Positions 1-45,457 of a DNA stretch of 45,457 bases are shown here, piece after piece. Source of the DNA: Candidatus Multivorans thiocomprendens (GTDB lineage: Bacteria; Acidobacteriota; Thermoanaerobaculia; Multivoradales; Multivoraceae). The stretch is from positions 1 to 45,457 of the forward strand of contig JAPVWO010000216.1 of the NCBI GenBank assembly GCA_027493375.1. The letters are read 5' to 3'. The position numbers and the translations under genes were made by a program. The stretch's first letter is position 1; the number at the start of each line of letters is the position of its first letter. The notes under the pieces were generated by a model. That model ran no database searches. It had not been told where the DNA came from and was given only the letters and a program-made list of their open reading frames with translations.

Positions 1-497
1 TCCTGGTGGCGGTGTTCGGCTTCCTCGTGTCGAGCATCCTCGCGGGTGCCGAGCCGCCGGAGGTCTCGGAACTCGATCCGATCCTGACCAGCTTCCAGTT
101 GGACACGCTGGACGGGTCGCGGCTGGGTCCGCCGGACCTGCGGGGCGATGTCGTCGTGGTCGACATGTGGGCGAGCTGGTGCAAGCCCTGCGTCGTCCAG
201 GCGGAGATCCTCGAGCGGCTGCGCGAGGAGTACGCCGGCCGGGGTGTGTCCTTCCTCGCCCTGAACAGCGGGGAGGACCTGGAAACGGTCCGCGGATACG
301 TCGAGAAGACCCCGTTCAGCTACCCGGTGCTGCTGGACCCCGACGAGGAGGTGATGGGCGCGGCGGGACTCTACGCCTTGCCGACGCTCCTGGTGCTGGA
401 CCCGCGGGGTGACCTCTCCTACATCTCGATCGGCATCACCGGGGCCAGCGTGGTTCGCAACGCGATCGAGGAGGCGCTCGCGTCCGCGACCGGCTGA
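1..497 (+). CDS. TlpA/ResA-like thioredoxin-fold protein, 5' end outside window
   Basis: This is a thiol-disulfide oxidoreductase of the TlpA/AhpC-TSA type, which normally acts outside the cytoplasmic membrane in reducing cysteines or in cytochrome c maturation. The open frame runs off the left edge, so the true N-terminus is missing; the first start codon visible is GTG at 6. From that GTG the active-site motif WCKPC lies at residues 58-62, followed by a cis-proline region (LPTLLVLD) near residue 125. The short hydrophobic stretch at the visible start may be the end of a signal anchor. The next gene begins 49 bp downstream. The family assignment is firm; the substrate cannot be told from the sequence. 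Confidence 0.85.
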   Translation, partial: LVAVFGFLVSSILAGAEPPEVSELDPILTSFQLDTLDGSRLGPPDLRGDVVVVDMWASWCKPCVVQAEILERLREEYAGRGVSFLALNSGEDLETVRGYVEKTPFSYPVLLDPDEEVMGAAGLYALPTLLVLDPRGDLSYISIGITGASVVRNAIEEALASATG

Positions 498-545
498 GGC
501 CCGGGACGGGCGGCGGCTCCCGCGAACCGGGAGGGCCATCGCGTC

Positions 546-782
546 GTGATCAACATCCGCAACCTCTCGATCAAGTGCGGCTACTGCGACACCTACCAGA
601 CGCTCTGCGCCTACCGCCGTCGGGACGACTGGAACGTCTACGTCTACGAGTGCGAGAACGATGTCTGCGATCCGGAGCGCAGCCGGACCCTCGTCGAAGT
701 GCCGGGCGAGCTCGATGAGTTCGCGCGCCGGGATCCGGCCTGGGAACACGGGCGGCGCCACACCGGCGGCGGCCACGGCTAG
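546..782 (+). CDS. small cysteine-rich protein, possible metal-binding ribbon
   Basis: A 78-residue protein of unknown function starting at GTG 546. Cysteines at residues 11, 14, 21, 36 and 41 form a CxxC-x6-C and a CENDVC motif, which suggests a zinc ribbon or other metal site. The C-terminal 25 residues are acidic/histidine-rich (HGRRHTGGGHG at the very end). I do not recognise the family. It is compact, has biased codon third positions like its neighbours, and sits 49 bp after the thioredoxin gene in the same direction, so it is probably real and co-transcribed. A role in redox or metal handling is only inferred from the cysteines and the neighbour. Confidence 0.65.
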   Translation: MINIRNLSIKCGYCDTYQTLCAYRRRDDWNVYVYECENDVCDPERSRTLVEVPGELDEFARRDPAWEHGRRHTGGGHG

Positions 783-783
783 G

Positions 784-814
784 AACCTGCGCCGCAGAAC
801 GCAGCGAAGCAAGT
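784..814 (+). repeat. 31-bp dispersed repeat, copy 1
   Basis: The segment beginning AACCTGCGCCGC and ending GCAAGT recurs at 8283-8313, with about 25 of 31 positions identical; the variable bases are five in the middle and two near the end. It lies just before the double-hairpin element at 819-879, so it may be part of a composite repeat. It lies upstream of a gene in both places. Confidence 0.55.
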
Positions 815-818
815 GCCA

Positions 819-879
819 TCCGTGTGCCCGAGGACGGGCGCACGGACTGGTTCACGGGTGGCGCGAGATCGCGCCACCC
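819..879 (+). repeat. 61-bp double-hairpin element, copy A
   Basis: Two consecutive stem-loops: a 12-bp stem (819-830 with 835-846, one G.T pair) closed by an AGGA loop, a 9-nt spacer, then a perfect 10-bp stem (856-865 with 870-879) closed by AGAT. A second copy with exactly the same spacing (12-4-12-9-10-4-10) is at 1287-1347. About 46 of 61 positions are identical and two base pairs differ in a compensatory way. It lies in the leader of the methyltransferase gene. Confidence 0.8.
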
Positions 880-907
880 GGGCGCCGCGGCGGAGGGTGC
901 TAGCGAG

Positions 908-2074
908 GTGGGGGCTGGGGCCAAACACGGAGTCCGCGACGGGTTTGGCGGCTCTGAGTCGACTCCCCGGAAGCGGCCGCTGTCGGCCGAGCGCCTGGAA
1001 GCGCTGGCGGCCCTGGCCGGCATCAATCGCCTCGAACTGACCATCGAGAAGCTTGTGCTCGGCGGCGACGGCCTCGCGCGGTGGCGCGGGATGCCGGTCT
1101 TCGTGCCGCGGGCCGCCCCCGGCGACGTGCAGTTGGGACTCAAGGCGGCGGCTGCCAGGGAGACGTTGCGCCGGTTGGGGGGCATCGACCCGGGCCAGCT
1201 CGCCGCGTGCCGCTTCGAGGAGCCGGTCGGCGAGAGGCCGTGGGGCTACCGGCTGCGCGCGCAGGTCCATGTTGTCCCGCGTGACATCCGACCGCCCGAA
1301 GACGGGCGCTCGGACTGTGACGCGGCTGACGCGGGGACGCGCCAGCCGGGTTCGGAGGGGCCCGTCGGCGTCGGTTTCCGGCGGCGCCGCAGCCACGACC
1401 TGGTCCTCGTCGACCGCTGCCCGGTGCTCGCTCCGGCGCTGGAGAAGGAGCTGCGCGGGTTGTCCTCGCTGCCCGGCGACCCGGCTGCCTCTTCGAAGAA
1501 GCTGCCGAGCCGCCTGAGTCTGGCGACGGCGGGCTTGGGCCCCGACAGTCCGGTGGTGGCGGCGCCGCCTGTTGACGGGCTGCCGCGCGGCGATGTCGAG
1601 ATGGACCTGCTGGGCAGGAAGCTCAGCTACGACGCCCGCTGCTTCTTCCAGGCCCACGGGGGCTTGCTGGAGTCGCTGCTGCAATCGGCGGTCGGGCCCT
1701 TCGAGGGCGACGCCGCGGTGGAGCTCTTCGCCGGCGTCGGCTTCTTCACCGTAGGACTCGCCGACCGGTACGGGTCCGTCACGGCCGTGGAAGGCGAGTC
1801 GGTGGCCGCCCGCTACGCGCGGAACAACCTGCGCCGCAACCGTCTTCGCCACTGCCGCGTCGAACGGTCGGCGGTCGAGAGCTGGGTTGATCGGCGGAAC
1901 GGCGGTCCCGGCCTGGAAGCCGGCCTCGACCGCGTGCTGGTCGATCCGCCCCGCGCCGGCCTCTCGCGAAAGGTCCGCGGCGCCCTCCTCAGCGCCGCGC
2001 CTCGCCGCCTGACCTACGTCTCCTGCGACCCCGCCACCGCGCTCGCTTCGGTCGGCTGCGCTGCGGTTCGATGA
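908..2074 (+). CDS. 23S rRNA m5U methyltransferase family (TrmA/RlmC/RlmD), C-terminally truncated
   Basis: This is a SAM-dependent uridine-C5 RNA methyltransferase. It has an N-terminal TRAM-like segment (GGDGLARWRGMPVFVPRA), the SAM-binding motif ELFAGVGFFT, the DPPRAG motif and the catalytic-cysteine motif SCDPAT. The four cysteines of an RlmD-type Fe-S cluster are not evident. GTG 908 was chosen because GGAGG at 892-896 precedes it and homology begins just after; GTG 824 is possible but would translate a hairpin repeat. Two oddities: an extra stretch of about 28 residues between the LRAQVHVV and VGVGF segments is encoded by hairpin copy B (1287-1347), and the protein stops 15 residues after SCDPAT, where family members usually continue for about 35-40 residues (with a DxFPxTxHVE-like motif). 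The end coincides with a long repeat starting at 2039. Activity is therefore uncertain. Confidence 0.8.
   Translation: MGAGAKHGVRDGFGGSESTPRKRPLSAERLEALAALAGINRLELTIEKLVLGGDGLARWRGMPVFVPRAAPGDVQLGLKAAAARETLRRLGGIDPGQLAACRFEEPVGERPWGYRLRAQVHVVPRDIRPPEDGRSDCDAADAGTRQPGSEGPVGVGFRRRRSHDLVLVDRCPVLAPALEKELRGLSSLPGDPAASSKKLPSRLSLATAGLGPDSPVVAAPPVDGLPRGDVEMDLLGRKLSYDARCFFQAHGGLLESLLQSAVGPFEGDAAVELFAGVGFFTVGLADRYGSVTAVEGESVAARYARNNLRRNRLRHCRVERSAVESWVDRRNGGPGLEAGLDRVLVDPPRAGLSRKVRGALLSAAPRRLTYVSCDPATALASVGCAAVR
1287..1347 (+). repeat. 61-bp double-hairpin element, copy B, inside a coding region
   Basis: Same architecture as copy A: 12-bp stem (1287-1298 with 1303-1314) with loop AAGA, 9-nt spacer, 10-bp stem (1324-1333 with 1338-1347) with loop GGGA. 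Relative to copy A, a T-A pair has become A-T in stem 1 and a G-C pair has become C-G in stem 2. It is translated in frame as part of an insertion in the methyltransferase, resembling in principle the palindromic elements found inside Rickettsia genes. Confidence 0.8.
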
Positions 2075-2210
2075 TGGTTGGGGTGTCGATCCGGGGAGAC
2101 GCTTGCCTCCAGCCCGCTGGGACCCTCCCCTCCGGACGCCGCCGCGGCCTGGTCGTTGTCGGCATTCGTGGCACGACGTTCGAGTGCCGGTGCGCCGGCC
2201 TTCTGACCCG
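2039..2210 (+). repeat. long dispersed repeat, left copy (inverted relative to 3227-3444)
   Basis: From GCGCTCGCTTCGG onward this matches the reverse complement of 3444-3321 over about 125 bp with roughly 85% identity by eye (shared blocks include CTGCGCTGCGGTTCG and GATCCGGGGAGACGCTTG). After a diverged stretch the two meet again at a GTGCGCCGGCCTTCTG block. The repeat begins inside the last codons of the methyltransferase and provides its stop. The rest of 2075-2261 holds no other gene that I can support. Confidence 0.75.
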
Positions 2211-2261
2211 CCCTCGCTTGCAACGATGGAGCCTCGCCTGAAGGAGGGAAGCGGGGGCTGA

Positions 2262-2696
2262 CTACTCCTCCACCCAGGGTGCGCCGTTCAGGTGGACCTG
2301 GTAGTGGTTTGCCAGGCCGGCTTTCCGGTGGCGGGAGGCGGCTTGGAACTCGGGGTTCATCGTCATCTCGATGAAAGCCCGGCGGGAAGGGAAGACCATG
2401 ATCGCCGCGACGTGCCACGGCGGGTCCGAGGGCCCGATCATCACTTGATCGACCATCGTGGTGAACGCTACGTGGCCTCCCAGGTCGGCAAGGACCTGTC
2501 CCGCGGAGGCTGCGTATCGCTGGAAGGCCTCCTGACCGGAGACTTCGGCAGCTTCGGTGCCGTATTCCTCGTCGCCCGGCGCGTACCGGGCGCGGTCGTT
2601 GAACTGGAAGAGGTTGAGCGCGGCAACCGGGGCGTCGGGATCGAGTCCGCGGAGGGTCGCGAACTGGCTGTCGTCGGGATCGAACTGTGTCTTCAA
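2262..2696 (-). CDS. DUF1330 family protein
   Basis: A 144-residue small alpha/beta protein of the DUF1330 (dimeric ferredoxin-like barrel) family. Characteristic parts are the N-terminal strand PVAALNLFQFNDRA, the central QEAFQRYAASAGQVLADLGG helix and the VFPSRRAFIEM segment followed by a C-terminal HRKAGLANHYQVHL strand. No catalytic residues are established for the family. The start is TTG at 2696, supported by AGGAG overlapping the upstream gene's stop, so it is translationally coupled to the PTPS-family gene. Both genes lie between two inverted copies of a long repeat. Its function is not known; members occur beside diverse metabolic genes. Confidence 0.8.
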   Translation of the reverse strand: MKTQFDPDDSQFATLRGLDPDAPVAALNLFQFNDRARYAPGDEEYGTEAAEVSGQEAFQRYAASAGQVLADLGGHVAFTTMVDQVMIGPSDPPWHVAAIMVFPSRRAFIEMTMNPEFQAASRHRKAGLANHYQVHLNGAPWVEE

Positions 2697-2706
2697 GGCG
2701 ATGCTC

Positions 2707-3195
2707 CTACAGGTTGCGCCGGTAGCTGGCGCCCTGGCCCCGGGTCTCGGCCACGGTGACCTCGAGTGTTTCCACGCGGTCGCGATGAGAGTCCCATTGG
2801 TCCGCCAGGCGTTGCCAGAGCCACCGGGCCAGCGCCTCGACGGTCACGTTCGCTACCGGCAGCAGGACGACCTCCGATGACGGGAACTCGTATCGCCGCG
2901 TTCCGAACCTGGTGGTTACGGTCTCGTCGGATTGAGTCAGCTCCAGATGCGGGCACTCCTCCGGCAGCAGGACCTTCTCGTCGAGCTCCGCGCATTGCGA
3001 CCGGATGTCCCGCTTCGCCGCGGCGACCGGCACGAGGAACTCCAGCTCGTCCACCCCTGGACCGCCGAGTTCCACGCGCACCCGGTAGTTGTGTCCGTGA
3101 AGAGCCTCCGCCTCGTCCTCCGAGAACACCGTGAAATGAGCCGCGGAGAACTTGAAGTCCTCCTTGCCGAGGCGTAGTGAGTAGGTGCCGGACAC
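2707..3195 (-). CDS. 6-pyruvoyl-tetrahydropterin synthase family protein, ExxHGH (PTPS-III-like)
   Basis: A 162-residue T-fold pterin enzyme. The zinc ligands are visible as His20 (SAAHF), His33 and His35 (LHGHNYRV). The catalytic cysteine found before the HGH motif in QueD and classical PTPS is absent; instead the motif reads E30-A-L-H33-G-H35. That ExxHGH pattern is the hallmark of PTPS-III, which in some bacteria replaces FolB in folate synthesis by making 6-hydroxymethyl-dihydropterin. folE lies 640 bp away on the other strand, which fits. I chose GTG 3195 because the Thr-Tyr-Ser-Leu start of homology follows at once and further upstream is repeat DNA. The family is firm; PTPS-III assignment over QueD is inference from the motif. 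Confidence 0.82.
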   Translation of the reverse strand: MSGTYSLRLGKEDFKFSAAHFTVFSEDEAEALHGHNYRVRVELGGPGVDELEFLVPVAAAKRDIRSQCAELDEKVLLPEECPHLELTQSDETVTTRFGTRRYEFPSSEVVLLPVANVTVEALARWLWQRLADQWDSHRDRVETLEVTVAETRGQGASYRRNL

Positions 3196-3226
3196 GCCCC
3201 GATCGTAGCGTCCTGAAGAACCGGAT

Positions 3227-3444
3227 GCCGGCCAGAAGGCCGGCGCACCGACACCCAAGGCTTCGGATGCTCCCAGCCTCGCGGTCGCGGGCGTCGACAC
3301 GTCGGCCTTCGTGACCGACGGCCGACGACGACCAGTCCGCCCGGCGTTCCGGGGAAGGGTTCCCAACGGGCTGGAGCCAAGCGTCTCCCCGGATCGTCAC
3401 CCCGACCACCACCGAACCGCAGCGCAGGCGACCGAAGCGAGCGC
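3227..3444 (-). repeat. long dispersed repeat, right copy
   Basis: Reverse-complement partner of 2039-2210. Read on the minus strand it starts at 3444 with GCGCTCGCTTCGG and ends with a perfect 7-bp hairpin GCCGGCC/GGCCGGC (3227-3244, loop TTCT on this strand). The two copies point inward towards each other and bracket the DUF1330 and PTPS-family genes. The 3196-3548 stretch contains this copy and a further fragment at 3474-3513; I see no gene in it. Confidence 0.75.
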
Positions 3445-3473
3445 TAACGTCCCTTCCACCCAACAAGCGTGAG

Positions 3474-3513
3474 CGTCCGCTGGGAACCCTCCCCCGGAAC
3501 GCCCCAGCGGACG
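3474..3513 (+). repeat. 11-bp inverted repeat carrying a fragment of the long repeat
   Basis: CGTCCGCTGGG at 3474-3484 pairs perfectly with CCCAGCGGACG at 3503-3513 around an 18-nt loop. The piece TGGGAACCCT...CCGGAACGCC within it also occurs in the right copy of the long repeat (near 3336-3367). It lies 36 bp beyond the stop of the selenoprotein gene in its direction of transcription, so it could serve as a transcript end, although no T-run follows. Confidence 0.55.
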
Positions 3514-3548
3514 GGTACTTCCTCCGCCGCTGCGCCGCAGCCGCGGCG

Positions 3549-3776
3549 CTACAGCAGTTCGGCGACGGCGTGCTCGACTTCGCCGTTGTCGGGAAAGCGG
3601 CCGAGCTCTTTCTTGGAGAAGACGGGGCGGCCGTCGAGGGCGACCTCGAAGACGCCGCCGCCGCCGTCCATGAGTTCGGTGTCGAGGTCGAACCGCTCCT
3701 TCAACTGAGCCGCCAGACCGGCGGCTCGGGGGCGGTAGTTTCACATCACGCAGTATTCGATCGTGACTCGGCTCAT
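3549..3776 (-). CDS. SelW/Rdx-family selenoprotein with in-frame UGA (Sec12)
   Basis: Read from ATG 3776 with TGA at 3743-3741 as selenocysteine, this gives a complete 75-residue Rdx (SelT/SelW/SelH) domain ending at TAG 3551-3549. The redox motif is Cys9-Val-Met-Sec12 (CxxU) followed by NYRPRA. The rest is family-typical: a helix AAGLAAQLKERF, GGGGVFEVALDG, then VFSKKELGRFP and a final AVAELL helix. Length matches bacterial SelW-like proteins. Homology runs on both sides of the TGA, so this is not a chance stop. A hairpin with a GGUCU loop starts 13 nt after the TGA and has the form of a bacterial SECIS. The family is thioredoxin-like and thought to act in glutathione/thioredoxin-linked redox reactions. 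It is divergent from folE with 56 bp between starts. The host must encode SelA/B/C/D. Ordinary gene callers would miss or shorten it. Confidence 0.9.
3707..3727 (-). promoter_or_regulatory. bacterial SECIS element of the SelW-like gene
   Basis: On the minus strand, GAGCCGCC (3727-3720) and GGCGGCTC (3714-3707) form a perfect 8-bp stem with the five-base loop GGUCU (3719-3715). The first loop guanosine is 22 nt after the UGA, inside the distance range known for SelB-read bacterial SECIS hairpins, and a loop with GGU is the expected SelB contact. The E. coli fdhF SECIS loop, as I recall it, also contains GGUCU. Confidence 0.82.
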
Positions 3777-3815
3777 CGGATTCCGTCCCGGTTGTTGTCT
3801 GTGACCGCGAGCGAC

Positions 3816-3826
3816 TACGGTAGCAT
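3816..3826 (+). promoter_or_regulatory. candidate -10 region of folE
   Basis: TACGGT (3816-3821) and TAGCAT (3821-3826) overlap just upstream of the folE ATG at 3833; TTGTCT at 3795-3800 could be a -35 with a 15-20 bp spacer. If TAGCAT is used, transcription would begin at or next to the ATG, giving a leaderless mRNA. No Shine-Dalgarno sequence precedes the ATG. Confidence 0.4.
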
Positions 3827-3832
3827 GCGCCG

Positions 3833-4459
3833 ATGCGAATGCTGGAGCCGGTCGAGCAGTTCTCGACCCACGAAGTTGGTCCGCGGAGGGACCTCGATCC
3901 GGAGCGGGTGGCCCGCCTCGCGGAGCGCGTCCGCGCGATGCTGATCGAGCTCGGTCTCGATCTCGACGACCCCAATCTGAAGACCACCCATGAGCGAGTG
4001 GCCCGCATGTACCTGGAGATGTTCCGGGGGATGGACCAGGGCACCAAGCCGCGGGTCACGACCTTTCCCAACGACGAGAACTACCAGGCGATGGTGATGG
4101 AGAAGGACATCCCGTTCTACTCCATGTGTTCCCACCATCTCGTGCCCTTCTACGGTCACGCGCACATCGCCTACGTTCCCGGCGACAAGATCCTGGGCCT
4201 GTCCAAGTTCGCGCGCATCCTGGAGTTCTACGCCAAGCGGCCGCAGCTCCAGGAGCGGCTCACCGAGCAGGTCGTGAGCTTCCTGGATGACGAACTGCGG
4301 GTCCGCGGCGCGATGGTCGTGATCGAGGCCCGGCACCTCTGCGTCGAGATGCGCGGGGTCGAGAAGTCCGGCGTCATGACGGTGACGTCGGCGCTTCGCG
4401 GCATCTTCCATGAACGCCCGATTCGGGAAGAGTTCCTGGACCTGCTGAAGGGACGGTGA
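3833..4459 (+). CDS. folE: GTP cyclohydrolase I
   Basis: Converts GTP to 7,8-dihydroneopterin triphosphate, the first step of folate (and queuosine) synthesis, in the cytoplasm as a toroidal decamer. The 208-residue length is typical. Zinc ligands are visible at Cys99 and His102 (SMCSHHLVPF) and Cys170 (RHLCVEMRG); the GHAHIAY strand and the KSGVMTVTSALRG segment are family signatures. ATG 3833 has no obvious ribosome site but a -10 like hexamer 6 nt upstream; ATG 3839 is the alternative. The PTPS-family gene nearby would use its dephosphorylated product. The next gene begins 1 nt after the stop. Confidence 0.96.
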   Translation: MRMLEPVEQFSTHEVGPRRDLDPERVARLAERVRAMLIELGLDLDDPNLKTTHERVARMYLEMFRGMDQGTKPRVTTFPNDENYQAMVMEKDIPFYSMCSHHLVPFYGHAHIAYVPGDKILGLSKFARILEFYAKRPQLQERLTEQVVSFLDDELRVRGAMVVIEARHLCVEMRGVEKSGVMTVTSALRGIFHERPIREEFLDLLKGR

Positions 4460-4460
4460 C

Positions 4461-5060
4461 GTGCGGCGGCTCGGCCTGGCTCTTGCGTTCGGCGTTCTGA
4501 CCGCCGGCAGCGCCCAGGCCGCCGAGAGCCTCGAGCGGCTCCATCCGGACGACCTGATCAATCCTTTCCTGGGCCCCGGGTACACGAGCTGGCTGGTCGG
4601 CCCCGTGGGGCAGCTTGCCGACGAGGAGGAACGGACCCTCTATCTCCTTCTGGAATCGGACGACGAAGCCGCCGCCTTCGTCGACGAGTTCTGGAGCCGC
4701 CGCGACGCCGGTCTGCGACGGCGGTTCGACCGTCGTGCGGCCGAGGCGGACAAGCGCTACTCCGAGTCAGGCCGGCTCGGCCGGCGCACGGACCGCGGCA
4801 TGGTCTACGTTCTGTTCGGCGACCCGGAGAAGACCGAGTGGGAAGAGTATCGCGACATCGATGACCCGGACGTCCAGCTCTGGACCTACGCGAAGGGCGC
4901 GGCCAAGGGACTGAACGGCAGGAAGCCGGCCCGCCGCTACCGCTTCGCCCGCGACGGCGACGTGATGCGCCTGTTCTCGAACGATCCAAGCGACCCGAAC
5001 AATCGGCGTCGCCGGATGCTCCGCCGGATCCGCGAGCCCCCGCGTCGGCCCTGGCGGTAG
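4461..5060 (+). CDS. GWxTD domain-containing secreted protein
   Basis: A 199-residue protein with a signal peptide (RRLGLALAFGVLTAGSAQA, cleavage near residue 20). The body matches the GWxTD domain: LLLESDDEAAAFVDEFWSRRD, then the TDRGMVYVLFGDPEKTE segment that gives the family its TD motif, here preceded by GRR rather than GW. The C-terminal 20 residues are Arg/Pro-rich and look like read-out into repeat DNA. GWxTD proteins are found mainly in Acidobacteriota, Gemmatimonadota and Bacteroidota, and their biochemical role is unknown. GTG 4461 follows the folE stop by one base, so the two genes are probably co-transcribed, although no functional link is known. Confidence 0.8.
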   Translation: MRRLGLALAFGVLTAGSAQAAESLERLHPDDLINPFLGPGYTSWLVGPVGQLADEEERTLYLLLESDDEAAAFVDEFWSRRDAGLRRRFDRRAAEADKRYSESGRLGRRTDRGMVYVLFGDPEKTEWEEYRDIDDPDVQLWTYAKGAAKGLNGRKPARRYRFARDGDVMRLFSNDPSDPNNRRRRMLRRIREPPRRPWR

Positions 5061-5151
5061 CGGAGCCGGCCTTGCGGCCGGCGCGTTTCCCGGCCGCCTT
5101 CGGCGGCAGCGGGTCGGAAGACCCGCGCACCCAGCGGAGCCGGCCTTGCGG
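5059..5151. repeat. cluster of short hairpins with a duplicated 19-bp unit
   Basis: AGCGGAGCCGGCCTTGCGG occurs at 5059-5077 and again at 5133-5151. Between and around the copies are three palindromes with small loops: GCCGGCC/GGCCGGC with loop TTGC, GCCGCC/GGCGGC with loop TTC, and GCGGGTC/GACCCGC with loop GGAA. The first resembles the GCCGGCC hairpin at 3227-3244. The cluster sits between two convergent genes and could act as a bidirectional terminator or be REP-like DNA. Confidence 0.65.
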
Positions 5152-5179
5152 TCGCCGCCGCTATGGTTCGCCGATCGAG

Positions 5180-5461
5180 TCACGACTTCCCGATCTCGTC
5201 AAAGGCGAGCCGTTCCCCGGGCTTGAGCGTGGAGTCGTCGCCGGGGAAGAGGAATGCCCTCATGTGGCCCGTGAGGGTCGCCTGGGCCGCCGGATCCATG
5301 AAGTTCAGGCGCAGCTCGTTGATCACCTTGATCTCCATCGCCGCCCATTCCTCCCAGCAAGGAGCGCAGACGCGCCGGGCGATCTCCTCGCCGGTGGCGC
5401 CGGGCACCGGCGGCCCGGTCAGCGCTTCCCGTGCCCGGCCGCAACGGGCGCAGGCGATCAC
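5180..5461 (-). CDS. YggX-like Fe(II)-trafficking family protein with two CxxC motifs
   Basis: A 93-residue protein whose central part, EEWAAMEIKVINELRLNFMD followed by AQATLTGHMRAFLF, follows the YggX family (oxidative damage protection, Fe(II) trafficking). Unlike E. coli YggX, which has one conserved cysteine, it has CARC at residues 4-7 and CAPC at 32-35, so it probably binds a metal as a small zinc ribbon or rubredoxin-like knuckle. GTG 5461 overlaps the stop of the upstream MCE gene by 4 bp (GTGA), so it is the last gene of the mlaE-mlaF-MCE operon. A functional tie between lipid transport and this protein is not known. The assignment to YggX rests on the central segment and length. Confidence 0.72.
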   Translation of the reverse strand: MIACARCGRAREALTGPPVPGATGEEIARRVCAPCWEEWAAMEIKVINELRLNFMDPAAQATLTGHMRAFLFPGDDSTLKPGERLAFDEIGKS

Positions 5462-6618
5462 CGTCGCTCTCCCGGGTCCTCGGTTCCGGCTGCCGCCGCC
5501 TCGTCCTGCGCGTCCCGGTAGCGCTTCTTGATACCCGCCTTCTGGCGGTTGCGCACCAGCCAGCGGAGCAGCCTCGACTCGTTGATGCCGACCACGAGAT
5601 CGTCGAGCGCTTCGTAGATGGCGGGGTCGTTGATCAGACGGGCCGCGGCGCCGTCTCCCTCCGCGACCTGGTCCAGCGTCGAGTTCAGCCGCTTGAGGAG
5701 CTGCTCGACCTCGGTCGTCAGCGATTCGCCCAGGTCCTCGTCGTTCAGAAGCCGGGGCAGGAGGCCGTCGGCATCGCGCAGGTCGGCGGTGATCTGGCGG
5801 AGATCCGCGGCGGCGACCTCGGTGTCCGCCAGGGTCGTCTCGAAGCGGGCCTTCAGCTCGCCGTCATGCAGCAGCGCCGGCGCCAGGCCGTCGCCTTCCC
5901 GCAGGAGTCTCAGGGTCTCGTCAAGTTCCTCGATGGAAGAAGCGATCCGGTCGCCCATCTCACGGTCCGTGAGCAGCCGCCCGAGGACTCCGTCGCCTGC
6001 CTCGACCTGATCGGCCACGCGCTCGACCGACTCGAGCGTGCTGATCACCGTGTCGGTGATCCGCTTGTCTTCGCGGGCGGCGACGAGTTCACCGAGCAGG
6101 CCCTCGCCGCGCTCCATGCGGGCGAGGATGTTCGACAGGGAGCGGGCCGTCGCCACCGCATGGTCGACCACGTCCGCACCGCTTGCGATCAGCTCGTCGA
6201 CGTCGGTCGGCAGGGCCGCCGGAATCTCCTCGCCGGGATTCAGGAGGACGGCTTCGGGCGAACCCGAGGTGATCTCCACATACTTGTCGCCCAGAAGACC
6301 CAGGGTCTTGAGGCGCGCCAGGGAGTCCCGGCGCAGCCGGCCTGCATAGCGGCGCTCGACGCTGATCCGCACCTCCAGCAGTTCGCTGTCCGGGTCTTCG
6401 CTGAGCAGGATGCGGTCGACCCTGCCGACGGTCACGCCGTTCAGTTGAACCGGGTTCCCCTCGACCAGCCCCGCGGCGTTCGGGAACATGGTGCGGTAGC
6501 TGTTGGTGGGCGTGAAAAGGGCGCTCTGCTCGCCGATCACGAAGATGAAGGCGGCCAGCGCGACGACGGCCGCGAGTACGGTCAGACCCACCCTGGTGGT
6601 GTTCGAGTCACGCTGCAT
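5458..6618 (-). CDS. MlaD-like MCE-domain lipid transport protein
   Basis: A 386-residue periplasmic substrate-binding component of an Mla-type transporter, which moves phospholipids between inner and outer membrane. One N-terminal transmembrane helix (about residues 9-29) anchors it; the MCE domain follows (about 38-115, with GLVEGNPVQLNGVTVGRVD and GDKYVEITSG). The remainder is a long helical region with repeated DGxLxRLLxDxxxG units, as in MCE proteins that form a hydrophobic tunnel. It overlaps mlaF by 11 bp at the 5' end and the yggX-like gene by 4 bp at the 3' end. It is longer than E. coli MlaD (about 180 residues) and closer to Mce/PqiB-type single-MCE proteins. Confidence 0.9.
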   Translation of the reverse strand: MQRDSNTTRVGLTVLAAVVALAAFIFVIGEQSALFTPTNSYRTMFPNAAGLVEGNPVQLNGVTVGRVDRILLSEDPDSELLEVRISVERRYAGRLRRDSLARLKTLGLLGDKYVEITSGSPEAVLLNPGEEIPAALPTDVDELIASGADVVDHAVATARSLSNILARMERGEGLLGELVAAREDKRITDTVISTLESVERVADQVEAGDGVLGRLLTDREMGDRIASSIEELDETLRLLREGDGLAPALLHDGELKARFETTLADTEVAAADLRQITADLRDADGLLPRLLNDEDLGESLTTEVEQLLKRLNSTLDQVAEGDGAAARLINDPAIYEALDDLVVGINESRLLRWLVRNRQKAGIKKRYRDAQDEAAAAGTEDPGERR

Positions 6619-7408
6619 CGATGTCCTCCTGTTCCGGGCCGGACCGACCTTCGAGGAACGCCCGGAGCGCGGGGTCGGTGCTTCGTTCCGCTTCCTTCCA
6701 GCAGCCGAGGAACCGGAAGCGTCCGTCCTGAAGCAGTGCGAGGCGGTCGCCGACGTGGCGGGCCAGGCGAATGTCGTGCGTCACGACCACCGAAGTCGTT
6801 CCGAGTTCATCCCTCGTGCTCCTGATCAGACGGGAGATCGTCGCCGCCGTGACCGGGTCGAGACCGGCGGTCGGTTCGTCGAACAGGACGACCTCGGGCT
6901 CCAGGACGAGCGAGCGGGCGAGGGCGACCCGTTTCTTCATGCCGCCCGACAGAGCTGCCGGCATCCGATCCTCGATCCCGGACAGTCCGACCCAGGCGAG
7001 CGCCGCGGCCACCCGCTCGCGAACCTCCTCCTCGCTCGCCCGCTCGTGCTCGCGAATGGGAAAGGCGACGTTCTCGAGGACGTCGAAGGAGTCGAACAGG
7101 GCGCCTGACTGAAACAGCATCGCGATGCGCCGGCGCACCGGGTACAACTCGCGCTCCGTCAGTTGGACGAGGTCCGTACCCTCGAACAGCACTTCGCCTC
7201 CCTCGGCCGGGTCGAGTCCGTTGAGTTGCCGCAGCGTGAGGCTCTTGCCGGAGCCGGAACGGCCCAGCACGACGAGGCACTCGCCGCGCAGAACCTCGAA
7301 ACTGAGGCCGTCGAGTACGGCGCGCTCGCCGAAGCGCCGGCAGAGTCCTCGCACGACGTAGAGCGGTTCTCGCACGTTCTGGCTGCCGGCGGCTTCAGAC
7401 GAGGACAT
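6608..7408 (-). CDS. mlaF: Mla-type ABC transporter ATP-binding protein
   Basis: The 266-residue ATPase that powers the MlaE permease. Walker A is GRSGSGKS (residues 49-56), the signature is LSGGM (153-157) and Walker B is VVLFDEP (about 173-179), followed by the H-loop histidine in VVTHDI. The order permease, ATPase, MCE protein with overlaps of 14 and 11 bp is that of ordinary mla operons. MlaB and MlaC equivalents are not seen next to it. The STAS protein at 44434 is far away and I do not link it to this system. Confidence 0.93.
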   Translation of the reverse strand: MSSSEAAGSQNVREPLYVVRGLCRRFGERAVLDGLSFEVLRGECLVVLGRSGSGKSLTLRQLNGLDPAEGGEVLFEGTDLVQLTERELYPVRRRIAMLFQSGALFDSFDVLENVAFPIREHERASEEEVRERVAAALAWVGLSGIEDRMPAALSGGMKKRVALARSLVLEPEVVLFDEPTAGLDPVTAATISRLIRSTRDELGTTSVVVTHDIRLARHVGDRLALLQDGRFRFLGCWKEAERSTDPALRAFLEGRSGPEQEDIDAA

Positions 7409-8174
7409 GGAACAACTTGGTCAGAAAGAAATCAGATACGAGCACCATGATGGAGGCCCAGACTACGGTGCGTGTGGTGGCGTGCCCGACGCCTTCGGCG
7501 CCGCCGCTGGCCGTCAGGCCGTTGTGGCAACCGATGATCGCGATGAAGCAGGCGAAGAAAACCGACTTTCCGAGGCCGTTGAAGACGTCCTCCATGGTGA
7601 GGGTCTGCACGACGTCGTTGACGTACAGGCCGACGGAGAGGTTCAGTTGATTCACGGCGACGAACAGGCCGCCGAGAATGCCCAGCAGGTCGCCGAGGAC
7701 GGTGAGCGCGGGCAACATGATCAGAGTGGCGGCGAGTTTCGGAACGACCAGCTTCTTTATGGGATCCGCGGCCATCGAGCGCATGGCGTCGACCTGCTCC
7801 GTGACCTTCATCGTGCCGAGTTCCGCGGTCATTCCGGACCCGATCCGGCCGCCGACGATGAGGGCCACGAGGACAGGTCCAAGTTCCCGGGTCAAGGACT
7901 TGGAGACCACGCTGCCGATGTAGTACTTCACTCCGAGTTCGGGCAGGCTGTACGCGGTCTGGAGGGCCAGTACCATGCCCGTAAACAGGGTGGTGACCGA
8001 CGCGACGCCCAGCGAGCTGACGCCGAGGTGTCCCATCTGACCGAGCCATGACCGGAACTCGTACGGCGGTCTGACGAGGGCGGCCATTCCGCGCGCAGTC
8101 AGTAACCAGATGGCGCCAACCTCTCGCAAGGGGGCCCTGAAATCGATCAGAATCCTGTGTCCAGCCTGTTGCAT
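7395..8174 (-). CDS. mlaE: Mla-type ABC transporter permease
   Basis: A 259-residue integral membrane permease of the MlaE family. Hallmarks are the amphipathic N-terminal region with EFRSWLGQMGHLGV, then several membrane spans, the ELGPVLVALIVGGRIGSGMTAELGTM core and the EQVDAMRSMAADP coupling segment. I set the start at ATG 8174; the open frame continues far upstream through an antisense region of plsC and apbC, which is not coding. It is the first gene of the minus-strand operon with mlaF, the MCE gene and the yggX-like gene, and it diverges from plsC across about 180 bp that include one copy of a 31-bp repeat. Confidence 0.93.
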   Translation of the reverse strand: MQQAGHRILIDFRAPLREVGAIWLLTARGMAALVRPPYEFRSWLGQMGHLGVSSLGVASVTTLFTGMVLALQTAYSLPELGVKYYIGSVVSKSLTRELGPVLVALIVGGRIGSGMTAELGTMKVTEQVDAMRSMAADPIKKLVVPKLAATLIMLPALTVLGDLLGILGGLFVAVNQLNLSVGLYVNDVVQTLTMEDVFNGLGKSVFFACFIAIIGCHNGLTASGGAEGVGHATTRTVVWASIMVLVSDFFLTKLFHVLV

Positions 8175-8282
8175 CTGCCCATGGGAAGGGTCTGTTGGAG
8201 TCGCCCCTCGTGGTTGGGTGCTTGGTGTAGCTTCGGCCAACTCACGGCACCGAGCAGAACCTTGTCGATCCGGAACCCCACA

Positions 8283-8313
8283 AACCTGCGCCGCGCGAGG
8301 CAGCGCGGCAAGT
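8283..8313 (+). repeat. 31-bp dispersed repeat, copy 2
   Basis: Second copy of the element at 784-814, again beginning AACCTGCGCCGC and ending GCAAGT. Here the middle makes a perfect 7-bp hairpin (GCCGCGC with GCGCGGC). It sits in the 8175-8354 gap between the divergent mlaE and plsC starts; apart from it I see no clear promoter or gene in that gap. Confidence 0.55.
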
Positions 8314-8354
8314 CTACGGCGAAAGCGCCCGGGGGAGGATTGAACGGGTGGTCG

Positions 8355-9110
8355 GTGGCTCTCGCCACCCTGACGGGGAACGTGTACCTGTTTCTGGGCG
8401 GCGCCGTGATGGGTGTCGCCGCGGCCATCGCCTCCTGGTTCCCGGGCCGTGACTGGGCCGGGGTTCAGGCTCGCCTCTGGGCTCGGGGGTTGCTCCGGTC
8501 GAGCGGTGTTCGCCTCGAGCTCAGCTACGCCGGGGGCAGCCACGCGGCCTGGCGCGACCCGATCGGCGACCGGCCGGTGGTCTACATGGCGAACCACCGG
8601 AGCCTGTACGACATCGCGGCGCTGCTGGCCATCCTGGACCTGCCGGTCCGCTTCCTGGCCAAACGCAGCCTGTTCCGCCTGCCGTTCTTCGGCTGGGGGC
8701 TCAGGGCGGCCGGTTTCGTGCCGGTGGACCGGGAGGATCGGAGTCGGGCCGGCGAGACGTTCGCGGCCGCGACAGGGTTGCTGGCGTCCGGCGTTTCCCT
8801 GGTCGTGTTCCCCGAGGAGACGCGCAGCTCCGGCCCGCGGATGAGACCGTTTCAGCGGGGCGGGTTCCTGCTCGCGCTGAAGGGTCGGGCCCTGATCGCG
8901 CCATTGGGCATCCGGGGAACGGCCCACATCAGGCAGAAGGGCGACCTCGTGGTCCGGCCGCAGACCGTGGAGCTGATCTTCGGCGAGGTCGTCGACCCGG
9001 CCGCCGCCGGGGTCCGGGGACGGCGGTCGTTCATGCGCGATGTCGAGCAGCGGGTTGGCCGGTTGGCGGGGTTGAAGACCGCCGCCGAAGCGGGAGACAG
9101 GGATGACTGA
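8355..9110 (+). CDS. 1-acyl-sn-glycerol-3-phosphate acyltransferase (PlsC-like)
   Basis: Transfers an acyl chain to lysophosphatidic acid in phospholipid synthesis at the inner membrane. The HX4D motif is in ANHRSLYDIAAL, the Arg/phosphate-binding segment in FVPVDREDR and the third motif in VVFPEETRSSG. An N-terminal hydrophobic helix is present (GNVYLFLGGAVMGVAAAIASW). The start is uncertain: TTG 8340 and GTG 8355 both follow GGGGGAGG (8331-8338), and an open frame extends to GTG 8157, but that part translates repeat DNA. It overlaps apbC by 8 bp. Next to Mla and LpxH genes it belongs to an envelope-lipid neighbourhood. Confidence 0.86.
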   Translation: MALATLTGNVYLFLGGAVMGVAAAIASWFPGRDWAGVQARLWARGLLRSSGVRLELSYAGGSHAAWRDPIGDRPVVYMANHRSLYDIAALLAILDLPVRFLAKRSLFRLPFFGWGLRAAGFVPVDREDRSRAGETFAAATGLLASGVSLVVFPEETRSSGPRMRPFQRGGFLLALKGRALIAPLGIRGTAHIRQKGDLVVRPQTVELIFGEVVDPAAAGVRGRRSFMRDVEQRVGRLAGLKTAAEAGDRDD

Positions 9111-10176
9111 AGCGATCGAGAGCAGGGTGCGCGAGTGCCTCCGGACCGTGACCTTCCCGGGGATGAAACGCGACATCGTGTCGTTCGGTTTCGTGCAGCG
9201 GGTCGCGGTCACCGGGGGCGACGTGGTGGTGGATCTGCGTGTCCCGACGCGGGACCCGGAGGCCGCCACGGAGATCAGGCGCCGGATCGTCGATGCCGTG
9301 CGGAGCCTGGACGGCGTGTCCGACGTACAGGTCTCGCTCGAGGTGGCGACCGCGCCGGCGCCGGCCACGGCGCGTGACCCCTCGCTCCTGCCGGGCGTGT
9401 CCCACGTGGTCGCCGTGGCCAGCGGCAAGGGCGGCGTTGGCAAGTCGACCGTGGCGACCAACCTGAGTGCCGCGATGGCGGCCCTGGGCTTGCGGGTCGG
9501 GCTGCTCGACGCGGACATCTACGGCCCGTCCATCCCCCTGATGTTCGGCATCAACCGCCGGCCGGAGATCGTGAAGGGGAAGATCCAGCCCTTCGAGCGC
9601 CACGGCGTGCGCGTCATGTCCCTCGGCTTTCTGCTCGATCCGGACACGCCCGTGATCTGGCGGGGCCCCATGGTGATGAAGGCGCTGGGCCAGTTGCTGG
9701 GCGACGTGGACTGGGGCCGACTCGACTACCTGCTGCTCGATTTGCCGCCCGGCACCGGAGACGCGGCGCTGACGCTGTCGCAGAAGCTGCCCCTGTCCGG
9801 CGCGGTCATCGTCTCGACGCCGCAGGACGTGGCGCTGATAGACGCCCGGAAGGGGCTCGCGATGTTTCGCAAGGTCGAGGTGCCGGTGCTCGGGATGGTC
9901 GAGAACATGTCGACCTTCGTCTGCCCTCACTGCGGCGAGACGACCGACGTTTTCAAACGCGGCGGCGTCGAGCGGACGGCCGAGTTGCTCGACTGCGAGG
10001 TTCTTGGAGCGATTCCGTTGGACGGCGCCCTGGTGCGGGGCAGCGACGACGGGTTGCCGATCGTGGTCTCCGACGCCGGCGGCCCCCATGCGGCGATCTT
10101 CCGCGGCATCGCGGCGGCAGTCGAGCGGCGGCTGCTGGAGGTGGCCTCCGAACGGCCGACTCTGACGATCGTCTAG
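9103..10176 (+). CDS. apbC: Mrp/ApbC-type iron-sulfur cluster carrier ATPase
   Basis: A 357-residue P-loop NTPase that carries and delivers Fe-S clusters. The N-terminal MIP18/DUF59 domain occupies about residues 5-85. The deviant Walker A GKGGVGKS is at 108-115, LLDADIYGPSIP follows at about 134-145, and the cluster-bridging CPHC is at 274-277. Length and domain order match bacterial ApbC/Mrp. It overlaps plsC by 8 bp, and lpxH begins 23 bp after its stop. Clients in this window that need Fe-S clusters include the xanthine-dehydrogenase-family small subunit at 39707. Confidence 0.95.
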   Translation: MTEAIESRVRECLRTVTFPGMKRDIVSFGFVQRVAVTGGDVVVDLRVPTRDPEAATEIRRRIVDAVRSLDGVSDVQVSLEVATAPAPATARDPSLLPGVSHVVAVASGKGGVGKSTVATNLSAAMAALGLRVGLLDADIYGPSIPLMFGINRRPEIVKGKIQPFERHGVRVMSLGFLLDPDTPVIWRGPMVMKALGQLLGDVDWGRLDYLLLDLPPGTGDAALTLSQKLPLSGAVIVSTPQDVALIDARKGLAMFRKVEVPVLGMVENMSTFVCPHCGETTDVFKRGGVERTAELLDCEVLGAIPLDGALVRGSDDGLPIVVSDAGGPHAAIFRGIAAAVERRLLEVASERPTLTIV

Positions 10177-10199
10177 CTAGGGATCCGGCTTTCGAACTC

Positions 10200-10877
10200 A
10201 TGCCTGTCGCCGTGATCGCCGATGCCCACCTGGGCGGTCCCGGGGGCAGCGGGGAAGATCTGGCCGAGCAGCTCGGCGCGCTCGATCCCGGTCGCTGTGC
10301 CCGGGTGTTGTTCCTCGGCGACCTGTTTCATCTCTGGATCGGATCGCGGCGTTTCGAAACACCCGAGATACGACGGCTCGCGTCCGCGATCCGGGGCCTC
10401 AGGCAGCGAGGAATCCGGGTCTCCTACGTGGAGGGGAACCGCGACTTCTTTCTGGCCGACGGAGCCTACGGCGACCTCTTCGACGACTGCGGCCGGGAAG
10501 TCGGCTTCGACGCCGGAGGCGCGAAGTACCTCGCGGTTCACGGCGACGGGCTGAATCCGCGCGACTGGCGCTATCGCTGCTGGCGGCGACTGTCGAAGAA
10601 CGCGGTCAGCCGGTGGTTGACCTTCCGCTTGCCGCGATCGACAGGCCGCCGTCTCGTCGCATCCACGGAGCGGGGCCTGGCCCGTACCAACCGCGAGCAC
10701 AGGGCCCGGATCCCGGGCGCGGTCATCCGGCGCTACGCGGCGCGCCGGCTGGCCGAAGGCAACGACGTGCTGCTGCTCGGGCACTTTCACGCCGCCCGCC
10801 GCTGGACCGTCGGTGACGGCGAGGTGCGGATCGCGGACGCCTGGTTTCATGATCGGAAGCTGCTGTGGCTGGGCTGA
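10200..10877 (+). CDS. lpxH: UDP-2,3-diacylglucosamine diphosphatase (LpxH-like)
   Basis: Hydrolyses UDP-2,3-diacylglucosamine to lipid X in lipid A synthesis, at the cytoplasmic face of the inner membrane. The calcineurin-like metal ligands are visible and fall at nearly the same numbers as in E. coli LpxH: Asp8 and His10 (IADAHL), Asp41 (GDLFHLWIG), Asn80 (EGNRDFF), His114 (VHGDG), and His195/His197 (GHFHAAR). The 225-residue length is slightly short of E. coli (240). The stop overlaps the aroA start by 13 bp. It is good evidence for an outer membrane with lipid A. Confidence 0.9.
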   Translation: MPVAVIADAHLGGPGGSGEDLAEQLGALDPGRCARVLFLGDLFHLWIGSRRFETPEIRRLASAIRGLRQRGIRVSYVEGNRDFFLADGAYGDLFDDCGREVGFDAGGAKYLAVHGDGLNPRDWRYRCWRRLSKNAVSRWLTFRLPRSTGRRLVASTERGLARTNREHRARIPGAVIRRYAARRLAEGNDVLLLGHFHAARRWTVGDGEVRIADAWFHDRKLLWLG

Positions 10878-12190
10878 CGGCCCCTCTTCCCGACCCGTAC
10901 CCGGTCCGCCGCGCCGCGGGGGTTTCGGGCGTGGTCGAGCCGCCCGGTTCGAAGAGCATCTCGCACCGCGCCCTGAACCTGGCGCTGATCGGGCAGCAGC
11001 CCGCGACGATCGAGAATCTGCTGGAGGCCGACGACATCGCGGCTTTCCGGGCCGCGCTCGTGGCGATGGGCTGGCGCGTCCGTTCCGTTGCGGGCTCGGG
11101 GCTGCGGTTGGAACCGGGGCCGGAGGCGGACTCTCAACGTCCGGTGCGGCTCGACTGCCGGAGTGCCGGGACGCTGCTGCGTCTACTGGTCGCCACCTGC
11201 GCGGTGATCCCGGGCCAGTGGATTCTCGACGGTTCCCCCCGGCTGCGCGAACGGCCGATCGGCCCTCTGGTCGCGGCCCTGCGTCAGCTCGGCGCCGGGA
11301 TCGAAGAGCTTGGCCGGCCGGGCTGCGCCCCGGTCCGGATCCGGGGGGGAAGGCTGGCTGGCGGCCGGGTCGAGATCGAGGCCGGCGAATCAAGCCAGTA
11401 CGTGTCCGCGCTGCTGATGGCGGCGCTCAACGCGGCGGGCTCGATCGAACTCCTGGCGCCGGTTCTCGTCTCTAGTCCGTATGTGGACACAACTCTCGAA
11501 GTCATGGCCGATTTCGGCGCTCCCGTAGACGTACGCCGCGACGGCGAAGCACGCGAGTTCCGGGTGGAACCGCGCGTTCCGGAACTGGTTGAAGGGCGCT
11601 ATCGCGTCGCGGGCGACGATTCGGCCGCCGCCTATCCGGCGGCGGCCGCCGCGATCTGCGGTGGCTCCGTGCGCCTGCGAGGCCTCGCGCCCGCGTCGAC
11701 CCAGGGCGACCGCGTCTTCCTGGGCCTGCTCGAGCGGATGGGCGCGGAGGTGCGGAAGACAGAGGAGGAGATCCAGGTGGAGGCGGACGGCGCCCTCGCC
11801 GCGCTCGACTGCGACCTCTCGGCCATGCCCGACCAGGTGCCGACGCTTGCCGCCGTGGCGGCCTTCGCCAACGGCACGACCTGGATTCGCAACGTGGCGC
11901 ACCTGAGGATCAAGGAGAGCGACCGACTGGCCGCGGTGGCGACCGAGTTGCGGCGCGCCGGCGCAACCGTCGACGAACTGGAGGACGGCCTTCGAATCGA
12001 GGGAGATCCCGGCCTCGCCGCCTCGCCCGGCTCGCCGCGCATCCCGATCGACACCTACGACGACCACCGCATCGCGATGAGCATGGCCCTGGTGGGGATG
12101 CGCCGGGGAGGCCTCTCGATTCGGCGTCCGGAGGTCGTTGGCAAGTCCTACCCGGGCTTCTGGGCCGACCTGGAGGAGATCCGGCGATGA
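10865..12190 (+). CDS. aroA: 3-phosphoshikimate 1-carboxyvinyltransferase (EPSP synthase)
   Basis: Joins shikimate-3-phosphate and phosphoenolpyruvate in the chorismate pathway. The 441 residues contain the family landmarks in order: PPGSKSISHRAL, CRSAGTLLRLLVA, ESSQYVSALLMAAL, a GDDSAAAYPAAAA segment with the catalytic Asp, IKESDRL, and YDDHRIAMSMAL. The glycine/alanine pattern after CRSAGT differs slightly from the E. coli GNAGTAMRP loop (CRSAGTLLR), as in class II-like enzymes; I cannot judge inhibitor sensitivity. GTG 10865 overlaps lpxH by 13 bp, and the stop overlaps the next start as ATGA. Confidence 0.95.
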   Translation: MAGLTAPLPDPYPVRRAAGVSGVVEPPGSKSISHRALNLALIGQQPATIENLLEADDIAAFRAALVAMGWRVRSVAGSGLRLEPGPEADSQRPVRLDCRSAGTLLRLLVATCAVIPGQWILDGSPRLRERPIGPLVAALRQLGAGIEELGRPGCAPVRIRGGRLAGGRVEIEAGESSQYVSALLMAALNAAGSIELLAPVLVSSPYVDTTLEVMADFGAPVDVRRDGEAREFRVEPRVPELVEGRYRVAGDDSAAAYPAAAAAICGGSVRLRGLAPASTQGDRVFLGLLERMGAEVRKTEEEIQVEADGALAALDCDLSAMPDQVPTLAAVAAFANGTTWIRNVAHLRIKESDRLAAVATELRRAGATVDELEDGLRIEGDPGLAASPGSPRIPIDTYDDHRIAMSMALVGMRRGGLSIRRPEVVGKSYPGFWADLEEIRR

Positions 12191-15100
12191 CACGCATTCT
12201 TCGCATCCATCACCAATCGCTTCAACCGGTTCCCAAGGGCACGGGGGCGACCGATCTGAACGAGATCGTCGCGACAGACCGTGATCGGGCCGCGTTCCTG
12301 CTTCAGGGCGCGGCCCTGCTGGCTCATGTACGGGCGGCCGGGTGGCGGCTCGAGGCCTGGCAGGATCTTCGCGTCGACGCTGAGGGCGTCCTCCGGATTC
12401 CTCCGGCGTCGGTGCGGCCCGTGCGGGACGACCGGCTGCCGCAGGCCCTGTTGAGGCAACTCGTCGTGCTCCTGTTCGGCAGCGAGGGCGCGCCCGGTCG
12501 AAGCGCCGTTCGGGCGGCGCTTCGACCCCGCTTCGAGACCTGGCGAGACGAACTGCTGCCGGTGTCCGGAAACCGGATGGTCGCCGACATTCTGGCTGGG
12601 GCGCCCTTCCTGTTGGGTCACAGGTTCGAAGCCGCGCGCGCCTCCCTCTTCGCGGTTCTGGAGGATCGGGACGGCGAGCGGGTGGCTGTTGCCGGGCGGT
12701 CCCGGTGGCGGCGGATTCTGGCGGGCATGGACGGCGGTGAGCGCCTCCGCATCGCCGCGGGCGGCGATGCGGCGCGGTCGTACTGGCAGCGTGTCAGGGA
12801 CGCCGACTCCGAATCTCCGCCGCCCGACGCGCCGGAGGACCGTTCGGCGCTGGCGCGCCTCCTCCTCGAAGACGGCCGCTTCGAGGCCGTTCTGAGGCTT
12901 GTGAAGGACTCCAGGCGAACGGACGACATCCTGGTGCGCCTCCGGGCTCAGCTTCGGCTGGGTCGAACGGTTGCCGCACGCCGCAGTCTGAGCACGCTCG
13001 AGAAGCGATCGCTCTCTGGCCGGCGCGCACTGGAACGGTGCGAACTGGCGATTGGAATCCAGGCGGCCGCGGGGCGTTCGGATCAGCTTGGAAGCTGGTC
13101 GGAAAAGGGGCTCGATGCCGCGGTCGGTCCCCAGGCGGCGCATGGTCGGGTCCTGTGCGCGCTGGCGAAGTGGGAACTCGGCGAGCTTGACGCCATGGCG
13201 AGCCTGCTGGAGCCCTCGGTTGGGGAGCCTGAACAGTGGAGGGACCCGCAACACTGGATGGAGCTTGGGGCGAGGGCCCGGCTCGCTTCGGCGAACGGTC
13301 GGTTCAGTGAGGCGGAACGACTGCTCGTTGCCGGTCTCAGGCGCCTCAGGGAGCGCCTTCCCGTGTACGAGCGCGCCGTCCTGTGGAACGAGTTGGCGAC
13401 GATTCGGCTGGCCGTGAACGACTTCGCCGGCGCCGAGCGTGCGGCGTGCATCGCGGTGGGGCTGTTCCGGCGTTGCGAAGGACCCGCCGGGAGAGCCGCC
13501 GCGCACGGGAAACTGGCCGAGATTCGGATTCGGACGGGACGGTTTGCAGGAGTCTCCGAGACGATCGAGAACCTCCGCCGGGAGGGCCTGATGGCGGGGA
13601 GCGCGCCTGCGGTCGTCGAAGCGCGCCTGCTCGATGCGCGTCTCTTCCTGTCGCTTGGCCGCTGGGATTCGGCGCTGGAGAGCTGCGAAACCGCTCTGGA
13701 GAATCTGCGCGGGAGGCGAACGGGGTGGCGTCAGCTCCGCTCGCTGCGCCTGCTCTCGGCTCGTGCCCTGATCCAGCTCGGACGTGTCGAGGAGGCGGCG
13801 GAGGAACTCTCGGAGGCGCTCGAACGTCCCCTCGCTGTCTGGACGCCGGCGGAAGTGGACGACCTGTCGCCCCTGCTGCTGCTTGCCGGACTCCGCGACG
13901 AGGCGCGTGCGGTCGCGGTCGGCGCCGCACAGGAGGGACTTTGGGACGCGATCGGCGAGAAGCGGTCACCGAACGCCGCGGACTGGCGGCGAGTCGAGGC
14001 GCAAGGCCCCTTCGGTGCCGCGCTCACCGTTCACGACCTGGTCTGTCTCGACGTCGAGACGGTTCCCGCGGATCTGGTGGCCAGCGCGGCGCGCGTTCTC
14101 TCGGCCATCGGCGCCGAACCGCTCGTCCAGCGTGTGGACGGCGCGCGCATCGGTCCCTGGCGGGCTCTTCGGCTCTTCCTGGCCACGCCCGACCCCGATG
14201 CGGACGCCTACCGGATCCTGATGGCCGCGGCTGGTCATCCGGAGGCCCGACTCGCGGTTCATGGCTCCGCGGGAGGGTTTGGCGCTCTGGATGCCAACGG
14301 GGAAGTCCTGCTCCAGGGTCCAGGCGGTTCGGACCGCTTCGCGGTCGACGCGGCGGCGGGACGACTCGTGCTCAGCGCGAAGGGAATCGATGAGCCCGCC
14401 CGGGCGTTGGCGGCCGCGGTTGCGACCCGCCTGCCGGCCTCGGCGCGCCGCCGGCGCGGGGCCTCCGAACTCGCGGAGCCCAGGAGGGCTGCCGCCACCG
14501 GAATGGTGGGGAAGAGCAAGGCTCTGCTGGACGTTCAGGCCCGGATCGACAAGTACGCGGCCCACGATCTGCCGGTGTTGATTCTCGGCGAGTCGGGGAC
14601 CGGCAAGGAACTCCTGGCGCGACAGCTCCACCGGTCGAGCGCCCGGGCCTCCCGCCCCTGGTTGGCGGTGAACTGCGCGGCGCTGCCTGACGGCCTGCTT
14701 CCGTCCGACCTGTTCGGCCACCGTCGGGGCGCGTTCACCGGCGCCGACAGTGATCGCGTGGGAGTGTTCGAGAGCGCGGACGGCGGCATCGTGTTTCTCG
14801 ACGAAATCGGAGAGTTGCCGTGGGCGGCGCAGGGAATGCTCCTGCGCCTCCTGCAGGAGGGCGAGATGCGCCGCGTCGGTGAGAGCCGGACGCGGCGGCT
14901 CGACTTCCGGCTCGTCTCGGCGACCCACAAGGACCTCGCAGCGATGGTGAAGGCCGGCGAGTTCCGCCAGGATCTCTACTACCGACTCAGGGTGGCGTAT
15001 GTGGAGGCGCCGCCTCTGCGCGATCGCGAAGGGGACGTGATGTTGCTTGCGCACCACTTCCTGGAGACGTCGGGCGCGTCTGGAGAGGACCTGAAGTTCA

Positions 15101-15432
15101 GCGACGAGGCACGCGCGAGGATTCGCAACTACTCCTGGCCCGGCAACGTCAGGGAGCTGAAGAACGCTATCGATGGGGCCGTGGCGCTTGCCGAGGGTCC
15201 GGAGATTTCCGTTGACATGCTCGGACTGCCGGAAGAGCCGGCCGAGCCGGCTGCGCCTCGGCAAAGCGGCTATCACTGGAAGATGGAGCAGTACCGGCGT
15301 CGACTGATCGGCAAGGCGCTCGAGGAGTCCGGCGGCAACCAGGCCAGGGCGGCCCGCGCTCTTGGAATCAGCCGGCAGGCCCTGTCGTATCTGGTGCGAA
15401 AACTCAACTACGAACCTCTGACCGAGGACTGA
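12187..15432 (+). CDS. sigma-54-dependent activator with large helical-repeat sensor
   Basis: A 1081-residue transcriptional activator. The last third is a standard enhancer-binding protein: Walker A GESGTGKE (801-808), the sigma-54-contacting GAFTGA loop (848-853), Walker B IVFLDEIGELP, the arginine-finger region, and a C-terminal Fis-type HTH (NQARAARALGISRQALSYLVRKL). In place of a receiver, GAF or PAS domain the first 780 residues form a long TPR-like helical array (ALAKWELGELDAM, SEAERLLVAGLRRL, WDSALESCETALENL are typical helices) after an N-terminal domain I do not recognise. Input is therefore probably a bound protein or peptide, as in MalT/STAND-type sensors, but no NTPase other than the AAA+ is seen. 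It is coupled to aroA (ATGA). The target promoters are unknown. Confidence 0.9.
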   Translation: MTRILRIHHQSLQPVPKGTGATDLNEIVATDRDRAAFLLQGAALLAHVRAAGWRLEAWQDLRVDAEGVLRIPPASVRPVRDDRLPQALLRQLVVLLFGSEGAPGRSAVRAALRPRFETWRDELLPVSGNRMVADILAGAPFLLGHRFEAARASLFAVLEDRDGERVAVAGRSRWRRILAGMDGGERLRIAAGGDAARSYWQRVRDADSESPPPDAPEDRSALARLLLEDGRFEAVLRLVKDSRRTDDILVRLRAQLRLGRTVAARRSLSTLEKRSLSGRRALERCELAIGIQAAAGRSDQLGSWSEKGLDAAVGPQAAHGRVLCALAKWELGELDAMASLLEPSVGEPEQWRDPQHWMELGARARLASANGRFSEAERLLVAGLRRLRERLPVYERAVLWNELATIRLAVNDFAGAERAACIAVGLFRRCEGPAGRAAAHGKLAEIRIRTGRFAGVSETIENLRREGLMAGSAPAVVEARLLDARLFLSLGRWDSALESCETALENLRGRRTGWRQLRSLRLLSARALIQLGRVEEAAEELSEALERPLAVWTPAEVDDLSPLLLLAGLRDEARAVAVGAAQEGLWDAIGEKRSPNAADWRRVEAQGPFGAALTVHDLVCLDVETVPADLVASAARVLSAIGAEPLVQRVDGARIGPWRALRLFLATPDPDADAYRILMAAAGHPEARLAVHGSAGGFGALDANGEVLLQGPGGSDRFAVDAAAGRLVLSAKGIDEPARALAAAVATRLPASARRRRGASELAEPRRAAATGMVGKSKALLDVQARIDKYAAHDLPVLILGESGTGKELLARQLHRSSARASRPWLAVNCAALPDGLLPSDLFGHRRGAFTGADSDRVGVFESADGGIVFLDEIGELPWAAQGMLLRLLQEGEMRRVGESRTRRLDFRLVSATHKDLAAMVKAGEFRQDLYYRLRVAYVEAPPLRDREGDVMLLAHHFLETSGASGEDLKFSDEARARIRNYSWPGNVRELKNAIDGAVALAEGPEISVDMLGLPEEPAEPAAPRQSGYHWKMEQYRRRLIGKALEESGGNQARAARALGISRQALSYLVRKLNYEPLTED

Positions 15433-15468
15433 TCTTCTCCGCGTCACGGGCCGTCGGTTCCGGTCTTC

Positions 15469-15477
15469 TGCTATGGT
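15469..15477 (+). promoter_or_regulatory. candidate extended -10 promoter for the triple-HTH gene
   Basis: TGCTATGGT at 15469-15477 has the TGn-TAnnnT form of an extended -10. Transcription from it would leave a leader of roughly 60 nt that contains a small hairpin (TTCCC 15496-15500 with GGGAA 15505-15509) and a GGAG ribosome site before GTG 15548. No convincing -35 and no -24/-12 (sigma-54) motif were found in the 115-bp gap. Confidence 0.4.
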
Positions 15478-15547
15478 CGCGCTTCGATTTTGATCTTCCC
15501 GTAAGGGAACGAACCGGAGCGCCACAGGGCGGGGCAAGGAGAACTTC

Positions 15548-16480
15548 GTGAGTGCAGCGGCTGCTGGAAGAAAGAAACTGTTGACGTTGGGCGAAGTCGC
15601 TAGTCGGGCCGGTGTGTCGATGGCGACGGCCCTGCGGTACAAGAAGCTGTATCAGGACCGGATTTCGTCCGAGGGAACCGGGCGCAGGCAGCGATATCCG
15701 GTCGCCGCCGTCCGGGAGTTCAAGGCGCTCAAGAACGAACGGTCAACGAAGCGTCGAGGGAAGAAGAAGGCCACGACGCAGGCGGCGGGAACCCAAGCGA
15801 AGGGCGCGGGCGGCGGTCCGGCGCTGTTGACGCTGTCCAGCATCAGCCAGCAGACGAAGATTTCCTATCCGACGTTGCAGCGTTACGTCCGGCTGTTCGG
15901 CGATCGGATACCGTACGAGGGTGAGGGCCGCAAGCGGCGTTACCACCCGGATTCCGTGGCGGTGTTCCGCGAGCTTCGTGCGGAGAGCAAGCCGGGCCGC
16001 AAGCCGAAGGCGGCGCCGGCGGCGAAGTCGCCGGCTCGAAAGAAGCCGCCGGCCCGGAAGAAGCGGAAGGCGCGGGCGGCGAAAGCTCAGCCCGCCGCTC
16101 CGAAGCTCCTGACGCTGACGGCGGTCGGCAAGCAGACGGGAATCTCCGGTCCTACGCTGCAGCGCTACCTCAAGTTGTACGGTGACCGGATACCGCACGA
16201 GGGCGAGGGGCGCAAGCGGCGCTACCACCCGGAGGCGGTGGCGGTCTTCAACGAGATCCGCTCCCAGAGCAGGCGCGGCCGGAAGCCGAAGGCCAAGGTT
16301 GCCGCGGCAGCGAAGACGCCGGTGCGGAGAAAGCGAAAGGCGAGAGCTGCCAGGGCGAGGCGCCAGCCGGCGCCAGCGGCGGCCGGCAGCGTGGAGGCGC
16401 GGCTGGCGGCGCTCGAGGCCCAGGTGGCCCTGGTGCTGCAGAAACTGGACCAGCCGATCACGGTCACGCTCAATCGCTGA
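15548..16480 (+). CDS. triple MerR-like HTH protein with histone-H1-like linkers
   Basis: A 310-residue basic protein built from three copies of one module: residues 11-63, 93-146 and 187-241. Each module reads LLTL-x-x-V/I then a helix-turn-helix, TLQRY-like recognition helix, DRIP-x-EGEGRKRRY wing and a helix ending in FxxxR, as in the N-terminal winged HTH of MerR proteins. Modules 2 and 3 are nearly identical; module 1 is diverged. The linkers (64-90, 147-185, 242-280) are Lys/Arg/Ala/Pro-rich with SPARKK-type motifs like histone H1 tails, and a heptad-like helix (281-300) at the end may mediate oligomerisation. No effector domain is present, so a DNA-architectural or multi-site DNA-binding role is likelier than ligand sensing. 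The last 11 bp overlap the end of thiL on the other strand. Confidence 0.85.
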   Translation: MSAAAAGRKKLLTLGEVASRAGVSMATALRYKKLYQDRISSEGTGRRQRYPVAAVREFKALKNERSTKRRGKKKATTQAAGTQAKGAGGGPALLTLSSISQQTKISYPTLQRYVRLFGDRIPYEGEGRKRRYHPDSVAVFRELRAESKPGRKPKAAPAAKSPARKKPPARKKRKARAAKAQPAAPKLLTLTAVGKQTGISGPTLQRYLKLYGDRIPHEGEGRKRRYHPEAVAVFNEIRSQSRRGRKPKAKVAAAAKTPVRRKRKARAARARRQPAPAAAGSVEARLAALEAQVALVLQKLDQPITVTLNR

Positions 16481-17462
16481 GGTGGTCCCAGCCGCTGGCG
16501 GGTAGCGGTTCGATCGTTCCGTCGACCCGGCGCAGCTTCAGGCCGGGCCGGGCCGTGATGCGACCGATCGGCCGGCACCCGGGATGGCGCAAGTCGGCGT
16601 CGGGCGGCAGGGCGAAGAGAAGGACGTAGTCCTCGCCCCCGGCGAGAACCAGCTCGAGCGGCTCGCGGCCCAGGTGATGGGCCAGGCGTCGGGCGTCGCC
16701 GCGGAGAGCGAGCGCGCCTTCCTCGAGTTCGCATCCGACGCCGCTCCGCCGGCAGAGACGCGCCGCGTCCTTCGCCAGACCGTCGGATACGTCGATGGCG
16801 GCGCCGGCCGGCGTCCGCCCGCCCAGCAGCAGGCCCAGATCGATCTGGGGCCGCGGTTCCAGGTGGCGGCGAAGGACCCGGCTGGCGACACGGGTCAGGC
16901 CGTCAGGCAGTTCCTCCGGAAAGTCGGCGCGGCGCCCCGCGATCCGGGCGCCGAGGCGGACCAGATCGAGTCCCAGGGCGGACTCTCCGACCGGTCCGCC
17001 GATCCAGAGCCTGTCGTCGGGACGAGCCGCGTCCCGGGTCAGGGGGGAGCCTCCTTCGGGCACTTCGCCGACCACGGTGAGACTGGCGTCCAGCCGGCCC
17101 GGCGTCGTCGGTCCGGCCGTGTCGCCGCCGACGAGTTCGACTTCGTAGCGGCGGCCGGCGCGCACGAGGGCGGCGAGGAAACGGCGAGCGGCGTTCTCAT
17201 CGTCGACGCCGAGCGCGACGAGCATCCACCGCGGTACGGCCCCGGTGGCGGCGAGGTCCGAGAGACTGACGGCGAGCAGCCGGCGCGCAGCGTCCGCGGG
17301 ATCGAAATCGATCGGAACGTGGACGCCGGCGCGCTGCGTGTCGACGCTGAACGCGTACTGCCGCTCGCCCAGCGTGAGCAGGACGGCGTCGTCGCCGATT
17401 CGACGGCCGGAGCCCGCGAAGTCCGCGAGCCAGGCGATCAGCCGGTCTTCGCCGCCGGCCAT
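16470..17462 (-). CDS. thiL: thiamine-monophosphate kinase
   Basis: Phosphorylates thiamine monophosphate to the active cofactor thiamine diphosphate. The 330-residue protein starts [10 protein letters not shown] and has the ThiL landmarks GDDAVLL, VSLSDLAATGAVPRWMLVALG, VGGDTAGP, a central DVSDGLAKD and GGEDYVLLFAL. No TPP riboswitch is seen upstream, and the start lies inside lon: the genes overlap by 25 bp. Its 3' end overlaps the triple-HTH gene tail to tail by 11 bp. Confidence 0.95.
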   Translation of the reverse strand: MAGGEDRLIAWLADFAGSGRRIGDDAVLLTLGERQYAFSVDTQRAGVHVPIDFDPADAARRLLAVSLSDLAATGAVPRWMLVALGVDDENAARRFLAALVRAGRRYEVELVGGDTAGPTTPGRLDASLTVVGEVPEGGSPLTRDAARPDDRLWIGGPVGESALGLDLVRLGARIAGRRADFPEELPDGLTRVASRVLRRHLEPRPQIDLGLLLGGRTPAGAAIDVSDGLAKDAARLCRRSGVGCELEEGALALRGDARRLAHHLGREPLELVLAGGEDYVLLFALPPDADLRHPGCRPIGRITARPGLKLRRVDGTIEPLPASGWDHLSD

Positions 17463-19834
17463 GACCGCTGGTGCTCCGGATCGAGCAGCGCGGCTTCCAG
17501 CACCTGATCGACGTGTTCGACGAACAGGAGTTCAAGACCTCGCGTCACCGCGCCCGGTATCTCCGGCAGGTCCCGCCGGTTTCGTTCAGGGAGGACAACC
17601 TTGCGAATTCCGGCTCCCCGCGCGGCCAGCAGCTTCTCCTTGAGACCGCCGACGGGCAGCACTTCGCCGCGCAGCGTGATCTCGCCGGTCATCGCCACCC
17701 TGTGATCGATCATGCGCCCGCTGCAGACGGAGACGATGGCCGCGGCAATGGTGACGCCCGCCGACGGTCCGTCCTTCGGCACGGAACCGGCGGGGACGTG
17801 AATGTGAAGGTCGTGGTTACGGAAGAAATCCGGCCCTCCGGCGCCCGGACCGGCGGTGTACGTGGTGCGTGCGCAACTCAGCGCGGCCTGGGCCGATTCC
17901 TTCATGACGTCGCCGAGTTGGCCGGTGAGGATCAGTTTGCCCCCGCCCTTCGGCGCCGCGACTTCGATCAGCATGAGATCCCCGCCGGAAGCGGTCCAGG
18001 CGAGTCCGGTCGCCACGCCTACCCGGTCGCGGTCGAGCAGTTCCTCGCTGAAGTGACGCGGTTGCCCGATCAGGTTCTTCAACCGCGCCGGCGTCACCCT
18101 CAGGTCGCCGCCGTCTCCTCGCGCTACGCGTACGGCCGCCTTGCGGCAGAGGGTTGCGATCTCGCGTTCGAGATTGCGCACGCCGGCTTCCTTCGTGTAG
18201 CCACGAATGAGGCTGCGGAGCGCGGGCGTCGTGATGGTCAGGGCGCCGGCCGGGAGACCATTCTCGTCGGTGGCCTTGGGTAGCAGGTGCCGGCGCGCGA
18301 TCAGCACCTTTTCGTCTTCGGTGTAACCGGAGAGTCGAAGCACCTCGAGGCGATCGAGGAAAGCGGGCTGAATGGGTTCGAGCAGATTGGCCGTGGCGAT
18401 GAACAACACGCGCGAAAGGTCGTACTCGACTCCCAGGTAGTGGTCCCTGAAGGTCGAGTTCTGCTCGGGATCCAGCACTTCCAGCAGTGCCGAAGCCGGA
18501 TCGCCCCGGTAGTCGGCGCCCAGCTTGTCGATCTCGTCGAGCATGAAGACGGGGTTGCCGGTTCCCGCCTGGTTCAGGCCCTGAATGATGCGACCCGGCA
18601 ACGAACCGACGTACGTGCGCCGGTGGCCGCGGATCTCCCCCTCGTCGCGGACGCCGCCGAGCGAGATGCGGACGAACTTGCGGTCGATCGCTCGCGCGAT
18701 GGAGCGGCCGAGCGATGTCTTGCCGACGCCCGGAGGACCGACCAGGCAGAGAATCGGACCCTTGGCATCGGGCTTGAGCCGCCTGACCGCCAGGTACTCG
18801 AGAATCCGCTCCTTGACCCGGTCCAGGTCGTAGTGATCTTCATCGAGCACGCCGCGCGCCCGGTCGAGGTCGATTCGATCCTCGCTCAGGGTCGCCCACG
18901 GGAGGCCGGTCAACCAGTCGAGGTGGGTGCGGATGGTCGCGTTCTCGGCGCTGTCGGGAGAACTTCGCTCGAGCCGTCTGACCTGGCGTTCGACCTCCAG
19001 GGCCGCCTCCTCGCTCAGACCCTTCTCCTCGACGGCGCTCACGTAACGCTCGATGTCCCCGTGGAGGTCGTCGCCCTCGCCGAGTTCGTCGAGGATCGCC
19101 CGCTGCTGCTGGCGAAGGAAGTACTCGCGCTGGCTGCGGTCCATCTCGCTCCGGGCCTGGGCGGAGATTCGCTGCTGCATGCTCAGGAGTTCGATTTCCC
19201 GGGTCAGCAGATCGCCCACCTTCCGTAGACGCGGGATGGGCGGCGTCGTCTCGAGCACGAGCTGGGCTTCATCCGTCCGCAGCTCGAGGTTGCTGGCCGC
19301 CAGATCCGCCAGCCGGCCCGGGTGATCGAGATTCGCGGCGATCACCATGACTTCGGAGGAGATGTCCTTGCCCAGGTTGACGGCCGTCTCGAGACCCTCC
19401 TTGACGCTGCGCACGAGCGCTTCCGCCTCGAGCCCGTGGTGCGGTTCGCCGGCCTCGTCCACTTCTTCGACGCGGGCGCGAAGGAAGGGTTCGGTCTGGC
19501 TCAGATACCGCAGGCGGGCCCTGGCGAGACCCTGGATCAGGATCCGCACCCGGCCGTCGGGCAGCTTCAGCATCCGCATGATCTGGGCCGCGGTGCCGAT
19601 CTCGTGGAGGTCGTCCTCGCCCGGCTCCTCGATCGATCCGTCGCGCTGGGGGGCGAGCAGGATGATGCGGTCGCCGTTCAGCGCGTCCTCGACCGCGAGC
19701 ATGCTCGGGTCGCGACTGATCGAAAGCGGCAGGATGATGTAGGGGAAGATGACCGCGTCCTTGAGCGGCAGCACCGGCAGGACGTCGGGCAGCAGAATCG
19801 CGTCCGCCTGCTCATCGACCGGGTTCTGGGCCAT
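17438..19834 (-). CDS. lon: ATP-dependent protease Lon (LonA type)
   Basis: A 798-residue cytoplasmic AAA+ protease. The order is an N-terminal LAN domain (about 15-210), a coiled-coil hinge, the AAA+ module with Walker A GPPGVGKT (about 366-373) and Walker [10 protein letters not shown] (about 429-437), and the C-terminal protease domain with catalytic Ser (DGPSAGVT, about residue 691) and Lys ([10 protein letters not shown], about 734). All catalytic residues are intact. There are 21 bp to nrdR upstream in the same direction, so nrdR-lon-thiL is likely one transcript. Lon commonly joins the heat-shock regulon, which matters given the damaged hrcA alongside. Confidence 0.97.
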
Positions 19835-19855
19835 GGGGTCACGCTACCAGCCCGC

Positions 19856-20320
19856 TCACTCCTTGCGCGACGCTTCGAGCAGTACCCGCAGCTCTTCCAT
19901 GAACTCGTCCACGTCCTCGAACTTCCGGTAGACGGAGGCGAAGCGGACGTAGGCCACCTGGTCGAGCGTCTTCAGGCGGTCGATGACGAAGTTGCCCAGC
20001 TCGGACGTGGAAATCTCCCGGTCCTCCTTGCGGTGGAGCAGGGCTTCGGCCTGGTCGACGATCTCTTCCAGCGCCGGCAGGCCGACCGGCCGCTTCTCAC
20101 AGGCCTTGAGGAGGCCGCCGAGGAGCTTCTGCCGGTCGAACTCCTGGCGCCGGCCGTCGGACTTGACGACCCGGTAGGCGATGTTCTCGATCTGTTCGTA
20201 GGAAGTGAACCTGCGGCCGCAGTTAAGGCACTCCCGCCGGCGCCGGACCGTCTCCCCGCCCCGAACGTCGCGCGAGTCGACCACGCGGTCATCGTTGGCG
20301 CCGCAGAATGGACATCTCAT
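19856..20320 (-). CDS. nrdR: ribonucleotide reductase repressor NrdR
   Basis: A 154-residue zinc-finger/ATP-cone repressor that shuts off ribonucleotide reductase genes when dATP is high. The zinc ribbon uses Cys3, Cys6, Cys31 and Cys34 (MRCPFCG and CLNCGRRF), and the ATP cone follows (YRVVKSDGRRQEFDRQKL through VAYVRFASVYRKF). Full length. It diverges from the damaged hrcA with only about 50 bp between starts. Confidence 0.97.
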   Translation of the reverse strand: MRCPFCGANDDRVVDSRDVRGGETVRRRRECLNCGRRFTSYEQIENIAYRVVKSDGRRQEFDRQKLLGGLLKACEKRPVGLPALEEIVDQAEALLHRKEDREISTSELGNFVIDRLKTLDQVAYVRFASVYRKFEDVDEFMEELRVLLEASRKE

Positions 20321-20345
20321 GCCGACCCGCGAACGCTACCACCGG

Positions 20346-20351
20346 GTAGAA
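20346..20351 (+). promoter_or_regulatory. candidate -10 hexamer upstream of the hrcA remnant
   Basis: TAGAAT at 20346-20351 is a good -10 hexamer; the nearest ATG (20362) is out of the HrcA frame and the HrcA-frame GTG/ATG are at 20369/20372. No CIRCE inverted repeat (TTAGCACTC-type) is visible, which fits loss of the HrcA DNA-binding domain. Confidence 0.4.
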
Positions 20352-20368
20352 TGCCGCTCCCATGAGCC

Positions 20369-21116
20369 GTGATGGCGGACCTGGAGGACATGGGCTATCT
20401 GCGCCAGCCGCACGTCTCGGCGGGTCGGCTGCCGACCGAGGCCGGCTTCCACCTGTTCATCGACGACCTGATGTCCGCGGAAGTGGTCAGCGACGACGAC
20501 CGGCGGCTGATCGACGATCGGCTGACGACCGCCGGGAGTACCGGCCAGGAACTGACCGAGGAGACGTCGAGGCTGCTCTCCCAGCTCTCCCACCACGTGG
20601 GCGTCGTCCTGACGCCCGCCCTCGGTTCGGCGGTGATGAAGGCGATCGAGTTCGTGCCGCTCAGCGGGCGCAAGGTGCTCTGCGTGGTCGTCGCCGAAAC
20701 CGGCTTCGTCGAGAACAAGCTCGTCGTTACGGACGAACCGATCCCGCGCGAAGACCTGGTGCGCATTTCGAACTACCTGACCGAGAATTACAGCGGGCGG
20801 ACCCTCTTCGAGATCCGGGAGGAACTGCTGCGGCTGATGAGCGACGAACGCGCACGGCTCGACGAGTTGCTGCGGCGGGCGATCGAGCTCGCCCGGGACG
20901 GCATGAACATCGGCCACGCACCGTCGCTCGTGGTGGACGGTACGCACAGCCTGTTCGATGCGGGGCCCGGCATGTCGCGGATCGAGGGGATGTTCCAGAT
21001 GTTCGCCGAGCGCGCCCGGGGTCGTCGGGCCGGCGCGCATGGAGTATCCGCGGATGGTGCCCCTGGTGAACTACCTGGGCGAACGCCTGTCCGAGGCCCT
21101 GACTCGACGGCTGTAA
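20369..21116 (+). pseudogene. hrcA: degraded heat-shock repressor HrcA (no DNA-binding domain, internal deletion, frameshift)
   Basis: Reading from GTG 20369/ATG 20372 gives MADLEDMGYLRQPHVSAGRLPTE, which is the segment that follows the winged helix in HrcA. About the first 44 residues, i.e. the DNA-binding domain, are missing and an in-frame TGA lies at 20363. The middle is conserved (VVLTPALG, VLCVVVAETGFVENK, ISNYLTENYSGRTL). After MSRIEGMFQMFAER the reading frame shifts by one: the true HrcA ending, GVVGPARMEYPRMVPLV to ALTRRL, is in the next frame and stops at TAA 21114-21116. About 45 residues that normally lie between these parts are gone. Uncorrected, the first frame runs on to 21226 with a meaningless tail. 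The remnant cannot repress through CIRCE in the usual way. grpE starts 15 bp later. Assembly error is the main alternative. Confidence 0.8.
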
Positions 21117-21131
21117 ACGGGGACTCACGAG

Positions 21132-21767
21132 ATGACGATCGAGGCGAAGGAGAGCCCGGACTCTCACCTGGAGGACCGGAGCCGCGGCGAGACGCTCGCA
21201 GGCGAGGAGACCCTCGCGGATCGTGACGGCGGCGCGCCGGACACAGAAGGCGAGCTTCGGGCCGAGCTCGCGGCCGCCAGCCAGGAAGTCGACCGCCTGC
21301 GGCGCGCCGCGGCCGAGTTCGACAATCTGCGCAAGCGCGCCGAGCGGGAACGGCTCGAGTCGCGCTGGAACACGGCCGCCGGCCCGCTGCGCGAGTTCCT
21401 CGGCGTGGTCGACAATCTGGACCGGGCGCTTGAGGCCGAGGCGTCGGCGGACGATCTGCGCGCTGGAGTCGAGATGATCCGGCGTCAGATGTCGGACCTC
21501 CTGCGACGGTTCGGCGTCGAGCCGGTGGAGGGCGCGAACGCGCCCTTCGATCCGAACGTCCACCAGGCGGTGGCGCGGGAAGAGAGTGCCGAGGTCGAGG
21601 AGCCCACCGTCGTGCAGGAGTTGCAGACCGGTTACACGATGGAGTCGCGGCTGCTGCGCGCCGCGATGGTCCGGGTCGCCGTGCCGTCGTCGCCGCCGTC
21701 TTCCCGGGACGGCAACGTCGAGGATGGCGCCGGGGCCGACGCGGACGCCGCGGCCGGCGGCGCCTGA
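21132..21767 (+). CDS. grpE: nucleotide exchange factor GrpE
   Basis: Exchanges ADP for ATP on DnaK. The 211-residue protein has an acidic disordered N-terminus, a coiled coil (ELRAELAAASQEVDRLRRAAAEFDNLRKRAERE), the central VVDNLDRALE segment and the beta-domain PFDPNVHQAV and VVQELQTGYTMESRLLRAAMVRV. The C-terminal 30 residues are low-complexity. It sits between the hrcA remnant and dnaJ; dnaK, usual between grpE and dnaJ, is not in this window. Confidence 0.95.
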   Translation: MTIEAKESPDSHLEDRSRGETLAGEETLADRDGGAPDTEGELRAELAAASQEVDRLRRAAAEFDNLRKRAERERLESRWNTAAGPLREFLGVVDNLDRALEAEASADDLRAGVEMIRRQMSDLLRRFGVEPVEGANAPFDPNVHQAVAREESAEVEEPTVVQELQTGYTMESRLLRAAMVRVAVPSSPPSSRDGNVEDGAGADADAAAGGA

Positions 21768-21775
21768 GATACGCC

Positions 21776-23011
21776 ATGCCGCGTGACTACTACGAGGTCC
21801 TGGGCCTCGAACGTTCGGCGACCCTGACGGAGATCAAGTCGGCCTACCGCAAGCTGGCGGTCCGCTACCACCCCGATCGCAACCCGGATGACAGCGCCGC
21901 CGAGGAGAAGTTCAAGGAGGCGGCTGAGGCGTACGCGGTGCTCTCGGATACCGACAAACGGCAGCGCTACGACCGCTTCGGGCACCAGGCGACGCCGACC
22001 GGCGGCGGCATCGACCCGACGATCTTCACTGAGTTCTCAGACATTCTGGGGAACTTCGGCTTTGGCGGCGGCCGCGGCGGTCCCCGAGGGAGCGGGGCGA
22101 CCCTTCACGACATCTTGGAGGACATGTTCGGTTTCGGCAGCCGCGGGGGCGGCCGCCGCCGATCCGGCGCAGATCTCCAGTATGAGTTGCGGATCTCCTT
22201 AGAGGACACCGCCTTCGGCGCGAAGCATCAACTCCGCATTCCGCGGCGCGAACGCTGTGAAGCCTGCGGCGGCAGCGGTGCGGCGGCCGGATCCGGTCCG
22301 ACTACCTGTCGGCGGTGCGGCGGCCGCGGTCAAGTCCTGTTCAGGCAGGGCGCCCTCAGGCTGGCCAGCACCTGTCCCGACTGCCGCGGGGCGGGGAGCG
22401 TCATCCGCGATCCCTGCGGCGAGTGCCGGGGCCAGGGGCTGCGGGAACGGCAACGCTCGATCCAGGTTCGGGTGCCCGCCGGCGTCGACACCGGTTCGCG
22501 TCTCCGTCTTCCCGGCGAGGGTGAGCACGACCGGCACGGCGGCCCGCCGGGGAACCTCTACGTCGCCATCAATGTCGAGCCGCATGAACGGTTCAGCCGG
22601 CGCGGCGCCGACGTCCTGAGCTCGGTCACGATCGGCTTTCCACAGGCGGTTCTCGGCTGCACGGTGGACGTGGAGACCCTCCATGGCACGTCCGAGCTGG
22701 AGGTTCCGCCGGCGACCGTCCACGGTTCGACCTTCGTGTTGCGGTCAGAGGGAATTCCCCGGATCGATGGCCGCGGCCGCGGGAACCACGTCGTTGAGGT
22801 GCGGCTCAACGTGCCGCGGCCTCGGGACCTCTCCGAGGATGAGCTCGAGCACTTGCGGGCGCTGGCCGAACTCTCCGGCGACGGCGGCGGCACGATCCGC
22901 GACGAGCGCGGCCTGTTCAGCCGAGTGAAGGACCTCTTCTCCGGACACGAGCCGGACACGGATCCCGCGGCCGGCGGCGGCGGGAAGGCGGAGCGAGGTT
23001 CCGAGGCCTGA
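21776..23011 (+). CDS. dnaJ: chaperone DnaJ
   Basis: A 411-residue type I J-protein that stimulates DnaK. J domain at 1-70 with the HPD motif (RYHPDRNP), a Gly/Phe-rich linker (about 75-135), four zinc-binding repeats (CEACGGSG, CRRCGGRG, CPDCRGAG, CGECRGQG; about 160-225) and the two substrate-binding beta domains. The C-terminus adds a short Asp/Gly-rich tail. It lies 8 bp after grpE and 10 bp before rsmE. Confidence 0.97.
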   Translation: MPRDYYEVLGLERSATLTEIKSAYRKLAVRYHPDRNPDDSAAEEKFKEAAEAYAVLSDTDKRQRYDRFGHQATPTGGGIDPTIFTEFSDILGNFGFGGGRGGPRGSGATLHDILEDMFGFGSRGGGRRRSGADLQYELRISLEDTAFGAKHQLRIPRRERCEACGGSGAAAGSGPTTCRRCGGRGQVLFRQGALRLASTCPDCRGAGSVIRDPCGECRGQGLRERQRSIQVRVPAGVDTGSRLRLPGEGEHDRHGGPPGNLYVAINVEPHERFSRRGADVLSSVTIGFPQAVLGCTVDVETLHGTSELEVPPATVHGSTFVLRSEGIPRIDGRGRGNHVVEVRLNVPRPRDLSEDELEHLRALAELSGDGGGTIRDERGLFSRVKDLFSGHEPDTDPAAGGGGKAERGSEA

Positions 23012-23021
23012 ACCCTCGGAC

Positions 23022-23708
23022 ATGATCCACCTGCTGGCCGAAGCCTCTGATCTCGCTCGTGGAACGGTCGAGGTCGAAGGCGCCGACTACCGCCATCTGT
23101 TCCGAGCCCGCCGGCTGAAGGTCGGCGACCGGGTGCGCCTCGTCGACGGCCGCGGAGCGGCTCGCTGGTCGGTTGTGGACGAGGTGACCGCGCGGCGGGC
23201 GGTCCTGCGGGTCGAAGGCGCGGCGCCGGTGTTCGAGCCGCCCCGGCGCGTGGCGCTGTTCGTGGCCGTCGTGCGGCCGGAGCGTGCGGCCTGGCTGGTG
23301 GAAAAGGCGACGGAGCTCGGCCTCCGCGAGCTGCAGTGGTTCGTTTCGGAACGCACCAGCCGTTCCTTGCCGGAACGGGCTCTGGAGCGTCAGCGCCGGG
23401 TCGCGAAGTCGGCGCTCGAACAGAGCGGCGGCGCCTGGCTGCCCGAGATCGGCGCGCCCGTACCGCTCGGGGAGGCGCCGATCGGCGCCGGGTCGGTGGC
23501 GCTGCATCCAGGGGCCGCGACGCCGTTCATGGCCGTCGCGGGATCGGCGGAAGCGGTCGTGGTGGGCCCCGAGGGCGGCTTCAGCGAGCGGGAGATGGAG
23601 GAACTGGCCGGGCGCGGTGCGATTCCAGCGCACCTCGGACCCCGCGTGCTGCGGACAGAGACGGCCGCGGTGGCCGCGCTCGCCGTTGCCCTGATCGGGA
23701 CGCCGTGA
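23022..23708 (+). CDS. rsmE: 16S rRNA m3U1498 methyltransferase RsmE
   Basis: A SPOUT methyltransferase acting on the 30S subunit. It has the N-terminal PUA-like domain (YRHLFRARRLKVGDRVRLVDGRG) and the SPOUT knot motifs VVVGPEGGFSEREM and LGPRVLRTETAAVAAL at the C-terminus. 228 residues, slightly short but complete. Position after dnaJ is widespread in bacteria. Confidence 0.95.
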   Translation: MIHLLAEASDLARGTVEVEGADYRHLFRARRLKVGDRVRLVDGRGAARWSVVDEVTARRAVLRVEGAAPVFEPPRRVALFVAVVRPERAAWLVEKATELGLRELQWFVSERTSRSLPERALERQRRVAKSALEQSGGAWLPEIGAPVPLGEAPIGAGSVALHPGAATPFMAVAGSAEAVVVGPEGGFSEREMEELAGRGAIPAHLGPRVLRTETAAVAALAVALIGTP

Positions 23709-23736
23709 CGGCGCTATCCTCCGCTGGAGGAATGAC

Positions 23737-24261
23737 GTGCGGAACTCCCGGTCCACTCGAAGAACGCCCAATCGAAAGCGGGCGCCGAAGCCGGCGTACG
23801 ACCGCGCGCTCGATCTGCTGGCGCGGCGCGCGCACTTTGCGGCCGAACTGGGCGCGAAGCTCAGGCAGCGTGGCTACACGACGGCCGAGGTGGAGAGTGC
23901 GGTCGAACGGCTGACGGATGGCGGTCACCTGAACGAAGGCGAGACCGCGCACATGCTCGTGCGGTCGCTCAAGCGCCGGGGCTACGGCCGGCGGCGGCTC
24001 GAGCTCGACCTGCGGCGGCGCGGAGCAGACGAAGCCGCGGCGAGTGCAGCGCTCGAGACGGTGGGCGACGAGGACGAACTGGAGCGGGCAGGGTCGGTTG
24101 CCGTGCGCTGGCGTGCGACGCACCCGGAGCGCGACGCGGCCGCCCTGGCCCGGCACCTCGAACGGCGGGGCTTCCTTCCCCGTACTATTGGCGCCGTCCT
24201 GTTCGACGCGGCCGACGACGCGGTCGCGGAGCGGGAGATGCAGGGTCAGAGCTCATGTTGA
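23737..24261 (+). CDS. recX: regulatory protein RecX
   Basis: A 174-residue modulator of RecA filaments, made of three-helix RecX repeats: ALDLLARRAHFAAELGAKLRQRGY, the SLKRRGYGRRRLELDLRRRG motif and a degenerate third repeat (ALARHLERRGF). The N-terminal 20 residues are basic. GTG 23737 is preceded by GGAGG (23726-23730) and a possible -10, TATCCT, at 23715-23720. recA is not adjacent. The end overlaps the alaS start by 7 bp. Confidence 0.88.
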   Translation: MRNSRSTRRTPNRKRAPKPAYDRALDLLARRAHFAAELGAKLRQRGYTTAEVESAVERLTDGGHLNEGETAHMLVRSLKRRGYGRRRLELDLRRRGADEAAASAALETVGDEDELERAGSVAVRWRATHPERDAAALARHLERRGFLPRTIGAVLFDAADDAVAEREMQGQSSC

Positions 24262-26915
24262 GTCGGGACATCAGGCGAAGCTTCATCGACTTCTACGCCG
24301 GCCGCGGACACGCGGAGGTGGCGAGTTCGCCCCTGGTGCCGAAGGACGATCCGACTCTGCTGTTCGTCAATGCCGGGATGGTCCAGTTCAAGAACTACTT
24401 CCTTGGCGTCGAGCAGCCGGATTCGCCGCGCGCGGTGACCTCGCAGAAGTGTCTCCGCGTGTCCGGAAAGCACAACGACCTGGAGAACGTCGGGCCCAGT
24501 CCCCGGCACCACACGTTCTTCGAGATGCTGGGGAACTTCTCCTTCGGCGACTACTTCAAGGAAGAGGCGATCGCTTCGGCCTGGGAGCTGGTCACGGGGC
24601 CCTGGGGCCTCAGGCCGGAGCACCTGTTCGCCACCGTGTTCGAGGACGACGACGAAGCCGAGGACCTGTGGCTGCGGATCTCCGGCCTGCCGCCGGAGCG
24701 GGTCCTGCGCTGCGGCGAGAAGGACAACTTCTGGGCGATGGGCGAGACCGGACCCTGCGGTCCCTGCAGCGAGATCTTCGTCGACACCGCGCCGGAGCTG
24801 CCCGAAGTCGGCTTCGACGAGGGCTCCGACTCGGGCCGCTATCTCGAGATCTGGAACCTCGTCTTCATGCAGTTCGAGCGTCACGAAGACGGCCGGAGCG
24901 AGCCGCTGCCGAACCCGTCGATCGACACCGGCGCGGGACTGGAGAGGGTGGCCGCTGTGCTCCAGGGCGTCGATTCGAACTACGACACGGACCTGTTCGG
25001 CACGATTCTGAGCGCGGTGGCCGGTGCGGCGGGAAACGAGTACGGCCGCGATCCGGACGCGGACGTGTCCATGCGGGTCGTCGCCGACCACCTGCGGGCG
25101 GTCGGCTTCCTGCTCGCCGACGGGGTGCTGCCGAGCAACGAGGGCCGGGGCTATGTGCTGCGCCGGCTTCTTCGCCGCGCCTCGCGCCACGGCATGAAGC
25201 TGGGTTTCGAGGAGCCGTTCCTGGCCTCGCTGCTGCCGTCGCTCGAGGAGGCCTTCGCCGGCCACTACCCGGAGCTGGTGAATGCCCGCGAGCCGTCCTC
25301 GGCCACCATCACCGCCGAGGAGACCCGGTTCCTGGAGACCGTCGCGGTCGGCGCGGGCAAGGTCCAGCAGGCGATCGAGGAAGCGCGCGCCGCAGGCCGC
25401 TCGGTGCTCGACGGTGAGGCGACGTTCCGGCTGTACGACACGTTTGGCCTGCCGATCGAGACGGTGCGCGAGATCGCCGAGGAGGAGCAGTTCGGGATCG
25501 ACGAGGCGGGGTTCGAGGCGGCGCTGGCGGAGCAGCGGGAGCGGTCGCGGGCGGGTCGTCACCTCGCCACCGCAAACATCAGACTCTCTGTGCCGGAGGT
25601 CACGGCAGAGGCGGAGGTGATCAAACCGACGCCGTTCACGGGCTATGACGATCTGCAAGCGGACTCGCGAGCGGTTGCCGTCGCAACGGCCGAGGGCGCA
25701 CCGGCTCGGGAAGTGGGAGACAGCGGTTTTGCCGTCTTCGAACGCACTCCCTTCTACGCCGAAGCGGGAGGCCAGGTCGGGGACGTCGGTTTCGTTGATT
25801 GGGACGGCGGCAGGGCGCGGGTTCTCGATACCTTCCACGACGGCGGACGCATCGTGCATCGCATCGAGGTCGTCGACGGTGCGCTTGAGGAAGGTGCCGC
25901 AGTCGAACTCGAGGTGGACCGCGAGAAGAGGGAAGCTGCCCAGCGTCACCACACCGCGACCCACCTCCTGCACGCGGCCCTGCGCCGGCACCTTGGCACG
26001 GGCGTGCGTCAGGCCGGTTCCCTGGTCCACCCGGACCGGCTGCGTTTCGACTTCACGCACGGGGCCCCCGTGACCGAAGAGCAGCAGGAGGCGATCGAGG
26101 ACACGGTCAACGAGTGGGTGCGGCGTGCCGTACCTCTGGAGATCAGCGAGCGCTCCTACGACGAGGCGGTGGCGGCCGGCGCGATGGCGCTCTTCGGCGA
26201 GAAGTACGGCGACCGGGTGCGCACCGTCGAGGTTCCTGGGTTCAGCCTCGAACTCTGCGGCGGCTGCCACGTCCGGAACACGGGCGAGATCGGCCCCGTG
26301 ACGCTGGTCGGAGAGCGCGGCGTCGCCGCCGGGGTCCGCCGGATCGAGGCGCTCGCCGGCGACCGTGCCGATCGTCTGCACCGGAGCCGGGCGCGGTTGC
26401 TGGGGACGCTGGAAGCGGAGCTCGGCGCCTCGGGAGAGCAGGCCACGGCCGAAGTTCGGGCGCTGAAGGAGCGGTTGCGGACGGTCGAGAAAGAACTCTC
26501 CCAGCTCAGGCTCGGCGTGCTCGCCGGCGACGGCAAGCCGGCTTCCGGTCAGGACGCCGGCGGCGACACGCGGTCCGTTCGCGGCGTCGACGTCGTCCTG
26601 CGCGAAGTGCCGGCCTCCAACGTGGGAGAGCTTCGCAGCCTCGCCGACGTCCTGCGGGGCCGTCTGGGATCCGGTGTCGTCGTTCTCGGCGCCCGGGACG
26701 ACGGCAAGGTGAAGCTCGTGGCCTCGGTGACGAAGGACCTCCAGGATCGGATCGACGCGGCGGCCGTGGCGCGGGCCATGGGCTCGGCGATCTCGGGCAG
26801 CGGCGGCGGCCGTCGCGACTTCGCCCAGGCCGGAGGCCGGGCCGAGAACCTGACCTCGGCCTTCGCCGCCGCCGAACGGCTCATCGAAGACAGCCTGAGC
26901 GGCACGCACTCCTAG
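24255..26915 (+). CDS. alaS: alanyl-tRNA synthetase
   Basis: A complete 886-residue class II synthetase. Catalytic core 1-240 with RHHTFFEMLGNFSFGDYFK and NPSIDTGAGLERV; helical tRNA-binding domain (about 240-450); editing domain with zinc-site motifs HHTATHLLH (from residue 565) and CGGCH (from 671); C-terminal oligomerisation domain ending in a GSGGGRRDFAQAGG segment. All hallmark residues are present. recX-alaS is a common bacterial pair. pgsA begins 1 nt after the stop. Confidence 0.98.
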   Translation: MLSRDIRRSFIDFYAGRGHAEVASSPLVPKDDPTLLFVNAGMVQFKNYFLGVEQPDSPRAVTSQKCLRVSGKHNDLENVGPSPRHHTFFEMLGNFSFGDYFKEEAIASAWELVTGPWGLRPEHLFATVFEDDDEAEDLWLRISGLPPERVLRCGEKDNFWAMGETGPCGPCSEIFVDTAPELPEVGFDEGSDSGRYLEIWNLVFMQFERHEDGRSEPLPNPSIDTGAGLERVAAVLQGVDSNYDTDLFGTILSAVAGAAGNEYGRDPDADVSMRVVADHLRAVGFLLADGVLPSNEGRGYVLRRLLRRASRHGMKLGFEEPFLASLLPSLEEAFAGHYPELVNAREPSSATITAEETRFLETVAVGAGKVQQAIEEARAAGRSVLDGEATFRLYDTFGLPIETVREIAEEEQFGIDEAGFEAALAEQRERSRAGRHLATANIRLSVPEVTAEAEVIKPTPFTGYDDLQADSRAVAVATAEGAPAREVGDSGFAVFERTPFYAEAGGQVGDVGFVDWDGGRARVLDTFHDGGRIVHRIEVVDGALEEGAAVELEVDREKREAAQRHHTATHLLHAALRRHLGTGVRQAGSLVHPDRLRFDFTHGAPVTEEQQEAIEDTVNEWVRRAVPLEISERSYDEAVAAGAMALFGEKYGDRVRTVEVPGFSLELCGGCHVRNTGEIGPVTLVGERGVAAGVRRIEALAGDRADRLHRSRARLLGTLEAELGASGEQATAEVRALKERLRTVEKELSQLRLGVLAGDGKPASGQDAGGDTRSVRGVDVVLREVPASNVGELRSLADVLRGRLGSGVVVLGARDDGKVKLVASVTKDLQDRIDAAAVARAMGSAISGSGGGRRDFAQAGGRAENLTSAFAAAERLIEDSLSGTHS

Positions 26916-26916
26916 G

Positions 26917-27549
26917 GTGCCGAGGCCAGGAAACGTGGCCGGGCGGGAAGCGGAGCGGCAGCGGCCCGCGACGGCCGCGTTGCTGCGCGCCGGGCTCAAC
27001 CTGCCGAACGCGCTGACGCTCAGCCGTATCCTGATCGTCCCGTTGCTCGTTGTCGTCCTGCTGACGCAGATCGAGGGCCGGGAGTTCATCGGCCTGGGCC
27101 TGTTCCTGGCCGCTTCGCTGACCGACTTCCTCGACGGCTTCCTCGCCCGCCGGCGCAAGGAGGTGACCGCGCTCGGCAAGTTGCTCGACCCGGCGGCGGA
27201 CAAGATCCTCACGTCGGCCGCGTTCATCTCCCTGGTCGGCCTCGGTCTGGCGCCGGCCTGGATGGTGGTCGTCGTCATCGCGCGCGAGTTCGCGGTCTCG
27301 TCGTTGCGCTCGCTGGCGGCGGCTCAGAACGTCGTCCTCGCCGCGAGCTTCGCCGGCAAGGTGAAGACGGTGACCCAGATCGTCGCCATCTCGCTGCTGA
27401 TCATCTCGGACCAACTCGGCGCGTTCGACGTGCTGGCGCCGCTGTCGCTGTGGGTGGCCCTGGCCGCGACGCTCTACTCGGGCATCGAGTACTTCGCGCG
27501 CAACGGCCGGCGGGTGCTCGAAGCGTTCGGGGCATCCCCGGAGCAATGA
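26917..27549 (+). CDS. pgsA: CDP-diacylglycerol--glycerol-3-phosphate phosphatidyltransferase
   Basis: Makes phosphatidylglycerophosphate in the inner membrane. The CDP-alcohol phosphotransferase signature is complete: D70, D73-G74, A77-R78, G87, D91, D95 (TDFLDGFLARRR then LGKLLDPAADK). Several membrane spans follow, ending in TLYSGIEYFARNGRRVL. GTG 26917 is two bases after the alaS stop; an internal start near the NLPNALTLSR segment is possible because the first 25 residues are not conserved-looking. Confidence 0.93.
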   Translation: MPRPGNVAGREAERQRPATAALLRAGLNLPNALTLSRILIVPLLVVVLLTQIEGREFIGLGLFLAASLTDFLDGFLARRRKEVTALGKLLDPAADKILTSAAFISLVGLGLAPAWMVVVVIAREFAVSSLRSLAAAQNVVLAASFAGKVKTVTQIVAISLLIISDQLGAFDVLAPLSLWVALAATLYSGIEYFARNGRRVLEAFGASPEQ

Positions 27550-27604
27550 CCGTGCGCTCCCCGGCCTCGCCGGCGCTCGCTCCCGCCGGCGTGGGACGGC
27601 GGCC

Positions 27605-30181
27605 ATGATCCAGTCCGTCCTGGCGTGGCTGGCCGCCTTCGCCCGGCGTCGCCATCGGGCCGTGTTCCTGGTTGGGGCCGTGCTGGTCGTTCTCTCCGTG
27701 TGGTCGGCGGCGCGGCTCCGGTTCGACACGGAGATCCTGAACCTGCTGCCGAAGGACGACCCGGTTGTGACGACCTTCCGGTCGACGATCGAGGACTTCG
27801 GCAGCCTGGACTACCTGCTCGTCCTGGTCCGGCTGCCGTCGGACGTGCCCCTCGATCCGTACCTGTCGTTCGTGGAGGAGCTCGGTTCCTCGATGGAGGC
27901 GCTTGAGGAGATCGACTACGTCGACTACACCCTGGATGTGGAGGAGCTGGCCGAGACGTTCTTTGCCCACGCCTTCGTCTATCTCGACGAGGAGGCGCGC
28001 GAGGAGGTGGCGAGTCGGCTGACGGACGACGGCCTCAGGCGCAAGGTCGAGGAGTTGAGCCGCCGGCTGGCGACGCCGGAGGGCCTGGCGCTTCGCGAAC
28101 TCTTCCTGCTCGATCCGCTGGGCGTCCACGAGGTGTTCCTCGATCAGCTCGAATTCACCCGCGGCGGCCCCCCCTTCGACTGGGCGACCGGCTACTTCCT
28201 GTCCGACGACCGGTCGCGCGCGCTCCTGATCGCACGGCCGGCCGAGCCGGCGCAGGAAGTCGAGTTCGGCCGCCGGCTGCTGGCGGAAGTGGAAGATCTG
28301 GCCACCGACCTCGGGAGGCGCTGGCCCGAACTCGGAGGGGAGGACCGGGACGGCGAGCTGCTGCCGCTTCCCGAAGTGGCCTTCGGCGGCACCTATGTGA
28401 CGGCCGTCTCGGACGCGGGCACGATCGTGACCGGGCTGATCTCGAACATGGCCACTTCGCTGATCGGCGTCCTGCTCCTGTTCGCTCTCGCCTTCCGGCG
28501 CGTCGGCCTCATCGCCTATGCCTTCGTCCCGCTCGCCTTCGGCCTGGTGCTCGCCTTCGGCTTCGCCGGCACGGTGCTGGGTGAGCTGAACGCGCTGACC
28601 AGCGGCTTCGCCGCGCTCCTGGTCGGCCTCGGGATCGACTTCGTCATCGTCTCGTACGGCCGGTACGTCGAGGAGCGGCGCCGCGGCGCGGACCTGGAAG
28701 CGGCGCTTGTGGCGATGAGCCGCTCCTCGGGCAGGGCGGTCTGGACCGGCGCGATCACCACGGCGGCGACGTTCTACGCGTTCCTGGTGACCGACTTCGT
28801 GGGGCTCCGCCAGATGGGTCTCCTGACCGGCACCGGCATCCTGTTCTGCATGGTTTCGGTGCTCCTCCTGCTGCCGGCCATGCTCGCCTGGCGGGAAGAC
28901 CACCGCCCGGCTTCGGGAAGGCAGCCCCGGCTGGTTCTTCACGGGCTGGGCGCTCGCCGCCTCGTGCGCTGGAGCTTCGAGCGGCCGGTAGCCGTGATCT
29001 GTTGCTGCGTGGCGGTCACCGCGGCCGCCGGCGCGATCGCTCCCCGGCTGGAGTTCGAGGACGCGATCCGGGAGCTCCGGCCGGAGGGAAACCCGGGCGT
29101 CGAGGTCGAGGACGAGGTTTCCGAGTACTTCGGCTCGGGGCTTAGACCGACGATGGTCGTGCTCTCGGGCGCGACGGAGCGGGACGTCATGGAGCTCTCG
29201 CACCGGGCCGAAGAGGAGGCCGGAGCCCTGGTCGACAGCGGCATCCTGACCGGCGTGAACGGCATCGGCAGCCTGGTTCCGCTGCCAGGCCGGCAGGCGG
29301 CGGCACACGAGTGGCTGGACGAGCGCCGGGACCTCTTCGAGCGGCAGCGGCTGCGGTCCCTGTTCGAGCGGTACGCGACGGAAGAGGGTCTTCGGGCGGC
29401 GCCGTTCCAGGCGGGCATCGACCTCCTCGCCGACGCCGCGGCGGACCGGACAACGGTGACGCTGTCCTCGCTCCGTGCCGACCCGCGGATAGAGCGGCTG
29501 CTGGAGCGCTACATGAGCCGGAACGAGAGCGAGCCGAAGCTCGTCGTCTACCTGTATCCGCCACCGGGTCAGTGGCGTCGCGGCGCGCCGCCCGGGGCTT
29601 CGGAGATGGTCGAGCGCCTCGGTCCCCAGGCGGCCCTGTCGGGGGTCAACGTGGTGGGCGAGAGGCTGCGGAACGGCATCCGGATCGACGCCGTCACCGC
29701 CTCGATCCTCGGCTTCGTCCTGGTGGCGCTGCTTCTCTTCCTGGACTATCGCTGGCTGCTGAGCACTCTTCTGTCCCTGTTGCCGTTGTCGGTCGGCGTG
29801 GTATGGATGCTCGGGGTCATGGTCCTGGCCGGGCTCGACATGAACTTCTTCAACGTCTTCGTCGTCACGATGATCATCGGCATCGGCGTGGACTACGGCG
29901 TCCACATGGTGCACCGCTGGCGCGAGATCGGCTTCGGCCCGGCGGCGCTCGAGGGCGAGCGGCTGGTGGAGGCCCTGGGCGAGACCGGCAAGGCGATCGT
30001 GCTGGCGGCGGCGTCGACCAGCGTCGGCTTCGGCTCGCTGGCCCTGTCGCACTACCCGGGACTTCGCTCGATGGGCATCGTCGCCATCCTCGGCGCGGTC
30101 GCCACGGCGCTGGTCTCGATCACCCTGCTGCCGGCCCTGGTGGCGCTCGGCTGGCGTCGGCGCGCGGCGCGGGGAACCTGA
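27605..30181 (+). CDS. RND/MMPL-family exporter (HpnN-like)
   Basis: An 858-residue membrane transporter with the duplicated RND layout: a membrane span at the N-terminus (about 19-37), an extracytoplasmic domain (about 40-275) followed by five to six spans, then the same again (span at about 462-480, domain to about 690, final spans 700-850). The spans carry SGFAALLVGLGIDFVIVSYGRY and FNVFVVTMIIGIGVDYGVHMVHR, which are the MMPL/SSD signatures with the conserved GIGxDYG. Relatives move hydrophobic lipids such as hopanoids to the outer membrane; no hopanoid genes are here to confirm it. The TGA overlaps the ffh ATG (TGATG). Confidence 0.88.
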   Translation: MIQSVLAWLAAFARRRHRAVFLVGAVLVVLSVWSAARLRFDTEILNLLPKDDPVVTTFRSTIEDFGSLDYLLVLVRLPSDVPLDPYLSFVEELGSSMEALEEIDYVDYTLDVEELAETFFAHAFVYLDEEAREEVASRLTDDGLRRKVEELSRRLATPEGLALRELFLLDPLGVHEVFLDQLEFTRGGPPFDWATGYFLSDDRSRALLIARPAEPAQEVEFGRRLLAEVEDLATDLGRRWPELGGEDRDGELLPLPEVAFGGTYVTAVSDAGTIVTGLISNMATSLIGVLLLFALAFRRVGLIAYAFVPLAFGLVLAFGFAGTVLGELNALTSGFAALLVGLGIDFVIVSYGRYVEERRRGADLEAALVAMSRSSGRAVWTGAITTAATFYAFLVTDFVGLRQMGLLTGTGILFCMVSVLLLLPAMLAWREDHRPASGRQPRLVLHGLGARRLVRWSFERPVAVICCCVAVTAAAGAIAPRLEFEDAIRELRPEGNPGVEVEDEVSEYFGSGLRPTMVVLSGATERDVMELSHRAEEEAGALVDSGILTGVNGIGSLVPLPGRQAAAHEWLDERRDLFERQRLRSLFERYATEEGLRAAPFQAGIDLLADAAADRTTVTLSSLRADPRIERLLERYMSRNESEPKLVVYLYPPPGQWRRGAPPGASEMVERLGPQAALSGVNVVGERLRNGIRIDAVTASILGFVLVALLLFLDYRWLLSTLLSLLPLSVGVVWMLGVMVLAGLDMNFFNVFVVTMIIGIGVDYGVHMVHRWREIGFGPAALEGERLVEALGETGKAIVLAAASTSVGFGSLALSHYPGLRSMGIVAILGAVATALVSITLLPALVALGWRRRAARGT

Positions 30182-31494
30182 TGTTCGAGGGCTTGCAGGA
30201 CAAGCTCCAGGGAGTCTTCCGCTCCCTGCGCTCGGAAGGCCGGATCTCGGAGGATCACGTGCGGCGCGCCGTGCGGCAAATCCGCCTCGCGCTGCTGGAG
30301 GCCGATGTTCACGTCCGGGTCGTCCGTTCCTTCGTCGGCCGGATCCAGGAGCTGGCGCTGGGCGAAGAGGTGCTGAGCAGCCTGACCCCCGACCAGCAGA
30401 TGATCCGGATCGTCCGCGACGAACTGATCGCGGTGCTCGGGGAGCCCGGCGCGGAACTCCAGCTCGAAGGCCGTCCGGCGGTGGTGCTGCTCTGCGGCCT
30501 CCAGGGCTCGGGCAAGACGACGACCGCCGGCAAGCTGGCGGTTCGGCTCCGCGACCGGGGCAGAAACCCGGTGCTGGCGGCCGGCGACCTCCGGCGCGCC
30601 GCGGCGGTGGAGCAGCTCAAGCAGGTCGGCGCGGCGGCCGGCGCCACGGTCATCGAGCCCACGGCCGGAGAAGATCTGCCGGCCTTCTCGAGCCGGGCCC
30701 TGGCGGCGGCTCGGGAGGGCGGCTTCAACACGCTGATCTTCGACACCGCGGGCCGCCTGCATGTGGACCCGGAGTCGATGGCCGAGCTCACGGCCCTGGC
30801 GGAGCGGGTCGACCCCTGCGAGACACTCTTCGTCTGCGACGCGATGACCGGCCAGGATGCCGTGCGGAGCGCGGCCGCCTTCGCCGAAGGCGCGCCGCTC
30901 ACTGGCGCGGTGATGACCAAGCTCGACGGCGACGCCCGCGGCGGCGCCGCGCTGTCGCTCCGGGGCGTCACCGAGGTGCCGCTTCGCTTTGTCGGCGTCG
31001 GCGAGAAGCTCGAGGACCTGGAGTCCTTCGCGCCGGACCGCATCGCCTCCCGGATCCTCGGCATGGGCGATGTGCTGTCCCTGATCGAGAAGGCCGAGCG
31101 GGTCGTCGACCGCCAGGAAACGGAGCGCCTCGCCGAGCGCATCGCCCGCCAGGAGTTCACTCTCGAGGACCTGCGCGACCAGTTGCGGCAGCTTCGCCGC
31201 ATGGGGCCGCTGTCCCAGCTCCTCGAGCTGCTCCCCGGCCAGTTCCGCGGCGCGAACCTGGCGGGCGCCATGGACGAGAGCCGCCTGGTCGCGATCACCG
31301 CGTTGATCGACTCGATGACGCCCCGCGAGCGCCGCAACCCCGCGATCCTCAACGCAAGCCGGCGCCGGCGCATCGCCCGCGGCGCCGGCCGCACCGTCCA
31401 GGAACTGAACCAGTTGCTCCGGCAGTACCGCCAGATGCGGAAGCTGATGAAGCGCACTCGTGGCAGGTGGATGCAGGGGATTCGGGGGGCGTAG
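30181..31494 (+). CDS. ffh: signal recognition particle protein Ffh
   Basis: The 437-residue SRP GTPase that targets nascent membrane proteins. N domain 1-95, G domain with P-loop GLQGSGKTTT (106-115), DTAGRLHVD, MTKLDGDARGGAALS, and an M domain after about residue 300. The M domain is unusually arginine-rich and methionine-poor, as in other high-GC bacteria, and ends RTRGRWMQGIRGA. The start is fused to the upstream stop (TGATG). Confidence 0.97.
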   Translation: MFEGLQDKLQGVFRSLRSEGRISEDHVRRAVRQIRLALLEADVHVRVVRSFVGRIQELALGEEVLSSLTPDQQMIRIVRDELIAVLGEPGAELQLEGRPAVVLLCGLQGSGKTTTAGKLAVRLRDRGRNPVLAAGDLRRAAAVEQLKQVGAAAGATVIEPTAGEDLPAFSSRALAAAREGGFNTLIFDTAGRLHVDPESMAELTALAERVDPCETLFVCDAMTGQDAVRSAAAFAEGAPLTGAVMTKLDGDARGGAALSLRGVTEVPLRFVGVGEKLEDLESFAPDRIASRILGMGDVLSLIEKAERVVDRQETERLAERIARQEFTLEDLRDQLRQLRRMGPLSQLLELLPGQFRGANLAGAMDESRLVAITALIDSMTPRERRNPAILNASRRRRIARGAGRTVQELNQLLRQYRQMRKLMKRTRGRWMQGIRGA

Positions 31495-31536
31495 GTGGAT
31501 GCGGCTCAACGCCTGCCTTTCAGCACGACGTTCTGC

Positions 31537-31545
31537 TGCTAGACT
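31537..31545 (+). promoter_or_regulatory. candidate extended -10 promoter for the rpsP operon
   Basis: TGCTAGACT at 31537-31545 fits TGn-TAnnnT; CTTTCA at 31517-31522 is a weak -35 at 17 bp. A leader of about 75 nt would follow, containing GGCTCCGGC...GCTCGGAGC-like complementarity (about 31558-31580). The 31495-31627 gap holds nothing else I can support. Confidence 0.45.
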
Positions 31546-31627
31546 GCGCCGCTGCCTCGGCTCCGGCACTGGCTCGGAGCAGGCGCCTCTACAACCGGAA
31601 GAATCCTGAACTCTGGAAGATCCTGAA

Positions 31628-31882
31628 ATGGTGAAGATAAGACTCCGGCGCATGGGTTCGCGCCACAGACCCTTCTACCGCGTGGTGGTGTCGGACAGCC
31701 GCAAGGTGCCGACGTCGGCGGTGATCGAGGAGGTCGGTCACTACGACCCCTGCAAGGACCCGGTGGTCATCCGGCTGAAGTCGGACCGCATCGACCATTG
31801 GGTGGCCCGCGGCGCACAGCTCACGGACAGCGTTCGCGGCCTGGTGCGGCGGGCGGCGGCGGCAACCGCCGCGGACTCGTAG
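31628..31882 (+). CDS. rpsP: 30S ribosomal protein S16
   Basis: An 84-residue core component of the small subunit. The sequence MVKIRLRRMGSRHRPFYRVV followed by the VGHYDP motif and DRIDHWVARGAQLTDSV is diagnostic. It opens the rpsP-khpA-rimM-trmD-rplS ribosome biogenesis operon that follows ffh in many bacteria. Confidence 0.98.
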   Translation: MVKIRLRRMGSRHRPFYRVVVSDSRKVPTSAVIEEVGHYDPCKDPVVIRLKSDRIDHWVARGAQLTDSVRGLVRRAAAATAADS

Positions 31883-31893
31883 CGGGCCGCGTC

Positions 31894-32139
31894 ATGTCGG
31901 AAGTCGCCGATCAACTCGCGAGCGTCGTCCGGTCGATGGTGGATCGCGGGGATGCGGTCCGCGTCGAGGAGATCGAGGAGGAGGACGCGATCGTCCTGCA
32001 GGTCGAGGTCGCGCCGGAGGAGCTTGGCCGCGTGATCGGCCGCCAGGGCCGTAGCGTCAGGTCGCTGCGCGCCCTGCTGGAAGTCCGCGGCGCCGAGGCC
32101 GGCGAGTACTACGAGGTCGAGATCGTCGAACCCGAGTAG
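31894..32139 (+). CDS. khpA: KH-domain RNA-binding protein KhpA
   Basis: An 81-residue single KH-domain protein with the GRVIGRQGRSVRSLR loop that contacts RNA. In this operon position it is the KhpA (YlqC) protein, which in Gram-positive species works with KhpB in small-RNA and cell-envelope regulation. ATG 31894 was chosen because it follows rpsP by 11 bp and the family starts here; the frame is open further upstream only within rpsP. Confidence 0.95.
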   Translation: MSEVADQLASVVRSMVDRGDAVRVEEIEEEDAIVLQVEVAPEELGRVIGRQGRSVRSLRALLEVRGAEAGEYYEVEIVEPE

Positions 32140-32180
32140 CGAACGAGAGGCGGGCGGTCCGCACCCCAAAGGGGCCAGAG

Positions 32181-32741
32181 ATGAAACAGCCGCCGCGGTC
32201 GACCGGTAGCGAAGGAGCGGAGATGGTGACGGTCGGCGCCGTTCTGCGCGCGCACGGCCTGCGGGGCGAGGTGCTGGTCGACGCGGACAGCGAGAATCCG
32301 GACCGGTTCCGGAAGGGTTCCAGGCTTCTCGCCGAGGTCGGGGGCCGGGTCCGGCGTCTGGAGGTGGCGTCCAGCCGGCCGCATCGCGGCAGGCAGCTCG
32401 TGCGCTTCGCCGACGTGACGGATCGGGACGGCGCGGAGGCGCTCCACGGCGCCCTGCTCGAGGTGCCGCAGGACCAGGTGCCGGCAGCCGAGGACGGCAC
32501 GTTCTACTACTTCCAGCTCGTCGGCTGCCGGGTCGTCGACAGGCGGCTCGGAGAACTCGGCGAGGTCGCCGCGGTGGTGGAGGACGGTGGCGGCGTTCTG
32601 CTCGACGTGGCCGCGCGCGGCGGCGGTTCGGTGCTGGTTCCCTTCGCCGGCGCGCTGCTGCCGGAGATCGATATCGGCGAAGGCCTGATTGTGAGCGACC
32701 TGCCGGAGGGACTGATCGAGGCATGCGGGTCGACGTCATAA
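32181..32741 (+). CDS. rimM: 16S rRNA processing protein RimM
   Basis: A ribosome maturation factor that binds S19 during 30S assembly. N-terminal RimM barrel ([22 protein letters not shown]) and PRC-like C-terminal barrel ([33 protein letters not shown]). Both ATG 32181 (AAGGGG upstream) and ATG 32223 (AAGGAG upstream) are plausible; the second removes a 14-residue unconserved extension. It overlaps trmD by 19 bp. Confidence 0.95.
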
Positions 32742-33586
32742 CGATCTTTCCCACCGTCTTCCGGGAGTTCCTGGGGGCGAGCCTGATCGGCCGGGCGATC
32801 GCCGCCGGCCTGCTCGAGGTTCACGTTCACGACCTGCGCGACTTCACCGACGATCCGCACCGGAGCGTGGACGACGAACCGTACGGCGGCGGCGGCGGCA
32901 TGGTGATGAAAGCAGAGCCCTGGCTCCATGCCGTGCGCGCGGTGTGCGGGGACGGCCCGCGGCCTCACCGCATCCTGCTCTCGCCGCAGGGCGAGCGCCT
33001 GGACGATGCCCGGGTGCGCAGTCTGGCCGGCGAGGAGCGGCTGCTGCTGCTCTGCGGACGCTACGAGGCGATCGACGAGCGGGTCCGGATGCTGGTCGTC
33101 GACTCCGAGCTGTCGGTCGGCGACTACGTTCTCTCCGGCGGAGAGGTGCCCGCCATGACGGTCATCGAGGCGGTGTCGCGGCACATCCCCGGCGTGGTCG
33201 GCCGCCCGGAATCGGTCGAGAACGAGAGCTTCCGCTCGGGCCTGCTCGACCATCCGCACTACACCCGCCCGCGGACCGTCGAGGGGATCGAGGTGCCGGA
33301 CGTGCTGCGGTCGGGCGACCATGCGCGCATCGACGCCTGGCGGCGCGAGCAGGCGCTCTACAGCAGGTTGAGCAGGAGTACGTGCGGGATGGCCTGCCGG
33401 ACTTTCGGGCCGGAGACACGGTCAAGGTCCACGTCCGGGTTCGGGAGGGCGCCAAGGAGCGCATCCAGATCTTCCAGGGCGTGGTCATCTCGCGGCGCGG
33501 CAGCGGCACCCGGGAGACTTTCACCGTGCGCAAGGTCTCGGGGGGAATCGGGGTCGAGCGCATCTTCCCCCTCCATTCGCCGGTGA
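32723..33586 (+). CDS. trmD: tRNA m1G37 methyltransferase TrmD, C-terminus replaced by out-of-frame rplS sequence
   Basis: Methylates G37 of tRNAs reading CNN codons. The SPOUT core is intact: [60 protein letters not shown] and [11 protein letters not shown], up to [13 protein letters not shown] (about residue 212). Normally some 25 more residues follow (an RRPDLL-type helix) before the stop. Here the frame runs straight into rplS codons in another reading frame and ends at 33586, giving a Ser/Arg-rich tail of about 75 residues with no homology. The junction near 33353-33365 looks like a deletion between short direct repeats (GAGCAGG occurs on both sides). The core may still be active. Either a real deletion or an assembly fault. 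Confidence 0.85.
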
Positions 33587-33696
33587 TCGGCCGGATCGAG
33601 GTCGTTCGCCGCGGGAAGGTGCGGCGCGCGAAGCTCTACTACCTGCGGAAGCTGCGCGGACGCGCCGCCCGGATCGAGGAGCGTCGCGACCGCTGA
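33382..33696 (+). CDS. rplS: 50S ribosomal protein L19, 5' end lost in deletion
   Basis: L19 sits at the 30S-50S interface and is essential or nearly so in most bacteria. The conserved body is complete: [67 protein letters not shown] and the basic tail. Homology extends upstream of any start codon: codons for ALQQVEQEY at 33355-33381 match the usual N-terminal helix, but no ATG/GTG/TTG precedes them in frame before trmD sequence. GTG 33382, three bases after AGGAG, is the only usable start and would drop about 12 N-terminal residues. About four or five codons plus the original start and the intergenic gap appear to have been deleted with the end of trmD. Confidence 0.85.
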
Positions 33697-33737
33697 GAGC
33701 GGCGGCGCTACTCGCCGAGACGTACCGCCTGCGCCTG

Positions 33738-34361
33738 ATGCGCGGGCTCGAGGATCAGTTCGCGGCGGCCGGCTACGGACTCGTTGCGGGGATCGACGAA
33801 GCGGGACGCGGCTGTCTGGCCGGTCCGGTCGTGGCGGCGGCCGTCGTCGTGGGTCCGGACTGCCTGATTCCCGGGGTCGACGACAGCAAGCGGCTCTCGG
33901 GGAAGCAGCGGGAGCGGCTGGCGCGGACGATCAAGCAGAGGGCGGTGGCCTGGGCCACGGGCGTCGGCGACGCGGCGCTGATCGATCGCGTCAACGTTCT
34001 CGAAGCGACTCGCCGGGCGATGCGGCTGGCCCTGCGGTCGCTGACTGTTCGGCCCGCGGTCGCCCTGGTCGACGCGGTGCGGCTCGACGAGGTCGAGGTC
34101 CGCGGCGCCGCCGTCCCGACGCTGCCGCTGGTGCGGGCGGATTCGCTCAGCTTCGCCGTCGCCTGCGCCTCGATCATCGCCAAGACGGACCGGGACCGGA
34201 TGATGACGGCGTACGACCGGCAGTACCCGGGCTTCGGGTTCGCCAGCCACAAGGGCTATGCCTCGGAACGTCATCGCGCCGCCCTGCGCGAGCTGGGGCC
34301 GACGCCGCTTCATCGCCTCACCTTCCGTTCCGTGCTGCCCGGCCGGGGGAAGGGGGACTAG
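33738..34361 (+). CDS. rnhB: ribonuclease HII
   Basis: Removes ribonucleotides and RNA primers from DNA hybrids. The DEAGRG motif (residues 20-25) carries the first two catalytic acids, with further family motifs DDSKRLS, VALVDAV and ACASIIAKTDRDRMM, then the basic HKGYASERH segment. 207 residues, complete. ATG 33738 follows rplS by 41 bp. Its TAG stop is part of a TAGGAT hexamer that may be the -10 of the next gene. Confidence 0.96.
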   Translation: MRGLEDQFAAAGYGLVAGIDEAGRGCLAGPVVAAAVVVGPDCLIPGVDDSKRLSGKQRERLARTIKQRAVAWATGVGDAALIDRVNVLEATRRAMRLALRSLTVRPAVALVDAVRLDEVEVRGAAVPTLPLVRADSLSFAVACASIIAKTDRDRMMTAYDRQYPGFGFASHKGYASERHRAALRELGPTPLHRLTFRSVLPGRGKGD

Positions 34362-34370
34362 GATCCCCCC

Positions 34371-35474
34371 GTGCAAGGGAATCGCCTGCTGTTCCTGATC
34401 ATCGGCGTGATCGTCGCGGTGGCGGCGGCGGTTCTCTGGTTCCTGCCGCGGGCGGAGCTTGCGCGCGTGCCGACTCTGTCCGGCGCCTGGGTTGGCATCG
34501 AGGTGGACGACGATGGCGTGGCGAAGACGGGCGACATCGAGATGGTCGCCGGCCAGGGCTTTCGCTTGCACGCCGTGCTGGCGACGGAGCCGCGTGGCGG
34601 AGACGGAGCGGGCGAACCGGTTTACTACAGCGCCGTTGCCCAGGTCGAGATCGAGGGTCGCCGGTTCGAGGCCCTTCCGCCGGAACGGCTCGGAGGTCTG
34701 GGCTGGGTGCGGATGCTCTGGTTCAGCGTCGAACACGGCGTTCCGTTCCGGGAACTGGAGGACGCCGCCGATGTCGAGCGCTTCGAGTACGAGCCCTTCT
34801 TCCGGCCCGAGTGGGGCAGCGCCTGGTCGATCGACGGCACGCTCGACGCCCACTTCGACGGATGGCTCGAAAAGGACGGTCCCGACATCGACCGGGACTT
34901 CGGCACCCTCCGCTACCAGGTCTGGGTGGAGGCGGCGGTCGACGAGGACGCCCTGGTCCCGGATCAGCGCGTCAAGTCTCCCGTTCCCCCCGACGCCACC
35001 CGGCTCGAGGCGCGGCTGCCGGGGGCGCTGGGTACCCCGTCGGCAGTCTTCGGTTTGCCTGGAATCCACCGGGAGGGAGAAGGATGGGACGCTTCGGCCA
35101 TCGCCCGTCTGCACGAGCTCTACGACGACCGGCTCGCCTTCAGCCAGGTTTCCGTGCTGCGGGACATTCTCGCCGCGGGCGGCGTCACCTGGGAGGACCT
35201 GACCTGGGAACTCGCTCCGCTCGACGGCAGCACCGCGTGGAGCGCCTCGGGCGATGGCTCGCCGGCGCCGGGCGATCTCGTTCACGTTGGCGATCGTTGG
35301 GCCGTCCTGTTCGCGGACAGCGCCGCGGAGGGCGCCGCCGGCATGCTGGACGGCGCGGACCTCTGCCTCGACTTCGACGCAGGCGCCACGGTGCGGCGGC
35401 TCGACCGGATCTTCACCGTGAATGAAGAAGGCGAAGGGGATGTCTTCGTGGCGGCGCCGGGACGGCCGCTCTGA
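34371..35474 (+). CDS. unknown membrane-anchored extracytoplasmic protein
   Basis: A 367-residue protein I do not recognise. Residues 5-24 (LLFLIIGVIVAVAAAVLWFL) form one membrane anchor, and the rest is acidic, rich in Trp, Asp and Glu, with predicted beta character and no cysteines, suggesting an exported globular domain. GTG 34371 lies 6 nt after TAGGAT (34359-34364), a -10-like hexamer that overlaps the rnhB stop, so the mRNA may be leaderless. It ends 5 bp before the convergent dsbD. No repeat, lipobox or catalytic motif was found. Confidence 0.7.
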   Translation: MQGNRLLFLIIGVIVAVAAAVLWFLPRAELARVPTLSGAWVGIEVDDDGVAKTGDIEMVAGQGFRLHAVLATEPRGGDGAGEPVYYSAVAQVEIEGRRFEALPPERLGGLGWVRMLWFSVEHGVPFRELEDAADVERFEYEPFFRPEWGSAWSIDGTLDAHFDGWLEKDGPDIDRDFGTLRYQVWVEAAVDEDALVPDQRVKSPVPPDATRLEARLPGALGTPSAVFGLPGIHREGEGWDASAIARLHELYDDRLAFSQVSVLRDILAAGGVTWEDLTWELAPLDGSTAWSASGDGSPAPGDLVHVGDRWAVLFADSAAEGAAGMLDGADLCLDFDAGATVRRLDRIFTVNEEGEGDVFVAAPGRPL

Positions 35475-35479
35475 GCGCG

Positions 35480-35503
35480 TCAGCCGGCCGCGCCGCCGGC
35501 TGA
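35480..35503. terminator. hairpin at the convergent ends of two genes
   Basis: TCAGCCGGC (35480-35488) pairs perfectly with GCCGGCTGA (35495-35503) around a 6-nt loop. It encodes the last residues and stop of dsbD on the minus strand and lies 5 nt after the upstream plus-strand gene, so it could terminate both transcripts. There is no T-run on either side. Confidence 0.5.
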
Positions 35504-37330
35504 GTTCCTGATCGCTTCCTCCAGCCTGCCGCCGCGCAGCAGTTCGCTGAACACGTGGGGCTCCTGCCCGGGGCGGTAGAGAGCGTAGAACGGGATGCCG
35601 TAGCGGCCGAAGCTCGCCAGGTAGCGGGCGATGTCGTCGTTCCGGTTGGTCCAGTCGGCCTTCATCGCGACCACTTCGTAGCGGTCGAAGAGCTCGGCCG
35701 TCTCGTCGGTCTCGAGCACGAGGCGTTCGTTGACCTTGCAGGTCGCGCACCAGTCCGCGGTGACGTCGACGAAGACCAGCCGGCCCTCGGCGGCGAGCGA
35801 CTCGGCCTGGACCGGGTCGAACGGCACCCAGTCCAGGACCTTCATGCCGCTCGGAGCGCCGCCCCCGGTCGTGGACTGGACGGGCGCGCCGTTGGCCAGC
35901 AGCAGCACGAGGACGGCCGCGGCAGCCGCGCCGACGCGGCCGAGAACGCGCGGGCCCGCCTTCTGGCTGCGGTTCTGCAGCCAGATGAAGAGGGCCAGAG
36001 TCAGCAGGCCGACTTCCAGGAAGGCGAGCCGGGCGCTGTCCATCTGGGCCGCGAGCACGTACAGGAGCCAGATCGTCGTGCCGGCGATCAGGAAGCCCAT
36101 GACGCCCCGGAGCGTCACCATCCACTCGCCGGGCCGGGGCAGCAGCCGCGTTGCTCGGGGCATGGCGGCCAGCAGCAGGTACGGAATGGCGAGGCCGATG
36201 CCGACCGCCGTGAACACGAGGACGATCGTGGCCGCCGGCTGGCTCAGCGCGAAGCCGACCGCGGTGCCCAGGAAGGGCGCCGAGCAGGGCGTGGCCATCA
36301 GGGTGGCGAACACGCCGGAGAAGAAGTGCCCGGAGTAGCTCCCGCCGCCGGTCTGGTGGTTGGCGACGGGCACGGAGTGCGAGTGCCCGCCGCCGCCCAG
36401 CCGGCTGGCGAGTGCGTGCGGCAACTGGATCTCGAACAGGCCCCAGACGTTCAGGCTGAACAGGGTGAGCACCAGGGCCAGGAACGTAACGAACACGGGG
36501 TTCTGGAACTGTATGCCCCAGCCCACCGCCTGCCCGGCCGAACGGGCGAGGAGCGTCGCGCCGGCCAGTGCCCAGAACGAAACCAGGATGCCGAGGGTCG
36601 TCATCAGTGCGCCGCCCACGATCTCCCGGCGGGGCTTGCCGGACGCCTGGGCGAACCCGAAGAGCTTGAGCGAGACGATCGGCAGGACGCACGGCATGCC
36701 GTTGAGGATCAGGCCGCCCAGCAGCGCCGGGATCAGCGCGGCGAGGAGGCTCAGGCCTCCGCCGGTCGAGGGGGGCGCCGACGACGCTGCCTCGAAGGCG
36801 GGGTGCCCGGTCGGCTGGCCGGCCTCGCCGATCTCGAGCCGAGCGGTCGTCTCGGCGGTCGTCGGCGGCAGGCAGACGAGTTCGTCGCAGGCCTGATACA
36901 GCAGTTCGACCGGCGCCTCGACGCCGCCGGTCGCGAGGTCGGCCGGCAGCTCCAGGTCGACGTGGATCACCGCTTCGTGCTCGTAGGCCGCGAGCGGATC
37001 CTCCGCGAACTGCGACTGCCACATGACGTGGGCGGGATAGCGGATGACAGCCTCGGGCCAGCCCTCCGGCAGCTCCAGGGCGAGTTCGGTGGGAATCAGA
37101 TAGTCGTAGCTGGGCGTGTGGCTCTGGATGTGCCAGCCGTCGTCGATCGTGACCACCGCGGCGATGCGGGCGGATGTTCCCGGGGCGTAGGAGGTGAGAT
37201 CGGCGAAGGCCTCGACCGAGGCCTTGGGAGGCGGTCTGAACTGCCCGCTCGCGGCCACTGCAAGCACCAGTCCCGCCGCGAGAAACACGGCCGTTCCGAG
37301 CGCACTGCTGCTGTTACGATCCTGTTTCAT
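35480..37330 (-). CDS. dsbD: thiol:disulfide interchange protein DsbD
   Basis: Passes reducing power from cytoplasmic thioredoxin to periplasmic proteins. The 616-residue protein has a signal anchor (about 9-30), the N-terminal DsbD-alpha domain with the CDELVCLPP cysteine pair, a membrane domain of eight or so spans with paired cysteines in NGMPCVLP and MATPCSAP, and a C-terminal thioredoxin domain with WCATC (about residue 530). All three redox pairs are present. ATG 37330 overlaps the divergent aminotransferase ATG within the tetramer CATG. It could reduce the TlpA-like thioredoxin at the left edge. Confidence 0.92.
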   Translation of the reverse strand: MKQDRNSSSALGTAVFLAAGLVLAVAASGQFRPPPKASVEAFADLTSYAPGTSARIAAVVTIDDGWHIQSHTPSYDYLIPTELALELPEGWPEAVIRYPAHVMWQSQFAEDPLAAYEHEAVIHVDLELPADLATGGVEAPVELLYQACDELVCLPPTTAETTARLEIGEAGQPTGHPAFEAASSAPPSTGGGLSLLAALIPALLGGLILNGMPCVLPIVSLKLFGFAQASGKPRREIVGGALMTTLGILVSFWALAGATLLARSAGQAVGWGIQFQNPVFVTFLALVLTLFSLNVWGLFEIQLPHALASRLGGGGHSHSVPVANHQTGGGSYSGHFFSGVFATLMATPCSAPFLGTAVGFALSQPAATIVLVFTAVGIGLAIPYLLLAAMPRATRLLPRPGEWMVTLRGVMGFLIAGTTIWLLYVLAAQMDSARLAFLEVGLLTLALFIWLQNRSQKAGPRVLGRVGAAAAAVLVLLLANGAPVQSTTGGGAPSGMKVLDWVPFDPVQAESLAAEGRLVFVDVTADWCATCKVNERLVLETDETAELFDRYEVVAMKADWTNRNDDIARYLASFGRYGIPFYALYRPGQEPHVFSELLRGGRLEEAIRNSAGGAAG

Positions 37331-38531
37331 GCCTTCCGGTGAGCGCGAGTCGGCCACGATGGCGGTTACCCGGCGGGTAGCCGAGCTTCGCCGTGAGGGA
37401 GTCGAGGTTCTCGATCTGGGTGCCGGAGAACCCGACTTCCCCTCACCGGAAACAGCCGTGAGGGCTGCCCGGCGAGCTCTCGACGAAGGCCGGACGAAGT
37501 ATACGGTGCTGGAGGGCACGGCCGAGCTGAGAGCCTTGCTGGCGGATCGTTACAGCGCCCAGGGCGCGCCGTGGAGCGCGGCCAACACGCTGGTGACGGT
37601 GGGCGCCAAGGCGGCCCTGTACCAGCTTGCCCGGGCGTTCCTTGCGCCTGGCGACGAGGCTGTCGTGCACACCCCGGCCTGGGTCAGCATTCCGGCGCAG
37701 GTGCGACTCGCGGGGGCCGAAGCCGTCACCGTGCCGATGGCGGCGGAGGACGGATTCGCCATCCGGGCGCAGCCGCTCATCGCGGCGATGACGGAGCGGA
37801 CGCGGGCGGTAATCGTCAACACGCCGTGCAACCCCACCGGCGCCGTAGCCTCCATCCTCGATCTCGAACGTCTGGCTTCGGCCTGCGGCGAGCGGGGCGC
37901 GCTGCTCATCTCCGACGAGACCTACGAGCGCTTCGTGTACGACGGCCGCCGGCACGCCAGCGTCGCGGCGCTGGCCGCCCGCTACCCGGACACGGTGGTG
38001 CTGGTCGGTTCCTTCTCGAAGAGCTACGCCATGACCGGCTGGCGGGTGGGCTATCTGCTCGGTTCGGCCGAGGTGGTCGCGGCCGCGGCGGCCGTCCAGA
38101 GCCATGTGACCTCGAACGCGACCTCGTTCGCGATGGCCGGGGCGGAGGCCGTGCTGGCGGAGGAGCCGCCCGAGTCGGCGGCGCTCGTCGCGGCCTGCGC
38201 GCGCCGCCGGCAACTCGTGCTCCGGGAACTGGGGCGCGTGCCGGGAGTCGTCTGCCCGCCGCCGGCCGGCGCGTTCTACGCGTTCCCGGACGTGAGAGCC
38301 TGTCTCGACGAGGCATGTCCCGATTCGGCGTCCCTCTGCCGCCGCCTGCTGGAGGAGGCTCGCGTCGCCGCCACACCCGGTTCCGCCTTCGGTTGCGAAG
38401 GGCACATCCGCCTCTCCTTCGCCTGCAGCGACGAGGAACTGGCCTCCGGCCTCGACGGCCTGGTCCGGGTCCTCAGCCGATCGACCGGGCAGGTCGTACC
38501 GTCCTTCGCTGCCGGAGGTCGGGCGGGATGA
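37329..38531 (+). CDS. PLP-dependent class I aminotransferase (aspartate aminotransferase-like)
   Basis: A 400-residue fold-type I aminotransferase of the AspC/AspB subgroup I-gamma. Landmarks are LDLGAGEPDFPSP, YTVLEGTAELR, NTPCNPTGAV, ISDETYERFVYDG, the PLP lysine at residue 231 in SFSKSYAMTGWRVGYL, and the final Arg in IRLSFACS. The exact amino donor is not determinable, but aspartate is likeliest. ATG 37329 is preceded by TGTTACGAT (extended -10, 37312-37320) only 8 nt upstream, suggesting a leaderless transcript. The stop overlaps the next start as ATGA. Confidence 0.9.
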   Translation: MPSGERESATMAVTRRVAELRREGVEVLDLGAGEPDFPSPETAVRAARRALDEGRTKYTVLEGTAELRALLADRYSAQGAPWSAANTLVTVGAKAALYQLARAFLAPGDEAVVHTPAWVSIPAQVRLAGAEAVTVPMAAEDGFAIRAQPLIAAMTERTRAVIVNTPCNPTGAVASILDLERLASACGERGALLISDETYERFVYDGRRHASVAALAARYPDTVVLVGSFSKSYAMTGWRVGYLLGSAEVVAAAAAVQSHVTSNATSFAMAGAEAVLAEEPPESAALVAACARRRQLVLRELGRVPGVVCPPPAGAFYAFPDVRACLDEACPDSASLCRRLLEEARVAATPGSAFGCEGHIRLSFACSDEELASGLDGLVRVLSRSTGQVVPSFAAGGRAG

Positions 38532-39649
38532 GACCCCTGGCGCGCGGCCTCGCGTTCCACATGCTGACCCTGTTCGGGATCAGGGTGCGGATCCACTTCA
38601 CGTTCATCCTCCTGTTCGTCTGGCTCGCCGTGCTGGCGCCGGACATGGGCAGCAGTGCGCTGCTGCTGACGTTCGTCGTCGTGGGCCTGTTGATGAGCGT
38701 CGTCGTCCACGAACTCGGCCATGCCCTCATGGCGCGGCGGTTCGGCATCGAGACCCGTGACATCGTCCTCACGCCGGTCTGCGGAGTGGCGCGCCTGGAC
38801 GGATATCCCAAGGGCAAGGTCGAACTGGCGATCGCCAGCGCCGGTCCGCTGCTCAACCTGGGCCTGGCGATCGTGCTCTTCGTCGGGCTGACGGTCGCGG
38901 GGCTCCCGCCGCTGGGCGCCGGACCGGTCGTCGATCTTTCGTCGGCGCTGCAGTGGCTCCTGGTCGGCAACCTCTGCCTGTTCGCGCTGAATCTGCTCCC
39001 CGCGTTTCCGCTCGACGGCGGGCGCATCCTCCGCTCGGCTCTCTCGTTCGCCATGGGGCAGGAACGGGCGACCAAGGTCGCGACCCGATTGGGCATGGTG
39101 GTCGCGGGTTTCCTCGGTCTGGCCGCTCTCATCCCATGGCAGTTCGGTGTGGCGTTCAATCTGTTCCTGTTCGTCACGGCCTTCTTCATCCTCGTGGGCG
39201 CGAGCCGGGAGTCCTCCCTGGTCAAGACGCTCCAGGTGTTGCAGGGGCGCCGGGCGAGCGAGGCCATGATGACCCGCTGCGAGCGCCTGGCGCCCCAGGA
39301 CACGATCGAGTGGGCGGTGCGCCTGCTGCTCTCGACCACGCAGCGCCAGTTCCCGGTGGTCGACGGCTGGGGCAGGGTGGCCGGCGAAGTGGACCGGGAA
39401 CGCCTGCTCGAATCGGTGACCCGCTTCCCGGCCGACACGCCCCTCCTGGAGCTGATGAACCGGGAGCCGCTGACGGTGGCGGAGGACTGCGACCTGCTGG
39501 ACGTGCTCCGGGAGTTGCAGAGTCCGGCGCGGGCGCTCTGGGTCGTGCGCGACCACGAGCTGCAGGGGATGCTCACGGCGGACGGGCTTTCGCAGTTCGT
39601 CGAGGTGTGTCGCCGGCTTCGGCATCGCGACGCGGGAGCAAGCACCTGA
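38528..39649 (+). CDS. site-2 protease family metalloprotease with CBS domains
   Basis: A 373-residue intramembrane M50B protease. The zinc motif HELGH is at residues 61-65 in the second or third span and the third ligand at about Asp163 in LLPAFPLDGGRIL. Six spans are visible in the first 230 residues; two degenerate CBS modules follow (about 235-360: SEAMMTRCERLAPQDTIEWAV and VTRFPADTPLLELM), as in the adenosine-ligand-sensing S2P group (SpoIVFB-like). Overlaps the aminotransferase by 4 bp. The substrate is unknown; no membrane-bound regulator or anti-sigma factor lies next to it. Confidence 0.9.
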   Translation: MRPLARGLAFHMLTLFGIRVRIHFTFILLFVWLAVLAPDMGSSALLLTFVVVGLLMSVVVHELGHALMARRFGIETRDIVLTPVCGVARLDGYPKGKVELAIASAGPLLNLGLAIVLFVGLTVAGLPPLGAGPVVDLSSALQWLLVGNLCLFALNLLPAFPLDGGRILRSALSFAMGQERATKVATRLGMVVAGFLGLAALIPWQFGVAFNLFLFVTAFFILVGASRESSLVKTLQVLQGRRASEAMMTRCERLAPQDTIEWAVRLLLSTTQRQFPVVDGWGRVAGEVDRERLLESVTRFPADTPLLELMNREPLTVAEDCDLLDVLRELQSPARALWVVRDHELQGMLTADGLSQFVEVCRRLRHRDAGAST

Positions 39650-39661
39650 GTCGCCTCCAAC

Positions 39662-39670
39662 TGGTAGAGT
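39662..39670 (+). promoter_or_regulatory. candidate extended -10 promoter for the molybdoenzyme operon
   Basis: TGGTAGAGT at 39662-39670 fits TGn-TAnnnT. It would give a leader of about 30 nt with a GAGGG ribosome site (39695-39699) before GTG 39707. The -35 region is not recognisable. Confidence 0.4.
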
Positions 39671-39706
39671 GGCGGCTTCCGATTCGCATGAACTGAGGGT
39701 GGGCGC

Positions 39707-40345
39707 GTGACGGACGACGCAAAGCGGTCAGGACTCTCTCGCCGGTCGTTCCTGCGCGGCGGCGCCGCGGGCGCCCTCTCGGGCGGGCTGGCCGCGGGTC
39801 TTCTGACCGAGGAGGCCGCCGGCGCCGCGGCCGCGGCCGACACGGACGCGCCGGAAACGGTCGGTCCCGGCCCGGTCGAGATCGAACTCGAGGTGAACGG
39901 CGTCACCCGCCGGCTGGCGGTGGAGCCGCGGGTCACCCTGCTCGACGGGCTGCGCGATCGGCTCGACGTGACCGGTCCCAAGCGAGTCTGCGACCGCGGC
40001 ACCTGCGGCGCCTGCACGGTGCTCGAGGACGGCCGCCCGATCTACGCCTGCAGCCGGCTGATGATCGAGTCCGCGGGACGCAGCGTCACGACCGTCGAGG
40101 GACTCGGTTCGCCGGACGCCATGCACGACGTGCAGCGGGCCTTCGTCGAGAACGACGCGCAGCAGTGCGGGTACTGCACTCCCGGCTTCGTGGTGGCGAC
40201 CGCGGCGTTGCTCGCGCGTCACCCGGCGCCATCGGAACAGGAGATCGAAGCTGGCCTGGGCGGCAATCTCTGCCGCTGCGGGACCTACAAGGGCATTCGC
40301 GCCGTGGTCGAGGGCGCCGGGGGCGGAGGAGTGAGCGGTGGCTGA
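39707..40345 (+). CDS. Tat-exported [2Fe-2S] subunit of a xanthine-dehydrogenase-family enzyme
   Basis: A 212-residue electron-transfer subunit. A twin-arginine signal (SRRSFLRG, residues 11-18, then a Gly/Ala-rich h-region to about 42) targets it to the periplasm. The plant-type cluster uses Cys95, Cys100, Cys103 and Cys115 (CDRGTCGAC ... C), and the second cluster uses Cys154, Cys157, Cys189 and Cys191 (CGYC and CRC). This matches the PaoA/CoxS type, where only the small subunit carries the Tat signal and co-exports the folded complex. It overlaps the large-subunit gene by 8 bp. Confidence 0.93.
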   Translation: MTDDAKRSGLSRRSFLRGGAAGALSGGLAAGLLTEEAAGAAAAADTDAPETVGPGPVEIELEVNGVTRRLAVEPRVTLLDGLRDRLDVTGPKRVCDRGTCGACTVLEDGRPIYACSRLMIESAGRSVTTVEGLGSPDAMHDVQRAFVENDAQQCGYCTPGFVVATAALLARHPAPSEQEIEAGLGGNLCRCGTYKGIRAVVEGAGGGGVSGG

Positions 40346-42467
40346 CTACTCGTGGCCCGAGGCGGAGCGGAGGGCCCAGATCGGAGCCCGGCCGGCGCGG
40401 CTCGACGGTCCGGTCAAGTCGACCGGGTTCGCGAAGTACCCGTCCGACCAGAACCCACAGGGTCTGCTGGCGGCGAAGATCCTGACCTGTCCGCATGCCC
40501 ATGCCCGGATCGTCGGGATCGACACGTCCGCAGCCGAGGCCATGCCCGGCGTGCGCGTGGTCCACGTGATCCAGGGAGAGGGCGCCGAGATCCAGTGGGC
40601 CGGCGACGAGGTCGCGGCCGTCGCCGCCGCCACCGAGGAAGTGGCGCGCGACGCGCTGCGGGCGATTCGCGTCGACTACGAGGTGCTTCCGCACTTCGTC
40701 ACCGAAGCGGACCGCGACGGCGCGCCCGATGCCAGACCCGCCGGTGAGAGGACCGAAGGCGACCCGGACGCCGCCTTCGCCACCGCTCATCGCACGGTGG
40801 AGCGGACGCTGGGCATGCCTCAGATGGCCCACATGTGCCTGGAGCCGCACGGCCAGGTCTGTTCCTGGGACGGCGACGAGCTGGAGGTTCATGCCTCGAC
40901 CCAGGCAGTCTCGACCCTGGGAGGGCAGTTCGCGACGGAGCTCGGCGTGCCGGCGAGCCAGGTCCGGATCCGGACCGAGTACATGGGTGGCGGCTTCGGT
41001 TCGAAGTTCTCGCCGGATCGTTGGGGCATCGTCGGCGCCGAGCTGGCGCGCAAGGCGGGAGCGCCGGTGAAGCTCTTCCTCGAGAGGGACCAGGAAGTGA
41101 CGGTCGCGGGCAGCCGGCCGTCCGCCTTCGCCCGCATCCGGGCGTCGGCCGACGAGCAGGGCAGGCTCGTGGCGTGGGATTCGGACTCGTGGGGTTCGGG
41201 GGGCCTTCCGGGCACGGGCCAGACGCCCCTGCCGTACGTCTTCAGCAGGCTGCCGAACCGCCGCACCCGCCACACCTCCGTGCCGACGAACCTGGCCGGT
41301 TCCAGGGCCTGGCGGGCGCCCAACCATCCCCAGGCCTGTTTCCTGACGATGTCCGTCCTGGACGACCTCGCCGACGAACTGGGTCTCGACCCGATCGACT
41401 TTCTCGAACGCAACCTGGACCTGACGGGCCGGGCGGACACCTACCGGGAGCAGTTCGCGATCGCCGCGGAGATGGCGTCCTGGAAGGAGCGCTGGCAGCC
41501 CCGCGACCGCACGCGCGAGGGCGCTGTCCACCGCGGGCTCGGCGTCTCCGTTCACACCTGGGGCGGCCGCGGCCACTCGAGCAACTGCGACGTGACGGTC
41601 CATCCCGACGGCGCGGTCGAAGCGCGGATCGGCAGCCAGGACATCGGCACCGGGACCCGCACGATCGTGGCCCAGGTGCTCGCCGAGACCTTCGGCCTCG
41701 AACTCCACCAGGTGCGGGTGTCGCTCGGCGACAACGTGTACCCGCAGTCGGGTCCCTCCGGCGGCAGTTCGACGGTGGGCGGAGTCACCGCCTCGACCCG
41801 GCGGGCCGCGCAGGACGCCCTGCGCGAGGTGCTCGTCCTCGTGGCGCCGCGGCTCGAGGCCGAGCCGGAGCAACTGGTCGCCGGGGGCGGACGGGTGTTC
41901 GTGGAGGGGGATTCCTCTCGCGGGATGTCCTGGCGCGAGGCGGCGGCCCAGATCGGCGGCGCGCCGATCAGCGTTCAGGGCCGCAATCCCGGCCCCGGCC
42001 GGCTGATCTCCAGCGGCGTGGGCGGCGTGCAGATCGCCGAGGTGGAAGTCGACATCGAGACCGGTGTCGTGCAGGTCGAGCGGATGATCGCGGTCCAGGA
42101 TTGCGGCCTGATCATCAATCGCCGGCTGGCGGAGAGCCAAGTCTACGGCGGCCTGATCATGGGCGTCGGCTACGCGCTCTACGAGGAGTGGATTCCGGAT
42201 CCCGTGAGCGGCAGGCTGCTGAACGCGGACATGGAGTTCTACAAGCTGGCGGGTCTCGTCGATGTGGGGTCGCTCGAGGTCCACATGATGACCGGCCCGG
42301 GCTACGACGAGCGCGGCGTGATCGGCCTGGGCGAGCCGCCGGTCATCTCGCCCGGCGCCGCGATCAGCAACGCGGTGGCGAATGCGATCGGCGTCCGGGT
42401 GCCCTACCTGCCGTTGACGCCCGACCGCGTGCTGGATGCGCTGGCCGGACGTGGAGGGCCCGCCTGA
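40338..42467 (+). CDS. molybdenum-cofactor catalytic subunit, xanthine dehydrogenase family
   Basis: A 709-residue subunit that binds the molybdopterin cytosine-dinucleotide cofactor and the substrate. Conserved segments include the AKYPSDQNPQGLLAAKIL N-domain, the GGGFGSKF motif, RAPNHPQACF, QDIGTGTRTI, and the base-catalyst glutamate at about residue 666 (GLGEPPVISPGAAISNAVANA). No export signal of its own is seen, as in PaoC. The substrate (aldehyde, purine or other N-heterocycle) cannot be told. No XdhC/PaoD-type cofactor maturation gene is in the window. Confidence 0.93.
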   Translation: MADYSWPEAERRAQIGARPARLDGPVKSTGFAKYPSDQNPQGLLAAKILTCPHAHARIVGIDTSAAEAMPGVRVVHVIQGEGAEIQWAGDEVAAVAAATEEVARDALRAIRVDYEVLPHFVTEADRDGAPDARPAGERTEGDPDAAFATAHRTVERTLGMPQMAHMCLEPHGQVCSWDGDELEVHASTQAVSTLGGQFATELGVPASQVRIRTEYMGGGFGSKFSPDRWGIVGAELARKAGAPVKLFLERDQEVTVAGSRPSAFARIRASADEQGRLVAWDSDSWGSGGLPGTGQTPLPYVFSRLPNRRTRHTSVPTNLAGSRAWRAPNHPQACFLTMSVLDDLADELGLDPIDFLERNLDLTGRADTYREQFAIAAEMASWKERWQPRDRTREGAVHRGLGVSVHTWGGRGHSSNCDVTVHPDGAVEARIGSQDIGTGTRTIVAQVLAETFGLELHQVRVSLGDNVYPQSGPSGGSSTVGGVTASTRRAAQDALREVLVLVAPRLEAEPEQLVAGGGRVFVEGDSSRGMSWREAAAQIGGAPISVQGRNPGPGRLISSGVGGVQIAEVEVDIETGVVQVERMIAVQDCGLIINRRLAESQVYGGLIMGVGYALYEEWIPDPVSGRLLNADMEFYKLAGLVDVGSLEVHMMTGPGYDERGVIGLGEPPVISPGAAISNAVANAIGVRVPYLPLTPDRVLDALAGRGGPA

Positions 42468-43441
42468 TGCGTCCGTTCGGCTACGCGGCGCCGGCGACCG
42501 TCGAACAGGCGGTCGGCCTGCTGGCCGCGGAGGGCAGCGAGGCGCTGGCCGGCGGCACGGATCTTCTGAGCCTGCTCAAGGACGACGTCGAACGGGTCGA
42601 CCGCCTGGTCGCGCTTCGCGGCGTGGCGGGTCTCTCCGGAATCGAGCTCGACGGTGGCATGCTCCGCATCGGCGCCATGACGACCCTGCAGGAACTGCGG
42701 GACCATGAGGATGTGATCGCGGCCCTTCCCGCCCTGGCGGTCGCCATCGACGGCGTGGCCAGCCCGCAGTTGCGGGCGATGGGCACGGTCGGCGGCGATC
42801 TGCTCCAGCGGCCCCGGTGCTGGTACTACCGCCGGGGCTTCGGCCTGCTGGCGCTGACCGCCGACGGCCGCTCGATGGTCGCTGGGGGCGACAATCGCTA
42901 CCACGCGATCTTCCCCACAGGGCAAGCCCGTTTCGTCAGCCCGTCCAGCCTGGCGCCGCTGCTGGTCGCGGTCGGGGCGGAGGCGGTCGTTCGCGGACCG
43001 GCCGGTGAGCGCCGGCAGCCGGTGGAGGCGTTGTACCGGGCGCCCGAGGTCGACGGAGAGCGCGAGAACACGCTGGCGCCGGGCGAGCTCCTCGTCGGCG
43101 TTGAAGCGAACGTCGAGGGGTCCCGGTCGGCCGTCTACGAAGTCCGCCAGCGCCGCGCGCTGGACTGGCCGCTGATGGCGGCCGCCGTTTCGCTCACCGG
43201 CTCGGGAGCGCGAACCGAGCGTGCGCGGATCGTGCTCGGCCACGCCGCGCCCGTGCCCCATGTGGCGACGGCGGCGGGCGACGTGCTGGCCGGGCAGGAG
43301 TTGACGCCGGAGACGGTTGCCGCGGCCGCGGATGCGGCGGTGGAGGGCGCCCGGCCCATGAGCGGCAACCGGTACAAGGTTCAGCTTGCCCGGACCGCGG
43401 TGCGGCGCGCCCTCGGCCGCGCCGCCGGGATGGAGATCTGA
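42467..43441 (+). CDS. FAD-binding subunit, xanthine dehydrogenase family (Fe-S loop lost)
   Basis: A 324-residue FAD subunit with the PCMH-fold motifs ALAGGTDLLSLLKDD and MGTVGGDLLQRPRCWY. In PaoB the segment after that first Cys forms a loop with three more cysteines that hold a [4Fe-4S] cluster. Here a loop of similar length is retained (to FVSPSS) but only the first Cys remains; the others are replaced by non-cysteine residues. It should therefore bind FAD only. ATG 42467 overlaps the large-subunit stop (TGATG). Confidence 0.9.
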   Translation: MRPFGYAAPATVEQAVGLLAAEGSEALAGGTDLLSLLKDDVERVDRLVALRGVAGLSGIELDGGMLRIGAMTTLQELRDHEDVIAALPALAVAIDGVASPQLRAMGTVGGDLLQRPRCWYYRRGFGLLALTADGRSMVAGGDNRYHAIFPTGQARFVSPSSLAPLLVAVGAEAVVRGPAGERRQPVEALYRAPEVDGERENTLAPGELLVGVEANVEGSRSAVYEVRQRRALDWPLMAAAVSLTGSGARTERARIVLGHAAPVPHVATAAGDVLAGQELTPETVAAAADAAVEGARPMSGNRYKVQLARTAVRRALGRAAGMEI

Positions 43442-43446
43442 ACGCG

Positions 43447-43722
43447 ATGGCCGACCGTCCGCTCATTCCCCAGGCGCCGCAACTCTGCCGGAGGCTGCGC
43501 TGGAAGACGATGTTCATGGCCCTGGCGCCGGTGGAGCCGGGTGCGGCCGTCGACCCGCAGCACGAGATCGATGACGGCTTCGTCTGGTGTACGCACAGCA
43601 TGAACTGTCTCGGGCCCGACGGCGCGGTAGCCTCCCGGGAGGACTGCCGGGAAGGCCGCCGTTGCTTCGAGAGCCACGGTCCAAACCCCCGAAACTCGGC
43701 CCACGGAGACCTGCCGACATGA
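43447..43722 (+). CDS. small Cys-rich protein of the molybdoenzyme operon
   Basis: A 91-residue protein I do not recognise, 5 bp after the FAD subunit and overlapping the next gene by 4 bp, so it is almost certainly co-expressed. Cysteines at 48, 54, 67 and 73 are spaced C-x5-C-x12-C-x5-C, a symmetric pattern that suggests a metal or Fe-S site, with one more at residue 14. No signal peptide is visible. A role in maturation or electron transfer for the enzyme is an inference from position only. Confidence 0.65.
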   Translation: MADRPLIPQAPQLCRRLRWKTMFMALAPVEPGAAVDPQHEIDDGFVWCTHSMNCLGPDGAVASREDCREGRRCFESHGPNPRNSAHGDLPT

Positions 43723-44381
43723 GATTTGCTCCACGAGTTCTCTTCCCCGCCCTGCTTCTGATGGTTCTGCCCGCCGCCGCGATGGCGGCCGGCGTCTCGG
43801 GCATGTACGTTGAAGCGCGCACCGCCGACGTCTACACCGGCCCCTGTTTCGCGAACTCCGAAGTCGGGCTGGTCGGCAACGAGGCGATCATGGCCTGGCG
43901 GATCGAGGCGGGCGGCTGGGACGGCGTCGATCTCTCGGGCCTCTCGGTGCTCGCGGTCGTGCGCTCCGATGCGACTCTCGGCGATCCGTACGCCGAGTCG
44001 CGAGCCACGGAGTCCGTGCTGATCGTGGACGCGACCGCGGACGGGTCTCAGCGTTCGGCTCTCGAGGGATTCGCGCGCGGCATGGGGGGCGTCCTCCTTG
44101 CGGACGTGGCCCGTGTCGAGGCGGCGGACGTCACGTTCGATCTGCGGCCGAACGGGGCCGCCTCGGTCACGGCGGGCAACCTGGCCGCGGTGAGGACGCG
44201 TCCGCTCGATCATCGAGATCACCTCTGCGGCAACGAGACCGTCTTCTATCCGCCGCTGGCTCCGACGGACGGGGCTGTGCCCGGCGTCGCCATCGAGCAC
44301 ACTTGGCAAGGTCCGGGCCTGGGCGCCACCTGGAAGAGCCCCGGCAAGCGGAGCACCTTCGTCGGTCGGTTCAGCCGCTAG
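43719..44381 (+). CDS. secreted DUF1326-like protein
   Basis: A 220-residue protein with a clear signal peptide (APRVLFPALLLMVLPAAAMA, cleavage near 23). The mature part begins GVSGMYVEARTADVYTGPC and contains SQRSALEGFARGMGG, which resembles the DUF1326 family (GxYxE.., then a QR-x-AL-xx-G helix). The function of that family is unknown. The start overlaps the small Cys-rich gene by 4 bp, and it is the last gene of the molybdoenzyme run. Assignment to DUF1326 is by eye and moderately sure. Confidence 0.65.
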   Translation: MRFAPRVLFPALLLMVLPAAAMAAGVSGMYVEARTADVYTGPCFANSEVGLVGNEAIMAWRIEAGGWDGVDLSGLSVLAVVRSDATLGDPYAESRATESVLIVDATADGSQRSALEGFARGMGGVLLADVARVEAADVTFDLRPNGAASVTAGNLAAVRTRPLDHRDHLCGNETVFYPPLAPTDGAVPGVAIEHTWQGPGLGATWKSPGKRSTFVGRFSR

Positions 44382-44433
44382 GAGCCGGTGCTGCGAGTTC
44401 AGGCGGCGGCCGCCGCGCTTGCCGTCCCCTCCA

Positions 44434-44781
44434 ATGATCATCAACAAGCAGCAGATCGGCAACGCCAGCCTGCTGGCGGTGGAGGGTGTGATCAAGCTCG
44501 GGGAGAGCGCCCGCTTCCTGGCCGACGCCCTGAAACGGAGCCTGGCGGAGGGCGACGGCCATGTCCTGCTCGACCTCTCGGATGTCAACTACATGGACTC
44601 GACCGGCATCGGCGAGCTCGTCGGGTACCTGGTCAGGCTCCGCGCCGAGGAAAGAAAGCTGATCCTGGTCCGGCCTTCGGAACGGATCGTCCAGTTGCTG
44701 ACCGTGGCCGGCGTCGCGTCGCTGTTCCCGACCTACGACACGGTGGAGGACGCCCTCGCGGCGGAGGCCGGCGGGACCTGA
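44434..44781 (+). CDS. STAS-domain anti-sigma factor antagonist
   Basis: A 115-residue single STAS domain of the SpoIIAA/RsbV type. The phosphorylatable serine is Ser56 in YMDSTGIGELVGY, preceded by the VLLDLSDV strand. Such proteins bind an anti-sigma kinase and release a sigma factor when unphosphorylated. No kinase, phosphatase or sigma gene is adjacent. ATG 44434 has no ribosome site; a TTG at 44419 in the same frame is an alternative. About 52 bp of non-coding DNA precede it. Confidence 0.88.
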   Translation: MIINKQQIGNASLLAVEGVIKLGESARFLADALKRSLAEGDGHVLLDLSDVNYMDSTGIGELVGYLVRLRAEERKLILVRPSERIVQLLTVAGVASLFPTYDTVEDALAAEAGGT

Positions 44782-44857
44782 ACGGAGACGGGGGCGCCCG
44801 TGCCGGCGCTCGAGGCGGCCTGAAATCGGCGTGCTCCGCGAGCGCGGTGTAGCGGAA

Positions 44858-45325
44858 TCAGCCTCCGGACCGGTCGAGGACGAAGGGCTCCGGCAGCAGC
44901 TCGTGCAGCGTGAACCGGCGCCAGTTCGCCGCATCGTGGGCCCCGGCGGTGACCGACACGATCGGCAGGTCGCGACTGAACTCGGCCAGGGCGTCGCGGC
45001 ACTGCCCGCAGGGCGCGCAGGGCGGCGCGGAGCCCGTGGCGATGGCCAGCGCCGCAAACGATGCCTGTCCGTCCGCGACCGCGGCCGACAACGCGCCGCG
45101 TTCGGCACAGAGGGTCAGTCCGAGCAGGCGGTTCTCCACGTTGCAGCCGACGTAGACGTTGCCGTTGGCGGCCAGCAGCGCGGCGCCGACCCGGAAGTCG
45201 CTGTAGGGCGCGTAGGCCCGTTCCCGGCATCTGACGGCGGCGTCGACCAGAGTTTCCCAGTCGACGCCCTCCCACTTGGCGCCGTGATCCGGCGTGGGCA
45301 GGTGGAAGACGGGTTCCGCGCTCAT
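44858..45325 (-). CDS. cdd: cytidine deaminase
   Basis: Converts cytidine or deoxycytidine to the uridine form in pyrimidine salvage. A 155-residue homotetrameric-type enzyme: zinc motif TLCAERGAL (Cys73, catalytic Glu75) and PPCAPCGQCR (Cys103, Cys106), with YAPYSDFRVGAALLA and GCNVEN for substrate binding. ATG 45325 was chosen; the frame is open upstream but TAGGGT, a -10-like hexamer, ends 7 nt before this ATG. It is longer at the N-terminus (about 20 residues) than B. subtilis Cdd. Confidence 0.93.
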   Translation of the reverse strand: MSAEPVFHLPTPDHGAKWEGVDWETLVDAAVRCRERAYAPYSDFRVGAALLAANGNVYVGCNVENRLLGLTLCAERGALSAAVADGQASFAALAIATGSAPPCAPCGQCRDALAEFSRDLPIVSVTAGAHDAANWRRFTLHELLPEPFVLDRSGG

Positions 45326-45412
45326 CGGTGAAACCCTAGCAGCCCCGCCTTGCGCTCTGGCAGCGTAATCCAATACAGAGATGATCGTGAACGGAGCGGT
45401 GACGGAGAGGCG

Positions 45413-45457
45413 ATGCCGGTGGGTTTCGGGGTAGTTCTGGAGCGGCAGACGGAGCGC
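45413..45457 (+). CDS. possible start of a gene cut by the right edge
   Basis: ATG 45413 is preceded by GGAGAGG (45404-45410) and the frame stays open to the end of the window (15 codons, MPVGFGVVLERQTER). This is too short to identify. The rest of 45326-45412 shows no gene or repeat that I can support. Confidence 0.35.
   Translation, partial: MPVGFGVVLERQTER

Follow-up and report, generated by a model that had tools for sequence, protein, structure and literature searches.

A SelW-like gene with an in-frame UGA

The window, that is the whole stretch of 45,457 nucleotides analysed here, carries on its minus strand a short gene of the SelW-like (Rdx) family whose frame contains one TGA. The features of this locus are the following, in window coordinates:

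2707..3366, minus strand: 6-pyruvoyl tetrahydropterin synthase-like (PTPS-like) gene, downstream of the SelW-like gene and on the same strand; a neighbour conserved in the genus
3549..3776, minus strand: SelW-like (Rdx, PF10262) predicted selenoprotein coding sequence, 75 residues, selenocysteine (Sec) at position 12, TAG stop
3707..3727, minus strand: predicted bacterial SECIS hairpin with a stem of 8 bp and the apical loop GGUCU (3719-3715), the UGA and the loop being 21 nt apart
3741..3743, minus strand: in-frame UGA, candidate Sec codon, Sec12 of C9-V-M-U12 (translation, conservation, alignment)
3750..3752, minus strand: Cys9 codon, partner Cys of the CxxU motif (translation, alignment)
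3777..3832: intergenic region of 56 bp between the SelW-like gene and the divergent folE
3833..4459, plus strand: folE, GTP cyclohydrolase I, conserved neighbour in divergent orientation, outside the selenoprotein

The first-pass annotation had described a 75-codon frame running from an ATG at 3776 to a TAG at 3549 with a lone TGA at codon 12, and residues fitting the Rdx family on either side of it. Both points were reproduced. Translation of 3776-3549 gives MSRVTIEYCVMUNYRPRAAGLAAQLKERFDLDTELMDGGGGVFEVALDGRPVFSKKELGRFPDNGEVEHAVAELL*, the single TGA being codon 12 (3743-3741), and the read-through protein matched PF10262 across the UGA with 68.9 bits, against a gathering cut-off of 22.6 (E 4e-19, profile positions 1-72 of 74). 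A six-frame search of the source genome (339 contigs totalling 4.84 Mb, with 94.9% completeness) returned this gene, with 1 TGA inside, as the sole Rdx. No strong Shine-Dalgarno sequence was seen upstream of its ATG.

Alignment and predicted structure place the motif C9-V-M-U12 directly after strand 1 (strand at residues 3-9, helix at 15-29). An AlphaFold2 model, built with 15 homologues and with Cys substituted for Sec, reached a pLDDT of 96 and has an Rdx/thioredoxin-like fold, with TM values of 0.87-0.93 to SelW-related crystal structures. In this predicted structure, C9 lies at the end of strand 1 and U12 in the loop before helix 1, which is the redox site of the Rdx fold.

Open frames beyond a TGA are common in this GC-rich window, where an open stretch of at least 63 codons follows 34% of the TGAs, and the energy of the hairpin described below is only a moderate outlier relative to shuffles (z of -1.9), so that neither property is decisive alone. 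A loose screen of the window for a hairpin combined with a redox motif was passed by 11 of 469 TGAs, that of the SelW-like gene having the longest stem; such a screen is by itself not evidence. Support beyond chance comes from the Rdx match across the UGA, from the retention of the UGA in relatives and from the covariation of the hairpin.

Conservation of the UGA and distribution of Cys forms

Rdx was found in 130 of 148 genomes (the source genome and its relatives), and the in-frame TGA in 128 of these 130. The two proteins without it begin downstream of that codon: one is frameshifted (genome G133, where CVSU is found upstream in another frame), and the other is devoid of the N-terminal part (G122). 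Among the 130 Rdx-bearing genomes, no member of the class had Cys at the Sec position. The nearest named protein matches, up to 96% identical, belong to MAGs titled Holophagales, Thermoanaerobaculia or Acidobacteria bacterium. It is from these titles that the source organism is taken to be an acidobacterium of the Thermoanaerobaculia type.

Broken Rdx copies were encountered in fragmented assemblies, with a lost start (L110, in G122), a frameshift (L111, in G133) or a premature TAG (L064); these are probably assembly errors or decay. A second Rdx subfamily was also observed in relatives (L101-L109), with UGA in a CVSU, CTSU, CDTU or CQTU motif and a C-terminal segment of its own (such as LLGGGWPDP or LTSRPWP). 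Most of the genomes that carry it possess the first Rdx gene too.

In the wider phylum Acidobacteriota, Sec-form Rdx is frequent and Cys forms are few, with the motif CTQC (G198, G249, G164 and G284). At two of the corresponding loci (L076 and L078, out of L075-L078), the Cys form is preceded, within one open frame, by a NUDIX-like N-terminal domain, a putative fusion. Beyond the phylum, the Sec form occurs in records with the names Thermodesulfovibrionia, Planctomycetota, Desulfocapsa, Thermodesulfobacteriota and Gemmatimonadetes; Rhizobium (L074) has a Cys form. Cys homologues at position 12, which the first-pass annotation had proposed to look for, exist in other acidobacterial classes, in Rhizobium and in the PDB (Atu0228 and others). 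This distribution agrees with an earlier report that, in organisms using Sec, SelW-like selenoproteins have very few Cys homologues, if any (PMC1794560).

A covarying hairpin downstream of the UGA

The hairpin had been described as a perfect 8-bp stem bearing a GGUCU loop 22 nt past the TGA. Counting showed this to be exact, and fold prediction gave the same hairpin: the stem GAGCCGCC/GGCGGCUC (3727-3720 with 3714-3707) is an uninterrupted 8 bp, and the loop starts with a G at +22, counted from the UGA. The published model of bacterial SECIS elements has a loop of 3-9 nt, a stem of 4-16 bp, a G in the first two loop positions, a spacing of 16-37 nt and an MFE of at most -7.5 kcal/mol (PMC13188914). 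With a loop of 5 nt, a stem of 8 bp, GG, a spacing of 21 nt and -16.1 kcal/mol, the present hairpin lies within every one of these limits, which bears out its first-pass designation as a SECIS. An Rfam scan of the window gave no match at gathering thresholds, a result that has no bearing on the SECIS.

The core of the stem has five pairs, which over 58 distinct sequences were paired in 98.6% of cases. Three of the five show compensatory changes: C-G to U-A, G-U or G-C at pair 18-30, G-C to U-A at pair 19-29, and C-G to G-C or A-U at pair 21-27. The observed values were not equalled in any of 2000 shuffles of the columns, a result that is not a probability because the related sequences are not independent. 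As a control, sliding the pairing partner by 1-3 nt left 23-63% paired. Loop positions G23 and U26 were invariant. The outer three pairs of the window hairpin are only 22-67% paired among relatives, meaning that the functional element is the core and not the whole 8-bp stem.

A comparison of 16 distinct genus-level sequences gave a dS of 0.085 in codons 13-26, which contain the hairpin, versus 0.273 in codons 27-75. This reduction to about one third is what a constraint on the RNA would be expected to produce. Past the hairpin, dN/dS was 0.19, indicating purifying selection downstream of the UGA.

Selenocysteine machinery and other UGA-containing genes

That the organism uses selenocysteine had been proposed from the window alone, and the search for selA, selB, selC and selD in the source genome proved positive. 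A tRNA-Sec was found (72.1 bits, anticodon TCA, i. e. UCA, by ARAGORN), together with selB (363 bits including the C-terminal piece, above the cut-off, N- and C-terminal parts present), selD (246 bits, free of internal stops) and selA (394 bits), the latter incomplete as it is interrupted at a contig end. Over the 148 genomes, selA was present in 139, and in 108 of the 109 of good quality, which makes Sec decoding near universal in this acidobacterial class.

Six of the 13 AhpC/TSA-family (peroxiredoxin-family) matches in the source genome contain one in-frame TGA. In the three genes that were read, on contigs C220, C272 and C226, the TGA stands at the active-site Cys, within TSGU (L114), UPYC (L116) and UPPC (L119) respectively, and the last two genes have a hairpin with a GGUCG loop. 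These TGAs at an active-site Cys provide independent support for Sec use. Judging from the AhpC/TSA genes, the organism seems to possess a sizeable selenoproteome. No selenoprotein of the formate dehydrogenase type was seen in the genome, none of its 4 molybdopterin oxidoreductases having an internal stop. UGA is otherwise an ordinary stop: 8 of the 12 other window genes examined end in TGA.

Reading of the locus and alternatives

We consider that 3549-3776 is a bacterial SelW-like (Rdx) selenoprotein gene, whose UGA is decoded as selenocysteine through SelB and the hairpin, with a probability of about 97%. SelB would bind the hairpin just 3′ of the UGA, with its GGUCU apical loop, and deliver Sec-tRNA-Sec to codon 12, where selenocysteine would be inserted in place of termination. 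Insertion in the cell is deduced here from the genomic data. The product would be a 75-residue protein of thioredoxin-like fold, with its CxxU pair in the loop that joins strand 1 to helix 1.

Could the TGA instead be a nonsense mutation in a pseudogene, or a sequencing error in the Cys codon of a Cys-form Rdx? The fragmentation of the assembly into 339 contigs, and the broken copies in G122, G133 and one named contig (L064), speak for such an error. However, the TGA occupies the same codon in 128 genomes, selection is purifying past it and the hairpin covaries. Conservation of the TGA refutes a nonsense mutation or an assembly error, and we give this explanation practically no credit. The presence of UGA within several conserved genes of the source genome might also suggest an altered genetic code, in which UGA is read genome-wide as Trp, Gly or Cys with no direction by a SECIS. 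This was rejected as well and is exceedingly improbable, given that TGA is still the usual stop of the neighbouring genes (8 of 12), that the Sec machinery is complete apart from the cut in selA, and that the internal UGAs whose place was read coincide with redox-active Cys positions.

A subtler possibility is that of a regulated stop, the gene producing chiefly an 11-residue leader peptide and Sec read-through occurring only when selenium is plentiful. Sec insertion in bacteria does compete with termination, which favours this idea; against it, nothing indicates a function for the 11-mer, and in the predicted structure its codons correspond to strand 1 of the Rdx fold. We therefore regard it as very unlikely. 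As to the activity of the selenoprotein, analogy with SelW and other CxxU proteins suggests a small oxidoreductase of the thiol/selenol type, which would probably be connected with glutathione or thioredoxin-type thiols.

Gene neighbourhood

In the genus, the SelW-like gene is divergent from folE, with the PTPS-like gene nearby. The divergent adjacency with folE was also observed in several families of the order (window 3549-4459, L022, L027, L032, L034, L036, L037, L051-L063, L065 and L066), and PTPS-like and GWxTD-domain genes are often found near the pair. Over all loci examined, folE was adjacent in 30 of 77, the 77 including some whose shortness or distance would keep it from view; the linkage is therefore a lead and not a proof of function. 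It is nevertheless a concrete lead on what a bacterial SelW-like protein does. Sec appears to be fixed in the SelW-like proteins of the class, no Cys reversion having been seen. That, in addition, the linkage to folE and the pterin synthase reflects a role in the redox protection or handling of reduced pterins is a speculative proposal, which we think rather unlikely; if true, this would be the first specific function for bacterial SelW.

Comparison with known systems

Mammalian SelW carries a CxxU motif, and the SECIS of E. coli fdhF has a GGUCU apical loop and a bulged U in its upper stem. The window hairpin has the same apical loop as fdhF, at a similar distance from the UGA; the bulged U is absent from it, its stem being a straight helix. 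The Rdx fold is shared, at a greater distance, with mammalian SelW (PDB 2npb) and MIEN1/C17orf37 (2ljk), with TM values of 0.68 and 0.75. The SECIS of mammalian SelW is of the eukaryotic kind and lies in the 3′ UTR, whereas that of the window gene lies just after the UGA.

The Cys-form Rdx proteins of known structure (PDB 2fa8, 2obk, 2ojl, 2oka, 2p0g and 3dex) have the same fold (TM about 0.9), and the CxxC of 3dex aligns with the CxxU of the window protein. They differ by Cys in place of Sec, so that no SECIS is needed, and by longer chains, of 103-108 residues versus 75.

The closest known systems are the bacterial SelW-like selenoproteins (SELENOW-like, PF10262; PMC1088965, PMC1794560, PMC13188914), with which the window gene shares the family, the CxxU motif, a single Sec, a SECIS directly after the UGA and a small size. 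For these, a CxxU motif and an interaction with glutathione have been noted, the function being called unclear, and selenoprotein genes of this kind were reported to be almost universally misannotated (PMC1088965). The present gene is a well-supported example of those that stop-based gene callers tend to truncate or miss. SelW-like genes of Thermoanaerobaculia are not named in these three papers, and in the open-licence literature we found nothing specific on Sec or SelW in Thermoanaerobaculia or sponge Acidobacteriota. The family has been known for some 20 years, and the window gene adds a member to it with no departure from the known mechanism, leaving unchanged what is known of how selenocysteine is encoded. 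The find is genuine but ordinary, in an under-studied group of Acidobacteriota. Relative to the known bacterial SelW-like proteins, lineage alone differs: in this acidobacterial class, all the intact copies examined are Sec forms.
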